Positions 1 through 64,000 of a DNA stretch of 64,000 bases are shown here, in pieces. The translations under genes and the position numbers were made by a program. The notes beneath the pieces are model-generated. The model saw only the letters and a program-made list of their open reading frames with translations. It ran no database searches and was not told the origin of the DNA. Source of the stretch: Porifericola rhodea (GTDB taxonomy: Bacteria; Bacteroidota; Bacteroidia; Cytophagales; Cyclobacteriaceae); the NCBI RefSeq assembly GCF_030506305.1, contig NZ_CP119421.1, forward strand, positions 1,170,354 to 1,234,353. The letters are read 5' to 3'. The stretch's first letter is position 1; each line of letters opens with the position of its first letter.

Positions 1-83
1 CTGAGCAGGGCTCCTCTACCCCCTTGTTTCAGGCACCTTTCTGTCAAACTCTACTTATGTAACACTTATTAATTCCTAATCTT

Positions 84-1301
84 ATGTTAGATCGCAGACA
101 ACTCCTCAAGCGTTTGTCCGCCCTACCCTTTGTGGGTGGACTGCTAGGCAGTAGTACTATGGCGCAGGCTGCCACAAACTCTCTTCCTTATCGTGACTAC
201 TTTGCTGAACTAGGCGTACGTACGTTTATTAATGCTGCCGGTACCTACACCTCTATGACCGGCTCACTGCTCAGAGAAGAAGTAAAAGACGCTTACCAAT
301 ACGCATCGCAAAACTACGTGATGTTAGACGAACTCCAGGACAAAGTGGGCGAAAGAATTGCTGAACTGATAGGCTGTGAGGCAGCTACGGTCACTTCTGG
401 TGCCTTTTCTGCCATGACTTTGGGCACTGCCGGCATACTTAGTGGTATGGATGCCGAAAAAGCTGCGATGATTCCTCAACTGGAAGGCAGCGGTATGAAA
501 AGTGAAGTCATCATACAAAAGTCGCACAACATCGGCTATGCTCATGCCTTACGTAACTGTGGGGTAAAAATGGTGGAGATAGAAACGGAAGAAGAACTCA
601 AAAATGCGATTAGCGATAAAACTGCGCTCATGATTTTTATCAACGCCTTTGAGCCCAACGGTCAGATAAATGCCCAGGAGTGGCTTAAAATAGCGAAAAA
701 GAACAATCTACCCGCCATGAATGACTGTGCGGCAGATGTACCTCCGGTAGAAAATCTCTGGAAGTTTACCGAGATGGGCTACGACCTGGTTTGCTTTTCA
801 GGAGGCAAAGGCATCAGAGGACCTCAAAGCGCAGGACTTTTACTAGGCAAAAAAGAGTTGATAGATGCTGCTCGTTTAAGTGCGCCTCCTCGTGGCGACA
901 CCGTGGGCAGAGGCATGAAAGTAAATAAAGAAGAAGTGCTGGGAATGCTGGCAGCCCTGGAAGCTTACCTTAATGGAGACCGTGAAGGTGACTGGAAGCT
1001 CTGGGAGCAGCAGGTGGGTCTCATCGCCGACGCTGCCAATACAATAAAGGGAGTAAGCACTAATATTCATGTTCCTCCTATCGCTAATCATGTACCTACT
1101 CTGGGGGTCTCTTGGGATACAAAAAAGGTACGAACTACTGGCGATGAGTTAAAAGAGGTACTTCGCAAAGGGCATCCCTCTATAGAAGTAGCAGGAGGAG
1201 GTAAAGACTCTATCAGCATTACTACCTGGATGCTAAAGCCAGGGCAAGAAAGGATAGTTGCCCGCAGACTGCAGGAAGTGCTCTCTGAGGCCAGTGCCTG
1301 A
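84..1301 (+). CDS. Tat-exported SelA-like PLP-dependent enzyme
   Basis: A 405-residue protein of the SelA-related fold-type I PLP family, which includes D-glucosaminate-6-phosphate ammonia-lyase-like enzymes. The N-terminus carries RR (residues 4-5), a hydrophobic stretch and an AQA-type cleavage site near residue 30, which fits a Tat signal. The motif FSGGKGIRGPQSAG contains Lys242, the likely Schiff-base lysine, matching the FSGxKxxxGPQ pattern of SelA. A following cog3964-type amidohydrolase is a known partner of this family. Cytoplasmic selenocysteine synthase is unlikely because the protein appears exported. Export is logical because PLP enzymes are often folded and loaded before Tat transport. 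The substrate is unknown. The ATG at 84 gives a complete signal peptide. Confidence 0.75.
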   Translation: MLDRRQLLKRLSALPFVGGLLGSSTMAQAATNSLPYRDYFAELGVRTFINAAGTYTSMTGSLLREEVKDAYQYASQNYVMLDELQDKVGERIAELIGCEAATVTSGAFSAMTLGTAGILSGMDAEKAAMIPQLEGSGMKSEVIIQKSHNIGYAHALRNCGVKMVEIETEEELKNAISDKTALMIFINAFEPNGQINAQEWLKIAKKNNLPAMNDCAADVPPVENLWKFTEMGYDLVCFSGGKGIRGPQSAGLLLGKKELIDAARLSAPPRGDTVGRGMKVNKEEVLGMLAALEAYLNGDREGDWKLWEQQVGLIADAANTIKGVSTNIHVPPIANHVPTLGVSWDTKKVRTTGDELKEVLRKGHPSIEVAGGGKDSISITTWMLKPGQERIVARRLQEVLSEASA

Positions 1302-1304
1302 TAA

Positions 1305-1330
1305 GACAGTTTTTTTGGCTGTCATTTTTA
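1305..1330 (+). terminator. weak hairpin after the SelA-like gene
   Basis: GACAG (1305-1309) pairs with CTGTC (1319-1323) and is followed by ATTTTTAT. The stem is only 5 bp and the next gene starts 28 bases downstream, so this is at most an attenuator or partial terminator inside an operon. Confidence 0.25.
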
Positions 1331-1350
1331 TACACTAACATAACCTAAAC

Positions 1351-2595
1351 ATGCGATTCAAATCTACAATTATAGGGCTTTTGCTAGGCTTTATAGCTTT
1401 ACATAGCTATGCTCAAAATTACTCTTTACTTCTTAAAGGAGGCCATGTCATTGATCCTAAAAATAACATTGATGGCATTATGGACATTGCTATTAATGCG
1501 GATACTATAGCCCTGGTTGCCAATAATATTGATGAAAGCGAAGCCGAACTGGTGGTAAATGCCAGCGGCCTCTATGTAGTTCCAGGCCTAATAGATCTCC
1601 ACTCGCACAACTTCCACGGCACCGAGCCCGATGCATATCTGAGTAACAGCTTTACCGCGCTACCACCGGATGGCTTCAGCTTTCGTACGGGTGTCACTAC
1701 AGTTGTAGACGTAGGAGGCGCTGGATGGAAGAATTTCTCCACTTTTAAAGAGCAGACTATTGATCGCTCCAAAACCAGAGTGCTTTCATTTCTGAATATT
1801 GTGGGGTCAGGTATGCGTGGAGGACTGTACGAGCAAAACCTGGATGATATGGATGGTAAATTAACCGGGCAAATGGCACAGCAGCACCCTGAAATTGTAG
1901 GAGTTAAGGTAGCCCACTATTCAGGACCAGAGTGGAAGCCGGTAGAGCAGGCAGTTATTGCCGGAGAGATTGCCAACGTACCTGTTATGATAGACTTCGG
2001 CGGCCATATTCCCCCGCTTTCTCTTGAAGACTTACTGATGGAAAAGCTACGCCCCGGAGATATATTTACCCACACTTTTGCTCACGTTACTGGCCGAATA
2101 CCCGTAGTAGATGAAAGGGGAAATGTTCGCCCTTATGTTTATGAAGCCCAAAAAAGAGGGGTCATCTTTGACGTAGGGCACGGTGGCGGAAGCTTTTTGT
2201 TTCGGCAGGCCGTACCTGCCTTGGAAGAAGGCTTTAGACCAAATACCATTAGTACAGACCTACACACCGGCAGTATGAACGCAGGTATGAAAGATCAGCT
2301 CAATGTTATGTCTAAGTTTTTAAACATGAAAATGCCATTGGCTGAAGTAATTGCGGCATCTAGCTGGAATTCTGCACAGGTGATTAAAAGAGAAGATTTG
2401 GGACACCTTTCGGTAGGTACTGAAGCTGACATTGCCATACTAAGTCTGCAAGAAGGAGCCTTTGGCTTTATAGATGCTGGCGGTTATAAGATGGATGGCA
2501 GCCAGAAACTCGTTTGTGAGCTTACCATTAGAGCAGGTGAAGTGGTCTACGACCTTAACGGCATATCGCGTCCGTACTGGCTCGTGAAGCAGTAG
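1351..2595 (+). CDS. Secreted amidohydrolase (cog3964 / EF_0837-like)
   Basis: A 414-residue amidohydrolase-superfamily enzyme. A Sec signal peptide spans about residues 1-22. The metal-binding HxH is His84/His86 (LHSHNFHG), Lys186 in VKVAHYSG is a candidate carbamylated bridging lysine, and Asp303 (STDLH) fits the barrel-end catalytic Asp. Members of this subfamily were often misnamed dihydroorotase; some remove acyl groups from N-acyl-D-amino acids or acetyl esters. It lies 49 bases after the SelA-like gene, and this pairing recurs in bacteria, which suggests consecutive steps on one substrate. Here both proteins look periplasmic. The exact substrate cannot be read from the sequence. Confidence 0.8.
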   Translation: MRFKSTIIGLLLGFIALHSYAQNYSLLLKGGHVIDPKNNIDGIMDIAINADTIALVANNIDESEAELVVNASGLYVVPGLIDLHSHNFHGTEPDAYLSNSFTALPPDGFSFRTGVTTVVDVGGAGWKNFSTFKEQTIDRSKTRVLSFLNIVGSGMRGGLYEQNLDDMDGKLTGQMAQQHPEIVGVKVAHYSGPEWKPVEQAVIAGEIANVPVMIDFGGHIPPLSLEDLLMEKLRPGDIFTHTFAHVTGRIPVVDERGNVRPYVYEAQKRGVIFDVGHGGGSFLFRQAVPALEEGFRPNTISTDLHTGSMNAGMKDQLNVMSKFLNMKMPLAEVIAASSWNSAQVIKREDLGHLSVGTEADIAILSLQEGAFGFIDAGGYKMDGSQKLVCELTIRAGEVVYDLNGISRPYWLVKQ

Positions 2596-2627
2596 GAGCT
2601 TGTTTACCAACCAAAACATACAGCTCT

Positions 2628-4046
2628 ATGAATAAGCACCTTACTATACTCATGAGCCTACTCCTGCTTGGCACTCTGGGTTGCCGGCAGGCTACTATAG
2701 AAGCAGGGGAGCCGGAAACTCCCGAAAGGCTGCCCACTGCATTGGCAGAAGGGATTACTGTAGAACCCTTTATGCAAATTGGTCGCGGAGGCATACGCCT
2801 CTGCCTTGACCCTATTAGTGGCGACTTCTTTTACAATAATATGAGAGGCGATATTTACCGTATCTACCGGCAGGCTGACTCTCTCTATGACGAAAAGCTG
2901 TACGATGTAAAAGATCACGGTATAGAGTCTCTTCAGGGTATGTACTTTTTAGATAGCAGCCTTTATCTGGTAGGCAATAAATTCTATCAGGACAACAAAG
3001 CTACCAAAGGAATAGTGATGAGAGGCCAGCTAGCGCAGGAGGGGAAGTATAAGTGGGATACACTGGCGATAACTGAAGCTTACGGCAAACCCAAAACGCT
3101 TTACAGCCATGAGTTTAATGGCATAGCCCTAAGCCCTGATCAGCAGTTCATATACATTAACAGTGGTGCCCGTACCGACCATGGAGAGGTACAGGACAAT
3201 GATGGGCTGTTTCCTGGTTTAAGAGAGTCTAACCTGACGGCCTGTATTCTCAGGCTTCCGGTAAACGGCAAAAATGTTTTACTAAGAGATGACTCTACCT
3301 TTCTGGCTGAAGAAGGCTACCTTTTTGCGGCAGGCATACGAAACGCTTACGATCTGGACTTTTCACCTAAAGGCCACTTATTTGCGGTATCTAATTCGTC
3401 TGACTATGACCACCCAGAAGATATGTTCTGGGTTAGAGAGGGGCACCATTATGGCTTTCCATGGCGCATGGGCAATATGGACAACCCCCAGCAATATGCT
3501 GACTGGGAGGCTGATCCTGAAAAAGATCCTTTTATCAACACCCGCACCCATGCCTATACGCATCGTTACTTCAGAAATGACCCTGACTTTCCTAAAAAGC
3601 CAGCTACATTAAATATTACCCCCCCGGTGCTAAACTACGGTCCAGATGCCAATTTCTATAGAGAACGCGAAACAGGAGAAGTAAAAGACGGAGATGATAC
3701 TGGTGAAGCAGTAGGCACATTTACCGCGCACCGTTCGCCACTGGGGCTTTTTTTTGATCAGGATAGCCTTCTGGCTCCCCCTTATACCGGAGAAGGTTTC
3801 GTTCTTAGCTACACCTTTGGAGAGTATTCTTCGCTAATGAGACCCATTTCTACCTTAGGAGGAGACCTTATGCACCTAAAGCTTCAATATGACCCGGAGA
3901 CTGATAACTATACTGTTAACTGCTACAGAATTGTAGAAGGTTTTAGAGGCCCTACGGACGCCCTTATGATTGAAAATGATGTCTATGTAATTGAGACTAG
4001 CGGTATGATTTGGAAAATACGCTTACCTGTTCATCTACAAACATGA
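2628..4046 (+). CDS. Sorbosone/PQQ-glucose dehydrogenase-like lipoprotein
   Basis: A 472-residue protein with a lipoprotein signal (lipobox LGTLGC, Cys19), predicted to be anchored in the envelope. The region from about 50 to 465 resembles the six-bladed propeller of soluble glucose/sorbosone dehydrogenases (GSDH family), with SHEFNGIALSPD, YINSGARTDHGE, AGIRNAYDLDFSPKG and HHYGFPWRMG segments. The family uses PQQ to oxidise sugars, but many Bacteroidota members are uncharacterised, so a dehydrogenase activity is inferred from fold only. It starts 32 bases after the amidohydrolase and probably shares its transcript. A hairpin follows the stop codon. Confidence 0.7.
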   Translation: MNKHLTILMSLLLLGTLGCRQATIEAGEPETPERLPTALAEGITVEPFMQIGRGGIRLCLDPISGDFFYNNMRGDIYRIYRQADSLYDEKLYDVKDHGIESLQGMYFLDSSLYLVGNKFYQDNKATKGIVMRGQLAQEGKYKWDTLAITEAYGKPKTLYSHEFNGIALSPDQQFIYINSGARTDHGEVQDNDGLFPGLRESNLTACILRLPVNGKNVLLRDDSTFLAEEGYLFAAGIRNAYDLDFSPKGHLFAVSNSSDYDHPEDMFWVREGHHYGFPWRMGNMDNPQQYADWEADPEKDPFINTRTHAYTHRYFRNDPDFPKKPATLNITPPVLNYGPDANFYRERETGEVKDGDDTGEAVGTFTAHRSPLGLFFDQDSLLAPPYTGEGFVLSYTFGEYSSLMRPISTLGGDLMHLKLQYDPETDNYTVNCYRIVEGFRGPTDALMIENDVYVIETSGMIWKIRLPVHLQT

Positions 4047-4056
4047 AACTAGTAAG

Positions 4057-4079
4057 ACTAGTAATTTCCCCCTACTAGT
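4057..4079 (+). terminator. possible hairpin terminator after the GSDH-like gene
   Basis: ACTAGTA (4057-4063) and TACTAGT (4073-4079) form a perfect 7-bp stem with a 9-base loop, 10 bases after the stop codon. A run of eight T begins about 16 bases further on, farther than in a classical intrinsic terminator. Confidence 0.35.
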
Positions 4080-4124
4080 GTTAGTAGCATACCCTTTTTT
4101 TTCATACATTTAATTACTACGGTT

Positions 4125-4223
4125 ATGTACAGAATCCATCAAGTAAAACGATTAAGTCGTTGGGCAAAGAAGCCACCAGACAAGTTTGCCGGCATAGCCA
4201 GGAATAGTAATTACAGAAACTGA
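4125..4223 (+). CDS. putative 32-aa basic small protein
   Basis: A short ATG-to-TGA ORF of 32 residues in the susC leader. It begins MYRIHQVKRL and is rich in Lys and Arg, with KKPPDKF in the middle. Nine T residues follow closely after the stop (TGATTTTTTT). I recognise no family. It could be a leader peptide, a real small protein or chance; conservation is unknown. Confidence 0.25.
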   Translation: MYRIHQVKRLSRWAKKPPDKFAGIARNSNYRN

Positions 4224-4324
4224 TTTTTTTACAGTTAGGCTCACAAACTGAATGAATGTCTTAAGGACAGCAACTCTTTTATACATGGTAGCGCAAAAAG
4301 GCAACAAAAATTAATTTTAATTAA

Positions 4325-4336
4325 TACGTTAACGTA
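4325..4336. promoter_or_regulatory. 12-bp palindrome, candidate operator for susC
   Basis: TACGTTAACGTA is a perfect inverted repeat with a central AACG/CGTT symmetry reminiscent of LacI-family operators. It is followed at once by AACGTG. It lies 157 bases upstream of the susC ATG. No LacI-type regulator is encoded in the window. Confidence 0.35.
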
Positions 4337-4364
4337 AACGTGTAAAATATTTAATATATTATTC

Positions 4365-4377
4365 CGCATTTAATGCG
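4365..4377. promoter_or_regulatory. 13-bp inverted repeat upstream of susC
   Basis: CGCATT-T-AATGCG is a perfect inverted repeat around a single central base, 29 bases after the TACGTTAACGTA palindrome. It could be a second operator half of the susC control region. Confidence 0.3.
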
Positions 4378-4444
4378 CTACACATAATTATAACCAAATA
4401 CACACATGTTTCACCAAACATAATAATATGAAAACAGCCCTTAT

Positions 4445-4452
4445 TACCTTTT
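4445..4452 (+). promoter_or_regulatory. near-consensus -7 box for susC
   Basis: TACCTTTT matches the Bacteroidota -7 element TAnnTTTG at seven of eight positions and lies 40 bases before the ATG. No clear -33 TTG is seen at the usual spacing. Confidence 0.3.
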
Positions 4453-4492
4453 AATGACAATTACTCTTTTATATGATTAACTAAATTTTACT

Positions 4493-7400
4493 ATGAGAAA
4501 CCGCTTACTAATTTTTATTTGTTTTTTACTCTTACTGTCCGCTTACGATATTAAGGCACAATCGCGCACAGTAAGTGGTAAAGTAACTTCGGAGGATGAT
4601 AATACCGACCTCCCCGGAGTAAACGTACTGGTGCAGGGTACTACCGTAGGTACCGTAACTGATGTAGAAGGAAACTATAGCATCTCCGTTACTGGTGACA
4701 ACCCTGTCCTTGTCTTTTCATCAGTAGGTTTTGAGTCTACAAGCGTGGCAGTTGATGGACGCTCTACGGTTAACGTAAGTCTTAGCTCGGACCTTCAGCA
4801 GTTGGGTGAAGTAGTAGTAACAGCTCTGGGTATAACTAAAGAAAAACGTACCCTTACCTATAGTACACAGGAGGTGGCCAGCCAGGGCATAGAAGAGGCT
4901 CGCCCACTAAACGTAGCCGAAGCCCTGAGTGGTAAAGTGGCGGGTATTGCCATTACTACCACCGGTGCGGGGGTGGGTGCTCCTGCTAAAGTAGTGCTTA
5001 GAGGTAACCGCTCTCTGCAAAGCAATGGTAGCCAGCCTCTGTATGTAATTGATGGTATACCAGTAGGTGGGGATATTTCTAATATTTCACCTAACGATAT
5101 AGCCAGTATCTCAGTACTAAAAGGAGGAAACGCCGCGGCCCTTTATGGTAGCCGCGCCAACAATGGGGCGATCATTGTTACGACAAAGTCTGGTGAAAAT
5201 GCCCCTATGGGTGTTTCTGCTGATCTTGGCTTCAACTACCAGATAAACTCCCCTATTCTACTTACTAAGTACCAGAACCGCTACGCACAAGGGTCTGCCG
5301 GAGTTTACTCTCCAACAGCATTTACCTCATGGGGACCCCAAATGAGCGGTCAGATTGTAGACCACTGGTCTAATGACCCTGACTACCTGAGTGCATTAGG
5401 AGGCACCTATGCACTGGTACCGCAGCAGGATAACGTCAAAGACTTTTTCCAGAATGGACACACTATGGCTGTAAGTGTAGGGGTAAACATTAAAAACGAA
5501 AACTCCAATACGCGCTTCAACTATACCAATACAGACGGTAAGGGTATTATACCACAGAACAATCTGAACAGCCATTATATCAACATAAGAAATACCACTA
5601 CCCTTTTTGACAAGCTAACGGTAGATGCTAAGGTCAATTACATCCGTAGTGATTTCTCTGATGTTCTTTTTAGTGGTGAAAACTTTGATAACCCCCTCAG
5701 ATACGCTTATATCTTACCCAGAAATATTCGTACTGAAGATCTGGAGCACTATCAGTTTGTAAATGAAGGCGGGCAGTTAAAGCAGCACTTTTTTGTACCT
5801 CGCTCCAACGAAGCAGGCAACCCTTACTGGACCGTCAACAATGTAAAGCGTCCTCGTATTACCGAAAGAGTGTTAGGCCTGGTATCCCTTAAATACCAGA
5901 TTACCGATGATCTATCTATACTCGCAAGATCGGGTATAGACCGCGATAATACTTTTGAGGAGTTTCTAAGATATGCAGACACTTACATTACGGCTGACTT
6001 TGGCTCTTATTCCAAAACTTTTAGCTACGGACTGGAGTGGAACTCTGATATCCTGGCGAGCTTCCAGAAAGACCTGACTGAAAATATTTCTTTAGGACTG
6101 AATGCCGGTGCCAACCTCAGACAGTCAAAAATTGAAAGTGTAGGAGGATCAGGCTCTAACTTTAATGTGGAAAACCTCTTTGCTCTGGGCAACACTTTAC
6201 AGCCAAGACCTAACGAAACCTTTGCTGAAAAAGAGCAACAGTCTGTGTATGTCTTCGGTGAAATTGGGTTCTTAAATGCTGTCTTCTTAAGCGGATCATT
6301 CAGAAACGACTGGAGTTCAACACTGCCCGAAGAGAATCGCTCTTACAGCTATCCTTCTGCCGGGCTAACGGCCGTTGTCAGCGACTTGCTAAGCTTGCCT
6401 TCGGCTATCAGCTTTTTAAAGCTTAGAGGGTCTTGGGCAGAGGTAGGTAACGACACCGCTCCTTATCGCTTATCTAGACAGGCCATCGTAAATGCAGGTA
6501 CCATTTCACTTAGCCCTACTCTGCCTCTTGCAGATTTGAAGCCTGAAAGAACCAGAACCTGGGAAGCTGGATTTGATGCCCGATTCCTGGATGACAACCT
6601 TCGTCTGGACTTCACCTATTACAAGTCCAATACATTTGACCAGCTGTTTGCGACCAATGTGCCGGTAGCATCCGGGGTTACGAGTGTCTTCCTTAACGGA
6701 GCCGATATTCAAAATCAGGGTGTAGAGGTTGTATTAGGTATTACGCCAGTTAGTAGTCCAAACTTCTCCTGGGACTTAAATGCTAACTTTGCTAAGAACG
6801 TTAGTGAGGTAGTAGAAATCTCTGATGATATAGATGTACTTATTCAGGGCAGTGGCTTTTTGAATGAGTATCGCATACAGGAAGGAGAACCTTTTGGAAA
6901 CCAGTATTCTCGCGGCTTTGCCAGAGATGATCAGGGGCGTGTACTAATAGACTCACAGGGCCTACCCGTAATTACTTCAGGTAAAACTGTGCCGGTAGCC
7001 AACTTTAACCCTGACTGGTTAATGGGTCTTAGCAATACATTCAAATACAAAGATTTTTCTTTGAGAGCATTGGTAGACATACGTCAGGGTGGAGAAGTAA
7101 CCGTATTTACCGAAGCTATTATGGCAGGTAGCGGACTGTTAGACTATACCGAAGAAGGTAGAGATGGAACATTGGTCTTTGGCGAAAATGTATTTGGCGG
7201 AGAAAGTGCCGTGCTGGTAGATGAAACCGGCAGCCCTACAGAAACACCTAACAACATCCAGATCAGTTCAGAAGCCTTGTGGAATCGCCTGGGTGGTAGA
7301 AATACACCTGTAGGTGAAGCCTTTATCAGAGACGCTTCTAATATTCGTTTAAGAGAGCTTTCTTTCAGTTACAACTTGCCTACAAGTACACTAGAAAGAC

Positions 7401-7579
7401 TCCCTTTCAGAAAAGCCAGCCTCTCTCTTGTAGGAAGAAACCTTTTCTTCTTTAGCAACAAGACTGAATACTTTGATCCGGAAGCTGTACAGTCAGTGGA
7501 TAATAACGCAGAAGGTCTTAACTCTTTTGCTCCTCCTACTACCAGAAGCTTTGGTGTATCATTAAACCTTAGTTTTTAA
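4493..7579 (+). CDS. SusC/RagA-type TonB-linked outer-membrane protein
   Basis: A 1028-residue TonB-dependent transporter that would form the outer-membrane barrel of a nutrient importer. A signal peptide covers about residues 1-23. A carboxypeptidase-regulatory-like domain follows (SGKV through VEGNYSISV, about 25-100). The plug region contains VVVTALGITKEKRTLTYS and KGGNAAALYGSRANNGAIIVTTK, hallmark SusC/RagA signatures. The remaining part is barrel and ends in a terminal aromatic (NLSF). It is followed 11 bases later by a SusD homologue, the standard partner. No glycoside hydrolase is nearby, so the ligand need not be a glycan; products of the upstream amidohydrolase and PLP enzyme are an inferred alternative. 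Confidence 0.95.
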   Translation: MRNRLLIFICFLLLLSAYDIKAQSRTVSGKVTSEDDNTDLPGVNVLVQGTTVGTVTDVEGNYSISVTGDNPVLVFSSVGFESTSVAVDGRSTVNVSLSSDLQQLGEVVVTALGITKEKRTLTYSTQEVASQGIEEARPLNVAEALSGKVAGIAITTTGAGVGAPAKVVLRGNRSLQSNGSQPLYVIDGIPVGGDISNISPNDIASISVLKGGNAAALYGSRANNGAIIVTTKSGENAPMGVSADLGFNYQINSPILLTKYQNRYAQGSAGVYSPTAFTSWGPQMSGQIVDHWSNDPDYLSALGGTYALVPQQDNVKDFFQNGHTMAVSVGVNIKNENSNTRFNYTNTDGKGIIPQNNLNSHYINIRNTTTLFDKLTVDAKVNYIRSDFSDVLFSGENFDNPLRYAYILPRNIRTEDLEHYQFVNEGGQLKQHFFVPRSNEAGNPYWTVNNVKRPRITERVLGLVSLKYQITDDLSILARSGIDRDNTFEEFLRYADTYITADFGSYSKTFSYGLEWNSDILASFQKDLTENISLGLNAGANLRQSKIESVGGSGSNFNVENLFALGNTLQPRPNETFAEKEQQSVYVFGEIGFLNAVFLSGSFRNDWSSTLPEENRSYSYPSAGLTAVVSDLLSLPSAISFLKLRGSWAEVGNDTAPYRLSRQAIVNAGTISLSPTLPLADLKPERTRTWEAGFDARFLDDNLRLDFTYYKSNTFDQLFATNVPVASGVTSVFLNGADIQNQGVEVVLGITPVSSPNFSWDLNANFAKNVSEVVEISDDIDVLIQGSGFLNEYRIQEGEPFGNQYSRGFARDDQGRVLIDSQGLPVITSGKTVPVANFNPDWLMGLSNTFKYKDFSLRALVDIRQGGEVTVFTEAIMAGSGLLDYTEEGRDGTLVFGENVFGGESAVLVDETGSPTETPNNIQISSEALWNRLGGRNTPVGEAFIRDASNIRLRELSFSYNLPTSTLERLPFRKASLSLVGRNLFFFSNKTEYFDPEAVQSVDNNAEGLNSFAPPTTRSFGVSLNLSF

Positions 7580-7590
7580 TTGCGAAAAAT

Positions 7591-9192
7591 ATGATAAAAA
7601 TGAATCGTAATATATTATCTATGGCAGCTCTGGCCCTTACCTTATTGGTCAGCAGTTGTACCGACGACTTTACTGATCTAAATACAGATCCTAAAAACCT
7701 GACCGTAGACAACCTCTCTCAGAGTGAGTATGGCGCGGTAGTAAAAGCAGCTATGTACGCTCCGGCTTTTTTACCAAACTCTGCCCGGGGACCTTTTCAG
7801 CTGACGCAATCTTTGTTTTCAGATATTTATGGAGGCTACTTTGCCACTACTGCACCTAATTTTGACTCTGATAAATTCATACTGGTAGGTGGCTGGCTAA
7901 ATGGCGCGTTCAATTATTTCTACGGAAGTGCCGCTCCACAAATAAAGTATGCAGAAGATTTTGCAGCAGAGAATGGCTATGAGCTGGAAAATGCCATGAT
8001 GAAAGTCTGGAGAGTATGGTCGTATCACCGTATCACAGACTTCTGGGGACCTATCCCTTACTCGCAATTTGGTAATGGCGAGCGCTCCGTACCTTACGAC
8101 TCTCAGCAGGAAATTTACCAGGACTTTTTTACCACACTTAACGAAGCCATACCAGTATTGCAAAGCAATGCAGGTACTACTTCTTTCTTGGGCTCTAATG
8201 ACCTACTCTATGGAGGTAATGTAGACCAGTGGATAAGATTCGCCAACACCTTGCGCCTTCGCCTGGCAATGCGCGTTAAGTATGTAGATCCGGCACTTAG
8301 TAAAACTGAAGCTGAAAAGTCTGCTGCCGCACCTCTGTTAGAAGCTAACGAAGATATCGCGAGCATTGCTACCAGCGCCCCCGACTTTACCAATCCTTAC
8401 AATACTATTACACAATGGGGGGAGTTTCGTATGAGCGCCGATATGGAAAGTATTCTTAAAGGATACGAAGACCCTAGAGTGGCATTTTACGCAGCTCCTG
8501 CTGCTGACCCTGACCCTAGTGATGACCCATCAGGTGTAGAATTCCCTTATGAGGGTATGCGCAATGGTCAGTCTAAAGTTGACAAACAGGGCATAAACTT
8601 TAACGCTCTGGCCTCGGATATGGCAGAAGCTTATACCGAAGCTGGTGCTGCCGGACCTGCATTTGTTGTTATGAATGCTGCGGAGTCTTACTTCCTGAGA
8701 GCAGAAGGGGCCCTGGAAGGCTGGAACATGGGAGGTACTGCCCAAAGTTTGTACGAGCAAGGTATTGTAGTCTCTCATGAGCAATATGGTCTAGATGGTA
8801 GCAATCTGTCTGGCGATGCTTATGTAGCGAGTGCGAACACGCCTGCGTCTTTTGATGGTACTGTGCCAGCGGCCTCCGAGGTGCCGGTTGCTTTTAATGC
8901 TGCTGGTAGTAAGGAGCAACAGCTTGAACAAATTATCACTCAAAAGTGGATTTCTATCTACCCTAATTCTCAAGAGGCCTGGGCAGAAAAAAGAAGAACC
9001 GGATACCCTACATTCTACGATCGCCTGAATACTGACAATCCGGCTATTCCAGTAAACACTGTGCCGAGAAGAGTACCTTTTGTAGACGGTGAGTTTACCA
9101 CTAATGCCAACGCTGTTAATGAAGCAATTTCCAGCAAGCTGGGTGGTCCTGATAACGGAGCTACTAAACTGTGGTGGGATGCTAAGCCCTAA
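7591..9192 (+). CDS. SusD/RagB-family substrate-binding lipoprotein
   Basis: A 533-residue SusD-like surface lipoprotein, the lid and ligand-binding partner of the SusC barrel. The lipobox VSSC gives lipid-modified Cys23, followed by TDDF, a typical acidic start. The body contains the SusD signatures YHRITDFWGPIPYSQFG and LRAEGALEGW, and ends near LWWDAKP. It belongs to the SusD-like_2 branch judged by these motifs. It starts 11 bases after susC; ATG 7591 or 7600 are both possible starts. A strong terminator follows at 9214-9244, so susCD form one unit. Confidence 0.93.
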   Translation: MIKMNRNILSMAALALTLLVSSCTDDFTDLNTDPKNLTVDNLSQSEYGAVVKAAMYAPAFLPNSARGPFQLTQSLFSDIYGGYFATTAPNFDSDKFILVGGWLNGAFNYFYGSAAPQIKYAEDFAAENGYELENAMMKVWRVWSYHRITDFWGPIPYSQFGNGERSVPYDSQQEIYQDFFTTLNEAIPVLQSNAGTTSFLGSNDLLYGGNVDQWIRFANTLRLRLAMRVKYVDPALSKTEAEKSAAAPLLEANEDIASIATSAPDFTNPYNTITQWGEFRMSADMESILKGYEDPRVAFYAAPAADPDPSDDPSGVEFPYEGMRNGQSKVDKQGINFNALASDMAEAYTEAGAAGPAFVVMNAAESYFLRAEGALEGWNMGGTAQSLYEQGIVVSHEQYGLDGSNLSGDAYVASANTPASFDGTVPAASEVPVAFNAAGSKEQQLEQIITQKWISIYPNSQEAWAEKRRTGYPTFYDRLNTDNPAIPVNTVPRRVPFVDGEFTTNANAVNEAISSKLGGPDNGATKLWWDAKP

Positions 9193-9213
9193 TTAATACT
9201 ATACTTTCTTAAT

Positions 9214-9244
9214 AAAAGTGCCGGTCTACACTGGCACTTTTTTT
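9214..9244 (+). terminator. intrinsic terminator after susD
   Basis: AAAAGTGCC (9214-9222) pairs with GGCACTTTT (9233-9241) and runs into T residues. It closes the susCD transcript 22 bases after the stop. Confidence 0.8.
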
Positions 9245-9254
9245 ATATTGAGCT

Positions 9255-12200
9255 ATGGCAAAAAATTTACTACACACCTCACTATTCGCTCTATTAGTAG
9301 CACTTTCTTGCATTTTGCCTTCCTGTAAGCAGAATACAAGCGATCAGCTTTTTAGCAGAATGCCCTCACACCAAACCGGCATAGAGTTTACGAATGTGCT
9401 GCGAGAAACCGAAGATTTTAATGTGATGAAATACGGCTACTTCTATAATGGTGGTGGCGTAGCTGTAGGCGATATTAACAACGACAACTTACCAGATATC
9501 TACCTCAGCGGTAACCTGGTAGCCAGTAAGCTTTATATCAACCTAGGCAACTGGCAATTTAAAGATGTTACCGAAGAAGCCGGTGTAGCCGCAGCAGGTC
9601 TGTGGAATACAGGTGTAAGTATGGCCGATGTAAACGGTGATGGCTGGCTAGACATATACGTTAGCCGTTCAGCAGCACAGGCTCCTGCTAAAAGAAAAAA
9701 CTTACTGTTTATTAATCAGGGGGTAAATAGCGATAAGCAGCCTGCTTTTAAAGAGATGGCAGAAGCTTATGGACTCGCAGACCAGGGCTATACCACCCAA
9801 ACCGCTTTTTTTGATTATGACCGAGATGGAGACCTGGATGCCTACGTACTTAATCATTCTGTGCAGGAGTACGCGGGTTTCAGCCATTTGTCAGCCCAAC
9901 AAAAGTTGCGAACTAACAGTACGCTTGGCGATAAACTTTATCGCAACGATATGGAGGAAGGAGCTGAACACCCTCTTTTTACTGACGTAAGCAAGGAGGC
10001 CGGCATTATCCAGAATGTGCTGGGCTTTGGTCTGGGCATCAGTATTACGGATGTAAATACAGACGGCTGGTACGATATCTACATCTCCAACGACTATAAT
10101 GAAGAAGACTACCTCTACATTAATCAGCAGGATGGCACTTTTGCCGAGTCACTTCGCCAGTACATGAACCATGTTTCCCTTTTCTCTATGGGTTCCGATG
10201 CTGCTGACATTAACAACGATGCTCTGCCCGACCTGATAAGTTTGGATATGTTGCCCGAAAGCAATGAGCGTATTAAAATGTCGTTGGGGCCGGAAAACTA
10301 CGATAAGTATCAGCGGCTGATTAATAGCGGCTTTCACTATCAGACTATGCGAAACATGCTTCAACTTAACAATGGCAACAATACTTTTAGCGAAGTAGGA
10401 CAAATGGCGGGTGTCTCCAGCAGTGACTGGAGCTGGGCGGCTCTCATCGCAGACTATGACCTGGATGGATGGAAAGACATTTTTGTTAGTAACGGCTATG
10501 CACGTAATTATCTGGATATGGATTTTATGAACTATGTTGTAAGTGAGCAGGTCAAGAACCAGCGGGCTAAAGCAGAAGTTGAAATAATGGGTTTGGTAAA
10601 AAATATGCCATCCATAGATGTACCCAACTACCTATACCAAAACCAGAAAGGAATCCGCTTTAAAAATATGGCCTCAGACTGGGGGCTGGCAGAAAACACA
10701 CAGTCAAACGGAGCAGCCTATGCAGACTTTGACAATGATGGAGATTTAGACCTCATCGTCAATAATGTAAATGAAGAGGTGTACGTGTACCAGAACAATA
10801 GCGAAAGCTTAACTAAAAACCATTTTTTGAAAGTTCGTTTGTCGGGTTCAACACTAAATTCTTTAGGTATAGGCGCTAAAGTTTATTTATACTCAGCAGG
10901 AGAATCACAGTATCAGGAGATGATGACAAGCAGGGGGTTTCAGTCTTCTGTTCATCATGAGCTAGTTTTTGGCCTGGGCAATAAGCCTAATATAGACAGC
11001 CTTAAAGTAATCTGGCCTGACGGAAAAGAACAGACACTGCAAGCTTTACAAGCCAACCAGACGATTTGCCTGTCATATCAGGAGGCTAAAACACAGCCCA
11101 AGACAAAACCCGCGGACAGGCAAACAGCTTATTTTACTCCTGTTCCAAATAGATTAGGCATAGATTTTAAGCACCAGGAAAACACTTTTCTGGACTTTAA
11201 AAGAGATAAACAACTGCCTTACGGTATCTCTAACCTCGGTCCGGCAGTGGCTAAAGGCGATATAAACGGTGATGGGTACGAAGATCTGTTTTTAGGAGGG
11301 GCCAAAGGTCAGAGCGCCCAATTATATTTGCAATCCGCACAGGGATATTTTAGCAGAGATACGAATACTCCCTTTGAGGTACATGCCTTGTCTGAAGATA
11401 CTGATGCCCTGTTTTTTGATGCTGACCTGGATAACGACCTGGACCTGTATGTGGTAAGTGGTGGCAGTGATTTTCAAACTGATGATCCTGCTCTGCAAGA
11501 CAGGCTTTACCTGAACGATGGTAATGGAAAATTCCGCCTTGCTCAAAATCAGCTGCCTGAAATGTTAAGCAGTGGAGCTACTGTAAGCGTTGCAGACTTA
11601 GATAATGATGGTGATCCTGATTTGTTTGTGGGAGGGCGACTGGTACCGGGCAGATACCCAAGTACTCCCCAAAGCTATCTACTTCAGAATAACGGAGAAG
11701 GGCAGTTTATCGATATTACCCAGAGCTTTGCTCCTGAGCTATCGCAAGTAGGTATGGTTAGCGATGCGCAATTTGAAGATATTGATCAGGATGGATTTGT
11801 GGACCTTATATTTCTTGGAGAGTGGATGCCTATACAGATTTATCGCAACAATAATGGCAGCCAGCTTCAAGCACAAGAAATGCCTACTCTCTCGCAATCA
11901 CATGGCTGGTGGAATACACTCTATGCCTCAGACTTTGACCAGGATGGAGATACCGACTTTATTGCCGGCAACTTTGGGAGTAATCATCTTTATCATGTTA
12001 ACAATGGTGAGCCAGCCCGTATGATATATAAAGACTTTGATAACAATGGCTCTATTGACCCTATCTTTACACATTATCTTGAAGGAGAAGAGGTCTTTGC
12101 CTACAGTAAAGATGAGCTCTTAGGGCAGATTATCTCTCTAAAAAAACAGTTTTCTGACTATAAGTCTTTTTCAAAGACTTTGCCCAAAGACTTTTTCACC

Positions 12201-12620
12201 AAAGAGCAGTTGCAAGGCGCTGATACGCTTTATGCTTATTTACTTGAATCTGTTTATCTGGAAAATGAAAGCGGCACTTTACAAATAAAGGCCCTACCAG
12301 ATGCTGCACAGCTTTCACCTACCTATGCCATCCATGCCTTAGATATCAATCAAGACAATCAAGCAGATCCGGTGCTGGCCGGAAATCAGTCTTTAAGCAG
12401 AGTAAGTACAGGTAGGTATGATGCTAACTTTGGCGTAGCTTTAGACAACCAAAAAGGCACTTTTTTGCCTATTAGCTATGCAAAGAGTGGTTTGTCTGTA
12501 AGAGGTGATGTAAGAGCGATCTTCAGCATGCACATCAAACAACAGGAACATCTGTTTTTTGTAAAAAACAATGATAGCCTGGAAGTTTACCAGATAGCAG
12601 CAAACAAGCCTCCACTGTAG
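9255..12620 (+). CDS. FG-GAP/VCBS-repeat lipoprotein with ASPIC/UnbV domain
   Basis: A 1121-residue exported lipoprotein (lipobox LPSC, Cys24). At least a dozen Asp-rich calcium-binding propeller motifs of the form DxNxDGxxDIYxS are visible, in two blocks, for example DVNGDGWLDIYVS, DYDRDGDLDAYV, DLDNDGDPDLFVGG and DFDQDGDTDFIAGN. Between the blocks is an ASPIC/UnbV segment (GIGAKVYLYSAG through LKVIWPDGKEQTL, about residues 540-610). Such proteins frequently follow SusCD pairs in Cytophagales and are thought to act in surface binding or assembly; no enzymatic role is apparent. It begins 11 bases after the susD terminator, so read-through or its own promoter is needed. Confidence 0.85.
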   Translation: MAKNLLHTSLFALLVALSCILPSCKQNTSDQLFSRMPSHQTGIEFTNVLRETEDFNVMKYGYFYNGGGVAVGDINNDNLPDIYLSGNLVASKLYINLGNWQFKDVTEEAGVAAAGLWNTGVSMADVNGDGWLDIYVSRSAAQAPAKRKNLLFINQGVNSDKQPAFKEMAEAYGLADQGYTTQTAFFDYDRDGDLDAYVLNHSVQEYAGFSHLSAQQKLRTNSTLGDKLYRNDMEEGAEHPLFTDVSKEAGIIQNVLGFGLGISITDVNTDGWYDIYISNDYNEEDYLYINQQDGTFAESLRQYMNHVSLFSMGSDAADINNDALPDLISLDMLPESNERIKMSLGPENYDKYQRLINSGFHYQTMRNMLQLNNGNNTFSEVGQMAGVSSSDWSWAALIADYDLDGWKDIFVSNGYARNYLDMDFMNYVVSEQVKNQRAKAEVEIMGLVKNMPSIDVPNYLYQNQKGIRFKNMASDWGLAENTQSNGAAYADFDNDGDLDLIVNNVNEEVYVYQNNSESLTKNHFLKVRLSGSTLNSLGIGAKVYLYSAGESQYQEMMTSRGFQSSVHHELVFGLGNKPNIDSLKVIWPDGKEQTLQALQANQTICLSYQEAKTQPKTKPADRQTAYFTPVPNRLGIDFKHQENTFLDFKRDKQLPYGISNLGPAVAKGDINGDGYEDLFLGGAKGQSAQLYLQSAQGYFSRDTNTPFEVHALSEDTDALFFDADLDNDLDLYVVSGGSDFQTDDPALQDRLYLNDGNGKFRLAQNQLPEMLSSGATVSVADLDNDGDPDLFVGGRLVPGRYPSTPQSYLLQNNGEGQFIDITQSFAPELSQVGMVSDAQFEDIDQDGFVDLIFLGEWMPIQIYRNNNGSQLQAQEMPTLSQSHGWWNTLYASDFDQDGDTDFIAGNFGSNHLYHVNNGEPARMIYKDFDNNGSIDPIFTHYLEGEEVFAYSKDELLGQIISLKKQFSDYKSFSKTLPKDFFTKEQLQGADTLYAYLLESVYLENESGTLQIKALPDAAQLSPTYAIHALDINQDNQADPVLAGNQSLSRVSTGRYDANFGVALDNQKGTFLPISYAKSGLSVRGDVRAIFSMHIKQQEHLFFVKNNDSLEVYQIAANKPPL

Positions 12621-12658
12621 CTGGAATAGCTTAAAAAGAGGCTTGTGTTTAGGCTTGT

Positions 12659-12670
12659 CTTCTGCAGAAG
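12659..12670. promoter_or_regulatory. 12-bp palindrome upstream of fabI
   Basis: CTTCTGCAGAAG is a perfect palindrome ending 19 bases before the fabI -7 box, so it overlaps the expected -33 region. It lies beside two direct GGCTTGT copies (12640-12646 and 12652-12658). It is a candidate operator. Confidence 0.3.
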
Positions 12671-12689
12671 CAAATTCATAAATTGTTCT

Positions 12690-12697
12690 TACCTTTG
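12690..12697 (+). promoter_or_regulatory. fabI promoter -7 box
   Basis: TACCTTTG is an exact match to the Bacteroidota -7 consensus TAnnTTTG, 46 bases before the fabI ATG. A TTG at the usual -33 spacing is not obvious. Confidence 0.55.
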
Positions 12698-12743
12698 CCG
12701 GTAAACACAAGCACTAAATTAATTTTCACTACAATTAACCAAT

Positions 12744-13556
12744 ATGGCTTCTAACTTATTAGCTGGAAAGAAAGGCATCATCTTCGGTGCCCTGGATGAA
12801 AACTCAATCGCATGGAAAGTTGCTCTGAAAGCTCGTGAAGAAGGCGCAACTTTTACACTTACCAATGCCCCTATCGCACTACGGATGGGTAAAATTAATG
12901 AGTTAGCTGAACAATGCGAGGCTAAAGTAATACCAGCGGATGCTACTTCGGTAGAAGATCTGGAAAAGTTATATCAGGAATCTATGGACACATTGGGAGG
13001 CAAATTAGACTTTGTGTTGCATGCTATTGGTATGAGCCCTAATGTACGTAAAGGTCGCGATTACGGTAACCTAAACTACGATTGGTTCCAGAAAACATTA
13101 GATATATCCGCCCTATCTTTTCACAAAGTATTGCAAACGGCTGAAAAACTGGATGTAATGAACGAATGGGGTTCAATTCTGGCCCTTTCATACATTGCCG
13201 CACAGCGTACCTTCCCTGACTATAGCGATATGGCACAGGCAAAAGCAATGTTAGAGTCCATTGCTCGCAGCTACGGATACCGCTTTGCCAAGTCTAAAAA
13301 AGTAAGAGTGAATACTATCTCTCAGTCGCCTACCAAAACTACAGCAGGTACAGGCATTTCTGGCTTCGACGTATTCTACGATTATGCTAATAAAATGTCT
13401 CCTCTGGGAAATGCCACTGGCGAAGACTGTGCAAACTACGTAGTAGCCATGTTCTCTGATCTTACCCGTATGGTTACTATGCAAAACTTAATGCACGATG
13501 GCGGTTTCTCTTCTTCTGGTATTACAGAAGAGCTTATTGCTGACCTGACTAAGTAA
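12744..13556 (+). CDS. fabI: Enoyl-[acyl-carrier-protein] reductase
   Basis: A 270-residue short-chain-dehydrogenase-fold enzyme that reduces trans-2-enoyl-ACP in the last step of fatty-acid elongation. The N-terminal nucleotide loop reads GIIFGALDENSIAWKVA (11-27). The FabI catalytic set is present: Tyr150 (LSY), Tyr160 (PDY) and Lys167 (AQAKA), aligned with Tyr146/Tyr156/Lys163 of the E. coli enzyme. The C-terminal MHDGGFSSSG matches the family DGG segment. Length is normal. It has its own promoter and is followed by ispE after a 97-base gap. Confidence 0.95.
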   Translation: MASNLLAGKKGIIFGALDENSIAWKVALKAREEGATFTLTNAPIALRMGKINELAEQCEAKVIPADATSVEDLEKLYQESMDTLGGKLDFVLHAIGMSPNVRKGRDYGNLNYDWFQKTLDISALSFHKVLQTAEKLDVMNEWGSILALSYIAAQRTFPDYSDMAQAKAMLESIARSYGYRFAKSKKVRVNTISQSPTKTTAGTGISGFDVFYDYANKMSPLGNATGEDCANYVVAMFSDLTRMVTMQNLMHDGGFSSSGITEELIADLTK

Positions 13557-13653
13557 TTATTGTTTTTATATAAAGTGGGTAGGGCAGACGAGCTACAATT
13601 TGCTTTGCTGCCATGCTCACTTTTACTTTTTTACCTCATTAATATTCACTGCT

Positions 13654-14472
13654 GTGGTTGTTTTTCCTAACGCTAAAATTAACATAGGGCTAAACATACT
13701 TCGTAAAAGGCCTGATGGTTACCACGATATTGCTTCCTGTTTTATGCCTGTGGGCTTTACTGATATTCTGGAGATTGTAGAGAGCAAAAAGTTTGGTTTT
13801 AGCAGTAGTGGTCTTTCTATACCCGGAGAAGAGAAAAATAACCTTTGCATTAAAGCCTACAAGCTTCTACAAAAGGACTTCAATCTGCCGCAGGTTAAAA
13901 TTCATTTGCACAAGGTAATTCCAATTGGAGCCGGGCTGGGAGGAGGATCCTCAGATGCCTCCTTTACGCTCAAGTGTCTGGATCAAATGTTTGGCCTTTT
14001 TTTGGATGACTATCTGCTTGAAGAGTATGCCGCCAAATTAGGAAGTGACTGTCCTTTTTTTATTCAGAACAGAACGGTAATGGCATACGGAACAGGCAAT
14101 GAGTTTGAAGAGATATCACTTTCGCTGAAAGATAAGTTTATCCTGCTTGTAACCCCTCCTATACATGTAGCCACAGCAGAAGCTTATGCAGGTATACAAC
14201 CCAAACCTGATGCTCACCCCCTTAAAGATACGCTGGAAAACAAACCCCTTGAAGCATGGAAAGAACTTGTGAACAATGCTTTTGAGCTCAGCATTTTTTC
14301 TAAATATCCAGCTATAGCAGAGATCAAAGATAAGCTTTATGAGGCTGGAGCTAGCTATGCCAGCATGAGTGGTAGTGGCGCTACGGTTTATGGTATATTT
14401 GAAGCTCCAGTAGATACGCAAGAGTTATTTCCTCAGGACTATACCTTATGGCGTAGCCCTGAGCACTATTAA
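13654..14472 (+). CDS. ispE: 4-diphosphocytidyl-2-C-methyl-D-erythritol kinase
   Basis: A GHMP kinase that phosphorylates the 2-hydroxyl of CDP-methylerythritol in the MEP isoprenoid pathway. I place the start at GTG 13654, giving 272 residues that begin MVVFPNAKINIGL, the usual IspE N-terminus. A longer TTG-initiated reading from 13600 would add an unsupported hydrophobic extension. The catalytic Lys8, the ATP loop PIGAGLGGGSSDAS (about 90-103), Asp in LGSDCPFF and the C-terminal SMSGSGATVYGIF motif are all present. It ends 2 bases before the convergent gene at 14475. Confidence 0.93.
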   Translation: MVVFPNAKINIGLNILRKRPDGYHDIASCFMPVGFTDILEIVESKKFGFSSSGLSIPGEEKNNLCIKAYKLLQKDFNLPQVKIHLHKVIPIGAGLGGGSSDASFTLKCLDQMFGLFLDDYLLEEYAAKLGSDCPFFIQNRTVMAYGTGNEFEEISLSLKDKFILLVTPPIHVATAEAYAGIQPKPDAHPLKDTLENKPLEAWKELVNNAFELSIFSKYPAIAEIKDKLYEAGASYASMSGSGATVYGIFEAPVDTQELFPQDYTLWRSPEHY

Positions 14473-14474
14473 GC

Positions 14475-15143
14475 TTAATGAAAATTGTAGCTGATTTCTT
14501 TACCCTTACCAGTTTTGTTAGACGCCAGTTTGCTTTCGTTTTCGTAGAGCATATTGTATAAGTTTACTACACGAAGCTGTTCCTGTATCTTCTTCATCTT
14601 CAACCTATAGCGACTGATGTAGCCATTAACTTCATGCTCATAATCATCCATTAGTGGCAATACCTCCTCTTTAAAATTATCTATAGCCGTAAGACCTTTT
14701 TCCTCCTCATGTAAATAATAAGAGTGCTTACAAACGGTATTTAAATAAACATGGGGAGCACGCATATCTTCTGTAACTCTTGGGCGTCTAACGTATTTGC
14801 TTTTACGAAGCATAGCCAACTTGCCATGAGAGATTACTTCAAAGAAAGCTTTTCTTTTATAACCCGGATATACAGGAGAGTCTACAGACACATATTTCCT
14901 GTGGATTTGCTTTACCTGATCATACAACTCAAAATATGAAAGGCTTTGTGCGGTAAATGCCTGGGTCATACCGTTATTTTTAAGTCTTACGACTTCAAAC
15001 CTCAGATCATAGCTTACCTTACCTTCTAAAAAGGTGCCATCATCCATCAAAATTTTGCCCTCACACCAAAGCCCATAATCGGGTAGAGCCATTAAATTGA
15101 GAGAAACAAAAAGTAGAGCAAGAAATATGTAAACTTTCTTCAT
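14475..15143 (-). CDS. Secreted protein of unknown function
   Basis: A 222-residue protein with a Sec signal peptide (residues about 1-19, MKKVYIFLALLFVSLNLMAL). The mature part starts with LPDYGLWCEGKILMDDGTFLEGKVSYD, which looks like a small beta-sheet domain, and ends in a basic helical tail. Only two or three cysteines occur and no catalytic motif is visible. I do not recognise a family. It converges with ispE and lies downstream of thyA with a 219-base gap, so it probably has its own promoter. Confidence 0.6.
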   Translation of the reverse strand: MKKVYIFLALLFVSLNLMALPDYGLWCEGKILMDDGTFLEGKVSYDLRFEVVRLKNNGMTQAFTAQSLSYFELYDQVKQIHRKYVSVDSPVYPGYKRKAFFEVISHGKLAMLRKSKYVRRPRVTEDMRAPHVYLNTVCKHSYYLHEEEKGLTAIDNFKEEVLPLMDDYEHEVNGYISRYRLKMKKIQEQLRVVNLYNMLYENESKLASNKTGKGKEISYNFH

Positions 15144-15362
15144 GATCCTTCTGATATACTGTTAAACTTTGTGGTTAAGAATTTTTAAATTCTTAGTTCA
15201 ACTGTATCAAACATGAAGCCCACTCAAGGGGAATGATTCACCAATAATTACTATTCATCAGAAGTGTAAGAAAAGGCTAGCTTAACAAACATAGGCAGCT
15301 AAAATATGCCTTAGCCCTAGATATAATAGAAATAGTACAATATTAAATTATTTTAGTATAAT

Positions 15363-16157
15363 CTAAACCGATACTTCTGCTTTAATATGTGGATGCGGAT
15401 TGTAATTCTCCAAGGTAAAATCTTCATATTTAAAGGAAAATATGTCTTTTACGGCTGGATTGATTTTCATTTGTGGCAATGGCCGAAGTTCCCTGGCTAA
15501 CTGAAGCTTTGCCTGATCGAGATGATTGTTGTATAAATGCGCATCTCCGAAAGTATGCACAAAGTCGCCAGGAGCTAAATCACATACCTGAGCCATCATC
15601 ATGGTTAAAAGCGCATAAGATGCAATATTAAATGGCACTCCTAAGAAAACATCAGCGCTTCGTTGATAAAGTTGGCATGACAATTTTCCTTCTGCTACAT
15701 AAAACTGAAATAGCGTATGGCAAGGAGGCAGTGCCATCCCTTCAATATTGGCTACATTCCAGGCGGAAACGATAATTCTTCTGGAATCAGGCTTATTTTT
15801 AATCTGCTCTACGACCTGACTGATTTGATCAATATGCTCACCTTCTGGGGTGGGCCAGCTTCGCCACTGATAACCGTAAACCGGGCCTAACTCTCCATTT
15901 TCATCAGCCCATTCATCCCAAATTCTAACTTTGTTTTCTTTAAGGTAGCGAATGTTGGTATCTCCCTGTAGAAACCATAACAGCTCGTGAATGATAGACC
16001 TTAAATGCAGCTTCTTGGTAGTCACGAGCGGAAAACCTTCCTGTAAATTAAATCGCATCTGATACCCAAAAATACTTACTGTACCTGTACCCGTACGATC
16101 TCCTTTTTGAACTCCGTTTTCAAGGATGTGCTTCATCAACTCATGATACTGCTGCAT
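15363..16157 (-). CDS. thyA: Thymidylate synthase
   Basis: A 264-residue enzyme, the same length as E. coli ThyA, that methylates dUMP to dTMP using methylenetetrahydrofolate. The nucleophile is Cys146 in [13 protein letters not shown]. The phosphate-binding arginine loop (RTGTGT, 21-26) and paired Arg in [11 protein letters not shown] are present, as are [13 protein letters not shown] and the folate-site C-terminus [10 protein letters not shown]. No dihydrofolate reductase gene lies next to it. The ATG at 16157 gives the normal N-terminus. Confidence 0.97.
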
Positions 16158-16457
16158 AAGAAAGGTATTTTAATTTTTTGGCAACGCAATTTTAATCAGA
16201 TGCTATTAGAATTACTATGACCAGCATACTTTTCTTCAAAACCAATACGTCTGCGTCAGACTATAGGATAAAAACTGAGGAAGTTACTGAGCTTGAAAGG
16301 ATACACAGAAGATTCTCAATATATGTCTCTAAGGCAAAAAACTAATTTGATGGCATTAGAAATAGTCAGAAAAAAACCTACAACTAAATAATAGCCATAC
16401 TGCGTATTAGTCTAAAAATATTATCTCCGTAAATGACGTAAAACCAGTTACATTATT
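16158..16457. other. 300-base gap between the receiver gene and thyA
   Basis: AT-rich spacer that should contain the thyA promoter on the minus strand and the 3' end of the six-gene operon. I found no exact TAnnTTTG box and no strong terminator. A small inverted repeat GTCTG-CGT-CAGAC lies at 16249-16261. Confidence 0.4.
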
Positions 16458-16853
16458 CTAATCAGGTTGTTCACCAAAAAGCTCAATGAGGCTTTCTTCC
16501 AGTTCGTCAAACATATTATTGTCTTTAACAATATAATGCCGAACACCTTCTCTTACCATACGAAGTACCAAGCCTCCATCATCCTGTCCACTAAAAACTA
16601 TGAACGGAATATCTCCATATTTTTGTGTTGCCCAGGTGTAGAACTGAAAACCATTTGCGCTTTTACCCTGCTCTGAAAAGTTGTAATCCGTAATGATTAA
16701 AGAGGGTTGCTCTTTTTCTAAACTGAGCATGCATTCTTCTACGGTATAATACTCCTTTACGCTATATCCTTTTCTTTTTAAAAAGGCAGCTATAGTAGCG
16801 GTGAAGATTTCATCATCATCCACTACAAATACAGTTTTTTTCTGATCCTGCAT
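16458..16853 (-). CDS. Single-domain response regulator (receiver only)
   Basis: A 131-residue CheY-like receiver with no output domain. The acidic pocket VDDDE (11-15), phospho-acceptor Asp56 in LIITDYNFSE, Ser in VFSGQ and Lys in HYIVKDN are all present, so it should be phosphorylatable. It lies 64 bases after siaC on the same strand and is probably the last gene of the run from 24554. No histidine kinase is beside it; the nearest one is the PAS kinase at 25340, divergent from the head of the run. It could act as a signalling adaptor or phosphate sink. Confidence 0.85.
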   Translation of the reverse strand: MQDQKKTVFVVDDDEIFTATIAAFLKRKGYSVKEYYTVEECMLSLEKEQPSLIITDYNFSEQGKSANGFQFYTWATQKYGDIPFIVFSGQDDGGLVLRMVREGVRHYIVKDNNMFDELEESLIELFGEQPD

Positions 16854-16917
16854 ACAAATAGGTGTTGTGATACTACTGCAAAAAAATTACGGTTACTTCC
16901 TAAAGAAGTAACACACT

Positions 16918-17313
16918 TTAAATAGCGTATAGGTTGATCTGTAAATTAGTATCGATCATAAAATCTTCAGCTTCTTCTCTCAAATCCTCATCATGAGCGG
17001 GGTAGTACCAGTTAATACTAATTTCTCCTCCATCCTGTTCATACGTTTGAAGAAATTCTAACAACTGAAGTATCCCTTTAGAAGAGCTTGTATTGAAGTA
17101 GGATAATCTAAACTCAAATATGATTGGCTTTTTAGTTTCTGCAAACTGCTTAAGCCACCCTAATAAATTATCAAAGAAAACCCAGGTGTTTTCCAGATAG
17201 GACTCTCCTTCAATTTTGCAAATACCTGTTTCTGCGTCAAAATGCACATCAGGTACATAAAAAACACTTTTCTCTCCTTTAATAGAAAGCGATTTTAAAG
17301 TCTTGGCTTCCAT
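16918..17313 (-). CDS. siaC: SiaC-family regulatory phosphoprotein (DUF1987)
   Basis: A 131-residue protein of the SiaC/DUF1987 family, the partner protein that SiaB phosphorylates and a SiaA-type phosphatase dephosphorylates. The family phospho-site motif is visible as LSYFNTSSSKG, with Thr75 as the likely target, in an anti-anti-sigma-like fold. I use ATG 17313 rather than an upstream TTG (17325): ATG leaves a one-base gap after the siaB stop and gives the family start MEAKTLKSLSIKG. In Pseudomonas SiaC activates the diguanylate cyclase SiaD; no SiaD-like gene is present here, so the effector is unknown. Confidence 0.85.
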   Translation of the reverse strand: MEAKTLKSLSIKGEKSVFYVPDVHFDAETGICKIEGESYLENTWVFFDNLLGWLKQFAETKKPIIFEFRLSYFNTSSSKGILQLLEFLQTYEQDGGEISINWYYPAHDEDLREEAEDFMIDTNLQINLYAI

Positions 17314-17314
17314 A

Positions 17315-17854
17315 CTACTTCTCAATGTTTATTTTAAATATTATCCAGGCAACATCATCAGTAATGTCTACAACTTCAACTTTTGGAGAGCTACCAGAAA
17401 GGATAGCAACCTGTATCAGGCCTATTCCTGCTCCATCTGTTTGTTGAACCAGTCTCATGCGTCTTCTTTGCCTTTTAAAACCTCTTAAGCCTTCTTTATC
17501 CAGCTCACTTATAGTTTTGCAAAGGGCAACAAGTTCGGCTACTTCCTTTTTGTTAAGTGCATTCCCGCAGTTGATTTCCAGATATTTCGATTTGTCTTCT
17601 ACCTGAAACCAACCTACTCGCTCTGGCCTATTTCCATATTGAACCAGCTCCAAGGAATAGTTTTGCATATTCTGCGCTAGCTCTATAGCTATAGCTGCAA
17701 TTCTCTTACTCAGACGCCCCAGTTTAGGCAGCCCAGCACGTAGTTGCTCTACTATTTTAACTATTACCTCTGGGGTAATAGGCCCTTTATAAGAGACCAG
17801 ACTGTTTGGAGTCTGCTTGATGTAGAGTTTTTCAAATGGATGAATAACCTGCAT
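17315..17854 (-). CDS. siaB: SiaB-family protein kinase
   Basis: A 179-residue GHKL-fold protein matching SiaB-family kinases (DUF6272). The N-box is AIELAQNMQNYS with Glu58 and Asn62, and the glycine loop is TDGAGIGLIQVA (about 139-150). In known systems SiaB phosphorylates SiaC on threonine. The ATG at 17854 follows the upstream phosphatase stop by 8 bases and its TAG stop is one base from the siaC ATG. This tight spacing supports co-transcription and stoichiometric production. Confidence 0.85.
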   Translation of the reverse strand: MQVIHPFEKLYIKQTPNSLVSYKGPITPEVIVKIVEQLRAGLPKLGRLSKRIAAIAIELAQNMQNYSLELVQYGNRPERVGWFQVEDKSKYLEINCGNALNKKEVAELVALCKTISELDKEGLRGFKRQRRRMRLVQQTDGAGIGLIQVAILSGSSPKVEVVDITDDVAWIIFKINIEK

Positions 17855-17862
17855 ATCTCTTA

Positions 17863-20391
17863 TTAATTAAAACATACCCCAATTAAACTGATATCGTCTC
17901 TTTGCTCAGTATATTCAGTGTGTTCAGCATAAGTATTCATGAGCATTTTCTTTTGTTGTTCCATTGGCAGATGGTGCCACTCCTGTAAACATTCTGCAAA
18001 TTTTGCTGATCCAAAACGCCTCCTGTCCTGGTTAGGCTGATCTATAAAGCCATCGGAGCTGATATATATTTTGTCGCCAGTTGATAGCTTTAATGTGTAG
18101 GTGTCAAAGTTTGCCTGCCTTTTTGAAGAGCCAAGAGAAAAGCGATTGCCTTTAAGTTTTTCAAGCTTGCCTTCTTTCACATACCAAAGTGTGTTTTTTG
18201 CTCCGGCATAAGATATATTATGCTCATTACCTACTTTTCGCACAATACAAATTCCAAGATCCATGCCGTGAAGACGAGAGGACTCATGGTAGCGAAAACG
18301 TTGGCGTAACTTTTCGTGTAGAAATGACAAAATCTCACTTGGTTCACTCATCTTATGTATCTGAAGTGCTTCTGTGAGTAAACTGTGACCAACTAAGGTG
18401 ATAAGTCCACCCGGCACACCATGCCCTGTACAGTCCGCAACTATAATTACCTGATAGTTTCCATGATGGGATAGCCAGTAAAAATCTCCTGATATCACAT
18501 CCTTAGGCATAAAGATGAGGTAGCTATCTGGGTAAAGCTGCTTTAGATATTCATGATCGGGCAATATAGACTCCTGAATTTGCTTGGCATACGCAATACT
18601 TTCCTGTACACGATTGTGCACAAACTCCAGCTGTTCCTTCTGCTCTGCCATCATTTTACGAGCCTGCTCCAGATAGTGCATCTGGGTTTTAAGCTTTTGC
18701 TCATTTTGATGTAGCAAAGCATTTTTCTTTAAGATTTCATCTTTCTGTTGCTGTAGTACTTTATTGTCACGGTTTTTTTGAAAAAAGCTGAATGCAATCA
18801 CTACGATAATTAGCATGCAAAGCGCAAGCATAGCGTAGCCATACTTTCTTAATTTAGCTTCCTGAGTCAGGCGTTCTTCCTTGAGTTTTCGGTCCGTTTC
18901 TAAGAGCGCAATCGTCTGCCTTTGCTTTTCCTGCTCCAGTTTTTGGCGATTAAGCCTTAACGCCTGAAGCTCTTTCTCTTTGGACAACTCTTCCAGCCTT
19001 CTTTTCTGCTGCTCTGCATGTAGCTTTTCTCTAGTTAAGGCAAGTGCCTGCTTTGCATTATTACTTTCCAGAATTTGTTTGGAAAGAGCCAACTTCTGTA
19101 ACTCTTTCTCTTTTTTCAGTATAGAAAGCTCCTGTTCCTGTAGCTTAAGCCTTGTTTCTTTACGTTCCTGGCTTAGCGCATTTTGCTCTTTTTCGCTCCA
19201 GTAGGCTTTAATTTGTTCTTCATTAGCTAATGCTAGCTGATATTGATCTGCTCTCTCTTTAAGATTTTTTTCAGTGTCTGCAGCTAGCAAAGCAATTATC
19301 TCATCATATTTACTTTTATACTCCTTTGCTTTACTATCCTTTTTCTCTTTAAGATAAATCAGTTGAAGCAGGTGATAACTATCTAACAAGGTCTTCCACG
19401 CTCTCTTCTCCAGCGCTAGCTGGCTTGCCGTTAATGCCTGTACGAGGGCATCATTTTGCCTGCCACTTAAAAAGAAATGAGATGCTTTATAATTTAGTAT
19501 TTCAGCAACCTTTACTTCATCATTTTCATGTCGAGCTTCTTCTAAAGCTTGCTCATAGTAATGTAGGGCTAATTTATCGTTCTCAAGCTTGCTATATGCC
19601 AGACCAAGATTGATTAACAATACAGTAGGCTTATCAGAAATATTTACACCTAGATCAGTAGCTTTTTTAAATTGCTCAACTGCTTTTCTTTTATCTCCAG
19701 TTCGTAAAAAAAGGAACCCCAAGTTGTTCAAAGCAGCGATTTGGTGCCCATACTTTAGTTGTGCAGCATATGAAGCTTCTAATTGTCTGGCGTAACTAAA
19801 AGCTTGCTCATAATCTTCTTTCTCCTGAGCTATTTTTAATAAAACTTCGTCTACCTCCTGCAACAGATCCGTAGAATTATGTTGTTTGAAAGCATGCCGG
19901 GCTTTTTCACCGTAGAATTTAGCCTGATCCAGATTGCCTAGTATTAAATACTTAGCGCACATCTGCAACCTAAGCTGTGCCAGAATATGCGTATTGGAAG
20001 GGTTAGTAAGCAGTAGTTTTTCAAGCTGTCTTTCATAAAAAAGTGCTTGCTCATATATTTTATCAGCCTCGTATATCCCTGCAAGTACCTTATAAACAGA
20101 AGCTTTTACAGGGGTATGATTGCTAGCTTCCACTTTTAGCAAAGCAGCAATAGCATAAGATAATGCCAATTGCTTTTCGCCACTACCAAAAGCTTTGCGC
20201 GCTTCGTTTAAATATTTTTCTCCCGCCAAGATAGAGTCATCGGCACTGAATTTATCTAAATTGAGTTGAAAAGTAGACGTGTCAGATGATAACTGTGCCT
20301 GACTTTCTTTAGTGGTAACAAGTATAAATATGCTTATTAATACACATACTACTAAAGATGATTTGGCGATATGGAATTGTCTTTTTATCAC
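17863..20391 (-). CDS. Membrane TPR sensor with SpoIIE/PP2C phosphatase domain (SiaA-like)
   Basis: An 842-residue protein. It has an N-terminal signal or anchor (about 1-32), a TPR array (about 60-380), a long Lys/Glu/Gln-rich coiled coil (about 390-510), a membrane segment near 517-537, a short coiled coil and a C-terminal SpoIIE-type PP2C domain (about 630-842). The phosphatase metal-site motifs ISGDFYW, VADCTGHGVPGG and SSDGFIDQ are intact. The predicted layout puts the TPRs in the periplasm and the phosphatase in the cytoplasm. It differs from Pseudomonas SiaA, which has a HAMP-linked sensor. It starts with GTG, 3 bases after the TonB-receptor stop. It is the probable phosphatase for the downstream SiaC. 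Confidence 0.85.
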   Translation of the reverse strand: MIKRQFHIAKSSLVVCVLISIFILVTTKESQAQLSSDTSTFQLNLDKFSADDSILAGEKYLNEARKAFGSGEKQLALSYAIAALLKVEASNHTPVKASVYKVLAGIYEADKIYEQALFYERQLEKLLLTNPSNTHILAQLRLQMCAKYLILGNLDQAKFYGEKARHAFKQHNSTDLLQEVDEVLLKIAQEKEDYEQAFSYARQLEASYAAQLKYGHQIAALNNLGFLFLRTGDKRKAVEQFKKATDLGVNISDKPTVLLINLGLAYSKLENDKLALHYYEQALEEARHENDEVKVAEILNYKASHFFLSGRQNDALVQALTASQLALEKRAWKTLLDSYHLLQLIYLKEKKDSKAKEYKSKYDEIIALLAADTEKNLKERADQYQLALANEEQIKAYWSEKEQNALSQERKETRLKLQEQELSILKKEKELQKLALSKQILESNNAKQALALTREKLHAEQQKRRLEELSKEKELQALRLNRQKLEQEKQRQTIALLETDRKLKEERLTQEAKLRKYGYAMLALCMLIIVVIAFSFFQKNRDNKVLQQQKDEILKKNALLHQNEQKLKTQMHYLEQARKMMAEQKEQLEFVHNRVQESIAYAKQIQESILPDHEYLKQLYPDSYLIFMPKDVISGDFYWLSHHGNYQVIIVADCTGHGVPGGLITLVGHSLLTEALQIHKMSEPSEILSFLHEKLRQRFRYHESSRLHGMDLGICIVRKVGNEHNISYAGAKNTLWYVKEGKLEKLKGNRFSLGSSKRQANFDTYTLKLSTGDKIYISSDGFIDQPNQDRRRFGSAKFAECLQEWHHLPMEQQKKMLMNTYAEHTEYTEQRDDISLIGVCFN

Positions 20392-20394
20392 TGA

Positions 20395-22392
20395 TTAAAG
20401 CAGTATGTTTATTCCTAACATAAATAACCTATGGTTCTGATCTGTAAATGGTAGGGCATACTGCTTTTCGTTGAGTATATTTTTTACGTTGATATAGATA
20501 GAGTACTGGTTCCTGAATTGGTACGAGCATTTGCTATTTACAAGAACCTGTTCATTAATTTGATAGAGGTTTGTATTTACCTGCTCGTAATGCTCACTTA
20601 GATAATTTGCTGTTGCATTGAGGTTTACCCGGTCAAAAAAAGTAGAATAGTTAACCTTAATTACAGCAGACCAATGGGGATAATACAAGACTGTTTCCTC
20701 TGCCTGACTATCAAAAAGGTATGATACATAGCCATCCATAGACCAACGATCTATATCTAACGTTCCTGCTATAGTAGCTCCTGTCGCCGGTAAAGCTAAA
20801 TATTCAAGCGGAGGCTTTTCTAATTTCTGCTTTTGTCTGAAAAAAGTAGCTTTTAGTTTAGCTTTGGATCCTACCAGCTGCTCTAGACTTAACTCTTGGG
20901 TTTGTAGCTCTTGTGCCTGATGCCCAGTCGTATCCTGTAAAAGATATTGAAAGCTCTGATAAGTCTTGGAAATGTTTGCTCGTATTGTAGTAGCAGGTGT
21001 AATGTTCCAAAGTACAGCTCCATGATAACCAAAAGGAAAGTCTACACCCTGCAACTGCTGGTAAACCTTTTGTCCAGCACTCAATTTAACTTGCCTATTC
21101 AAAAAGTGAGTAGACTGTTGAAAGTAAACAGAAGCCTGATTTCTAGTCCAATCTCCCTGAGCAATACCTTCTTCTAAAAGAGGTAATACTACAAATGCAT
21201 TACTTTTAGGTATATACCTATCCGTTGTCCACTCACCTCCAGCTAAAAAATCAAATTTGCTTACAGCAACGTGACGCTCTACTCTCGCTCCTGCTTTTTG
21301 CGCATTGTAGTCCCATCCTGTGTAGCCTATAGCGTAATCTTTTTCACCTGACTGATAATACAGATTTGACCTCCATAGCTTATAATTAAGATGAAGGTTT
21401 ACCCAGTTATTCTGAGATTTTCTGGTTGAAAGGGGGACTTCTCTGGCAGGTAAAAAAATACTCTGGGCTCTACTATTCTGGCTACCCATATCAACTTCTA
21501 TACTCGCAAAATCTGCCCAGCTATAAGAGGTACTCAACAAAAAGGCCGTTGACGCCAAGGCTGAGCCTGTGTAAGTATTTGTTTGGGTGGCCTCTGGCAG
21601 ATAAAACAATAAAGAGTCACTTTCCAGATAGCGTTTTTCCGAATGAATATAGTAAGTATCCTGAAATCTTGGACGAGTTTGGAAGTTGCCTCCGATTCTG
21701 AAGGAGAGCTTATCGCTGAAGCCTACGTTAAGGCTTGCATGATATTGATATGTATGAAAAGAACCTGCCTGCAGATTGCCTTTGATTTGTGTACCTGGTA
21801 CCTGAGCATTGTTTTTTGTTACTATGTTGATCACAGCTAATACCCCTGCATAACCAAACCAGCTAGCATTTGGCGAGTGAATCACCTCTATACGTTCTAT
21901 ATCATCAACGCCTACTGGTGCAGACTCCCACCAGATTTGCCCTGACATGGCATCATTAAATGGAACAGCATCTAGCAGTAAAAGTAAATTTTCACGGGCA
22001 TTTTCGTTACCTAGATTGTTAAAATTACTGTTACTACCTCTATATTCCACCTCATATACACCATTGGTTTTAAGCTTTACAATAAACTCAGGTAGTAACT
22101 GTAATGCTTCTGCAAGGCTATTGACACCACTTTTTTGAAGAGTTTCTTTAGTTAGTACACTTATATTCTGAGTGATGTTTTTCAGACTATCCAGCTTACG
22201 ATTAGCTACATAAAACTGTGGTTCTTTTTTTTGAAGCACCTTATCTAAAGGCAAGTCTTTACTAATCTGTAACTGATACATGTTGACGCTATCGCTTAAG
22301 CTTTGAGCGAAAACGGTGGTATAGCAGCCTATAGCAAGCATAATAAAAATGACTACAGCTATAAATCTCAAGTTCAAAATCAAAATCCGCAT
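20395..22392 (-). CDS. TonB-dependent outer-membrane receptor
   Basis: A 665-residue receptor with a signal peptide (cleavage near residue 29, VFAQ). The plug domain spans about 70-195 (NISVLTKETLQKSGVNSLAEAL, GVDDIERIEVIHSPNASWFGYAG, VLAVINIVTKN). A beta barrel of about 450 residues follows and ends in a terminal LL after FMLGINI. It lacks the SusC carboxypeptidase-like domain, so it resembles classical siderophore or cobalamin-type receptors. Its ATG overlaps the upstream FN3 gene by 13 bases and its stop is 3 bases from the phosphatase GTG, an unusual placement for a transporter. A signalling-receptor role is inferred from context. Confidence 0.85.
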   Translation of the reverse strand: MRILILNLRFIAVVIFIMLAIGCYTTVFAQSLSDSVNMYQLQISKDLPLDKVLQKKEPQFYVANRKLDSLKNITQNISVLTKETLQKSGVNSLAEALQLLPEFIVKLKTNGVYEVEYRGSNSNFNNLGNENARENLLLLLDAVPFNDAMSGQIWWESAPVGVDDIERIEVIHSPNASWFGYAGVLAVINIVTKNNAQVPGTQIKGNLQAGSFHTYQYHASLNVGFSDKLSFRIGGNFQTRPRFQDTYYIHSEKRYLESDSLLFYLPEATQTNTYTGSALASTAFLLSTSYSWADFASIEVDMGSQNSRAQSIFLPAREVPLSTRKSQNNWVNLHLNYKLWRSNLYYQSGEKDYAIGYTGWDYNAQKAGARVERHVAVSKFDFLAGGEWTTDRYIPKSNAFVVLPLLEEGIAQGDWTRNQASVYFQQSTHFLNRQVKLSAGQKVYQQLQGVDFPFGYHGAVLWNITPATTIRANISKTYQSFQYLLQDTTGHQAQELQTQELSLEQLVGSKAKLKATFFRQKQKLEKPPLEYLALPATGATIAGTLDIDRWSMDGYVSYLFDSQAEETVLYYPHWSAVIKVNYSTFFDRVNLNATANYLSEHYEQVNTNLYQINEQVLVNSKCSYQFRNQYSIYINVKNILNEKQYALPFTDQNHRLFMLGINILL

Positions 22393-24554
22393 GATTGGAA
22401 ATGAAATGTTTGAGTTGGAGACTCATCACCGGGATACACTTTTACAGGGACACCCAAATCGTTTGTATCATAGACATAGGCATGTTTATTCCAAGCATAA
22501 CCATCACTCTCTTGGTATAAACCTAAAGTATACAATGGTGCCTTCCCTATTAGTGTATTACCGACTAAATCATAAAGCAAAGCATTTACCTGAGGAGTAA
22601 ATTTTATGGTAGGATTAATATACTCAGTGTACTTCCATTTTTTAATAAGCTCACCTTCCGCATTTCTTGCTTCTACTTCATGACTGCTGATGTAAGTATA
22701 ATTTTCTTCAGATAATGGGCTCGTAGCATTCGTTTCTTCAAACTTTTCTATTTTAGACACCCTCCCCTCATCATCATATGCAAGTGCTATATATTCAAGC
22801 GTATTTTTACTTTCGTCTTCGCGCTCTAGGCTTATCCAGCTATCTTCAGTATACCCAAACGTCCAAACTTCAGATAAAGACAAAGTACCTGAACCGGTAT
22901 GTTTCTTGGCCTCTACCAGCTTTTCTCCCTGATACAGCAGTTCCCAACTGTATGCTAACACACCATTTCTGCTACCTTCTATACCTACCAGCAGACGATT
23001 TTCATAAATATAATGTTCTTCTAACCCATCTTCCCATGCCCTATAAGATAGCATACAAGCATTTGGAATAGCTGCACCAACATATGTAAGTAGCTTTTCC
23101 TGAGAAACTACCTCTCCATTTTTACTTTTAATAATGATATAATACTTCTCAAAAGGATCTAAACCAGTAAGTGTCCACTGATTGTCAATGATTTCTTTTT
23201 CTCTATAACCTTCTAAAAAGTTAGAAAAAGTACTGTCCTGAGCGATACTTAAGAGATAGCTTTCTGCCCCTTCCACTAAACCCCAAGACAAAGTAAATGA
23301 GGTTAACTTACGGTCAACAATGTCTACACTAGATGGAGCGCTTAAATTTTCAGTTCTGATGGTAAGTGTATCAGAATATTGAGATAACGAATTATAAGCC
23401 TGAGTGCGTATTCTGAAATAATAGTCTGTATTTGCCTGAAGGTTGGTAAAAAGGTATATAAGCTCCAGAGTATTTACGTAGGCATAACTATTAACTTTGT
23501 TTTTGAACTCTCTATCGGTGGCTAACTCAAGTATATAGCCCTCGGCTTCTGTTACTTCATTCCAACTAACTTTAAACGTACGGCTACCAATTTCACTTGC
23601 CTGAAGTGCAAGAGGTGCAGCTAAGCTTTTAGTCTTTATTTTTAGAGTAGAAGAGTATACAGAAAACAATGAAGCCTCCTTAGCCCTTACCCTTACATAA
23701 TATATTGTATTAGCATCAAGATCGCTCAAACTGATACTAGGTAAAGAAGTATTTTCTACCTGATAAAAAGTAGAGGCATTATTTGTAAAAAGTGGATCTA
23801 AACTAAGTTCAACTTCATAACTTTCTGCAGAAATTACTTTTTCCCAGTTAAGTAGTATTGTAGTATAAGAAGAGTCAGCTACATTTAGCCCCTCAGGTTT
23901 TTTTAGTTGAGTAGTAGCTGCATATCTAATATTTGACGGTAACGAAAAATGTTCTCCCTGAAAGGCACTTACTCTGTAAAAGTAAGCCTCTTTGGCATCC
24001 AGGTTATCAACTAAATAAGTTGTATCCTTTGCACCCTGAATAAGATAAACTTTATCTACTTCAACGAAATCAATATGCGAAGATATTTCAAGCTTATATC
24101 CTTCTGCTTCTTCTACGGACGACCATGCTAAGTTAAGCTCATTTGTATTTGTACTCAGAGGATCAAATGCTACCGGGCTTGGTAATTGAATAGTGGAAAC
24201 TTGCTGTGTTTCAGAGTATTTTATGTTAGTACCAGAAGTTGTTTTTACTCCTACCCTGTAATAGTAGAGCGTATTTGGCTTTAAATTGTCTACCTTATAT
24301 GTTAGCTCTTTTACAGATACCGGATATATATCTTCTACTTTCTCTGTAAAAGCTGTATCCAACGCAACGTCTAGTAAGTAGTATTCCGCTGATGGAAAAG
24401 CTTTCCATTCGGCAATAAAGCTATTAGGCTTTACTCCTGAAGCTTCTTTAACATCAGCGAAAGGCTCTATAAAGTCTTTCTTATCCTCCACACATCTGCT
24501 AAAGCATAAAGTGAAGATGATACCCCAGACCAAGCAAGAATAATTTGCTTTCAC
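22380..24554 (-). CDS. Fibronectin type III repeat lipoprotein
   Basis: A 724-residue exported protein. A GTG start (24554) gives a short hydrophobic leader ending FSRC, a relaxed lipobox with Cys21; no in-frame ATG precedes it before a TAA. Five FN3 domains of about 90 residues follow (about 30-480), each with the W...AE.Y.L core and a NLxxNTxYYYRV-type strand. The last 230 residues carry beta-rich YD-like strands (LEYIALAYDDEGRVSKI) similar to DUF4595-type tails. It is predicted to be surface or periplasm exposed. It is the first gene of the run with the TonB receptor and Sia genes. Its ligand is unknown. Confidence 0.75.
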   Translation of the reverse strand: MKANYSCLVWGIIFTLCFSRCVEDKKDFIEPFADVKEASGVKPNSFIAEWKAFPSAEYYLLDVALDTAFTEKVEDIYPVSVKELTYKVDNLKPNTLYYYRVGVKTTSGTNIKYSETQQVSTIQLPSPVAFDPLSTNTNELNLAWSSVEEAEGYKLEISSHIDFVEVDKVYLIQGAKDTTYLVDNLDAKEAYFYRVSAFQGEHFSLPSNIRYAATTQLKKPEGLNVADSSYTTILLNWEKVISAESYEVELSLDPLFTNNASTFYQVENTSLPSISLSDLDANTIYYVRVRAKEASLFSVYSSTLKIKTKSLAAPLALQASEIGSRTFKVSWNEVTEAEGYILELATDREFKNKVNSYAYVNTLELIYLFTNLQANTDYYFRIRTQAYNSLSQYSDTLTIRTENLSAPSSVDIVDRKLTSFTLSWGLVEGAESYLLSIAQDSTFSNFLEGYREKEIIDNQWTLTGLDPFEKYYIIIKSKNGEVVSQEKLLTYVGAAIPNACMLSYRAWEDGLEEHYIYENRLLVGIEGSRNGVLAYSWELLYQGEKLVEAKKHTGSGTLSLSEVWTFGYTEDSWISLEREDESKNTLEYIALAYDDEGRVSKIEKFEETNATSPLSEENYTYISSHEVEARNAEGELIKKWKYTEYINPTIKFTPQVNALLYDLVGNTLIGKAPLYTLGLYQESDGYAWNKHAYVYDTNDLGVPVKVYPGDESPTQTFHFQSCGF

Positions 24555-25339
24555 AGCAGTACACTTTTATGATTATTGTACAAATTATACACAAAAAAAT
24601 GTAACAAATAAGCTGTATAACTATTCAAGCTGGCATGATAATAAGGTCAGTTATAAGTTTTTCTACAAAAGTGTACAACCATAGTCAATATCATACAGTC
24701 AACAATCTGCTCATTATATGCGCTTAATCAGACCGAAAAAGGAGATACTAAGGAGTATTATAACTAAAGCAGTAAATACCTTAATACAATACACCAAATA
24801 TTTTCTGAAACATCGGTTTATTTACTTTTTAGCGATCGTATGTGACTTTCTTAAGAAGATTAACTAAGTAGATATAAGGATATATAAAAAGACGCTACAT
24901 TTTTAAGGACTAAGCTTAAGTTTTACCTACGAACTTTAACTAGCTTACTGAAAAATTAATCTTGCCAGATAAGAATCACTTACTTAAGTAGTAAATATTA
25001 TATCCCTTTAGTGTTTTCCCGTGGCTATTGTTACGAGATAAGTAATGAATAGAAATTTCTTGAAAAGAGGGATGTAATGTTCTGATCTAAAAATTTCCAG
25101 TAAATATGCCTTTAAAGCTAGATTTATAAATATTTACTTTTTCATTTTATTCATTTGATAGGCTTATTCATGTAATGTTTATCATTCCTACTCAAAAAAA
25201 TGTCAAAAAACTGCTCTAATCCCTCAGGTACATTCTATTAATAGTAATATCAAATATTAGAATAATTATAATTATCTTTTTTTTTCGTAGCTTTAGTACA
25301 TGAATTAAGTTTTTGAGGTTAATAAAACTAACAGTGACG
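24555..25339. other. 785-base divergent regulatory gap
   Basis: Very AT-rich spacer between the divergent FN3-Sia run and the PAS kinase. It must hold promoters for both. I see no exact TAnnTTTG on either strand, only a near match (TAGCTTTA at about 25289). No coding sequence longer than about 30 codons stands out. Confidence 0.5.
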
Positions 25340-26482
25340 ATGTATAAGCAAAGCAATGAGGAGTTTCAGTTACAGGTAGGTGGCATAACGAAGCAGAGTT
25401 TTAGTCCCTGCGAATGTATAGGGAAGAGTGTTTCGGATATGGTTATTTCATTTGACCAAAACTTTATTGTCACATACATTAATGATAAAGCAAGTCAATT
25501 ACTTAATTATAAGACAGAAGAAATTGTAGGTTTTCATATTACTGAGATATTTCCAAAGCAACAAACGGAGTTTCTTGAGGCTCTTCAGCAGGAAGTATTG
25601 GAAAATGGTCAGGTATATAATAGAAGATCATGTTTTTGTGTACGTGGTAAAAAACAATTACCTGTATCACTTTCACTATCCTGTATGCCTATTAAAGATT
25701 TTCCTGGTTTTATAATGATTGCTAAGGATGATCGACAGTTAGCCAAGGCTACGGAAGAGCTTAAAAAGAAAAATACGGAATTAGAAACTCTCATTTATCG
25801 TATCTCTCACGACTTAAAGGGGCCCCTGGCTTCAATGAATGGGCTTTTTCAGTTAATGGAATTAGAATCTGACAACCCAGAAGCCAGTCAGAACTATATG
25901 CAGCTGATCAAAAAAAGTGCGCAGAGACTGGAAGAAAAACTGATGGGCTTGCTTGAATTGGGCTTATCAAAAAAAGATACCATTGAGTACAAGCCTATCA
26001 TGGTTAGAGAAAAGCTACAGGATATTATCCATGACTTACAGTCTTACCCCGGAAAAGATAAAGTGCTTATCCACCTTACTGCTTCAGAAAACTTTTCTTT
26101 TTATACAGAAGAAAAGCTATTTCAATCTATTATGCAGAACCTGATTGAAAACAGTATCAAATATCGTAAGCCTAATATTGCAGATGCAGTAACTAAAGTT
26201 TCAGTACGAAGATACCGTGAAGGAATAAAGGTTAAGGTAAAAGATAATGGGCTAGGTATGGATAAAGATTTACAGAAGCGTGCATTTGATATGTTTTACA
26301 GAGGGCACAACCATACCGAAGGTTCTGGCTTAGGGATGTTTATTGTTAAAACTCACGTAGAAAAACTAGGTGGAGAAATAAGAGTAAAGAGCACACCACA
26401 AATGGGTACTGAGGTTTGGGTATACTTACCGGATCCTAAAATTCAGAATGAAAACTATGGCAAGCTCGTCGTGACCGTCTAA
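25340..26482 (+). CDS. Soluble PAS-domain sensor histidine kinase
   Basis: A 380-residue kinase, starting at ATG 25340; an upstream TTG at 25313 would add nine residues. A PAS domain (about 28-130) is followed by a short coiled coil, the HisKA box with phospho-acceptor His157 (ISHDLKGPL), and a GHKL ATPase with N-box NLIENSIKY, G1 VKDNGLGMD and G2 GSGLGMFIVKTHVEKLGG. No membrane segment is seen, so it is cytoplasmic. The PAS pocket has several Cys (CECIG, CFC), which may matter for redox sensing, but this is speculation. No response regulator follows; the receiver protein at 16458-16853 is a candidate partner. Confidence 0.88.
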   Translation: MYKQSNEEFQLQVGGITKQSFSPCECIGKSVSDMVISFDQNFIVTYINDKASQLLNYKTEEIVGFHITEIFPKQQTEFLEALQQEVLENGQVYNRRSCFCVRGKKQLPVSLSLSCMPIKDFPGFIMIAKDDRQLAKATEELKKKNTELETLIYRISHDLKGPLASMNGLFQLMELESDNPEASQNYMQLIKKSAQRLEEKLMGLLELGLSKKDTIEYKPIMVREKLQDIIHDLQSYPGKDKVLIHLTASENFSFYTEEKLFQSIMQNLIENSIKYRKPNIADAVTKVSVRRYREGIKVKVKDNGLGMDKDLQKRAFDMFYRGHNHTEGSGLGMFIVKTHVEKLGGEIRVKSTPQMGTEVWVYLPDPKIQNENYGKLVVTV

Positions 26483-26497
26483 CATAAAAATACTGCA

Positions 26498-27715
26498 CTA
26501 CCTATCCACCTCACCCAGCACTATATCTATAGACCCCAAAATAGCAATTAGGTCAGCAATCATACAGCCTTTGGCCATTGCTCCTATTATAGAAAGGTTT
26601 ACAAAACAACTACTTCTTGCCTTGCACCGAAAAGGGACATCACTTTTACCATCAGCACGAAAGTAGAAACCAAGCTCACCCCTGGGGTTTTCTGCCCTCA
26701 CATATAAATCCTGTTTTTTAGGACGTATTTTTTTAGGTACTAAAGCTCTGGGGTCAAATTCTTTGGTCCGAGCTAAATCGCTTTGTAGTCTATCCAGACA
26801 CTGCTCAATAATCTTTAATGACTCATAGCACTCTCTTACTCGCACATGAGTTCTATCCCAACAGTCACCTATAGTGCCCATCAGGCCTTCTCCCACAGGC
26901 ACATCAAACTCCAACTCCGGATAAACAGAATACGCATCTACTTTCCGCAGGTCTAATTTAAGACCTGAACCTCGTAACATTGGACCAGAGATACCTGCAT
27001 TAATAGCAAGGTCTAAGGGTAATACACCTACATTGGCCGTTCGCTCCACAAATATTTTGTTCTCCATCACCAGCTTCTCGAGCTCTGCGAGTTTTGGTTT
27101 AAGATAACGGACAAACTCTGAACAACGTTTCTCAAAGCCTACCGGCAAGTCATAGAATAAACCACCGACCCATATGTAATTATACAACATACGAGCCCCA
27201 CAAGTCCACTCCAGCAAACGCATAATATGCTCTCTGTCCCGCATCAGCCATAAGAAAGGAGTATAAGCTCCAATATCCATCGCATAAGTACCAATAGCTA
27301 CAAAATGTGAAGCTAGTCGGTTGAGCTCAGCTACCAGCACTCTTATAAATTCTACCCGCGGTGGAACCTGGTCTTTGATGCCTAGCATCTGCTCTACTCC
27401 CATAGCAAAGGCATGTTCGGAGTTCATAGAGGCCAGATAGTCCATGCGGTCTACAAAAGGAATAATCTGATTGTAAGGCAGATTTTCAGCATGTTTTTCA
27501 AAGCAGCGGTGCAAATAACCTAAATGAGGCACTACATCTACTATTATTTCTCCATCTGTAATTACCTCAAGACGTAATACGCCGTGGGTTGAGGGGTGCT
27601 GAGGCCCTACGTTCACTATCATCTCCTCTACCTTTAAATCCTCAGGACTGAACTTGTTAGGAGCAGATCTTCTTAAATGTGCTTCATCAAACTGATATTG
27701 TATCGGATTAGCCAT
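26498..27715 (-). CDS. nuoD: NADH-quinone oxidoreductase subunit D
   Basis: A 405-residue 49-kDa-type subunit of respiratory complex I, which forms part of the quinone chamber with NuoB. Family motifs are [44 protein letters not shown] and [14 protein letters not shown], ending [12 protein letters not shown]. It is separate from nuoC, unlike the fused E. coli nuoCD. It is the last gene of an A-B-C-D block; nuoE-N are not here, so they must be encoded elsewhere if present. Confidence 0.96.
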
Positions 27716-27720
27716 GCTGC

Positions 27721-28221
27721 TTAATAAATTACCTTAATTCCGTGATAGTAATCCTGCTCTTTGTAATCTTTTTGAAGGGGGTGCCCTTCCCAGTCGGCAG
27801 GGAGAAGTATTCTTCTAGGATCAGGATGACCGCTAAAGTGAATACCTACCAAATCGTACGCCTCGCGCTCATGCCAGTCAGCAGTCCGCCAGATATGGCT
27901 TACAGTAGGCACCTCAAAAAGCTCAGTATCTTCTGCCGTACGAGGAAAAACTATATTTAATGCCAGTTGAAAATTATAGGGAATAGAATACAGATGATAC
28001 ACCACTTCCATTTTTGCCTGCTCAGGCCCGTGGTCTAAGCCCGTCAGGCAGGCCAGATAGTCAAAATAGCAGTGTTCGTTGGTGTGTAGTTCCATACATA
28101 CCTCTGCTATTCTACTAGCAGCGACAGTAAGCATAGGAGGAGTAGATTCTACTTCGCTTTCTAATAGAATGTCTTCTCCAAACTTATTGATAAGTATCTC
28201 TTTAATTTCATCCAGGCTCAT
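27721..28221 (-). CDS. nuoC: NADH-quinone oxidoreductase subunit C
   Basis: A 166-residue 30-kDa-type subunit of complex I. The signature [20 protein letters not shown] and HPLQKDY are clear. It overlaps the nuoB stop by 4 bases (ATGA) and nuoD starts 5 bases after its stop, which indicates coupled translation. Its function is structural in the peripheral arm. Confidence 0.95.
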
Positions 28222-28769
28222 ACAGTCTGTTTTTCCGGGCAGGTTGATTGTTCTTTGTCTTCCATCAGTTTTTCTAAAGCAGTAGGGGCCATCAGAGTTT
28301 CTTTACGAATTTTCTCTTGCAGCTTGAGTATTCCCCCTATCAAGGCTTCGGGACGCGGAGGGCAGCCTGGCACATAAACATCTACCGGAATAATACGGTC
28401 TACACCTTTCACTACATGATAGCCATGTTGCCAGTAAGGCCCACCACAATTGGAGCAGGACCCCATAGAGATGACATAGCGCGGCTCCGACATTTGCTCG
28501 TATAATCGGCGCACCCGGTCTGCCATTTTAAATGTAACTGTACCGGATACAATCATTACATCGGACTGTCTTGGTGAAGGACGAGGAATAACGCCAAATC
28601 TATCAAGATCATAACCCGAAGCGTAGGTAGACATCATCTCTATGGCGCAGCAAGCCAAACCAAAGCCCATAGGCCATAGTGAAGATAGCCTTGCCCAATT
28701 TACCATATCATCTATTTTGGTAACAATAACGCCTCCTTTTCCAAACTGCTGATCTAGTAGACCTCCCAT
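28218..28769 (-). CDS. nuoB: NADH-quinone oxidoreductase subunit B
   Basis: A 183-residue subunit carrying the terminal iron-sulphur cluster N2. The four ligands are Cys40 and Cys41 ([10 protein letters not shown]), Cys105 (GSCSNCGG) and Cys136 ([11 protein letters not shown]). It is preceded by nuoA after 57 bases and overlaps nuoC. Length and motifs are typical for the family. Confidence 0.96.
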
Positions 28770-28826
28770 TTTATCTTTTTCGGATTATAATAATCTTGAT
28801 TTTAAATTGATACGAGCGAGCCAGTA

Positions 28827-29306
28827 TTAATACTTGTCTGAAACCCTATCGTAAAGTTCTTTAGGTATATGTGAGTTGTATTCGGGCTTGTTAACCTGTG
28901 GTTTTATCCAGTCCAGAAATCCTTTAGCCCAGGCATACGCTAAGCCCAAAGAAAGTATTCCGATAAAGATCAGCATCTCTACTAAAGAAAACCAGCCCCA
29001 AAGCCCATGCGTGCCTTCAATCAGGGTCTTTTGTCCAAAAACGGTTGCCCACGGAAATAAGAACACAATTTCTACATCAAAGAGGATAAAGATAAGAGCC
29101 ACAATGTAGAAGCGAAAATTAAACTGACCCCAGGCAGAACCGCTAGGATCTTCACCACATTCATAGGTAGTATTCTTTTCTGCATTTGGCCGGTCAGGGC
29201 GTATCATCTTTGCCGTTAATAACGCAATGCTCACAAAAATGCCACTACCCACGATAAAAAGTAGTATAACGCTAAATGCTGAGAGCTGAGTATCTTGGCT
29301 TATCAT
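28827..29306 (-). CDS. nuoA: NADH-quinone oxidoreductase subunit A
   Basis: A 159-residue membrane subunit with three predicted transmembrane helices (about 10-32, 82-104 and 108-130). The conserved loop [21 protein letters not shown] carries the redox-accessible Cys. It starts the nuoABCD block, 16 bases after the Lon-N-like gene. Confidence 0.94.
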
Positions 29307-29322
29307 ATGGGCACTCTGAAAT

Positions 29323-29952
29323 TTAAAAATCTAAAGGGTCAAAATGCTTAAAATGGCCATTCATCCGTATTCGCTCTTTGGTTCGCTCCATTTCCTGCAA
29401 CACAGGAATAGTTTTTTTCAGGTGTTGGACTAAAAAAAGCTGACGATCGTATTCTCTTTCTATCTTAAGAAGCTGATACTCCTGCTCCAGCGAGAGACCG
29501 ACTTTATGGCCGATCTCAAAGGTAGTAATATCTGCATCTACTTCCACTCTTTTCACGATATTCATCAGCTCATATAGCTTAGTAATCAGTTTTATCATCT
29601 CTCTCCGCAACTCCTCAGTACCATCCATTTTATCTTTCAGATAAAATACATCGCCGCCGGCATATAGCTTCCCGCCTACCGGATTCATATACGACATTAC
29701 CTTAAAAGCCCGGCTTGCTTTGGTCGTAATATCCATACGTCCATCTTCATACTCTTTAACTATTTTTTTGACATACACCTCCGTACCATATTCAATTTTT
29801 TTGTTGATATATGCTGGTATGCCAAAAGCATGGTCTTTTTCTATACAGTCGCGAATAAGCTGTTTGTAGCGTTCTTCAAAGATGTGCAGGTTTACATCTT
29901 CGCCCGGAAAGGCGACCAGGTTGAGAGGAAACAAGGGTAAATAATGATCCAT
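29323..29952 (-). CDS. Lon N-terminal-like (LON substrate-binding) domain protein
   Basis: A 209-residue protein that is essentially one LON substrate-binding domain. The start [29 protein letters not shown] is diagnostic. A helical part follows. It has no AAA+ or protease domain, so it is not Lon itself. Such stand-alone proteins are common and their function is not established. It lies 16 bases upstream of nuoA and may be co-transcribed with complex I genes. Confidence 0.85.
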
Positions 29953-30174
29953 AGACTTTCCCTGATTGCTTAAATAAATTAGACGTCTTTATTCTACTCT
30001 AACACAACATGCCCAAGGTGCCATCGTTAACCATTTGCAATACGTAAGAAAATGACTGTTTTGCTATTTAAATAAATATTCTAAGATGAATCTTTATTTT
30101 GATCAGGCACAGTTATTGTGAATTGTACAATAGCGCAAGGATTTTTCTTAGCGTTTGTTTAAGGTTGATAGTTG

Positions 30175-30209
30175 ACCCCGAACGTTTGGTCGCGTTCGGG
30201 GTTCTCTTT
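30175..30209 (+). terminator. strong hairpin between two minus-strand genes
   Basis: ACCCCGAACG (30175-30184) and CGTTCGGGGT (30193-30202) form a perfect 10-bp GC-rich stem with an 8-base loop. On the plus strand TCTCTTTTT follows, but no plus-strand gene lies upstream. On the minus strand it follows the aminotransferase stop without a T run. It either ends the aminotransferase transcript or terminates an unannotated plus-strand RNA. Confidence 0.6.
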
Positions 30210-31382
30210 TTATACCATTGCGGAAAAACATTGTAACAGCTTATCTATATCTCTCTCGTCATTGTACAGATGAGGAGAGACACGCACTGAATTACCCCTG
30301 ATAGAAACTGAAATGTGGCTGTTCTTTAGTTCTTCCTGTAATCTTTGTATAGATACCTTTTCTGGTAGTCTTACACCAAACAAATGATGCCCCCTAAATG
30401 TTGGAGCTTCTATCATAAATCCTAGCTGTGCTAATGTCTCAATATTTCTATTGCTTATTTGCTCGCAATAATTCTGGATGTTTTGCACCCCCCAACGATT
30501 AATTTCTTTGATAGCCTGAAGTATCATGGGTACAAGTATAAAATTACTTCTTTCTCCTACTTCGTATCTTAAAGCTCCCTCCTGATATTCATTCTGATAA
30601 TTGACCAAGCTGGCAAAATCATCACTATTTTCCCGGCTGATCCACCCTTCCTCCAGGGGCTCACCATCATCAAAGGCCTCTCCAAAATAGCTCAGGGCTA
30701 TAGAGTACGGGCCTAACAGCCATTTGTAGCCGGCACATACTAAAGCATCTGCCTGAACCTCCTGCATATCAAAGGGTAAGGCGCCAACCGACTGCGTTCC
30801 GTCAATAACCAATAGCGCTCCTACATCGTGTGTTCTTTTCCGAAGGGCTGGCAGGTCAAACTTAGTACCATCAGACCAATGTACATGCGCCATAGCCAGC
30901 AGGCGGGTTCGCTTATCAATAGCTTCCAGCAGGCGCTCATTCCAGACTTTTCCTCTCTTTGCAGCTTGCATGGGAGCATCTACTACCTTAAGAGTGGCTT
31001 TATGCTGAACGCACAGCTTCTGCCAGGTATAGACATTACTGGGAAACTGCTCCCCTACCATTACAATATTATCTCCTTTCTCTATTTTCAGGTTTTTAGC
31101 TATACTAGCCATACCGTACGACACTGAAGGCTGTATTGCAATACGAGAAGGCTCAGTACTATTAATAAGCTGAGCATAAGCTTCTCTGAGTTGAGTGGCT
31201 AAATCAAAAAATTCATAATGACCTATCTGTTGAGGAGCCTGCTTTAGCTTAAGGCCGTTAATGCCTGCATCTTCTACACTTTTCAGCAATGGAGCCATAT
31301 ACGCACAATTGAGGTAAGTGCTATCAGGGGAAAGGCTGAATTTTTCTTTCTGACATGACAAAGGAGCTTTCTGTTGTGCCAT
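30210..31382 (-). CDS. Class V aminotransferase (cysteine desulfurase-like)
   Basis: A 390-residue PLP-dependent enzyme of the class V/NifS-like fold. The likely Schiff-base lysine is in ALVCAGYKWLLGPYSIAL. The phosphate-binding region is RIAIQPSVSYGMASIAKN and VIDGTQSVGALPFDMQ provides the cofactor Asp. The conserved active-site cysteine loop of true IscS/SufS is not evident near the C-terminus, so a desulfurase role is uncertain; kynureninase-like or isopenicillin-epimerase-like functions are alternatives. It is divergent from xdhC across 113 bases. Confidence 0.8.
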   Translation of the reverse strand: MAQQKAPLSCQKEKFSLSPDSTYLNCAYMAPLLKSVEDAGINGLKLKQAPQQIGHYEFFDLATQLREAYAQLINSTEPSRIAIQPSVSYGMASIAKNLKIEKGDNIVMVGEQFPSNVYTWQKLCVQHKATLKVVDAPMQAAKRGKVWNERLLEAIDKRTRLLAMAHVHWSDGTKFDLPALRKRTHDVGALLVIDGTQSVGALPFDMQEVQADALVCAGYKWLLGPYSIALSYFGEAFDDGEPLEEGWISRENSDDFASLVNYQNEYQEGALRYEVGERSNFILVPMILQAIKEINRWGVQNIQNYCEQISNRNIETLAQLGFMIEAPTFRGHHLFGVRLPEKVSIQRLQEELKNSHISVSIRGNSVRVSPHLYNDERDIDKLLQCFSAMV

Positions 31383-31495
31383 AGTAATTGTGTATATTAC
31401 TGTTTTACTTTGTCTAAGATAGAAAGCTCAACATATTTTTGAGTAAATTTTAATATTTGAAAAACTAAAATCACTACGCATCAACCGGAAGCAGT

Positions 31496-32629
31496 ATGAA
31501 GGAGCTTAGTAGAATTGTAGAAGCTTACCAACAGATTAAAGAGAGTGGCCAGCAGGCAGCCCTGGCTACCGTGGTTAAAGTACAGGGCTCTTCTTACCGG
31601 AGAGCTGGCGCACGTATGCTTATGAGCGATGACGGAAGGTGGACTGGAGCGATTAGTGGCGGCTGCCTGGAAGGAGATGCTTTACGCAAAGCCCGTCAGG
31701 CAATACTCAGGAATACACCTAGCGTAGTCACCTACGATACCATGACCGACGAAAACGCCAGCAGATTGGGCGTTGGCTTGGGCTGCAATGGTATTATTGA
31801 TGTACTTATAGAACCATTAGGCTATTTGGAACAACAGCTTGATCTGATGCAGGTTTTTACACATTTTTTGGAAGACCGGGAAATAGCTGCTATTGCTACT
31901 GTTTTTAATGTGGAAGAATCTATGGCTAATATAATTGGTCAACGTTTCATCATAGATAGCCGGGGTAATACAATCACTAATATGGCTGACCCAATACTGG
32001 CCCAGGAAGTAAGGCAGGACTTAGAGAAGGTGATCCAAAATCCTAAAAATGGTATTCGTACCTACACATTAAGCCAGGGAAAAGTAGAACTAAGCATAGA
32101 AGTACTACAACCAAGTATTGAACTTGTCATTTTTGGTGGGGGCTACGATGCTACACCTGTAGTAAAATTGGGGACCGAACTCGGCTGGAAAGTCAGTGTT
32201 ACGGATGACTGCGTTGCACATACTGGTAGGAAGCGTTTTCCTGGGGCCTGCCAGGTGCTACACGCAGCACGAGAAGATGTAGTAAAACAGCTCAACTTTA
32301 CCCCCTACACCTATGCTGTTTTGATGTCGCATAATTTTGCCTATGACAAAGCCGTACTCCCTCAGCTTTTGGCTACTCAAGTTCAATACATCGGAATACT
32401 AGGCCCTAAAAAGAGATTTATTAAAATGATAAATGAGTTGGCTCAGGAGGGTGTCATGATAGGCGAAGCTGAGCAAAGGAGAGTGTATAGCCCGGTAGGA
32501 CTAGACCTGGGCGCAGAAACACCTGAAGAGATAGCATTATCTATCGTTTCAGAAATACAGGCCATACACCGTAGCGCAAAAGCAGGTATGTTAAAAAATA
32601 AAAAGGGTTTTATTCATGAGCGCGCCTGA
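31496..32629 (+). CDS. xdhC: XdhC/CoxI-family molybdenum cofactor sulfuration factor
   Basis: A 377-residue protein with an N-terminal XdhC/CoxI domain (ATVVKVQGSSYRRAGARML, GAISGGCLEGD) and a C-terminal Rossmann-type domain (VIFGGGYDATPVVKLG). XdhC-family proteins bind molybdenum cofactor and help load sulfurated cofactor into xanthine-oxidase-family enzymes. It is followed by a MocA-like gene overlapping by 14 bases. Together with the hydroxylase subunits at 35968 this supports a dedicated maturation pair. Confidence 0.9.
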   Translation: MKELSRIVEAYQQIKESGQQAALATVVKVQGSSYRRAGARMLMSDDGRWTGAISGGCLEGDALRKARQAILRNTPSVVTYDTMTDENASRLGVGLGCNGIIDVLIEPLGYLEQQLDLMQVFTHFLEDREIAAIATVFNVEESMANIIGQRFIIDSRGNTITNMADPILAQEVRQDLEKVIQNPKNGIRTYTLSQGKVELSIEVLQPSIELVIFGGGYDATPVVKLGTELGWKVSVTDDCVAHTGRKRFPGACQVLHAAREDVVKQLNFTPYTYAVLMSHNFAYDKAVLPQLLATQVQYIGILGPKKRFIKMINELAQEGVMIGEAEQRRVYSPVGLDLGAETPEEIALSIVSEIQAIHRSAKAGMLKNKKGFIHERA

Positions 32630-33227
32630 GCAAAATGCTATTATCATTTTGGCGGCAGGCAGCTCCAGCAGAATGGGCCAGCCTAAGCAACTTTTACCCT
32701 TTGAAGGAAAAACACTCTTACAAAGAGCGGCAGAAGAAGCTTTAAAAGCTAATACTGCAGAAGTTTGGGTGGTCCTGGGCTGTAATGCAGAAAAGATACG
32801 AGGCTCAGCAGAAAAGTTGCCGGTAAAGATTGTTATTAATTCTGACTGGGCATCAGGGATGGGGAGTTCCATCCGTACCGGCGTACATGCAGCGCTAAAA
32901 AGTAACGCATCATTAGAGGGCATATGTATAATGCTTACCGACCAGCCTTACGTTAACGCTAAGCATTTAGAAAAACTAATTCGCACGCACAGCAGTACCT
33001 ATAAACCTCTTATAGCCTCGGAGTACAAGGGTATATTGGGTGTACCGGCATATTTTCATCACACTTATTTTTCTGCCCTTTTACAACTCAAAGCAGATCA
33101 GGGAGCAAGAAAATTAATTCTTAAAAACCAGCAAGATGTGACTGGCATAGCATTCCCTCAGGGAATTACGGATATTGATACCCCAGAAGATTATCACCTG
33201 CTAAAAAGACAACATAATTTCACCTGA
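32616..33227 (+). CDS. MobA-like nucleotidyltransferase (MocA-type)
   Basis: A 203-residue NTP-transferase with the N-terminal loop IIILAAGSSSRMGQPKQLLPF, typical of molybdenum cofactor cytidylyltransferases (MocA) and related MobA-like proteins. It would attach CMP to molybdopterin for xanthine-oxidase-family enzymes. The ATG at 32616 lies inside the end of xdhC. It ends immediately before the opposing permease gene. CTP versus GTP specificity cannot be stated. Confidence 0.85.
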   Translation: MSAPEQNAIIILAAGSSSRMGQPKQLLPFEGKTLLQRAAEEALKANTAEVWVVLGCNAEKIRGSAEKLPVKIVINSDWASGMGSSIRTGVHAALKSNASLEGICIMLTDQPYVNAKHLEKLIRTHSSTYKPLIASEYKGILGVPAYFHHTYFSALLQLKADQGARKLILKNQQDVTGIAFPQGITDIDTPEDYHLLKRQHNFT

Positions 33228-35606
33228 TTACTCCCCTCTCAAAGAATTTGCAGGGCTTACCAGCGCTGCTCTTAACGACTTATAGCTCACAGTAAGCGCT
33301 GCGATTAGTATTCCACTCAAAGCAGCCAGGGCAAACATCCACCATTCTAATTCTATGCTGTAAATAAAATTGTTGAGCCATTCGTTCATAAGATAATAGC
33401 CCAGCGGAAGAGCGATAAGAAAAGCAATGCTTACCAGTATAATAAATTCACGGGTAAACAGATAGACAATATGCTGAGTACTGCCTCCTAATACTTTCCT
33501 TATTCCCATCTCTTTCTCTTTTTGCACAGTCATGAAGCTAATTAGTCCATAGAGCCCCAGACAGCCAATAAATATGGCAATGCTGGCAAAGATGCTTAAC
33601 AAACGCGAGGTATTTCTTTCCTGCTCGTACATAGTCGCCAGGTCATCGTCCAGAAACTTATAGGCAAAATATTGCTTGGGAAACAGGTCTTTCCATACCT
33701 CTTCCGTAGTCGCTATTGCCGCGCCAGCCTGTGTCATATCAATCTTGAGAGAAGCTTTTCTGAACATGTCTGAGTTATGAGTCAGCATTAGAGGCGGTAT
33801 CATGTTTTGCAAAGAAAGTGAGTGAAAATCTCTTACTACACCTACTATAGTACCGCTCGTTCCATAATACTCTACCTCCTCTCCTAATGCCTTATCTGGC
33901 TCATCTATTCCGATGGTTTTAAGAAAGGCCTCATTAACTACAAGTTCGGTAGAGTCACTATCAATTAAGTTTCTTCCTGATAGTAACTGAAGATCGTAGA
34001 AGGGTAAGTAGCTGGGGTCTACAAATTTTATCTCAGAAGGCAGGTTATTTTCCAATGCGCTATGTCCAAAATATGTCCACGACTTATTGATAGTAGCAGC
34101 AGGCGTATTGAGAGAAAAGCTAACTTCATGAATTGCGCTATGCTCTTTAAGCCGCTGGCGAAACGACTCCAGTCTTTCGCTTCTGGTAAAAGGGATATCC
34201 AGGGTAAGAACAGCTTCTTTTACAAAACCCAAAGATTTGGTATTGAAGTAATGCATCTGGTTTAACACTACAATAGTGCAAATAATAAGCACCTGGGATA
34301 AGGCAAACTGAAATACAATCAGCGTTTTGCGTAAACCTAAGCCTCCACTTTTTTTATTAGTCAGGGTGTTTTTTAGCGTTGTTACCGGTCGGAAAGAAGA
34401 AAGCACAATAGACGGGTAAAAACCGGCTAGTATGCTTACAAACACTGCTGTTACCAGCAGGAAAACAAATGTAGGCAGATCTTGCACTAGCGCATAGTCT
34501 ATGCTGATATTAAAAAGAGGGCTTAGGTAAGGGATAATGTTCACAGTAATCAGATAAGAAAGAAGCACTGCAAAAAGGGTAAGTAGCGCTGTTTCTCCCA
34601 TAAACTGTTTTACTAACTGGGTGCGTGAGCTCCCTAGCGCTTTACGTACTCCTACCTCTTTAGAGCGCTTTACTGCCTGCGCTGTAGTAAGGTTTATAAA
34701 GTTAATACAGGCTGTAACCAATAAAAAAAGTCCTATTAATGCCAGGCTGTATACTACCTCTTTGGAAACTGAGCGCTCTGAAAAATTATCAACATTTTCA
34801 CTAAAATGCATTTCGCTAATTGGCTGCAAGGCATGAGACATATAACTGGCAGCAATTTCCTTTCCCTGATACTTCTCTATCATAGCCGGAAACTGAGCAT
34901 TTACACTTTCCGGATCAGTACCAGGCTTAAGCAAAACAAAGGTCTGATAGTAAGAATTACGGTTGGCATTATACTCTTTGTCATACTCATCGCTCTGCTC
35001 AAAAGTAGCATGAGAAATAATCATGCGCATACTCAGATCTGTATTGCGGGGCATGTTTTTAATCACTCCGCTTACCAATACTTCATGCTTATTGTTATAG
35101 ATTATACGCTTGCCTATAGCATCACCTCCAAAGTACTTTTCTGCCAGTTGCTCATTAATAACTACCTGCCCAGGTTCACTTAAGGAAGACTCAGGACTAC
35201 CAACAACCCAATCGTAGTCAAATATTTCAAAGAAAGTAGGAGTCGCAAATACGATCCCATCTTCTTTTGTTATATTGTCATTAATCTCAATCTGAGTTTC
35301 TTCTGGATTAACTTTAAAGGCAACTGCTATCTTTTCTATCTCAGAAAATTCATGGCTCATAACTTCTCGCAGGCCATGGGGCGTACCGGCATCTTCAAGT
35401 ATTGCTTCTTTGGGAGAGCCTGACAATACCCGGTAGATTCTGTCAGCATTGGTATGGAACCTGTCAAAGCTAAGCTCAAACCTCACCACTAAAAAGATAA
35501 TAAGCGCACTACTTATGCCCAAGGTAAGTCCGGCTATATTTAGCCAGGAAAAACTTTTCTGTCTGGATAAATTTCTAAGAGCAACAATCAGATAATTTTT
35601 CAGCAT
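33228..35606 (-). CDS. MacB/FtsX-type ABC transporter permease
   Basis: A 792-residue permease with two repeats of a MacB periplasmic domain and an FtsX membrane domain. The N-terminus MLKNYLIVALRNLSRQKSFSW starts at ATG 35606; a TTG 63 bases upstream would add an unsupported extension. ALGSSRTQLVKQFMGE and the second-half RKVLGGSTQHIVYLF are FtsX-like coupling elements. About eight transmembrane helices are expected. No ATPase gene is adjacent. Family members export lipoproteins, peptides or antibiotics or act in signalling; no substrate is evident. It interrupts the Mo-hydroxylase module on the opposite strand. Confidence 0.88.
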   Translation of the reverse strand: MLKNYLIVALRNLSRQKSFSWLNIAGLTLGISSALIIFLVVRFELSFDRFHTNADRIYRVLSGSPKEAILEDAGTPHGLREVMSHEFSEIEKIAVAFKVNPEETQIEINDNITKEDGIVFATPTFFEIFDYDWVVGSPESSLSEPGQVVINEQLAEKYFGGDAIGKRIIYNNKHEVLVSGVIKNMPRNTDLSMRMIISHATFEQSDEYDKEYNANRNSYYQTFVLLKPGTDPESVNAQFPAMIEKYQGKEIAASYMSHALQPISEMHFSENVDNFSERSVSKEVVYSLALIGLFLLVTACINFINLTTAQAVKRSKEVGVRKALGSSRTQLVKQFMGETALLTLFAVLLSYLITVNIIPYLSPLFNISIDYALVQDLPTFVFLLVTAVFVSILAGFYPSIVLSSFRPVTTLKNTLTNKKSGGLGLRKTLIVFQFALSQVLIICTIVVLNQMHYFNTKSLGFVKEAVLTLDIPFTRSERLESFRQRLKEHSAIHEVSFSLNTPAATINKSWTYFGHSALENNLPSEIKFVDPSYLPFYDLQLLSGRNLIDSDSTELVVNEAFLKTIGIDEPDKALGEEVEYYGTSGTIVGVVRDFHSLSLQNMIPPLMLTHNSDMFRKASLKIDMTQAGAAIATTEEVWKDLFPKQYFAYKFLDDDLATMYEQERNTSRLLSIFASIAIFIGCLGLYGLISFMTVQKEKEMGIRKVLGGSTQHIVYLFTREFIILVSIAFLIALPLGYYLMNEWLNNFIYSIELEWWMFALAALSGILIAALTVSYKSLRAALVSPANSLRGE

Positions 35607-35695
35607 ATCCTGTAAGTCTTTAACCAGTACTAACAAATTGGTATAGTAAAAAAGTATGCCACCTTGCAAATCAGCTTGTATTCTTAAATTTTAGC

Positions 35696-35738
35696 TGTAC
35701 GTACATATGGATTGTACGTTTGCGCACATTCTTGTACG
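35696..35738. promoter_or_regulatory. three TGTACG repeats (candidate operator array)
   Basis: TGTACG occurs at 35696-35701, 35713-35718 and 35733-35738. The first copy is part of the perfect palindrome TGTACGTACA (35696-35705). Spacing is 17 and 20 bases. The array lies between the divergent permease and hydroxylase genes and may bind a regulator of either. Confidence 0.35.
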
Positions 35739-35837
35739 ATACTGGACAAAGTATAATACTTTCAACCTATAGAATTGTAACCATGAATCATTTTCTTACG
35801 AATTGGGAGCAATCGCAGGGGCTCAAACACAAGCCCG

Positions 35838-35858
35838 TATTTAGATAAACTCTAAATA
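35838..35858. repeat. 8-bp inverted repeat hairpin
   Basis: TATTTAGA and TCTAAATA form a perfect 8-bp stem with a TAAAC loop, 110 bases upstream of the 2Fe-2S gene. No T run follows, so it is more likely an operator or leader structure than a terminator. Confidence 0.4.
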
Positions 35859-35967
35859 AGAGCAAATCTTCTATAAATCATAGATTAGCTAAAAGAGCAA
35901 CGCAGCATTTTGGTAAATTAGAAGGCCTGTTACATACGTTTTTAACCTTTTTTTATACTACACAATC

Positions 35968-36447
35968 ATGGCAGAATTTAAATTAAACATTAACAGTAAG
36001 GATTATACTGTTGATGTAGATCCGCAGATGCCGTTGCTTTGGGTAATTCGGGATGAGATTGGTCTTAAAGGCACCAAATTTGGTTGCGGAATTGCCCAGT
36101 GCGGAGCCTGTACCATACACCTGGATGGCAAAGCCACACGTACTTGTGTACTCCCAGTATCGGCAGCTACCGGTAAAAAAATAACTACAATAGAAGGTCT
36201 GTCCAACGACAACGAGCACCCTGTGCAAAAAGCATGGCTTAAACTTCAGGTGCCCCAGTGCGGATACTGCCAGTCGGGGCAGATTATGGCCGCCTCTGCC
36301 CTTCTGCAAAGCACTCCTCAGCCTAGCGAGGAAGATGTTAACCGTGCTATGCACAACATCTGCCGCTGCGGCACCTACCAAAGAATTAAACAAGCGATAC
36401 AAGAAGCCTCTAAAGAAATGACTGCTCATGGACAAGCTAATGAATAG
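35968..36447 (+). CDS. [2Fe-2S] subunit of a molybdenum hydroxylase (IorA-like)
   Basis: A 159-residue small subunit of the isoquinoline-1-oxidoreductase/aldehyde-oxidase type. The plant-ferredoxin cluster is [21 protein letters not shown] and the helical-domain cluster is [13 protein letters not shown] with [11 protein letters not shown]. It passes electrons from the molybdenum subunit. It has no signal peptide, consistent with hitch-hiker export through the Tat signal of its partner. It overlaps the next gene by 20 bases. Confidence 0.93.
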
Positions 36448-38581
36448 AAGAAATTTTTTAAAAGTATCCGGAGCCTCCGGCGCTGTTCTTACCCTTGGCT
36501 TTGCTATTCCTTCTGTAGGGCAGGAAGCCGAAGTATTCAAAGTAAATGCTGAAGGTGTTAGTGGTGCGCAGCTCAACCCCTTTGTAATAATTGATGAAGC
36601 GGGTAAGGTTACGATCATGAACCACAAACCAGAAATGGGTCAGGGAGTTTTTCAGTCCATGCCCATGCTGGTAGCCGAAGAGCTGGAAGTAGATATGGAA
36701 GAAGTACATGTTGTACAGGGCTTGGGCAATAAGAATTATGGAAGCCAGATTGTAGGAGGTAGCAATAGTGTAAGAGGACAATGGGAACCTTTGCGTAAAA
36801 TGGGAGCGGCTGCCCGCGAAATGCTGCAAGAAGCCGCCGCCAAACGCTGGAAGACCAAAGTGAGTAAAACCTATGCTGAAAAGGGCAAGGTGTACCACAA
36901 AAAATCAGGCAAAAGCTTTACTTATGGCCAACTGATAGCCGATGCTGCAAAGCTGGAAGCCCCCAAAGACCCTCAGCTAAAGGAGCATAAAAATTTTAAA
37001 GTACTGGGCCAGCCGCTGGCGCGTAAAGATGCCCCCGCTAAAGTTGACGGAAGTGCGGTGTTCGGCATAGACCTAGAAATGCCTCGCTTGTTGTATGCAA
37101 CTGTTGAGCGCCCTCCAACCATTCATGGTAAAGTACTAAGCTTTGATGATACTGCTGCAAAAGCAATTCCAGGGGTAAAACATGTCCTCAAAACGGAACG
37201 CCATGTTTTCGGCTATAAGCTGGAAGGCGTAGCCGTAGTTGCAGACTCATACTACACTGCTACCAAGGGTAGAAAGGCCCTTAAAATAGAATGGGACCTA
37301 AGTGGCTTTGAAGATATTGATTCGCGAAAGATACACGAAGAGCTGGTAGCGCTGAAGGCTGAAGATGGCCTGGCACATAAAAGTATAGGTGACTTTAAAG
37401 AGGGAATACAAAGTGCTGCTAAAACCATTGAGGCTGAGTACGAACTACCCTATCTGGCCCACAGCCCCATGGAACCTATGAACATGACCGCACACGTAAA
37501 AAAAGACGGTAGTTGCGAGGTGTGGGGGCCAACCCAATCGCCACAGTGGGCTATGCGAGACCTTGCTGGCTACCTGGATATACCCGAAGAAAAAATTAAA
37601 GTAAATGTCACATTTCTGGGAGGAGGGTTTGGCCGCCGTGCCTTCAACGACTTTGTCATAGAGGCAGCTTCTATTTCCAGGCAGATAAATGAGCCGGTTA
37701 AAGTTATCTGGACTCGTGAAGATGATACACAACAGGGACCTTTTCGTCCGGGAACATACCATCACCTACAGGCAGGTTTTGACGCAGAGGGCAATCCTAC
37801 CTCCCTGCAACACAAAATGATTGGGCAGGCATTAAGCCATCAGTGGCCGGATGCTGACAAAAGTAAGCTGCCTGGTGGGGTCATGGAAGCTATTAATACT
37901 GGTTATGCTTTTCCTAACCTAATGACGCGCTACGTGCCTTATGAGTCACAAATACCAGTGTTGTGGTGGCGCTCTGTATATTCGTCTACTAATGCTTTCG
38001 CTCATGAGTGTTTTATAGATGAAGTTGCGCACGAAGCCGGACAAGACCCTCTACAGTTTAGAAAAACTATGCTGAAAGAGCACCCCCGTTTTGTAAAAGT
38101 ACTGGAAATACTGGAAGAAAAAGGCTGGAACGAGGCTACGGAAGAAGGTAGCGGGAAAGGCGTAGCCCTTGCCGAGTGTTTCGGAAGTATTTGTGGGCAA
38201 ATTGCTAAAGTTAAACGTGATGAAAGCGGAAAGCTTAAGCTAGAAAAAGTGATAGCTGTTATAGATTGCGGCATGACGGTGAACCCTGATACGATACGCG
38301 CTCAAACTGAAGGGAACATCGTTATGGGGCTTACGGCTGCTATCAAAAGCCCGATAGTATTTAGTAGAGGCAGAACCCGACAAACCAATTTCCACAACTA
38401 TCAGATGCTTATGCTCAATGAGATGCCCGAGGTAGAGGTTCACATTGTACAGAATGAAGAGCAACCTGGTGGTGTTGGCGAACCTGGCTTACCCCCTCTG
38501 GCTCCGGCATTGGCCAATGCTATTTTCAACGAGTCGGGCAAGCGTATCAGAGAGTTACCTCTCCGCCTGGACAGAGTATAA
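36428..38581 (+). CDS. Tat-exported molybdenum-binding subunit (IorB-like)
   Basis: A 717-residue large subunit of the xanthine-oxidase family. The N-terminus has a Tat motif [10 protein letters not shown] followed by a hydrophobic stretch, so the enzyme acts in the periplasm. Starts at ATG 36428 or 36440 are both possible. Motifs include [25 protein letters not shown] and the catalytic glutamate in [19 protein letters not shown]. The absence of an FAD subunit and the downstream cytochrome c fit IorAB-type enzymes that reduce cytochromes. The substrate may be an aldehyde or an N-heterocycle; the sequence does not decide. Confidence 0.9.
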
Positions 38582-38639
38582 ATTGATGTTTTCAAAACTT
38601 TAATTGATTAATAATCCTTAGTAGACTTATCATTTAAAT

Positions 38640-39080
38640 ATGTTTCAATTATCACTGATACTAAGTGCAGTAGTTTATGCAAGCACTGTACTTTTTTCAT
38701 TCAACCAAAAAGAAGAAGCGACAGCCTCTGTAGAGCCAGAGCTGGAAAAAAGCATTGAGCTAGGCCGCGAAATTTACTCCAGCTATTGTGTAACCTGCCA
38801 TATGAGCGCAGGAGAAGGCATTCCTGGTGCATTCCCTCCTCTGGCAGAGTCTGATTACCTCATGGCAGATAAGGAACGTTCTATTCATATTGTAATGTAT
38901 GGGCTGGAAGGCGAGATTGAAGTCAATGGTACAACTTATAACAACATAATGATGCCATTGGGACTGGATGACGAACAGATTACCCATGTCCTGAACTTTG
39001 TCCGTAATAGCTGGGGCAATAAAGGAGAAGTAGTAACTTTTGAAGAGGTAAAGGCAGTAAGAGAAGCAGGCAAAGAATAA
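38640..39080 (+). CDS. Cytochrome c, electron acceptor for the hydroxylase
   Basis: A 146-residue secreted c-type cytochrome with one haem site CVTCH and a probable Met ligand in YNNIMMPLG. An N-terminal hydrophobic signal covers about residues 1-20. It lies 58 bases after the molybdenum subunit; this arrangement is typical of IorAB-like enzymes, where the cytochrome takes electrons from the 2Fe-2S subunit. A strong terminator follows at 39103-39148. Confidence 0.88.
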   Translation: MFQLSLILSAVVYASTVLFSFNQKEEATASVEPELEKSIELGREIYSSYCVTCHMSAGEGIPGAFPPLAESDYLMADKERSIHIVMYGLEGEIEVNGTTYNNIMMPLGLDDEQITHVLNFVRNSWGNKGEVVTFEEVKAVREAGKE

Positions 39081-39102
39081 GCAAGGCCTGGGAAAATGCT
39101 TA

Positions 39103-39148
39103 AAAGTGTAGCAATAGAAAGTTCTTACTCTTGCTACACTTTTTTTTT
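39103..39148 (+). terminator. intrinsic terminator after the cytochrome gene
   Basis: AAAAGTGTAGCAA (39103-39115) pairs with TTGCTACACTTTT (39131-39143), a 13-bp stem, followed by more T residues. It closes the molybdenum-hydroxylase transcript. Confidence 0.88.
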
Positions 39149-39223
39149 GCCTTATTGAGTTACTTTTAATCAAGCTCAGCGTCTAAGTGATGAGTACGAA
39201 ACCTAACTAAATCATCAGAACCT

Positions 39224-39406
39224 ATGACGCTTACTTTTTTGATGCTGGAGAATATTAGTGGTTGGGAGTTGTTTATCATTGTATTAGTGATTTACCTTTT
39301 TTTTGGTCCGCGCTCTCTACCCAAATTTTACCAAAGCCTGAAAAAAACGCTCTCCCAGTTTCAGGAGTCATGGAAAGAAGTACAGAGAGAGCTGCATAGA
39401 AAATGA
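39224..39406 (+). CDS. tatA: TatA/TatE-like twin-arginine translocase subunit
   Basis: A 60-residue protein with an N-terminal membrane helix (about 10-27), the TatA hinge FFGPRSLPKF and a short amphipathic helix. The charged tail found in longer TatA proteins is almost absent. ATG 39224 or 39242 are possible starts. It sits beside the genes for Tat-dependent cargo (Mo subunit here, PLP enzyme at 84), but a strong terminator separates it from the hydroxylase genes, so it is probably transcribed alone. No tatC is present in the window. Confidence 0.8.
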   Translation: MTLTFLMLENISGWELFIIVLVIYLFFGPRSLPKFYQSLKKTLSQFQESWKEVQRELHRK

Positions 39407-39413
39407 CAGAACT

Positions 39414-39441
39414 AAAAAAGCCACAACTTTAAAGTTGTGGC
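39414..39441 (-). terminator. intrinsic terminator for the copper operon
   Basis: GCCACAACTTT/AAAGTTGTGGC (39420-39441) is a perfect 11-bp inverted repeat. Reading the minus strand, a T run follows (39419-39414), so it terminates the copZ-like/copA transcript. It may also stop tatA in the plus direction, with fewer T residues. Confidence 0.85.
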
Positions 39442-39449
39442 TCTCCTCT

Positions 39450-39653
39450 TTATATTCTCTCCAGCTGATAGCCAGCTTTCTGCACCACCTCCTCTACCTT
39501 TTCTTCCTGCTCTGTATCCACACTAAGGATACGATCTTTGGCGTTCAGGTCTACTTTCCAACGACCTTTTCCTACTACTGCATCCAGCCCGGGTTTTACC
39601 GCGGCTACGCAGGCTCCACATTTAATATTAGACTTATATTGTATGTTTTTCAT
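39450..39653 (-). CDS. CopZ-like heavy-metal-associated protein
   Basis: A 67-residue HMA domain with the metal-binding pair Cys12/Cys15 (IKCGACVAAV). It probably carries copper to or from the CopA pump. It lies 31 bases downstream of copA on the same strand. The CGAC motif differs slightly from the common CxxC of CopZ (GMTCxxC). Confidence 0.85.
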   Translation of the reverse strand: MKNIQYKSNIKCGACVAAVKPGLDAVVGKGRWKVDLNAKDRILSVDTEQEEKVEEVVQKAGYQLERI

Positions 39654-39684
39654 ATGCGCTTTAGTTATTAGTTTGTATAAACTC

Positions 39685-41964
39685 TTACAGTTTTGACCCT
39701 TTAAGTCTCAGGCTATTACTCACTACTGAGACTGAACTGAGTGCCATAGCAGCTCCTGCTATCATTGGGTCTAGCAAAAACCCAAAGAATGGGTACAAGA
39801 CTCCCGCAGCTATCGGTATACCTATAACATTATAGATAAAAGCCCAAAACAAATTTTGTTTGATAGTTTGCACTGTCTTCCCAGATAGTTTTAGAGCTTT
39901 TGGGATTGCCTGTAGGTCAGATGTAATGAGCGTCATTTTAGCTACATCCATAGCAATATCAGTTCCTTTACCCATAGCTATACTCACATCTGCCTGCGCC
40001 AGTGCCTGCGAGTCGTTGATGCCATCACCTACCATAGCTACCACTTTTCCCTGCTTCTGAAGTTTGGCGACAAACTCAGCTTTATCTGAAGGTAATACTT
40101 CTGCCTGATAGCGTGATACTCCTACCTGACCCGCTACAGCAGCAGCAGTCTGCTCATTATCTCCTGTAAGCATATATACTTCTATACCTTGCTGCTGCAA
40201 CCTGCTGATAGCCTCGGCAGAAGAAACCTTTACGGCATCAGCAATGGCCATAATCGCAAGCACTGTCTTAGAATTAGCAAAGTAAATGACAGTTTTTGCC
40301 TCCTGCTGCCAACTTTTAGCTCGTTTGCTCAATGCATTATCCAGGTCTACTTGTTGCTCTTTAATCAATTGAAAGTTACCTGCAAAGTAGGTTTGGTCAT
40401 CGTACGTTGCCTGAACTCCTCTCCCACTCAGGTTTTCAAAAGCCTGCAATTCCAGTAAGGCAGCGCTTTGTTCTTCCAGCTTTTTGGCTACTGCAGCAGC
40501 TAGTGGATGCTCAGACTGTTTTTCAAGACTATATAGCAGGCTAACTAGTTTTTTTCGCTCACCCTCGTTAAGCGAGTCGTTCCATACGTCATCTGTAACT
40601 ACCGGCTTCCCTTCGGTTATAGTTCCGGTCTTATCCAATACTATAGCATTAACCTTATGGCCAAGCTCCAAACTTTCAGCATCTTTTATCAGAATATTAT
40701 TTTCTGCCCCCTTGCCTACACCTACCATAATTGCTGTGGGAGTTGCCAAACCCAGAGCGCAGGGGCAGGCGATTACCAGTACGCTTATAGAGGTCAGTAA
40801 AGCATGAGTAAATGCATTCTCACCACCCCACACCATCCATGAAGCAAAAGTAATCAGAGCGATGAGGATTACGGCAGGCACAAAAATACCCGCTATTTTA
40901 TCAACCAACCTTTGCACCGGAGCCTTACTCCCTTGTGCCTCTTGCACCATTTTAATAATCTGCCCCAGCATAGTTTCAGCACCTACCTTTTGAGCCTTAA
41001 AGCGGAAGCTACCCTGCTGGTTAACAGTACCTGCATACACGGCTTCTCCCGCCTGCTTGTATACAGGCACCGGCTCACCACTGATCATACTTTCGTCTAC
41101 ATAAGAAGTACCGGAGATAAGTTGGCCGTCTACCGGAATTTTTTCTCCAGGCTTTACTATAATAACAGCTCCCGGCTTTACCTCTGACAGCGATATTTCT
41201 ACCTCTTTTCCCTCAGCAAGTATGCGCACTGTTTTAGGCTGCAAACCAATCAGCTTTTTGATAGCGGAAGAAGTATTGGCTTTGGCTCGCTCTTCCAGAA
41301 GTTTGCCCAAAGAAATAAGTGTAACAATAACAGCGGCAGCCTCAAAATAGGTATGTGCCGGTAAACCGCGGCTATGCCAGAACTCAGGATAAAAAGTAGT
41401 AAACACACTAAAAACAAAGGCTATACCTGTACTTAGAGCTACTAGCGTATCCATATTGGCCTGGCGGTGACGAGCCTGCTTCCAGGCATTGACAAAGAAA
41501 TTGCGCCCAAACCAGAAGAGTACCGGCGCTGTCAGTACCATCATAATCCAGTTACCCCAGGGCATGCCCATTAAAAACATCCCGATGATAAATACTGGCA
41601 AAGTGAGTAGCGCGGCATAAAGCGTACGCTTTTTCAGACCCTCATACTGAGCCTGCTGGGCTTCAGCCTGTTTTTCTTGCGCGTTCTCCGATTCAATGAT
41701 CAAGTCATAGCCTACTGAACGTACTGCCTGCTGCAAAGCTTGATCCTCAGTACCAGGCGTAACTTCTACCCATGCACTTTGAGTAGCATAATTGACTCCT
41801 GCTTCTTTTACGCCGGGCGTAGTTTTTAGTGTAGATTCTACACTTACTGCACAGGAGGCACAGCTCATGCCACTTACCGGAAAGCTCTTCCGTACATAGC
41901 CAGTATCTGGTTGCGTATCCTGAGATTTTTCTATAGTTGATTTATCTTGTGCCATCATATCCAT
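39685..41964 (-). CDS. copA: Copper-translocating P-type ATPase
   Basis: A 759-residue P1B-type ATPase that exports copper to the periplasm. It has one N-terminal HMA domain ([13 protein letters not shown], about 32-44), eight membrane helices, the TGE loop (SGEPVPVYK), the CPC metal site ([16 protein letters not shown]), the phosphorylation site [10 protein letters not shown] and [23 protein letters not shown] 41964 gives the normal N-terminus. Two AraC-type genes with HMA-like domains lie upstream and probably regulate it. Confidence 0.95.
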
Positions 41965-42048
41965 TGTTTATACTACAAAGAAACGGATATACAAGGCTGT
42001 ATGCTTTATATAATTCCTGATAAGATTTACATCATTTTTGGAAAGTGA

Positions 42049-42633
42049 TTAATTCCTGCCACCCTGCACTTTTTTCTTTCTGGCCTGCAACTGCCTGAAA
42101 TGTGAGGGCGGAAGGCCAAGCTGCGATTTAAAGTGTGAAGAAAGGTGTTGGGTACTGCTGAATCCGGTACGAGCTGCGATTTCCATTAGTGTCATATTGG
42201 AATACACTAACAATTCTTTGACCTTATGCAACCTTTGCTGCTGAGCATACTGATCTAAGGTTAAGCCTGTGAGTGATGAAAAAAGTGCGCTCAAACTATC
42301 ATAATGCATGTTCATCTCTTGGTTTAGAAATGTAGAAAGCCTGATTTCCTGATAAAAAGCCACCTCCTCCTGATAGTACTGACTTATCAAGTCTTGTGCC
42401 TGCTTAATCAGATTTTGTCGGCTATCTTCTAATAGGCCAAAGCCATGCTTTTCCAGCAATTGCCGTAGGGGGGTCAGAGAGTGTAGCTTATGGGTGCCAG
42501 AAAGCTTAACGCTACCTAATCGTATACTTTCCACTTTTAGGCCTGCCTCCTCAAAAGCACTCTCTAGTACGCGAATACAACGATCGCATACCATGCCTTT
42601 AATACGCAACTCCAGAGGATCATTTACAGGCAT
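42049..42633 (-). CDS. AraC-type regulator with N-terminal HMA-like domain (copy 2)
   Basis: A 194-residue protein with an HMA-like N-terminus containing Cys16/Cys19 (GMVCDRCIRVLE) and a C-terminal AraC/XylS double helix-turn-helix (QRLHKVKELLVYSNMTLMEIA, GFSSTQHLSSHFKSQLGLPPSHFR). It is a paralogue of the gene just upstream, with one base between them. The CxxC suggests direct copper or other soft-metal sensing. It precedes copA by 84 bases. Confidence 0.82.
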   Translation of the reverse strand: MPVNDPLELRIKGMVCDRCIRVLESAFEEAGLKVESIRLGSVKLSGTHKLHSLTPLRQLLEKHGFGLLEDSRQNLIKQAQDLISQYYQEEVAFYQEIRLSTFLNQEMNMHYDSLSALFSSLTGLTLDQYAQQQRLHKVKELLVYSNMTLMEIAARTGFSSTQHLSSHFKSQLGLPPSHFRQLQARKKKVQGGRN

Positions 42634-42634
42634 G

Positions 42635-43204
42635 CTATATCTGGTCTAAAGGTTTTCGTAAATCTTCCGCTACTTTTTTAAATGCTGAAGGAGTCATGCC
42701 ATTTAACTGCTTAAACTGATTGGAAAAATGTGCAGCACTACTATAACCCAATACTTCAGCTATCTGGTTTAGGTTGAGCTCTCCATAAGCTAATAACTCT
42801 TTAGCTTTTTCTATACGTTGTGCCATCAGGTACTTTTCTATGGTGACTCCTTCTGTCTCCGAGAACAAGCTGCTTAGGTAGGCATAGTCTTTTTTTGTTT
42901 TTTCTTCCAGCAATACAGATAGTTTTTGGGGCAGCTCAAATTTTTCTGAATGGTGAACCAGTTGAATAATTTCTGATTTAACACTAGCTATCAAACGAGC
43001 CGCTTTGCTATCCAACAACTCAAAGCCTTCTGCATGAAGGTCTTTTTTTAGTGCCTCAGCAGTATTTTCATCCACCTGCTCCTCTAATTCTACCTCACCA
43101 AGACTGACCTGCTTTACTTTCAGCTTATGCTTATCCATTACTTGCTGTACAACTAAGATACAGCGAGGACATACCATATTTTTGATGTAGAGTTTATCCA
43201 TCAT
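42635..43204 (-). CDS. AraC-type regulator with N-terminal HMA-like domain (copy 1)
   Basis: A 189-residue paralogue with Cys12/Cys15 in the HMA-like start (NMVCPRCILVVQQVM) and a C-terminal AraC helix-turn-helix (RIEKAKELLAYGELNLNQIAEVLGYSSAAHFSNQFK, given here only by its core). The two copies likely arose by tandem duplication and then diverged outside the metal and DNA-binding parts. It is first in the -strand order, followed by copy 2 and copA. Confidence 0.82.
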   Translation of the reverse strand: MMDKLYIKNMVCPRCILVVQQVMDKHKLKVKQVSLGEVELEEQVDENTAEALKKDLHAEGFELLDSKAARLIASVKSEIIQLVHHSEKFELPQKLSVLLEEKTKKDYAYLSSLFSETEGVTIEKYLMAQRIEKAKELLAYGELNLNQIAEVLGYSSAAHFSNQFKQLNGMTPSAFKKVAEDLRKPLDQI

Positions 43205-43245
43205 TTACATAATAAACATCTATGAGCAAGGTAGGTTCACACTCG

Positions 43246-44166
43246 CTATTTGACCAGCTTACGCTTGTGAATATTAGCGTCCAAAGTTTTGTGCCGACGA
43301 AAAGGACCAAGCTGCTGCTCAACAAAACTATCCGGGAATTTTTCTACGTCTTCAAACCCAAGAGGAATGTCGCGTCCATCATGGGGTATGTAGTTGGTAC
43401 GAAACATATAGTCCCAGATGCTGAGTGTAATGCCAAAGTTAACTCCGTGGCCATGCTCTTTTGGTAGCTCTTTGGCATGATGCCAGATGTGCATTTTGGG
43501 GTTGTTTAACAAATACCTGAAAGGCCCAAAATCAATGTTAAGATTGCTATGATTAAGGTGCCCAATAGCGAGCGAAAAGATATGTACCACAAAAAAGTCT
43601 GAAATACTAAAACCAATCATGGCCAGAGGTAGGTATTCTATAAAACGATACACTACAGTTTCCATAAAATGATAGCGCAAGTGCGCTGCAAACCCCATCT
43701 CCCGAACGGAGTGGTGTACCTTATGAAACTCCCACAGCCAGGGCACAGTATGCAGCAGGCGGTGTACGTTAAAGTGCACAAAATCCCTAAGAATAAATAG
43801 AGTTAGCAACTGCCCCCATACTGGCCAGGAGTTTACTTCAATAGCTACCAGATTACTTACTCCAAAGAGGGCCAGGAAGTCTTTAAAAAGCTGCACAAAC
43901 ACATCGGAGATAGCATTGTATCCAATTAAAGAAAAAATAAAGAAGCTGAAAAACATATAAAAGGCATCCTGCCAGAAGTCTTTTCGGAAAAGAGGCTGAT
44001 TTTTTCTCCAGGGGACTATGACTTCCAGTACAAAAAAGAACAAAGATACTGCGATAAGCCACCAGAAATAATTGTTCCAGGCGGGATGAGTAATCTCATA
44101 AACCAAATAATTCCAGTATCCGCTAAATCCGTTCAGAAAAATATCAAAATACTTAGATGCCAACAT
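43246..44166 (-). CDS. Sterol desaturase/fatty-acid hydroxylase family protein
   Basis: A 306-residue integral membrane di-iron enzyme with several hydrophobic helices. The His clusters are HFNVHRLLH, HKVHHS, HLNHSN and HIWHHAKE, typical of the fatty-acid hydroxylase superfamily. Substrates in bacteria include carotenoids, lipids and sterol-like molecules, so a role in pigment or lipid hydroxylation is possible but not shown. It is not clearly part of the copper operon. Confidence 0.85.
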   Translation of the reverse strand: MLASKYFDIFLNGFSGYWNYLVYEITHPAWNNYFWWLIAVSLFFFVLEVIVPWRKNQPLFRKDFWQDAFYMFFSFFIFSLIGYNAISDVFVQLFKDFLALFGVSNLVAIEVNSWPVWGQLLTLFILRDFVHFNVHRLLHTVPWLWEFHKVHHSVREMGFAAHLRYHFMETVVYRFIEYLPLAMIGFSISDFFVVHIFSLAIGHLNHSNLNIDFGPFRYLLNNPKMHIWHHAKELPKEHGHGVNFGITLSIWDYMFRTNYIPHDGRDIPLGFEDVEKFPDSFVEQQLGPFRRHKTLDANIHKRKLVK

Positions 44167-44315
44167 AACTTATTCATTCAATGTGTTTTCTTAGACGTTT
44201 TTCAAATGATGAAAGTTTCATGTGTTACAATGCATGGCTAGCATACTGGAATTTACACAGAGACTAAACATGCGGCTTACTGAGCTGGTACTGTTATAGT
44301 ACTTAAAGTGAACTC

Positions 44316-44843
44316 ATGAAGAAGGCAGAAAACCCTACGGAAGCCCCCTCTCATTCTCACACTCACCTTAGATAAGGGTTCACAGAAATATTTTAACAGA
44401 CTAAGAGCCGTGTGTTTTCCTGCGGAGCGTAATTACCTGGATGCTCACCTCACACTTTTTCATAAGCTACCAGATAGCGAAATAGATACTATGGAGCAAC
44501 AGATAGCAGATATTAGTCAGGAGCAGCCCAATCTAGCCTGGAAGTAAAACAGCTCAGAATGATGGGGAGGGGCGTGGCATTTAGTCTGGAAAGCCCCCCT
44601 CTACTCAAGCTACACAACCGCCTGTCGCAGTTATGGAAACCCTGGCTTAGTCCTCAGGATCAGCAGATACTCTGGCCGCACATTACTATACAGAACAAAG
44701 TAGAAGCCGCAAAAGCTAAAGCCCTATACCAAAAGCTCGGCCATAACTTCAGCCCATTTATAGCAGAGGGTTTAGGTTTAAGTTTATGTCCTTATCAGCA
44801 GGGATCCTGGCAGTGGCTGAATGACTTTCCATTTACAGGGTAA
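44316..44843 (+). pseudogene. 2'-5' RNA ligase family protein, two frameshifts
   Basis: Reading frame 0 from ATG 44316 encodes MKKAENPTEAPS, then breaks in a CTCTC run near 44350, where two bases appear lost. The frame 1 part continues as LILTLTLDKGSQKYFNRLR and NYLDAHLTLFHKLPDS, with the first HxTx motif (HLTL). At about 44535-44540 one base is lost and frame 0 resumes as LEVKQLRMMGRGVAF through WPHITIQNK (second HxT motif) to the TAA at 44841. The combined product matches the bacterial 2'-5' RNA ligase/cyclic phosphodiesterase family. Either decay or two sequencing errors explain this. Confidence 0.8.
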
Positions 44844-44850
44844 TTTTTTT

Positions 44851-44858
44851 TATGTTTG
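44851..44858 (+). promoter_or_regulatory. ECF sigma operon promoter -7 box
   Basis: TATGTTTG is an exact match to TAnnTTTG, about 60-70 bases before the sigma-factor start. A -33 TTG is not apparent at standard spacing. Confidence 0.5.
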
Positions 44859-44912
44859 ATTAAACCTTGTGTGGTATGCTGTATCTAAAAGACAGAACCA
44901 ACACAGAAAGCC

Positions 44913-45491
44913 TTGCAGGTATTGGAAAAGAAAACAGCAAATTTAGAGGATGCAGAGCTACTAGCTGCTTTTGCACAGGCAGAAAGTCGTGAAAGAGCAT
45001 TTGGGCAACTGGTAGAGAAATATCAGCAGAGGGTGTACTTCCTGGTGCGCAAGATGGTTATTGACCATGATGATGCAGATGATGTAGTGCAGGAGGTGTT
45101 TATCAAAGTCTGGAAGAGCTTAGGCCGTTTTGAAGGTGGCTCGCAGCTATTCACCTGGCTGTACCGTATTGCTACCAATGAGTGTCTGCGTTTTTTAGAA
45201 AAGAATAAGAAGAAAAGATTCTGGATATCAATGGGAGATGCCGGAAACGAACTGGCAAACAAACTGGAGACTTCTCCACACATAAGTGGAGATGAAGTAC
45301 AGCTTCGTTTACAAAAATCTTTACTCAAACTTCCTGATAAACAAAGGTTGGTATTTAACCTGAAATATTTTGAAGACCTGAAGTATGATGAGATAGCAGA
45401 AATTACAGGCACTAGCATTGGTAGCCTGAAAGCCAGCTACCACCATGCGGTTAAAAAAATAGAAGAAGATATTAAAACACAATTATCCTGA
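44913..45491 (+). CDS. ECF-type RNA polymerase sigma factor
   Basis: A 192-residue sigma-70 family factor with region 2 (RVYFLVRKMVIDHDDADDVVQ, KVWKSLGRF) and region 4 (LPDKQRLVFNLKYFEDLKYDEIAE, GSLKASYHHAVKKIE). No ATG is available between an in-frame TAA at 44886 and the domain. Translation must start at TTG 44913 or TTG 44922; the second gives MEKKTANLEDAEL. It leads an operon with an anti-sigma-like membrane protein and a Spy-like protein. Confidence 0.9.
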   Translation: MQVLEKKTANLEDAELLAAFAQAESRERAFGQLVEKYQQRVYFLVRKMVIDHDDADDVVQEVFIKVWKSLGRFEGGSQLFTWLYRIATNECLRFLEKNKKKRFWISMGDAGNELANKLETSPHISGDEVQLRLQKSLLKLPDKQRLVFNLKYFEDLKYDEIAEITGTSIGSLKASYHHAVKKIEEDIKTQLS

Positions 45492-45496
45492 AAGTC

Positions 45497-45931
45497 ATGA
45501 AAGATACGGATAAACTGAAAAAAAATGTATTTGAAGCACCCGAAGGCTATTTTGAGGGACTACAGGGACGTATTGCGCGAAGAATTGCTGAAGATGAAAA
45601 GGAGGAAAGCCCCACAACTTTTAGCATAACTCGCTGGACCTACGCTGTCGCTGCCTCTGTACTTGTACTTTTGGTAGCGAGCTTGTTCCTCTTCAAACCA
45701 ACGGAAGAAACCAACAATATGGCTTCTACTACAGACGTAGATCAACTTCTGGCCTCTGTATCCGACGAGGACATGCTCAGCTATCTGGAGTCTCATACTG
45801 AGACCGCTACTCTGGCTATGTCCCTCACAGAGGCAGAACAACAGGAATTACTTTTAAATGAATTAGATAATTACAATATACCCTTAGAAGATTATGAATA
45901 CGAAATTGAATTTGTGGAAGAGTACCTCTAG
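45497..45931 (+). CDS. Membrane anti-sigma-like protein
   Basis: A 144-residue protein with a cytoplasmic N-terminus (FEAPEGYFEGLQGRIARRI), one membrane helix at about 47-66 and an acidic periplasmic tail ending EFVEEYL. The size and position, 5 bases after the sigma gene, suggest an anti-sigma factor, but no zinc-binding ASD motif is visible, so this is inference from context. Its end overlaps the next gene by 38 bases. Confidence 0.6.
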   Translation: MKDTDKLKKNVFEAPEGYFEGLQGRIARRIAEDEKEESPTTFSITRWTYAVAASVLVLLVASLFLFKPTEETNNMASTTDVDQLLASVSDEDMLSYLESHTETATLAMSLTEAEQQELLLNELDNYNIPLEDYEYEIEFVEEYL

Positions 45932-46373
45932 GCTTTTAGTGCTTATGCTATGCCTGTTAGGCTTTAGTCAAATGGCATTTGCACAGCGCCCGGGAGATCG
46001 CCAAAAGCTGGAAAGCGCTAAAATTGCCCATATAACAGAAAAGCTTTCGCTTACACCGGAAGTAGCCCAGCAGTTTTGGCCGGTATACAACCAGATCAAA
46101 GAAAAGGAGCGCGAACTCAGAAAGCAGGAGATGGAGATGCGTCGCAATGAAGCTAACAATACTATGACTGACGCAGAGGCCGAACAGGCACTCGCCAAAT
46201 TCTTTGAACTAAAAGAGCAACAGCTCGCACTTGAAAAAGACGCAGCCGAACAGTACCAGGATGTACTCTCACCCAAGCAGGTAGTTCAGCTTTTTAAAGC
46301 CGAAGCGGAGTTTCATAGAATGGTATTACAAAAGTTTAGTGAACGCAGAAAAGGCGGACGCCCGCCGCAATAG
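45894..46373 (+). CDS. Spy/CpxP-like periplasmic protein
   Basis: A 159-residue secreted protein with a signal peptide ending MAFAQ (about residue 31). The mature part is highly charged and helical, with KIAHITEKLSLTPEVAQQFWPVYNQIKEKERELRKQE, shown here only by its start, resembling the LTxxQ repeats of Spy/CpxP-type chaperones and heavy-metal sensors (no more than a fold-level match). ATG 45894 lies 38 bases inside the preceding gene in another frame. It probably is an envelope stress target of the sigma factor. Confidence 0.72.
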   Translation: MNTKLNLWKSTSRLLVLMLCLLGFSQMAFAQRPGDRQKLESAKIAHITEKLSLTPEVAQQFWPVYNQIKEKERELRKQEMEMRRNEANNTMTDAEAEQALAKFFELKEQQLALEKDAAEQYQDVLSPKQVVQLFKAEAEFHRMVLQKFSERRKGGRPPQ

Positions 46374-46401
46374 TAAAGTAGTTTTCTTTTCAAACCGGAT
46401 A

Positions 46402-46432
46402 AGCCACGTGCACAGTAGCATGTGGCTTTTTT
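46402..46432 (+). terminator. intrinsic terminator after the sigma operon
   Basis: AGCCACGTGC (46402-46411) pairs with GCATGTGGCT (46418-46427), with one G-T wobble and a 6-base loop, followed by TTTTT. It closes the ECF sigma operon. Confidence 0.82.
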
Positions 46433-46540
46433 ATTGCATTATTGTGCCCGATTTGTTACATCTGAGGAAGGCTTTTGCAAAAAAGGAATTTTTATCGACT
46501 AATTGCTCTTTACTTAGCGTTGTCATAAAAATGATCGCTT

Positions 46541-47680
46541 ATGAAAAGAATATATTTAGCATTCGTTTTCTGTATTGTCTCTTTGCTGACTGCTGTAGCT
46601 CAGGAGGAGGACATGGTGTTTCCGGCGGGCCTGCGCTTTCTGGATTACAACAACAAACTCCCTGATAATCTGCTACATACCAAATCCGTGGTATTTGTAG
46701 ATGTACCTGTAAAATCCGGAACCTCTTTGCGAGGTGACTGGAAGGCACTTGCCAAAGCAGGTCATCAGGTCTTTAAAGAGGCAGGTATAGATGCTGTAGC
46801 TTACTATAACCTTGGCGATGTAGAAGCTGGACGTGATGCTTCTATTAAACTTGCTGAAGAACTTAAAGGACGGCAGATAGAAAACATCATACTGCTAAGT
46901 CAGGTCCCTCTTAAAATTGCTGGTAAGCATACCGAGCGCTTTGCAATACTAATTACAGAGTTTAACGAAGAAAACTCTTTTATCTCTCATGGACAAACGG
47001 CCTACAAAGAGGTAGCTAAAGACACAGAAAAGCTGTTCAAGCAGTTTGACAAAGATATTCGTAAAAGTGGAATGAGCTCTCAGAACCACCTGATTGCTGA
47101 TCAGCCTGAGTTTTTTACCGGAGCCGGTAATATTATCAAAGGCAGAAGAGCGCAGGGCTTTGCTCAAGATCTTAAACTAGACAAGCTAGCTGTTCCTCAA
47201 TTTGAAGAGGCGACTATTCCGCAAAATCGTCCGGGTGGCAATGCTAACAAGAACCTGGAAAAAGAAATTGAGAAAAATAACAAGCTGGTAAAGCGCAACA
47301 ATCTCACGCTAAAAGAAATTTTAAACGATTATCCTTACGAGTTTAGTTTGGTTGACCCAAGCAAAGCAGAAGACCAGATACGCCAGGAAGGATACCAGTT
47401 CATTCTGATGCGCTTACATACTACTGGTGAAAATATTAAGGAGATGCTGGGCTATGAGCTTAATCCTGCAGAAACAGATTATGTAACAATGCAGCAAAAT
47501 GGAGGCAATATTAAAATGCGTCATATTCCTGCTAAAGCACCAGTATATAAATATTATATCAAGCATATTTATACTGGAGATGTATATTTAGGCAACCCCT
47601 GGGATGCTGATGAAACCTGGGAAGAGGCATTGGCCAACTATATCCATAATATGAAAAAAGATCTGAATATTGGTAAATAA
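46541..47680 (+). CDS. Secreted protein of unknown function
   Basis: A 379-residue protein with a signal peptide ending VAQ (about residue 21). The first half reads like a Rossmann-type alpha/beta segment (SVVFVDVPVKSG, AGIDAVAYYNLGD, IENIILLSQVPL). The middle is Lys/Asn-rich (EKNNKLVKRNNLTLKEIL), and the C-terminal part contains YQFILMRLHTTGENI and YYIKHIYTGDVYLG. I recognise no family and no active-site signature. It has a terminator behind it and no operon partner. Confidence 0.6.
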   Translation: MKRIYLAFVFCIVSLLTAVAQEEDMVFPAGLRFLDYNNKLPDNLLHTKSVVFVDVPVKSGTSLRGDWKALAKAGHQVFKEAGIDAVAYYNLGDVEAGRDASIKLAEELKGRQIENIILLSQVPLKIAGKHTERFAILITEFNEENSFISHGQTAYKEVAKDTEKLFKQFDKDIRKSGMSSQNHLIADQPEFFTGAGNIIKGRRAQGFAQDLKLDKLAVPQFEEATIPQNRPGGNANKNLEKEIEKNNKLVKRNNLTLKEILNDYPYEFSLVDPSKAEDQIRQEGYQFILMRLHTTGENIKEMLGYELNPAETDYVTMQQNGGNIKMRHIPAKAPVYKYYIKHIYTGDVYLGNPWDADETWEEALANYIHNMKKDLNIGK

Positions 47681-47699
47681 TACTGAGGTTGAGATAAAG

Positions 47700-47737
47700 A
47701 AAAGGGGCTGCAACTTATCGTTACAGTCCCTTTTTTG
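47700..47737 (+). terminator. shared terminator between convergent genes
   Basis: GGGGCTGCAAC (47704-47714) pairs imperfectly with GTTACAGTCCC (47720-47730), with flanking A and T runs on either side. It can end the 46541 gene on the plus strand and the lipoprotein gene at 47755 on the minus strand. Confidence 0.75.
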
Positions 47738-47754
47738 TGCTTTTACTACAAAAA

Positions 47755-48144
47755 TTATTCGGTAGTAAATGTTAAGGTGACCATTTTGCTCAACTGATCT
47801 CCCACAGCTACTAATGCATACAGTGTATACTCTGTTTTGGGAGCAAGCCCTGGCATGGAGTATTTCCGAAAGTCGCTACCATTTACATCATAGCTGGTGG
47901 CATAAGGGCTGGCTTTAAGCTCTTCCGCTGTCAGGCTTGCCTTATCACTGGTTTGCGTAATATAGTAGAAACGCCCATTAAGAGCATCTTCTTCAAAGTT
48001 GACCGCAAAACTTAGTTGGTTGGCAGTAACACCTCTAAGCTCAACACCAGGAGCGCCTATGCCTCCTTCCGCCACATCCTCCTCTTCACAGGACATACAC
48101 AAAAACGAAAATAATACGATACAATAAGCTAAAGCTCTTTTCAT
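47755..48144 (-). CDS. Small lipoprotein with FN3-like tail
   Basis: A 129-residue protein with a lipoprotein signal (CMSC, Cys19) and an acidic start EEEDVAEGG. The body contains LSFAVNF, GLAPKTEYTLYALVAVGD and VTLTFTTE, a pattern like the last strands of an FN3 domain. It has no recognisable catalytic residues. It may be a surface adhesin-like or accessory protein. Its operon partner is not clear. Confidence 0.6.
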   Translation of the reverse strand: MKRALAYCIVLFSFLCMSCEEEDVAEGGIGAPGVELRGVTANQLSFAVNFEEDALNGRFYYITQTSDKASLTAEELKASPYATSYDVNGSDFRKYSMPGLAPKTEYTLYALVAVGDQLSKMVTLTFTTE

Positions 48145-48247
48145 AACAGTAAAAGGTTAATATTCAACATAATTTTACTGCTATAATCTGTAGCGTACTT
48201 GTCTTTGCGGCATCTAATATCACATAGGTCGGATTATGTGCATTATA

Positions 48248-50788
48248 TTAATTTTGCCCTACCAAAAAGAGCGCATTGCCAAACATTAGTTTGCCATTAT
48301 ACCAAAAGGCTCTGAATAGTGGGTTGTCTACCATATACACAAGTTCTCCTCTACCCTTTTCTTCAACCCCAAATACCAATGATTCGGGTAGCTTGCTGAG
48401 TATCTTCTGACCAGCAAAACCACTTACTAGTTCATCTTTACTTCTTAATACGCCTACATTCCAGCCATTTTGCAGATAGCCAAAACGTTTGTTACCTCTT
48501 TTCAGGGTATAATAATACTCAGGGTAACCCAAACCTAGAGGGTGGGTATTGTCTAGCTGTAGCTTAAATATGCCACCAGAAATATAATTACTAATGCCTC
48601 TGCGCTCACGAGAACCGTATGAAGCAAGCTTTTCACTTTCTTTTGCTGCTTCTGCCTCTCCTTCCATTCGCTGTTTTTCTTCTTCGCTATTGTACTCCGA
48701 CAGTTCGTAAGTGTCAGAATCTCTGAAGTAGCTCAGTGCATTCTCCAAAGCAATTACTCTACCTCCCGCACGTACCCAGCCCTCTAGGTCAAGGGACGAG
48801 AGCGTTTCATTGTAGTTACCGCTAGGGAGAATGAGTGTGTTATACTCCTTAAGGTCTATATCTTTAATGTCTTTAGTATCTACAATGGTTAAGGGGTATT
48901 CTATATCCTGCTCAAAGTAGTACCAGACTTCACCAAAGGCGAGCGAAGAAGTACCTTCTCCTCCAATAAGTAACACTTTAGGTGGCTCTATATAATGTAC
49001 CTCTCCTGACCCCAGGTCGTTGCCTGTACTTACAAGCCCAGTCCTAACAACAGAAATTTTCTGTTCCTGCGCATTGGCTATATCAATTACAGTCTGATCA
49101 AATTTTTTACCCATAGCCTCATTATTGGCTCTCGTCAAAATAATTGAGCCAGCAGGATACTTTGTACCTTCTACTGTAAAGTCATTGCCAGCGTACCTGG
49201 CTTTAATGCCCGCCTGAATCACTTTAGACAAAAATCTGACATCTTCCACACTGTTCCAGGGGGCAATATAGGCGTAAGCGTTTTCCTGAACCTGTTGCGC
49301 CTCAAAAGAGGGCTGCTCCGGGGCTTGCCCATCACTAAGCCGAGAGGTAAGCGCATAGGCTTCCAGATCGTAGGCATAAGGGATAGACCAGGCAGTTATA
49401 TCATAAGTAATAGAGTCTGAAAGTTCTGCTTCTGGCTCAAACAAAACCTGCAAAAGGACAGACTTGGGCTGATAGGCAGAGAGTATCATATCACCTTCCT
49501 CCAGGCGAAAGCTCTGGCTAGCTGTTGTACGATAGCTATAGCCTGAATAATTACGACTGCTGTTACTGATAGTGTATTCTATCTCGTGCGTGTTAAGCAG
49601 GTGCTGTAACTTGTTCCACTTATCTGGGTTATCCGTTTTTTTGATGATAAAAGACTTGTACTGCCCAGTAGGGTTACTTTCTGCCTTCTCAAAAAAAGCA
49701 GCAAATTCTTCCACTACACGGGCAGCATTCTTGGCGCTTACCTCAATGGTAGAAAGGCTGGTAGTCACGTGGTGGTCAATACGATCTTTAAGCGTTAGCG
49801 TATCTCCTTCTTCAGTAATTACTGCCAGGCCAGCACGGCCAGAGCCCCCCTGCTCATAGGTCATACCAATGGCTCCATTATATGTAGGGTAGGTATCTCC
49901 ATAGCTGGGGTACAGTAGGTCAAAGCGTTCACGAGTAAAGTATAACCAACCCTCTTCGTCAAAATAGCGAGCGTTATTTTTACCAATCTGGGTCTGAAAA
50001 TCTCTCTGCCAGTCGGTAATTAGTTGGTGAAAAGGCTCCGCCGCCGGAGCGAAATAATAAGGACTATTTACACCCTGCTCATGAAAGTCAGCGTGTACAT
50101 GGGGTAGCCACTGATTGTAGATATTCAATCGCAGGCGGCTCTCTTTCTGAGTGAGCCATGCCCAGTCGCGGTTAAGGTCAAAAAGATAGTGGTTGGCTCT
50201 GCCACCCGGCCAGGGTTCATGATGCTCCCAGGCGTCTGGCGAAGGATTATGAGGATAGGCTACCTTCTGCTGATACCAATTTACGTAGCGCTCTCTTCCA
50301 TCTGGGTTAATGCACGGGTCAATCATGACTACCGTATTTTTTAGCCACTCCTGCGCTTGCGCATTGTTTTTATTAGCCAAATTGTAGAGCACCTGCATGG
50401 AAGCTTCTGTAGAAACCGACTCATTGCCGTGCACATTGTAGCTCAGCCAAACCAATGCAATATCTTCAAATTCACTATCTGCCGCTTCGGCTAAGCCTGC
50501 CCTACTGAGATTAGCTTTACGGATGTTTTCTAGCTTGTCAAAATTGTCTGGTGAACTGATGAAGGCTACAACCAGAGGCCGGTACTCATTCGTTTCTCCG
50601 TATTGGGTAAGTGATATATTGGGTACTTCTTCGGCTATTGTCTCAAAGTAGTCAATAACCCGATGGTGTGGCGTAAAGCGCTCGCCCAGTTCGTAGCCCA
50701 AAAACTCCGCTGGGCTGGGGATTTGAGCAAAGAGTGAGGTACTTATCAACAATGTTGATAACAATGTGTATACATTTTTCATAGGCAT
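48248..50788 (-). CDS. Secreted M14-family zinc carboxypeptidase
   Basis: An 846-residue secreted peptidase with a signal peptide ending LFAQ (about residue 21). The M14 zinc ligands are His120 and Glu123 (NVHGNESVSTE) with His232 (HVHADFHEQG), and a candidate catalytic glutamate is in GMTYEQGGSGRAG. A C-terminal extension of roughly 450 residues resembles a glutamine-amidotransferase-like domain (VLLIGGEGTSSLAFGEVWYYFE, LILPSGNYNETL). Starts at ATG 50788 or ATG 50782 are possible. It probably degrades extracellular peptides. Confidence 0.88.
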   Translation of the reverse strand: MPMKNVYTLLSTLLISTSLFAQIPSPAEFLGYELGERFTPHHRVIDYFETIAEEVPNISLTQYGETNEYRPLVVAFISSPDNFDKLENIRKANLSRAGLAEAADSEFEDIALVWLSYNVHGNESVSTEASMQVLYNLANKNNAQAQEWLKNTVVMIDPCINPDGRERYVNWYQQKVAYPHNPSPDAWEHHEPWPGGRANHYLFDLNRDWAWLTQKESRLRLNIYNQWLPHVHADFHEQGVNSPYYFAPAAEPFHQLITDWQRDFQTQIGKNNARYFDEEGWLYFTRERFDLLYPSYGDTYPTYNGAIGMTYEQGGSGRAGLAVITEEGDTLTLKDRIDHHVTTSLSTIEVSAKNAARVVEEFAAFFEKAESNPTGQYKSFIIKKTDNPDKWNKLQHLLNTHEIEYTISNSSRNYSGYSYRTTASQSFRLEEGDMILSAYQPKSVLLQVLFEPEAELSDSITYDITAWSIPYAYDLEAYALTSRLSDGQAPEQPSFEAQQVQENAYAYIAPWNSVEDVRFLSKVIQAGIKARYAGNDFTVEGTKYPAGSIILTRANNEAMGKKFDQTVIDIANAQEQKISVVRTGLVSTGNDLGSGEVHYIEPPKVLLIGGEGTSSLAFGEVWYYFEQDIEYPLTIVDTKDIKDIDLKEYNTLILPSGNYNETLSSLDLEGWVRAGGRVIALENALSYFRDSDTYELSEYNSEEEKQRMEGEAEAAKESEKLASYGSRERRGISNYISGGIFKLQLDNTHPLGLGYPEYYYTLKRGNKRFGYLQNGWNVGVLRSKDELVSGFAGQKILSKLPESLVFGVEEKGRGELVYMVDNPLFRAFWYNGKLMFGNALFLVGQN

Positions 50789-50828
50789 AGGAAGTGTGTA
50801 AAACCCTTAATCTTTGTTTAGATAATAA

Positions 50829-50836
50829 CAAACCTA
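50829..50836 (-). promoter_or_regulatory. M14 peptidase promoter -7 box
   Basis: On the minus strand this reads TAGGTTTG, an exact TAnnTTTG match, 41 bases upstream of ATG 50788. The spacing gives a leader of about 34 bases. Confidence 0.5.
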
Positions 50837-50879
50837 AAAATTAGTAAAAAGCTGTAGCAGTACAAGACAGAAAACTTAA

Positions 50880-52166
50880 TTATAAGTCTTCCTGGCGGAT
50901 AATGGCCGTCCAGACACTTAAACTTTTACCATCAATCTGTGTCCAGACAGGGTAAATTTTGCCATTATAGGCCACAATATTGGTATAGTCTCCGAAGAAG
51001 GTACCTTCTTCCAGCATAAAGCTCTTTTCTGTCAGGCAGATGTTGTTGAAGCTTTCTCCCCCATCAGTAGAGAAGGCCAGATAAACGTCCGTCTGGTGAG
51101 TTGAAGTATGCCTGCGATCATAAAAAACAATATAGATATACCCATTTTTAGGGTCTACACTCATCCAGCTCATAAATTGATGCCTCTTACTGTCGTCATT
51201 ATTTACCCGTATGGGCTCTGACCAGCTATCACCCCCATCTACAGATTTCGCCAGCCAGATATCAGTATTGTCGCTACCATTTCTTTGGTCTGACCAGTTA
51301 ATGTAAATCGTCCCTCTATTTGGTCCTTCACTTAGATCACAGGCTGTTACCGGGAGGCCATTACATCGGTCTAAGCCGGGTACTGCGAAGGTCCATCCAC
51401 CGGGCTGAGTACTTACCAACCTATCCTCTGCCAACCAGGTTTTTCCTCCATCCAGAGAGCGGTCAAAGAAAATGCTATCATTGAACGCCCATGCCACATA
51501 CACCTGACCTTCCGGGCCTACTGCTGGAACTGCTCCTTCTACCGTCAGGTCATCATCCAGGCAATTGCCGGCTCTCTGATTGATACGGGTAGGCTCAGTC
51601 CAGGTCTCTCCCTGATCTACAGAAGATGAAAAAAGAATATAGCTACTATCCGCCGGTTTGCGGCTACGGTACTTGTCAAACTCTGTCCAGCTTACATACA
51701 AATTATTATTGGCAGGGTCAGCTACGGCCCACTCTTTATCCTGATCGTGCCTTTTGTCATGAAAGCCAATGCTGCTACCTTGGCTCCAGCTGCGCCCTCC
51801 GTCTTCAGACTTTTGCACTACTATACGATCCAAAAGCTCCGCTGACTTCCAGCCTTTACCAGCCGGATTAGAGAGGTGGAAGTAGTAAAAATTATCGCTA
51901 TAGTCTGCTATGAGGCATGGGTCGCCCCATACACCGTAGCGTGATCTAAGTTGCTGAACTTTCCAGCTCAGGCCTCCATCGTCCGAGTAATAAACATTAT
52001 CCAGTACACTCCCTGCTACTAGCTGCTCCGGTGTATTTGGGTTAATAGCAATAGAAGGTTCGCAAGGCCCCAGATCTGCGCTACCCTCATGAATCTTGAC
52101 CAGCTTAATTTGAGAAAAGCCCAGCCCAGGCAGAAAAAAAAGAATAATAAAAATGTATTGTTTCAT
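50880..52166 (-). CDS. Secreted BNR-repeat sialidase-like protein
   Basis: A 428-residue protein with a signal peptide (cleavage near GFSQ). I start at ATG 52166, because the upstream GTG (52196) only adds a non-signal extension. Six Asp-box motifs (SxDGGxSW) are seen: YYSDDGGLSW, KSEDGGRSW, SSVDQGETW, RSLDGGKTW, KSVDGGDSW and FSTDGGESF. This shows a six-bladed sialidase-type propeller. The arginine triad of true sialidases is not clearly identifiable, so it may be a non-enzymatic or other exo-glycosidase-like protein. Confidence 0.78.
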   Translation of the reverse strand: MKQYIFIILFFLPGLGFSQIKLVKIHEGSADLGPCEPSIAINPNTPEQLVAGSVLDNVYYSDDGGLSWKVQQLRSRYGVWGDPCLIADYSDNFYYFHLSNPAGKGWKSAELLDRIVVQKSEDGGRSWSQGSSIGFHDKRHDQDKEWAVADPANNNLYVSWTEFDKYRSRKPADSSYILFSSSVDQGETWTEPTRINQRAGNCLDDDLTVEGAVPAVGPEGQVYVAWAFNDSIFFDRSLDGGKTWLAEDRLVSTQPGGWTFAVPGLDRCNGLPVTACDLSEGPNRGTIYINWSDQRNGSDNTDIWLAKSVDGGDSWSEPIRVNNDDSKRHQFMSWMSVDPKNGYIYIVFYDRRHTSTHQTDVYLAFSTDGGESFNNICLTEKSFMLEEGTFFGDYTNIVAYNGKIYPVWTQIDGKSLSVWTAIIRQEDL

Positions 52167-52239
52167 AGGGGTAAATATCCTGCATCCTTCGCTCACTAAG
52201 TTAAGCGATATCGTACAGAGTACAGCTACTTATAGCGCT

Positions 52240-52247
52240 CAAAAGTA
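52240..52247 (-). promoter_or_regulatory. BNR protein promoter -7 box
   Basis: On the minus strand TACTTTTG is an exact TAnnTTTG match about 74 bases before the ATG at 52166. Confidence 0.45.
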
Positions 52248-52269
52248 TCCCTGCAATGCAAAGTAAGCC

Positions 52270-52731
52270 TTATTTTTTATGGTTTGGGGTAGTATACAGC
52301 TGCTGCATATAGTACATGTGAGGCATTGTTAATAAGGAAATAGCGATAAAAAATAATAAATAAGGAGAGATGTATTCTGCCAGGTACTGCCCTCCTATGA
52401 GGAGTAAAGCAATACCCACAAAGCTCAATAAAGAAAAGGCCAGGCATAACTGAGGAAGCAAATACCAGAGTAGCGCATACAACAAAATAATGCCAAGATA
52501 CACCATAAAGAAGCGCAGATAATTAGTGCTCGCCTGTTTATTTTTTTCTACTTCCTGATACACAACATGATTCACTGCGCCATGAGGTATACCGGTAACC
52601 ACCATAAGCAGCACAAAAAATACAAGCTGCCACTCAAAGGGAATGGAGCTGACTAGTAAAAGAAGCAGAGAAATAGTAAATGTAATGCCTATCAGTACTT
52701 TATTGAGCTTCTGTGGACTGCTTGTTAGCAT
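52270..52731 (-). pseudogene. Internally deleted Brp/Blh beta-carotene dioxygenase
   Basis: A 153-residue ORF that carries only the two ends of a Brp/Blh-family carotene 15,15'-dioxygenase (about 270-320 residues normally). The N-terminal half has GIPHGAVNH, the first family His motif. The reading then passes directly from LCLAFSLLS to a C-terminal part with ISLLTMPHMYYM. The middle, with the HFGx and HSRRH-type iron ligands, is missing, so it should not cleave carotene to retinal. The deletion is in frame. It overlaps the crtY end by 32 bases. Confidence 0.65.
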
Positions 52732-53931
52732 AATACCCAGGTTTTGTCCAAGTCCAGCTGAAATTCAGCTTCAGCATATCCGGCATATAATACGACCAGA
52801 GCGCATTTAAGTACGGAGGCCAGGGAAGACTTATAAATAATGAAGCCTCCTCCCACAAAGTAGTTTTTTCGTCCAGAAAACGTAAGATAAGTGCCCCTTT
52901 ATTTTTACTGAACATCTTTTCAAAGATATGCCGTGCTGCCATTGGGTGATTCTTTAATATGTACAGCAATAAATTATCGTAAAAGCGAAAGCGAGTAGAG
53001 GGCCTGGTTTTATAATAAGGCTGGCCATTCTTTTCTAACTGCCTAACAATCTGCCGGGCATCCTCTAACATATTTTTGTAAGTAAACACTGTACAGGCTT
53101 TTGTCATACCGCCTGCTGTACCAATACGCATGATATGTTTGCCTGAGCGCCGTGGAAAGCGATAGTTGGTCATTGGAATCAGTCCTTTCTTCTGGTGCAG
53201 TAACTCATAATGTGCAATACCCAATACTTGTTTAATGTAATGCTCTAGCTTCTGTTCATAAACTGATTCTTCATACTGCTTTTTGGATATTACAGTGTAC
53301 TCTACCAAAGCCTGATAGGGGCTTAATGGAAGCATATAAAAAAAAGAGGCGCCGTCCTGCTGACTCGTACGAAAATCCATCAACCGAATGGACTGATCGT
53401 CAAAAGAAGGCTCTTGGGTGCGAATATACCATCCTCTGAAATGTTGCCTTATACTCAGGGTGTTTTTGGGAGGAATAACGGCCAGGCTACTAAATACCCA
53501 CTTGGCATGATATGTATTTTGAGAAGTACTTACCACTACACCTTCCGAAACGTCTTGCATACCCTGAACAGCTTCGTACCTGAACTCAAAGTTTGGATAA
53601 TGGCGCAACACACTTTTTACCAACTCATAATAAGACTGACTATTAGTATAATAGTAGCGATAAGGCGTTATGTTTTTGCTTTGCAGTTTATGCGCTTTGC
53701 TTAGCTGAAGGTATTGCCAGTATTTGTTTGAATCTAAGGAAAGGGAGGAGCGTCTTTTGCCCAGAAGCACCAGCTTCGGTCATTCATTTTCTTTTCTTCT
53801 GTATCCAGCAGCAACACACTGCAATCATTAAGCTTCTGGCTTTGTGATAAGTAGTAGGCCAGGCTTAAACCAGCGCCTCCACATCATGCGATAATGTAAT
53901 CGTAGTGCCCCTGTCTGCTCTGCACTCCCAT
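52700..53931 (-). pseudogene. crtY: Lycopene beta-cyclase (crtY) with stop and frameshift
   Basis: The gene starts at ATG 53931 with MGVQSRQGHYDYIIA and is then broken by TGA at 53886-53884 inside the FAD-binding GxGxxG motif (reading IIA-stop-CGGAGLSLAYYL). After RSWCFWAKDAPPF the frame is lost near 53720-53745. The rest (52700-53770 in another frame) is a long cyclase-like C-terminal part with RGWYIRTQEPSFDD, MDFRTSQQDGASFFYMLPLS and GTAGGMTKACTVFTYKNM, marks of CrtY-type cyclases. It is a pseudogene or carries sequencing errors. Confidence 0.75.
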
Positions 53932-54042
53932 AGTAAATGAAGTAGGGTAATGATCTCTTGTATGTACAGCTATCTACTCACTGTACCTAAGAAACAGCCT
54001 TTCCCTCTTATTGTTACTTAATATTTTTATACCAAGGGTGAC

Positions 54043-54080
54043 ACCCAAAAAAAGGGCTTCTGCCTAATGGTAGAAGCCCT
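54043..54080 (-). terminator. intrinsic terminator after gltD
   Basis: AGGGCTTCT (54053-54061) pairs with AGAAGCCCT (54072-54080) and, in the minus direction, is followed by T residues (54053-54046 as A on the plus strand). It ends the gltBD transcript. Confidence 0.85.
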
Positions 54081-54100
54081 GTGAATAGAGTGATTATTAC

Positions 54101-55585
54101 TTATCCTAAAGTAGCAGCGACATTCAGGAAGGAATCATCCTTGGTTTCCAATTCAGAATGCCCCATCAGGTGTAAATCTACTGCTCTGGCAGCTTCACGT
54201 CCTTCTGAGATTGCCCATACTACTAAAGACTGTCCACGGCGAGCATCGCCCGCGGCAAATACCTTAGGGTTACTGGTCTGGTACTTACCTTCTTCTGCTT
54301 GTATGTTACCTCTGCTATCTAGCTCAAGAGCTAACTGCTCTATTGCTCCGGTAGGGTCGGTATGCATAAAACCAATAGCCAGCAACGCAAGCTCGCAAGG
54401 CATTTCTTTTTCTGTGCCTGGTATTTCTTCAAAGTAGGTTCTGCCCTCTTCGTTTACCTTCCACTCAATCTTAACTACTTTTACGGCTCTAAGATTGCCT
54501 TCTTCATCGCCTAAAAATTCTTTTGTCAGTATGGCCCAGTCTCTGTTTACCCCTTCTTCATGAGATGATGAGGTGCGCAGTATCATAGGCCACAGCGGCC
54601 ATGGGTCGTTTTCGCCTCTTTCTGTAGGAGGCTTGCTCATAAGTTCTATCTGAGTTACTGACTTTGCTCTATGGCGGTTAGAAGTACCAACACAGTCAGA
54701 GCCTGTATCACCACCACCGATGACAAACACATTTTTGTCTGTCGCTGATATCTCATTATTCTCAGTAAAAGCCTCTCCAGATACACGGCGGTTTTGCTGC
54801 GTAAGAAACTCCATGGCAAAGTGTATACCTTTAAGGTCTCTTCCGGGGATAGGCAGATCACGAGGCACACCAGCTCCGGTACAGAAAAGAATTGCATCAA
54901 ATTCTTTATCTAATTCTTCTGCGGTAATATCTTTCCCCACATGCGTTTCGGTTTTAAACTGCACTCCTTCTTCTTCCATCACCTTTACCCGGCGCTCTAT
55001 CACTCTCTTCTCCAGCTTAAAGTCAGGAATACCGTAGCGTAACAATCCGCCAACATACTTATCTTTCTCAAAAACTGTTACCCAATGGCCCGCTTTATTA
55101 AGCTGAGCAGCAGCGCCCAGTCCAGCAGGACCTGAGCCAATAACCGCTACTTTTTTGCCGGTACGTTCTTTTGGTGGGTTAGCCTTGATGTAGCCTAGCT
55201 CAAAAGCTTTTTCTGCAATAGTCTTTTCAATATGTTCTATAGCTACCGGTGGCTTGTTAATGCCCAGTACACAAGACGCCTCGCAGGGCGCAGGGCAGAT
55301 ACGGCCTGTAAATTCAGGAAAGTTGTTGGTAGACTGTAATATTTCTATTGCCAGCTTCCAGTTACCCTGATAGGCAGCATCATTAAATTCAGGAATATTG
55401 TTGCCCAGCGGACATCCATTGTGGCAAAAAGGAATGCCACAATCCATACAACGTGCTGCCTGCTGCTGTGTTTTTTCCTCGCTAAATTCTACATAAAGCT
55501 CGTTATAGTCATTAATCCTTTCTTTAGGATCACGAGTTTGAGGTAATTCACGATTATATTCTTTAAAACCAGTTGGTTTTCCCAT
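54101..55585 (-). CDS. gltD: Glutamate synthase small subunit
   Basis: A 494-residue NADPH-type small subunit that delivers electrons to GltB. It contains the N-terminal 4Fe-4S ligands (CMDCGIPFCHNGCPL and CPAPCEASC), the FAD fold (VIGSGPAGLGAAAQL) and the NADPH fold (VIGGGDTGSDCVGTS). The arrangement of gltB then gltD, with 19 bases between, is standard. A hairpin terminator follows. Confidence 0.95.
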   Translation of the reverse strand: MGKPTGFKEYNRELPQTRDPKERINDYNELYVEFSEEKTQQQAARCMDCGIPFCHNGCPLGNNIPEFNDAAYQGNWKLAIEILQSTNNFPEFTGRICPAPCEASCVLGINKPPVAIEHIEKTIAEKAFELGYIKANPPKERTGKKVAVIGSGPAGLGAAAQLNKAGHWVTVFEKDKYVGGLLRYGIPDFKLEKRVIERRVKVMEEEGVQFKTETHVGKDITAEELDKEFDAILFCTGAGVPRDLPIPGRDLKGIHFAMEFLTQQNRRVSGEAFTENNEISATDKNVFVIGGGDTGSDCVGTSNRHRAKSVTQIELMSKPPTERGENDPWPLWPMILRTSSSHEEGVNRDWAILTKEFLGDEEGNLRAVKVVKIEWKVNEEGRTYFEEIPGTEKEMPCELALLAIGFMHTDPTGAIEQLALELDSRGNIQAEEGKYQTSNPKVFAAGDARRGQSLVVWAISEGREAARAVDLHLMGHSELETKDDSFLNVAATLG

Positions 55586-55604
55586 GTTTCTATAGTTTTA
55601 AGGT

Positions 55605-58600
55605 TTACACTTTAGAGGCAGCTTTCGCCTTAATATCTTCGTTTTCAGAAAGTTCCTGTTGTTCTTTTCTTCGCTTCAGTACGGCTTTGTATTCTGTAGG
55701 CATTACTTTGACAAAGTGCTGCAAGCTTTCTTCCCAGTTTTCAAGAATACGAGCCGCTACTGTACTTCCGGTATGTTGCTGATGACGAGAGATCATTCCT
55801 TTGATTCTTTCTTTATCTTCCGCATCCAGTGCTTCCAGTTCTACCAGCTCTTTGTTGCAGTATTTTTCAAAGCTCTTTTCCACATCGTAGACGAATGCCA
55901 TACCCCCGCTCATACCAGCAGCAAAGTTACGTCCGGTACTTCCCAGTACTACTACTACACCACCAGTCATATACTCACAACCGTGGTCACCTATACCTTC
56001 TACTACTGTTCGCACGCCTGAATTACGCACGGCAAAGCGCTCTCCTGCCATACCTCTAATGTAGGCATCTCCTGAGGTGGCTCCATAAAATGCCACATTA
56101 CCAACAATCATATTGTCCTCCGGCACGTACTTAGACTCTTTATGAGGGTAGACCACCAGCTCACCACCGGAAAGACCTTTACCAAAGTAGTCGTTTGCTT
56201 CTCCTTCTAACTCAAAGCGTACGCCAGGAGCAGCAAAGGCAGCAAAACTCTGGCCTGCAGAACCTTTAAATTTGAAATTGATAGTTCCAGCTGGCAATCC
56301 TGGCTTACCGAATTTTTTAGATACTTCGTTAGACAGTAGGGCACCTACCGAACGGTTAGTATTAATCAGCTTAAATTTAGCTTCTACTTTTTCAGCATTC
56401 TCCAGTGCGGGCTGTGCAGCTTTTACCAGATCCCAGTCCAAGACCTCCTCTATGCCATGATCCTGCTCCTGCTGCTTGTAGATACCCACATGCTCAGCTA
56501 CATCTTCTTTAGCCAGTATGCGGCTAAGGTCCAGCTTCTTCAGCTTCCAGTGGTCTATATTGTCACGTACTTTCAAGCAATCTACCTGGCCTACCATTTC
56601 ATCTACCGTACGGAAGCCAAGCTCAGCCATAATTTCTCTTAGCTCTTCGGCCAGGAAGGTAAAGAGGTTAACCACATGCTCTGGCTTACCGGTAAACAGC
56701 GCTCTCAGGTCAGGGTCCTGTGTAGCTATACCTACCGGACAAGTATTGAGGTGGCACTTACGCATCATAATACAACCTTCGGTTACCAGAGCGGCAGTAG
56801 ATACGCCAAACTCTTCTGCACCTAACAATATAGCGACAGCTATATCACGTCCAGTTTTAATCTGGCCATCAGTTTGTACCGTAATACGGCTACGCAGATT
56901 GTTTTTTACTAAGGTCTGATGCGTCTCTGAAAGACCAAGCTCCCACGGCAAACCCGCATGGCGTATAGAACTGATAGGCGAAGCTCCAGTACCTCCATCG
57001 TGACCGGAGATCAGCACTACATCGGCATGAGCTTTAGACACACCTGCCGCAATGGTACCTACCCCAGAAGATGCTACCAGCTTCACATTAATACGAGCTT
57101 CACGGTTAGCATTTTTGAGATCGTAGATGAGCTGTGCTAAATCCTCAATAGAATAAATATCGTGGTGAGGGGGCGGAGAAATAAGACCTACACCTGGTGT
57201 GGAGTGACGTACGCGACCAATCCAGTCGTCCACCTTATGCCCGGGAAGTTGCCCTCCTTCTCCTGGCTTAGCACCCTGAGCCATCTTAATTTGTAGCTCA
57301 TTTGCATTAGTGAGGTAGTTGCTGGTTACTCCAAAACGGCCAGAGGCCACTTGCTTAATAGCAGAGCGTTCCCAGTCGCCATTAGATTTACGCTCAAAAC
57401 GAATTTCATCCTCTCCTCCTTCTCCACTATTACTTTTTCCGCCGATACGGTTCATGGCGATAGCCAGCGTAGAGTGCGCTTCGTGAGAAATAGAGCCAAA
57501 TGACATGGCTCCTGTAGCAAACCGCTTAAAGATTTTCTCTTTAGACTCTACCTCTTCCAGAGGAACGGCTTTACGATTGCTCTTAAATTCCATCAAGCCT
57601 CTGAGTGTATTGGCTTTCTGTGCCTGATCGTTGATCAGCTTAGCGTACTGCTTATACTGTTGATAGTTGTTTTTGCGGGTAGAGTTCTGTAGCAGGTGAA
57701 TAGTCTGTGGATTGAACATATGGCGCTCACCCCTACGCTTCCACTGGTATACCCCTCCTACTTCCAGACGTAAAGACTCCTGAGGCTCTTCAGGGAAAGC
57801 CATTCTATGACGTATCAGTGTTTCTTTGGCAATATCATCAAAGTCTACACCTTCTATACGAGTCATGGTACCGGCAAAGCACTTATCTACCACTTTTTTG
57901 CTCACACCTAAAGCCTCAAAAATCTGAGCTCCCTGGTAAGATTGAAGGGTAGAGATACCCATTTTTGAGAAGATTTTAAGCAATCCGGCATTTACTGCTT
58001 TAATAAATTGCTTCTGTAATTTTTCACTGGTATAGTCTACGTGAACCAGCTTCTGGTCTTTCAGGCTATCCAGTGTTTCAAATGCCAGGTAAGGGTTAAC
58101 GGCATGTGCTCCATAGCCTATAAGGGTAGCTATGTGATGAGTTTCTCTGATGTCGCCTCCTTCTACTACTATACCTACCTCTGAGCGCACTCCTTTACGA
58201 ATAAGGTGATGGTGTATACCACCAGTAGCTAATAAAGTAGGGATAGGAGCTTTTTCACGGCTAAAGTTACGATCAGAGATGATGATGATATTAGCGCCAT
58301 CCCTTACGGCTACTTCCGCCTCTTCATTGATACGGTCAATAGCAGCTTCTAATTCCCCCTCTTTTCCTGCGGCACTAAAGGTAGCATCAATCACGTGAGT
58401 TTTAAAACCCTTAAGCTTAACATATTTTAGCTTACTAAGCTCCGCATTGGTTAGTACAGGCTGAACCATATTAATCTGGCGAGAATGCTCAGGGGTCTCA
58501 TCCAGAATGTTTTTCATGCCTCCTACACTTGTAAACAGAGACATTACTAAACGCTCACGAATAGGATCAATAGGAGGATTACTTACCTGCGCAAACAGCT

Positions 58601-60179
58601 GTTTGAAGTAGTTAGCCAAATGTTGGCTATGGTCTGAGAGTACAGCCAACGGAATATCTACCCCCATAGATCCTAGTGGCTCTTTACCTGCCTTTACCAT
58701 AGGAGCCAGTACAGCTTTTAGGTCTTCTGTAGTGTAGCCTAATGTCATCTGACGCGTAAGTAGAGGCAAGTCGTCAGAAGCTTTTTTGTCCTGTCCATTC
58801 AGGTTTTCAGGCTCAGGCAGGTCGTGTAAAAAGTATTTGTGCTCGTTTAACCACTCACGATAAGGCTTTTGAGAGCATACTTCCTGCTTGATTTCTTCAT
58901 CGCTAATAATTCTACCCTCTTCCAGGTTAGCTACAAACATACGTCCGGGTTGCAGTCGCCCTTTAAGAATCACTTTAGATTCGTTGACAGGAAGAGCTCC
59001 CGCCTCAGACGACATCACCAGTTTATCATCTTCAGTAAGCAGATAACGAGAGGGGCGCAGTCCGTTTCTATCTAAGGTAGCCCCTACCATTTTTCCGTCG
59101 GTAAAGCAGATAGACGCCGGGCCATCCCAGGGCTCCATCATAGAGGCATGGTACTCGTAGAATGCCTTTTTGGGGTCATCCATCAGGTCATTATCCTGCC
59201 ATGCTTCGGGGATAAGCATCATCATTACGTGGGGGAGCGAGCGCCCTCCTAGGAAAAGAAGCTCTACTATATTATCTAGGTTAGCTGAGTCCGAGAAAGA
59301 AGCATCGCAGATAGGCAATACCATATCCAGCTCTTCTTCAGTAAACAATGTAGATTTTAGTAAGGCTTCTTTAGAACGCATCCAGTTCACATTACCACGA
59401 ATGGTATTGATCTCACCATTGTGAGCAATAAAGCGGAATGGTTGCGCTAACTTCCACTTAGGGAAAGTATTGGTCGAGAATCTAGAGTGTACGAGTGCAA
59501 GAGCCGAATCAAAATGAGGCTTTTGCAAATCCAGGTAGTACGGACGCAACTGAAAGGTTGTTAGCTGTCCTTTATATACTACAGTATTATATGAGCAAGA
59601 GGCAATGTAGAACCTGTCTACTGTATCCTCTACTTGCTGATGAATTAGGTGAGACACATAGTTTTTGAGCACAAACAGTCGGCGCTCAAGAGCCATAGGG
59701 TCGGTATTACTACGGTCTTTAAAACGCAGAAAAGCTTGTTCTACATGGTGCTCTACCAATTTGGCAGAACGCCCAAGGCTTTGGTTGTTGGTAGGAACTT
59801 TACGGTGACCTAAAAGTTCAAATCCGAGTTTGTCGGCAGTTTCTTCCCATATACGATAACATGCTGCTCTTTTGCTTTCTTCCAGCGGGAAGAAAATCAT
59901 GGCTACACCATAATCATCAAAATCTGGCAGGCTTATCTCCTGAGATTTTAACTCCTCACAAAAGAAGTCATGAGGTTTTTGCACCAGTATACCTGCACCG
60001 TCACCTGTATCAGGTTCACAACCACAAGCTCCCCGATGCTCCATGTTTTGTAACATGATGATGGCATCCTCTACTATCTGATGTGACTTCTTGCCTTTAA
60101 GGTTCGCCACGAAGCCAATGCCGCAGGCATCATGTTCAAACTCTGGTGAGTATAGGGTTTGTTGTCGAGAATCTTTCAT
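55605..60179 (-). CDS. gltB: Glutamate synthase large subunit
   Basis: A 1524-residue subunit that combines glutamine and 2-oxoglutarate into two glutamates. The N-terminal nucleophile is Cys19 in HDACGIGFVAN, released by removal of an 18-residue propeptide. The FMN domain contains GEGGEDEIRF and SGHDGGTGASPISS, and the 3Fe-4S ligands lie in CHLNTCPVGIATQDP. The C-terminal GXGXG beta-helix (SGGMAFVYD region) is complete. The length is normal for the family. Confidence 0.97.
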   Translation of the reverse strand: MKDSRQQTLYSPEFEHDACGIGFVANLKGKKSHQIVEDAIIMLQNMEHRGACGCEPDTGDGAGILVQKPHDFFCEELKSQEISLPDFDDYGVAMIFFPLEESKRAACYRIWEETADKLGFELLGHRKVPTNNQSLGRSAKLVEHHVEQAFLRFKDRSNTDPMALERRLFVLKNYVSHLIHQQVEDTVDRFYIASCSYNTVVYKGQLTTFQLRPYYLDLQKPHFDSALALVHSRFSTNTFPKWKLAQPFRFIAHNGEINTIRGNVNWMRSKEALLKSTLFTEEELDMVLPICDASFSDSANLDNIVELLFLGGRSLPHVMMMLIPEAWQDNDLMDDPKKAFYEYHASMMEPWDGPASICFTDGKMVGATLDRNGLRPSRYLLTEDDKLVMSSEAGALPVNESKVILKGRLQPGRMFVANLEEGRIISDEEIKQEVCSQKPYREWLNEHKYFLHDLPEPENLNGQDKKASDDLPLLTRQMTLGYTTEDLKAVLAPMVKAGKEPLGSMGVDIPLAVLSDHSQHLANYFKQLFAQVSNPPIDPIRERLVMSLFTSVGGMKNILDETPEHSRQINMVQPVLTNAELSKLKYVKLKGFKTHVIDATFSAAGKEGELEAAIDRINEEAEVAVRDGANIIIISDRNFSREKAPIPTLLATGGIHHHLIRKGVRSEVGIVVEGGDIRETHHIATLIGYGAHAVNPYLAFETLDSLKDQKLVHVDYTSEKLQKQFIKAVNAGLLKIFSKMGISTLQSYQGAQIFEALGVSKKVVDKCFAGTMTRIEGVDFDDIAKETLIRHRMAFPEEPQESLRLEVGGVYQWKRRGERHMFNPQTIHLLQNSTRKNNYQQYKQYAKLINDQAQKANTLRGLMEFKSNRKAVPLEEVESKEKIFKRFATGAMSFGSISHEAHSTLAIAMNRIGGKSNSGEGGEDEIRFERKSNGDWERSAIKQVASGRFGVTSNYLTNANELQIKMAQGAKPGEGGQLPGHKVDDWIGRVRHSTPGVGLISPPPHHDIYSIEDLAQLIYDLKNANREARINVKLVASSGVGTIAAGVSKAHADVVLISGHDGGTGASPISSIRHAGLPWELGLSETHQTLVKNNLRSRITVQTDGQIKTGRDIAVAILLGAEEFGVSTAALVTEGCIMMRKCHLNTCPVGIATQDPDLRALFTGKPEHVVNLFTFLAEELREIMAELGFRTVDEMVGQVDCLKVRDNIDHWKLKKLDLSRILAKEDVAEHVGIYKQQEQDHGIEEVLDWDLVKAAQPALENAEKVEAKFKLINTNRSVGALLSNEVSKKFGKPGLPAGTINFKFKGSAGQSFAAFAAPGVRFELEGEANDYFGKGLSGGELVVYPHKESKYVPEDNMIVGNVAFYGATSGDAYIRGMAGERFAVRNSGVRTVVEGIGDHGCEYMTGGVVVVLGSTGRNFAAGMSGGMAFVYDVEKSFEKYCNKELVELEALDAEDKERIKGMISRHQQHTGSTVAARILENWEESLQHFVKVMPTEYKAVLKRRKEQQELSENEDIKAKAASKV

Positions 60180-60729
60180 TCAGCTCAAAGATTAGTGGTA
60201 AATTCAGCTATTTATTTTATATTTTGACTTTCACTAAAAAACCAAAACATTATTTTGACTTTTTCGCTTAATAACTTTTATATTGGCAAGCAATTATAAT
60301 TATTGAAGCATAAAGTTTTAATTCAGTAGCATATATTACAGATATACTATTTTCAAAATATTATTTTGGAAACCAGTAATATACTTAAATTATAGCACTT
60401 TTTAAAAGATTCCACCAAGCAAACGTGGTGGAAAAAGCCTGATAAAACGGGAGTTCAGAGCGTTTTTATTGAAGGAAGCCGAGCTCTTCCGCTCAAATGT
60501 TGATAAAATTATAAAATGAATGCAAAAATGAGTTTTCCATTATGATTTTTGCAAATATGATTATCAGTCTGATTTTTTTGAAAATTTTAAAAAAAATTCA
60601 GCTTTTTGCTGCAAATCAAAGTAAAACCCACTTCTGTTAGCGAACTCTTACCGAAACACTATTTTTTTTAGATCACATTCAATAAGCTACCAAATCAGAA
60701 CAAAATTACGGTCATAATAAATCCGCTTT
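60180..60729. other. 550-base gap between gltB and recG
   Basis: AT-rich spacer holding the gltB promoter region and the 3' end of the recG transcript. TAATCTTTG near 60187 (minus strand) has the -7 box with one extra spacer base. ATTTTGACTTT occurs twice (about 60220 and 60253). A hairpin at 60410-60433 is listed separately. I see no gene. Confidence 0.45.
60410..60433 (-). terminator. hairpin downstream of recG
   Basis: TTCCACCA (60410-60417) and TGGTGGAA (60426-60433) form a perfect 8-bp stem. In the minus direction TCTTTT follows, so it may end the recG transcript about 300 bases past its stop. It could also be a leader element of neither gene. Confidence 0.4.
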
Positions 60730-62823
60730 TTAGCTGATTTTGCTCCAATTGATAGTATGTTGTTTCAGAGAGGAAATGTGTCTTTTTATCGGAAGGTGTT
60801 CTGGCTGGCATAAATCAGGGTCTTTTTCTAAAATTTCTAAAACCTGCACTCTCGCCTCCTGCATAATCTTACCATCTTTGCTGATATCTGCCACCAGCAA
60901 ATCCAGTACTCCACTTTGCTGTGTACCTTCAATATCGCCAGGCCCTCGTAGTTTGAGGTCTACTTCCGCAATCTCAAAGCCATCGTTGGTACGTACCATG
61001 GTACTCAGGCGGGTTTTGCTTTCTTTGCTTAGTTTATACTCGGTCATTAGTATGCAGTAAGACTGCTCTGCTCCACGTCCTACTCTACCTCTAAGCTGAT
61101 GGAGCTGCGCCAAACCAAAACGCTCAGCGTTTTCTATAATCATCACTGAAGCATTAGGCACATTCACTCCTACTTCTATGACAGTAGTAGCTACCATAAT
61201 TTTTGTCTTCGCCTGCACAAAGCGCTGCATCTCAAAATCCTTATCCGCAGGCTTCATTCTCCCATGTACCACACTCACTGGGGTATCTGGGAAAGCTCTG
61301 CGAATAGATTCATAGCCATCTTCAAGATGTTTAAGGTCCAGCTTTTCAGATTCCTCGATTAGAGGGTACACAATATATACCTGCCGGCCGGCTTGAATCT
61401 GCTCGCGTACAAACCCAAAAACTGAAAGTCGGTTTTTCTCATAACGATGCACCGTACGTATAGGCTTTCGCCCAGCGGGCAGCTCATCTATTACTGATAC
61501 ATCCAGATCGCCATAGAGGGTCATAGCCAGTGTACGAGGGATAGGTGTAGCAGTCATGACCAGCACGTGAGGGTCAAAGTTTTCGTTTTTTTGCCACAGC
61601 TTAGCACGCTGAGCTACCCCAAAACGATGCTGCTCATCTACAATAGAAAGCCCCAGATTACTAAATTGTACGTGTGACTCCAGTAAGGCATGGGTACCTA
61701 CTAATATATTGAGTTCGCCACTCCTCAGCATTTGGTCAATAGTACGACGCTCCTTTGTTTTGGTAGAGCCTGTAAGCAGGGCTATGTGTAGCCCCAGCTT
61801 TTCTGCAAAATCTTTGAGCCCCCGGTAATGCTGCTCTGCCAGAATTTCTGTTGGTGCCATCATGGCTACCTGCGCACCACTACCAATAGCAATGAGCATA
61901 CAGATAAACGCCACTATGGTTTTGCCACTACCTACATCTCCCTGCAAAAGACGATTCATTTGCTTGCCAGAACGTAGGTCTTCAAAAATTTCGCGTATTA
62001 CTTTTTTCTGCGCGTTTGTAAGATCAAAAGGGAGATATTTTTCATAAAAGTCATGTACCAGCTGGGTCTCGCAAAGCACCTGCCCTGGCGACTTTGCCAT
62101 TTTAGAGAGTTTGAGTTTGAGTATACGCAACTGTATGTAGAATAGCTCTTCAAACTTTAGACGAAAACGAGCCTTCTCCAGCCACTCCAAATCTTCAGGA
62201 AAATGGATATGCCGGATGGCATCTCGTTTAGAGATCAGGCGATAGTGTTTAATAACATACTCCGGAAGGTTTTCAGGTATCTGCTCATAAGCCCGCTGCA
62301 ACAGATTTTTTTGCAGCTTAACCAGAGCTTTACTGTCTATTCGTCCTCGTTTTAGCTTTTCGGTAGTAGCATACACCGGAAGCAGGGGCTTGGCTTCCTG
62401 CTGTTGTGGAATGAACACTTCCATCTCTGGGTGGGCAATACTGAACTTGCTTCCAAAACGATTAGGCTTACCAAAGACAACATAGTCAGTTTGCATTTTC
62501 AGGTTTTTAGCTACCCAGCGGGCACCCTGAAACCACACCAGCTCTAGTACGCCGGTACCATCGCTAAAATAGGCGACCAGACGTTTTTTGCTTTTCTCCC
62601 CTACAGTCTCAACTCGCTGTATACGCCCTACCAACTGTATATAAGGCATATTCTCATTCACATCACTGATATGATGAAACTGCGAACGATCTTCGTGGCG
62701 AAAAGGGTAATGTTGCAGCAGATCCCCAAACGTAAAGATATTAAGCTCCTCTTTGAGCAGTGAGGCAATACGTTCCCCTACCCCCTTAAGGTATTCTATT
62801 TTGGTTTCAAAAAAATTGGCCAT
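60730..62823 (-). CDS. recG: ATP-dependent DNA helicase RecG
   Basis: A 697-residue branch-migration helicase that remodels stalled forks and Holliday junctions. An N-terminal wedge/OB domain (YIQLVGRIQRVE) is followed by motor domains with Walker A LLQGDVGSGKTIVA, the DEQH box (IVDEQHRFG), MTATPIPRTLAMT and QLRGRVGRG. Length is typical for the family. It starts 3 bases after the gldD stop and is probably co-transcribed with it. Confidence 0.95.
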   Translation of the reverse strand: MANFFETKIEYLKGVGERIASLLKEELNIFTFGDLLQHYPFRHEDRSQFHHISDVNENMPYIQLVGRIQRVETVGEKSKKRLVAYFSDGTGVLELVWFQGARWVAKNLKMQTDYVVFGKPNRFGSKFSIAHPEMEVFIPQQQEAKPLLPVYATTEKLKRGRIDSKALVKLQKNLLQRAYEQIPENLPEYVIKHYRLISKRDAIRHIHFPEDLEWLEKARFRLKFEELFYIQLRILKLKLSKMAKSPGQVLCETQLVHDFYEKYLPFDLTNAQKKVIREIFEDLRSGKQMNRLLQGDVGSGKTIVAFICMLIAIGSGAQVAMMAPTEILAEQHYRGLKDFAEKLGLHIALLTGSTKTKERRTIDQMLRSGELNILVGTHALLESHVQFSNLGLSIVDEQHRFGVAQRAKLWQKNENFDPHVLVMTATPIPRTLAMTLYGDLDVSVIDELPAGRKPIRTVHRYEKNRLSVFGFVREQIQAGRQVYIVYPLIEESEKLDLKHLEDGYESIRRAFPDTPVSVVHGRMKPADKDFEMQRFVQAKTKIMVATTVIEVGVNVPNASVMIIENAERFGLAQLHQLRGRVGRGAEQSYCILMTEYKLSKESKTRLSTMVRTNDGFEIAEVDLKLRGPGDIEGTQQSGVLDLLVADISKDGKIMQEARVQVLEILEKDPDLCQPEHLPIKRHISSLKQHTINWSKIS

Positions 62824-62826
62824 GCT

Positions 62827-63420
62827 TTATCCGCTTGTCCGCTCTCCTTCCCACTGTAATGTGTTTAACATATGAACCATGTCCATCTTAATATACTCGA
62901 TTACGGGTGCCAGCGAATCATTTTTGGTAGCAGTACGAAAATACAGAGCCCCCCTGAGAAAATGCTTGCTGGAGTCGGTTACATAAAACTGAAACTGGCT
63001 GGGCACTTCTCCTTGCAGTTCGGCAATTAGCGCTTTTTTGCCATAAGGAGTTCCCAAAATTCTTTCTTCTATTGCCGAGGCTTTAATCTGATGATTAGCG
63101 GTAAGCCTGTAGGAATCTTCCAGCAGAGTTTCCAACTTATCCTCGCTATCTATGTCCTTATATGTAAGCTGTATATTGGCCTGATAGTCGGGGTAGTATA
63201 CATTAAGCCAATACGGTTCCGCATTATAGCTGGTATCTTCATAAACCTTTGCGTGGCCGGAATACTCAAAATGATAGGGTAAGGTATCGGTAAGGCCAAC
63301 ATAGGTATGTGGGGGAAGATTGATTCGGTTATAGCCTTTTGGCTTAGGTACGTAGTCTGAAGAGCAGGCCACCATACACAGCAGACTAACGATAGATAAA
63401 ATAGCAGTTTTTATTTTCAT
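62827..63420 (-). CDS. gldD: Gliding motility lipoprotein GldD
   Basis: A 197-residue lipoprotein (lipobox VACS with Cys near residue 19) of the GldD family, needed for gliding and type IX secretion function in Flavobacterium. The conserved start [18 protein letters not shown] is diagnostic. I start at ATG 63420, since the upstream TTG at 63423 adds only one residue. It lies just before recG on the same strand; gldD-recG neighbours are not required by function, so the operon is likely fortuitous. Confidence 0.9.
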
Positions 63421-63622
63421 CAAAACGTATTTTTAATTCTCTTGCACGCTATACAATCACAACATTTTTAGCATGGGCAATATTACCAATTTGCACGATG
63501 ATTGTACCAAGCTTAACGCATGATTCTGAGATTTGCTCCATGAAATGCAGATAAATCTAAAAGCTTTGCAGCATACAAACCTTTAGCATTGCATTTTAGT
63601 ATGAAATAATAGTAAAAAAAGA

Positions 63623-63630
63623 TACATTTG
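63623..63630 (+). promoter_or_regulatory. rfbB promoter -7 box
   Basis: TACATTTG is an exact TAnnTTTG match 27 bases before the rfbB ATG, giving a leader of roughly 20 bases. Confidence 0.55.
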
Positions 63631-63656
63631 TTCTTTCTTAATTATCGCAATACAAT

Positions 63657-64000
63657 ATGAACACCACTAAAAAAATACTTATTACCGGTGGCGCAGGCTT
63701 TATTGGCTCTCATGTCGTACGTCTGTTTGTGAATACTTATCCTGAATACAGCATTTTTAACCTGGATAAGCTAACCTATGCCGGTAACCTGGAGAACCTG
63801 AAAGATATAGAGGATAAGCCCAACTATACTTTTGTCCGTGGAGATATTAGCGATGCTGACTTTATTAATCAGCTTTTTGAAAAGAACCAGTTTGATGCGG
63901 TAATTCACCTGGCGGCGGAGTCTCACGTAGACCGATCTATTAAAGATCCTATGGCCTTTATCACTACTAATGTAGTGGGCACCGTAACCTTACTTAATGC
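63657..64000 (+). CDS. rfbB: dTDP-glucose 4,6-dehydratase (partial, runs off the window)
   Basis: The first 114 residues of an extended SDR enzyme that converts dTDP-glucose to dTDP-4-keto-6-deoxyglucose for rhamnose-type sugars. The NAD loop ITGGAGFIGSHVV, NLDKLTYAGNLENL, VRGDIS and HLAAESHVDRSI are classical RfbB motifs. The catalytic Tyr-Lys lies beyond the window edge. Start ATG 63657. Confidence 0.93.
   Translation, partial: MNTTKKILITGGAGFIGSHVVRLFVNTYPEYSIFNLDKLTYAGNLENLKDIEDKPNYTFVRGDISDADFINQLFEKNQFDAVIHLAAESHVDRSIKDPMAFITTNVVGTVTLLN

Follow-up and report, generated by a model that had tools for sequence, protein, structure and literature searches.

The crtY-blh gene pair of Porifericola rhodea is, very probably, what is left of a retinal operon: the single rhodopsin gene of this genome, of the NDQ type, is a pseudogene as well, the pigment genes are kept, and the loss extends to all three genomes of the genus examined, apparently through at least two late and independent inactivations. 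The biochemical roles, the loss of function in the living cell, and its cause, a relaxation or reversal of selection on phototrophy, are our inferences. The pair lies in a stretch of 64,000 nucleotides (the window) of a genome, G000 below, that is assembled as one contig of 5,487,627 bases with a completeness of 99.87%. The features of the locus are as follows.

54101-55585, minus strand: gltD, glutamate synthase small subunit, intact flank and synteny anchor, also present in G001, G002 and JC749
53931-52700, minus strand: crtY2, decayed lycopene cyclase gene with a broken frame, recognised by PF05834 (3e-39) in its 356-aa downstream part
53886-53884, minus strand: in-frame TGA in the N-terminal FAD-type motif of crtY2, triplet read directly
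53742-53715 (approximate), minus strand: net one-base frame change in crtY2, from alignment with the crtY2 of G001
52731-52270, minus strand: blh remnant of 153 aa, retaining PHGxx[DN]H and the C-terminal PH, without HFG and WH, from the BCD match and alignments
52420-52430, near 52426 (approximate), minus strand: junction of the internal blh deletion, where the middle of the protein is missing, from alignment with seven intact relatives
50880-52154, minus strand: BNR-repeat (sialidase-like) protein, intact flank, lying 176 bases after gltD in G002

We find that crtY2, the second lycopene cyclase gene of this genome, has no continuous CrtY frame that includes the N-terminal FAD-binding motif, owing to a stop within the motif and a frame change. 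In minus-strand translation the gene starts at about 53931 with MGVQSRQGHYDYIIA, meets the TGA and continues as CGGAGLSLAYYL, so that the motif is interrupted by the stop (IIA*CGGAGLSL). The N-terminal frame ends at a TAG, and the cyclase resumes in a different frame as the 356-aa ORF (53770-52700), which matches Lycopene_cycl over positions 108-377 of the 380-position profile. Aligned to its G001 counterpart, crtY2 of P. rhodea carries the net one-base gap. A sequence-only reading of the window had called the in-frame stop, and a frameshift near 53720-53745; the former is borne out by triplet and translation, the latter by this alignment.

The adjacent ORF resembles the Brp/Blh beta-carotene 15,15'-dioxygenases (PF15461, TIGR03753) in the profile positions that it matches (2-64), in its C-terminal PH and in its place directly after crtY; in the relative locus L012, too, a cyclase ORF (3568-2360) overlaps a Blh ORF (2445-1489) in the same crtY-blh order. 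Unlike these enzymes, it is 153 aa long, as against 291-386 aa in most other BCD matches (three are longer, 655-709), lacks the HFG/WH middle and fails the TIGR03753 cut-off (53.5 against 95.25 bits). Against Pfam BCD it scores 52 bits, over a gathering cut-off of 28, in two stretches, the best of which covers 2-64 of 267 positions. Alignment with seven relatives, all intact, shows both ends of the protein kept and the middle with HFG and WH gone, a deletion of about 150 residues that preserves the frame to the natural stop. Thirty relative loci entered a motif count, from which 4 were dropped as holding no ORF that fitted the search pattern; among the 26 scored, PHGxx[DN]H and HFG are each present in 26 and WH in 22, and P. 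rhodea has neither HFG nor WH. The central histidines of this region are presumably metal ligands. Searching PDB sequences with an intact Blh, we found no relative of solved structure. The earlier claim that this ORF keeps both ends and lacks its central His motifs thus agrees with both alignment and count.

A question follows, does the genome hold copies elsewhere that could rescue the pathway? In a BCD profile search of the whole genome no second Blh was found, the sole match being the window locus, and rhodopsin matches were confined to one place, C1:4003442-4004157, about 2.8 Mb along the contig from crtY2-blh. This rhodopsin reads for 130 aa from its start to a TAA, then for about 55 further in-frame codons up to a frame change, which in the aligned DNA falls within a short A run; the rest, including DISSKVIY, sits in another frame. 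Given the TAA after residue 130 and the later frame change, a continuous seven-helix frame is absent. Rescue by another Blh or rhodopsin is therefore ruled out, the genome searches having given one BCD match and one broken rhodopsin locus. The sequence-only reading had made the loss of the retinal pathway depend on there being no functional copies elsewhere, and the search upholds it for blh and for rhodopsin; only for crtY was an intact copy found (see below). Disabling lesions, no functional blh or rhodopsin copy found and intact orthologues in relatives are together the picture of unitary pseudogenes, while for CrtY a paralogue is intact.

As to the kind of rhodopsin, the 130 aa before the TAA resemble PDB chains that carry the name 'Sodium pumping rhodopsin' (3x3b, 4xtl and 6rex), with a best value of 2.3e-56; the top PDB match of the gene is 8jh0 (2.7e-65), labelled Xanthorhodopsin. 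Residues 3-130 align to residues 4-131 of the NDQ rhodopsins 3x3b and 4xtl, and the helix C motif, NWMIDVPMLLFQ, retains the N, D and Q, which are common to 18 of the 48 rhodopsin loci examined (in the remaining 30 the pattern was not matched). Judged by its sequence, the broken gene is of the NDQ, Na+-pumping type, a group we take to be that of KR2, and unlike the NDQ pumps it encodes no continuous protein. Retinal loss, as claimed earlier, thus stands, and the proteorhodopsin context in which it had been put is replaced by that of a sodium pump, distinct from classical proteorhodopsins.

It could be argued that only local retinal synthesis was lost and that rhodopsin function persists, fed by imported retinal or provided by another rhodopsin. 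Rhodopsin genomes without blh do exist. Among 146 relatives, BCD is matched in 44 and rhodopsin in 51, all 44 lying within the 51 (lists compared by eye), which leaves seven rhodopsin-bearing relatives without a BCD match (G044, G082, G090, G109, G115, G124 and G138, of which G082 is only 82% complete); these may get retinal by another route or from outside. In P. rhodea, however, profile search found a single rhodopsin locus, and it is broken, so that for the assembly such persistence is refuted unless the lesions are errors, and we regard it as extremely improbable. In 42 of the 44 genomes the BCD match is near the whole profile length, the two exceptions being G000 and G001. In the family, rhodopsin is matched in 137 of 390 genomes, and among the matches listed only that of P. 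rhodea has an internal stop; partial among those listed are the matches of G001, a further copy in G201, and G237 at a contig end. Further matches lie outside those listed, including weak ones of G173, G272, G404 and G417. In G201 (C1:20928-21236) and G044 (C1:604462-604659), both of which also hold an intact copy, the extra partial matches are possibly more decaying paralogues.

The fate of the carotenoid genes is different. A Lycopene_cycl search of the P. rhodea genome returned crtY2 and an intact CrtY1 at C1:3651608-3652714 (two weak matches under the cut-off were set aside, one being the broken N-terminus of crtY2), and the loss therefore concerns the retinal branch, not carotenoid synthesis as a whole. 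An intact cluster encodes a phytoene-synthase-family protein, a CrtI-type desaturase, a CrtW-like ketolase, an FA_hydroxylase (CrtZ-like) and a CruF-like protein, next to an IspH (by ORF reading), an ECF-type sigma factor and a MerR regulator with a B12-binding domain. Of six pigment proteins run against NCBIfam, only the CrtI type exceeds its curated cut-off (758.6 against 640); CrtW, CruF and CrtY1 match under theirs, the synthase has HpnD as its best match, also under, and the CrtZ-like protein has no NCBIfam match. Because most of these scores fall under the cut-offs, the names rest partly on Pfam and neighbourhood. With CrtY1 and the crt cluster in place, general carotenoid synthesis is probably kept in P. 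rhodea, and the retinal branch looks dead beside it.

Comparison with the two other species of the genus, G001 and G002, extends the loss to all three genomes examined, with lesions that differ. In G001 profile search finds the rhodopsin in three pieces; its DNA is 73% identical to that of P. rhodea, and the two have no lesion in common in an alignment read by eye. crtY2 and CrtY1 of G001 are each split over two frames. The crtY1 lesion (L050 6518-7673) is one extra base in a T run, which may be an assembly error and for which reason we did not count it as proof of decay; if real, it would leave no intact lycopene cyclase among the profile matches of G001. The G001 blh encodes 198 aa, with a different internal deletion that again leaves the natural stop in frame. 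The deletions in the two blh genes overlap without nesting: the HFG region is kept in G001 and lost in P. rhodea, whereas a stretch SFVGIALL...LLFF is kept in P. rhodea and lost in G001. The G001 protein lies just above the TIGR03753 cut-off (96.2 against 95.25), and WH, which it lacks, is likewise not found in 4 of 26 relatives of full length; we are accordingly less sure that it has lost its function than we are for the P. rhodea Blh.

In G002 no rhodopsin or BCD match was found at E 0.001. Its gltD and BNR genes are only 176 bases apart, with no crtY2-blh between them, and at the syntenic place, upstream of the same divergent neighbour gene, lie rhodopsin fossils (59% identity over 27 aa, 50% over 32 aa, plus further pieces). 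The fossil region, L097 9250-10129, is spread over several frames at about 43-50% identity, directly upstream of that conserved neighbour. CrtY1 is kept in G000 and G002. The genome of the outgroup, the Catalimonadaceae bacterium JC749 (GltD 82%), gave no rhodopsin match, and in 19.5 kb examined there the interval from gltD to the BNR gene gave none to crtY2 or blh; since these matches are absent, JC749 gives no view of the ancestral state.

Expression of the shortened Blh and of the crtY2 tail is possible in principle, and the two might have been retained for a role other than retinal synthesis, for instance as a small membrane protein or a cyclase fragment, a use to which the preserved frame of both blh deletions and a tail open over 356 codons would be suited. 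Against this, the missing part differs between the two Blh forms, two motif regions are gone in P. rhodea, of which HFG is found in every relative's ORF scored, and G002 has no room for either gene between the flanks; by our estimate, moreover, the frame would be kept twice by chance about one time in nine. We consider such retention highly improbable and prefer to read the pair as a remnant.

Another concern is that the lesions are sequencing or assembly errors and the genes are intact in the living strain. The one-base changes of G001 (rhodopsin, crtY1 and crtY2) do fall within or next to short homopolymers, where long-read errors typically arise, and may in part be assembly error; so too the rhodopsin frame change of P. 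rhodea falls in an A run. The two nonsense codons and the blh deletion of P. rhodea, however, are no homopolymer slips, and neither can the G001 blh deletion, overlapping that of P. rhodea without nesting, be explained as one. To these are added controls, in which the genes of the syntenic stretches were matched between G000, G001 and G002 and called intact at coverage of at least 85%, in one frame and without stops. When P. rhodea genes were matched to G001, 37 of 41 other genes were intact and 0 of 41 frame-split; of the remaining four, two lie at the stretch end, and two match over their full length in one frame but show stops, explained in our view by the choice of a longer start or by the terminal codon. 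Of the four pathway queries in this direction, by contrast, three are frame-split, and the blh remnant aligns across the gap. Matched the other way, 39 of 43 G001 genes are intact in P. rhodea, one is at the end and three are flagged: a LigT-like gene frame-split in P. rhodea, a neighbour that is covered in full but holds one stop, and an ORF lying antisense to gltB. Five pathway queries also score as intact in this direction, which is uninformative, as they are pieces of broken or shortened G001 genes.

Similar figures hold for G002. From P. rhodea to G002, 41 of 43 other genes are intact, the other two being at the stretch end, and yet G002 is without crtY2-blh and has only rhodopsin fossils. 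From G002 to P. rhodea, 40 of 44 are intact, one is at the end and another three are flagged, of which two hold one stop each and are covered over about their whole length, and the third is covered at 72%; from G002 to G001, 37 of 41 are intact, one is at the end and three are flagged, namely the same gene at 72% coverage and two ORFs of 46-47% identity with 6 or 7 stops, which are probably antisense or spurious. Because the other syntenic genes are almost all intact, the crtY2 and blh lesions are more than noise, and error as the source of the decay is very unlikely. Decay is concentrated on the retinal and rhodopsin pathway and is not exclusive to it, as the LigT-like gene testifies. That gene (2'-5' RNA ligase family, window 44347-44834, plus strand) occupies two frames in P. 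rhodea and looks frame-broken; its counterpart in G001 is a single ORF of 177 aa (locus L092 659-1192).

When did the genes break, and how many times? Between P. rhodea and G001, rhodopsin pieces of 184 and 97 codons have pS of 0.86 and 0.73, which is saturated, pN of 0.105 and 0.146, and pN/pS of 0.122 and 0.202. Intact NDQ rhodopsins have a median pN/pS of 0.186 in 110 pairs at 75-87% identity, drawn from the 153 pairs of 18 intact genes and hence not independent of one another. Given saturated pS and a pN as low as in working pairs, selection would have acted on the two rhodopsins through most of the period after the split, and they would have broken late. For crtY2 the pN/pS of P. rhodea and G001 is 0.41, against 0.44 in intact genes (one pair of similar identity), and for blh it is 0.45, against an intact median of 0.46 (38 pairs of similar identity). 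Faster evolution of crtY2 and blh through decay was considered and dropped, as their ratios are no higher than those of intact pairs of similar identity; late decay is argued from rates for rhodopsin only.

Were the pathway lost only once, in the ancestor of the genus, and its remains then degraded separately in each species, the absence of a working pathway in all three would be accounted for, and the lack of a rhodopsin match in the outgroup JC749 would fit with it. Such a history is at odds, however, with the lack of a common lesion between the rhodopsins of P. rhodea and G001 and with the long selection after their split that the substitution values indicate. A tree of GltD, the BNR protein and an M14 peptidase (the last partial in G002, with GltD only for three outgroup loci) also groups G001 with G002, at a support of 0.994, and leaves P. 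rhodea outside. No common rhodopsin lesion, late breakage and this tree together lead to at least two independent inactivations, and we hold the single ancestral loss to be unlikely. Different lesions in G000 and G001, together with selection on rhodopsin after their split, make up a case of parallel loss, in which the two rhodopsins probably broke late and separately; in G002, where only fossils are left, a third independent inactivation is probable.

How might these events be connected? In our reading the ancestor would have possessed a functional NDQ pump, and an operon dedicated to supplying it, crtY2-blh, would have stood between gltD and the BNR gene, with CrtY2 making beta-carotene and Blh cutting it to retinal for the single rhodopsin. 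Once phototrophy ceased to pay, the pump and its retinal genes would have decayed side by side in each lineage; the pigment cluster would have been retained, as would CrtY1 in G000 and G002. With its rhodopsin a pseudogene, the light-driven Na+ pump of P. rhodea would be dead. We further propose, tentatively and at somewhat less than an even chance, that the whole genus is shedding its light-driven sodium pump through decay that is recent and has set in repeatedly and independently, with rhodopsin and retinal genes, at two distant loci, dying together in each species and the pigments being kept. If true, this would speak for active selection against rhodopsin phototrophy after a change of habitat or lifestyle, and not for drift after one accident.

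Loss of this kind has precedents. In marine Flavobacteriia rhodopsin genes were both gained and lost, with blh lost alongside (Kumagai et al. 2018, PMC5932025), and pigment (aryl polyene) and rhodopsin genes are mutually exclusive in distribution, for which replacement of rhodopsin by pigment was proposed (PMC5932025). The present case is alike in that rhodopsin and blh were lost together in Bacteroidota. In Flavobacteriia this was concluded from polyphyletic distribution and from gene absence beside conserved neighbours (PMC5932025, in whose text the string 'pseudogen' occurs 0 times), whereas here two species hold pseudogenes that can be dissected; the Flavobacteriia case as given there differs also from an NDQ Na+ pump with its retinal genes far from the rhodopsin. 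Thus the loss of rhodopsin and blh is already known, and it is the half-way and parallel catch within one genus that is unusual; a half-decayed NDQ rhodopsin with blh, in parallel within a genus, was not found in the openly licensed PMC literature, covered mostly at the level of listings. The frequent gain and loss of rhodopsin phototrophy calls for an explanation, and the published loss considered here (PMC5932025) rests on absences. Half-decayed genes with lesions that can be ordered, in related genomes, allow tests of the order of loss, of how many losses there were and of the changes that went with them, and the case separates retinal synthesis, which is lost, from carotenoid pigment synthesis, which is probably kept. 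There is also a warning in it: as P. rhodea passes the Pfam cut-off for both blh and rhodopsin despite broken genes, profile matches are unreliable as proof of a working pathway.

The pigment cluster itself is like the flexixanthin-type cluster of Algoriphagus, also of the Cytophagales, in that homologues of crtB, crtI, cruF, crtW and crtZ lie together, intact in P. rhodea; unlike that cluster, as described in PMC10784355, the intact cyclase of P. rhodea is the full-length CrtY1 elsewhere in the genome and not a crtYcd in the cluster. The MerR regulator with a B12-binding domain that the cluster holds was located at L199 10060-10965. MerR/B12-binding regulators of the CarH/LitR type can be light-responsive. 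By analogy with them, light sensing may have outlived light harvesting in this bacterium.
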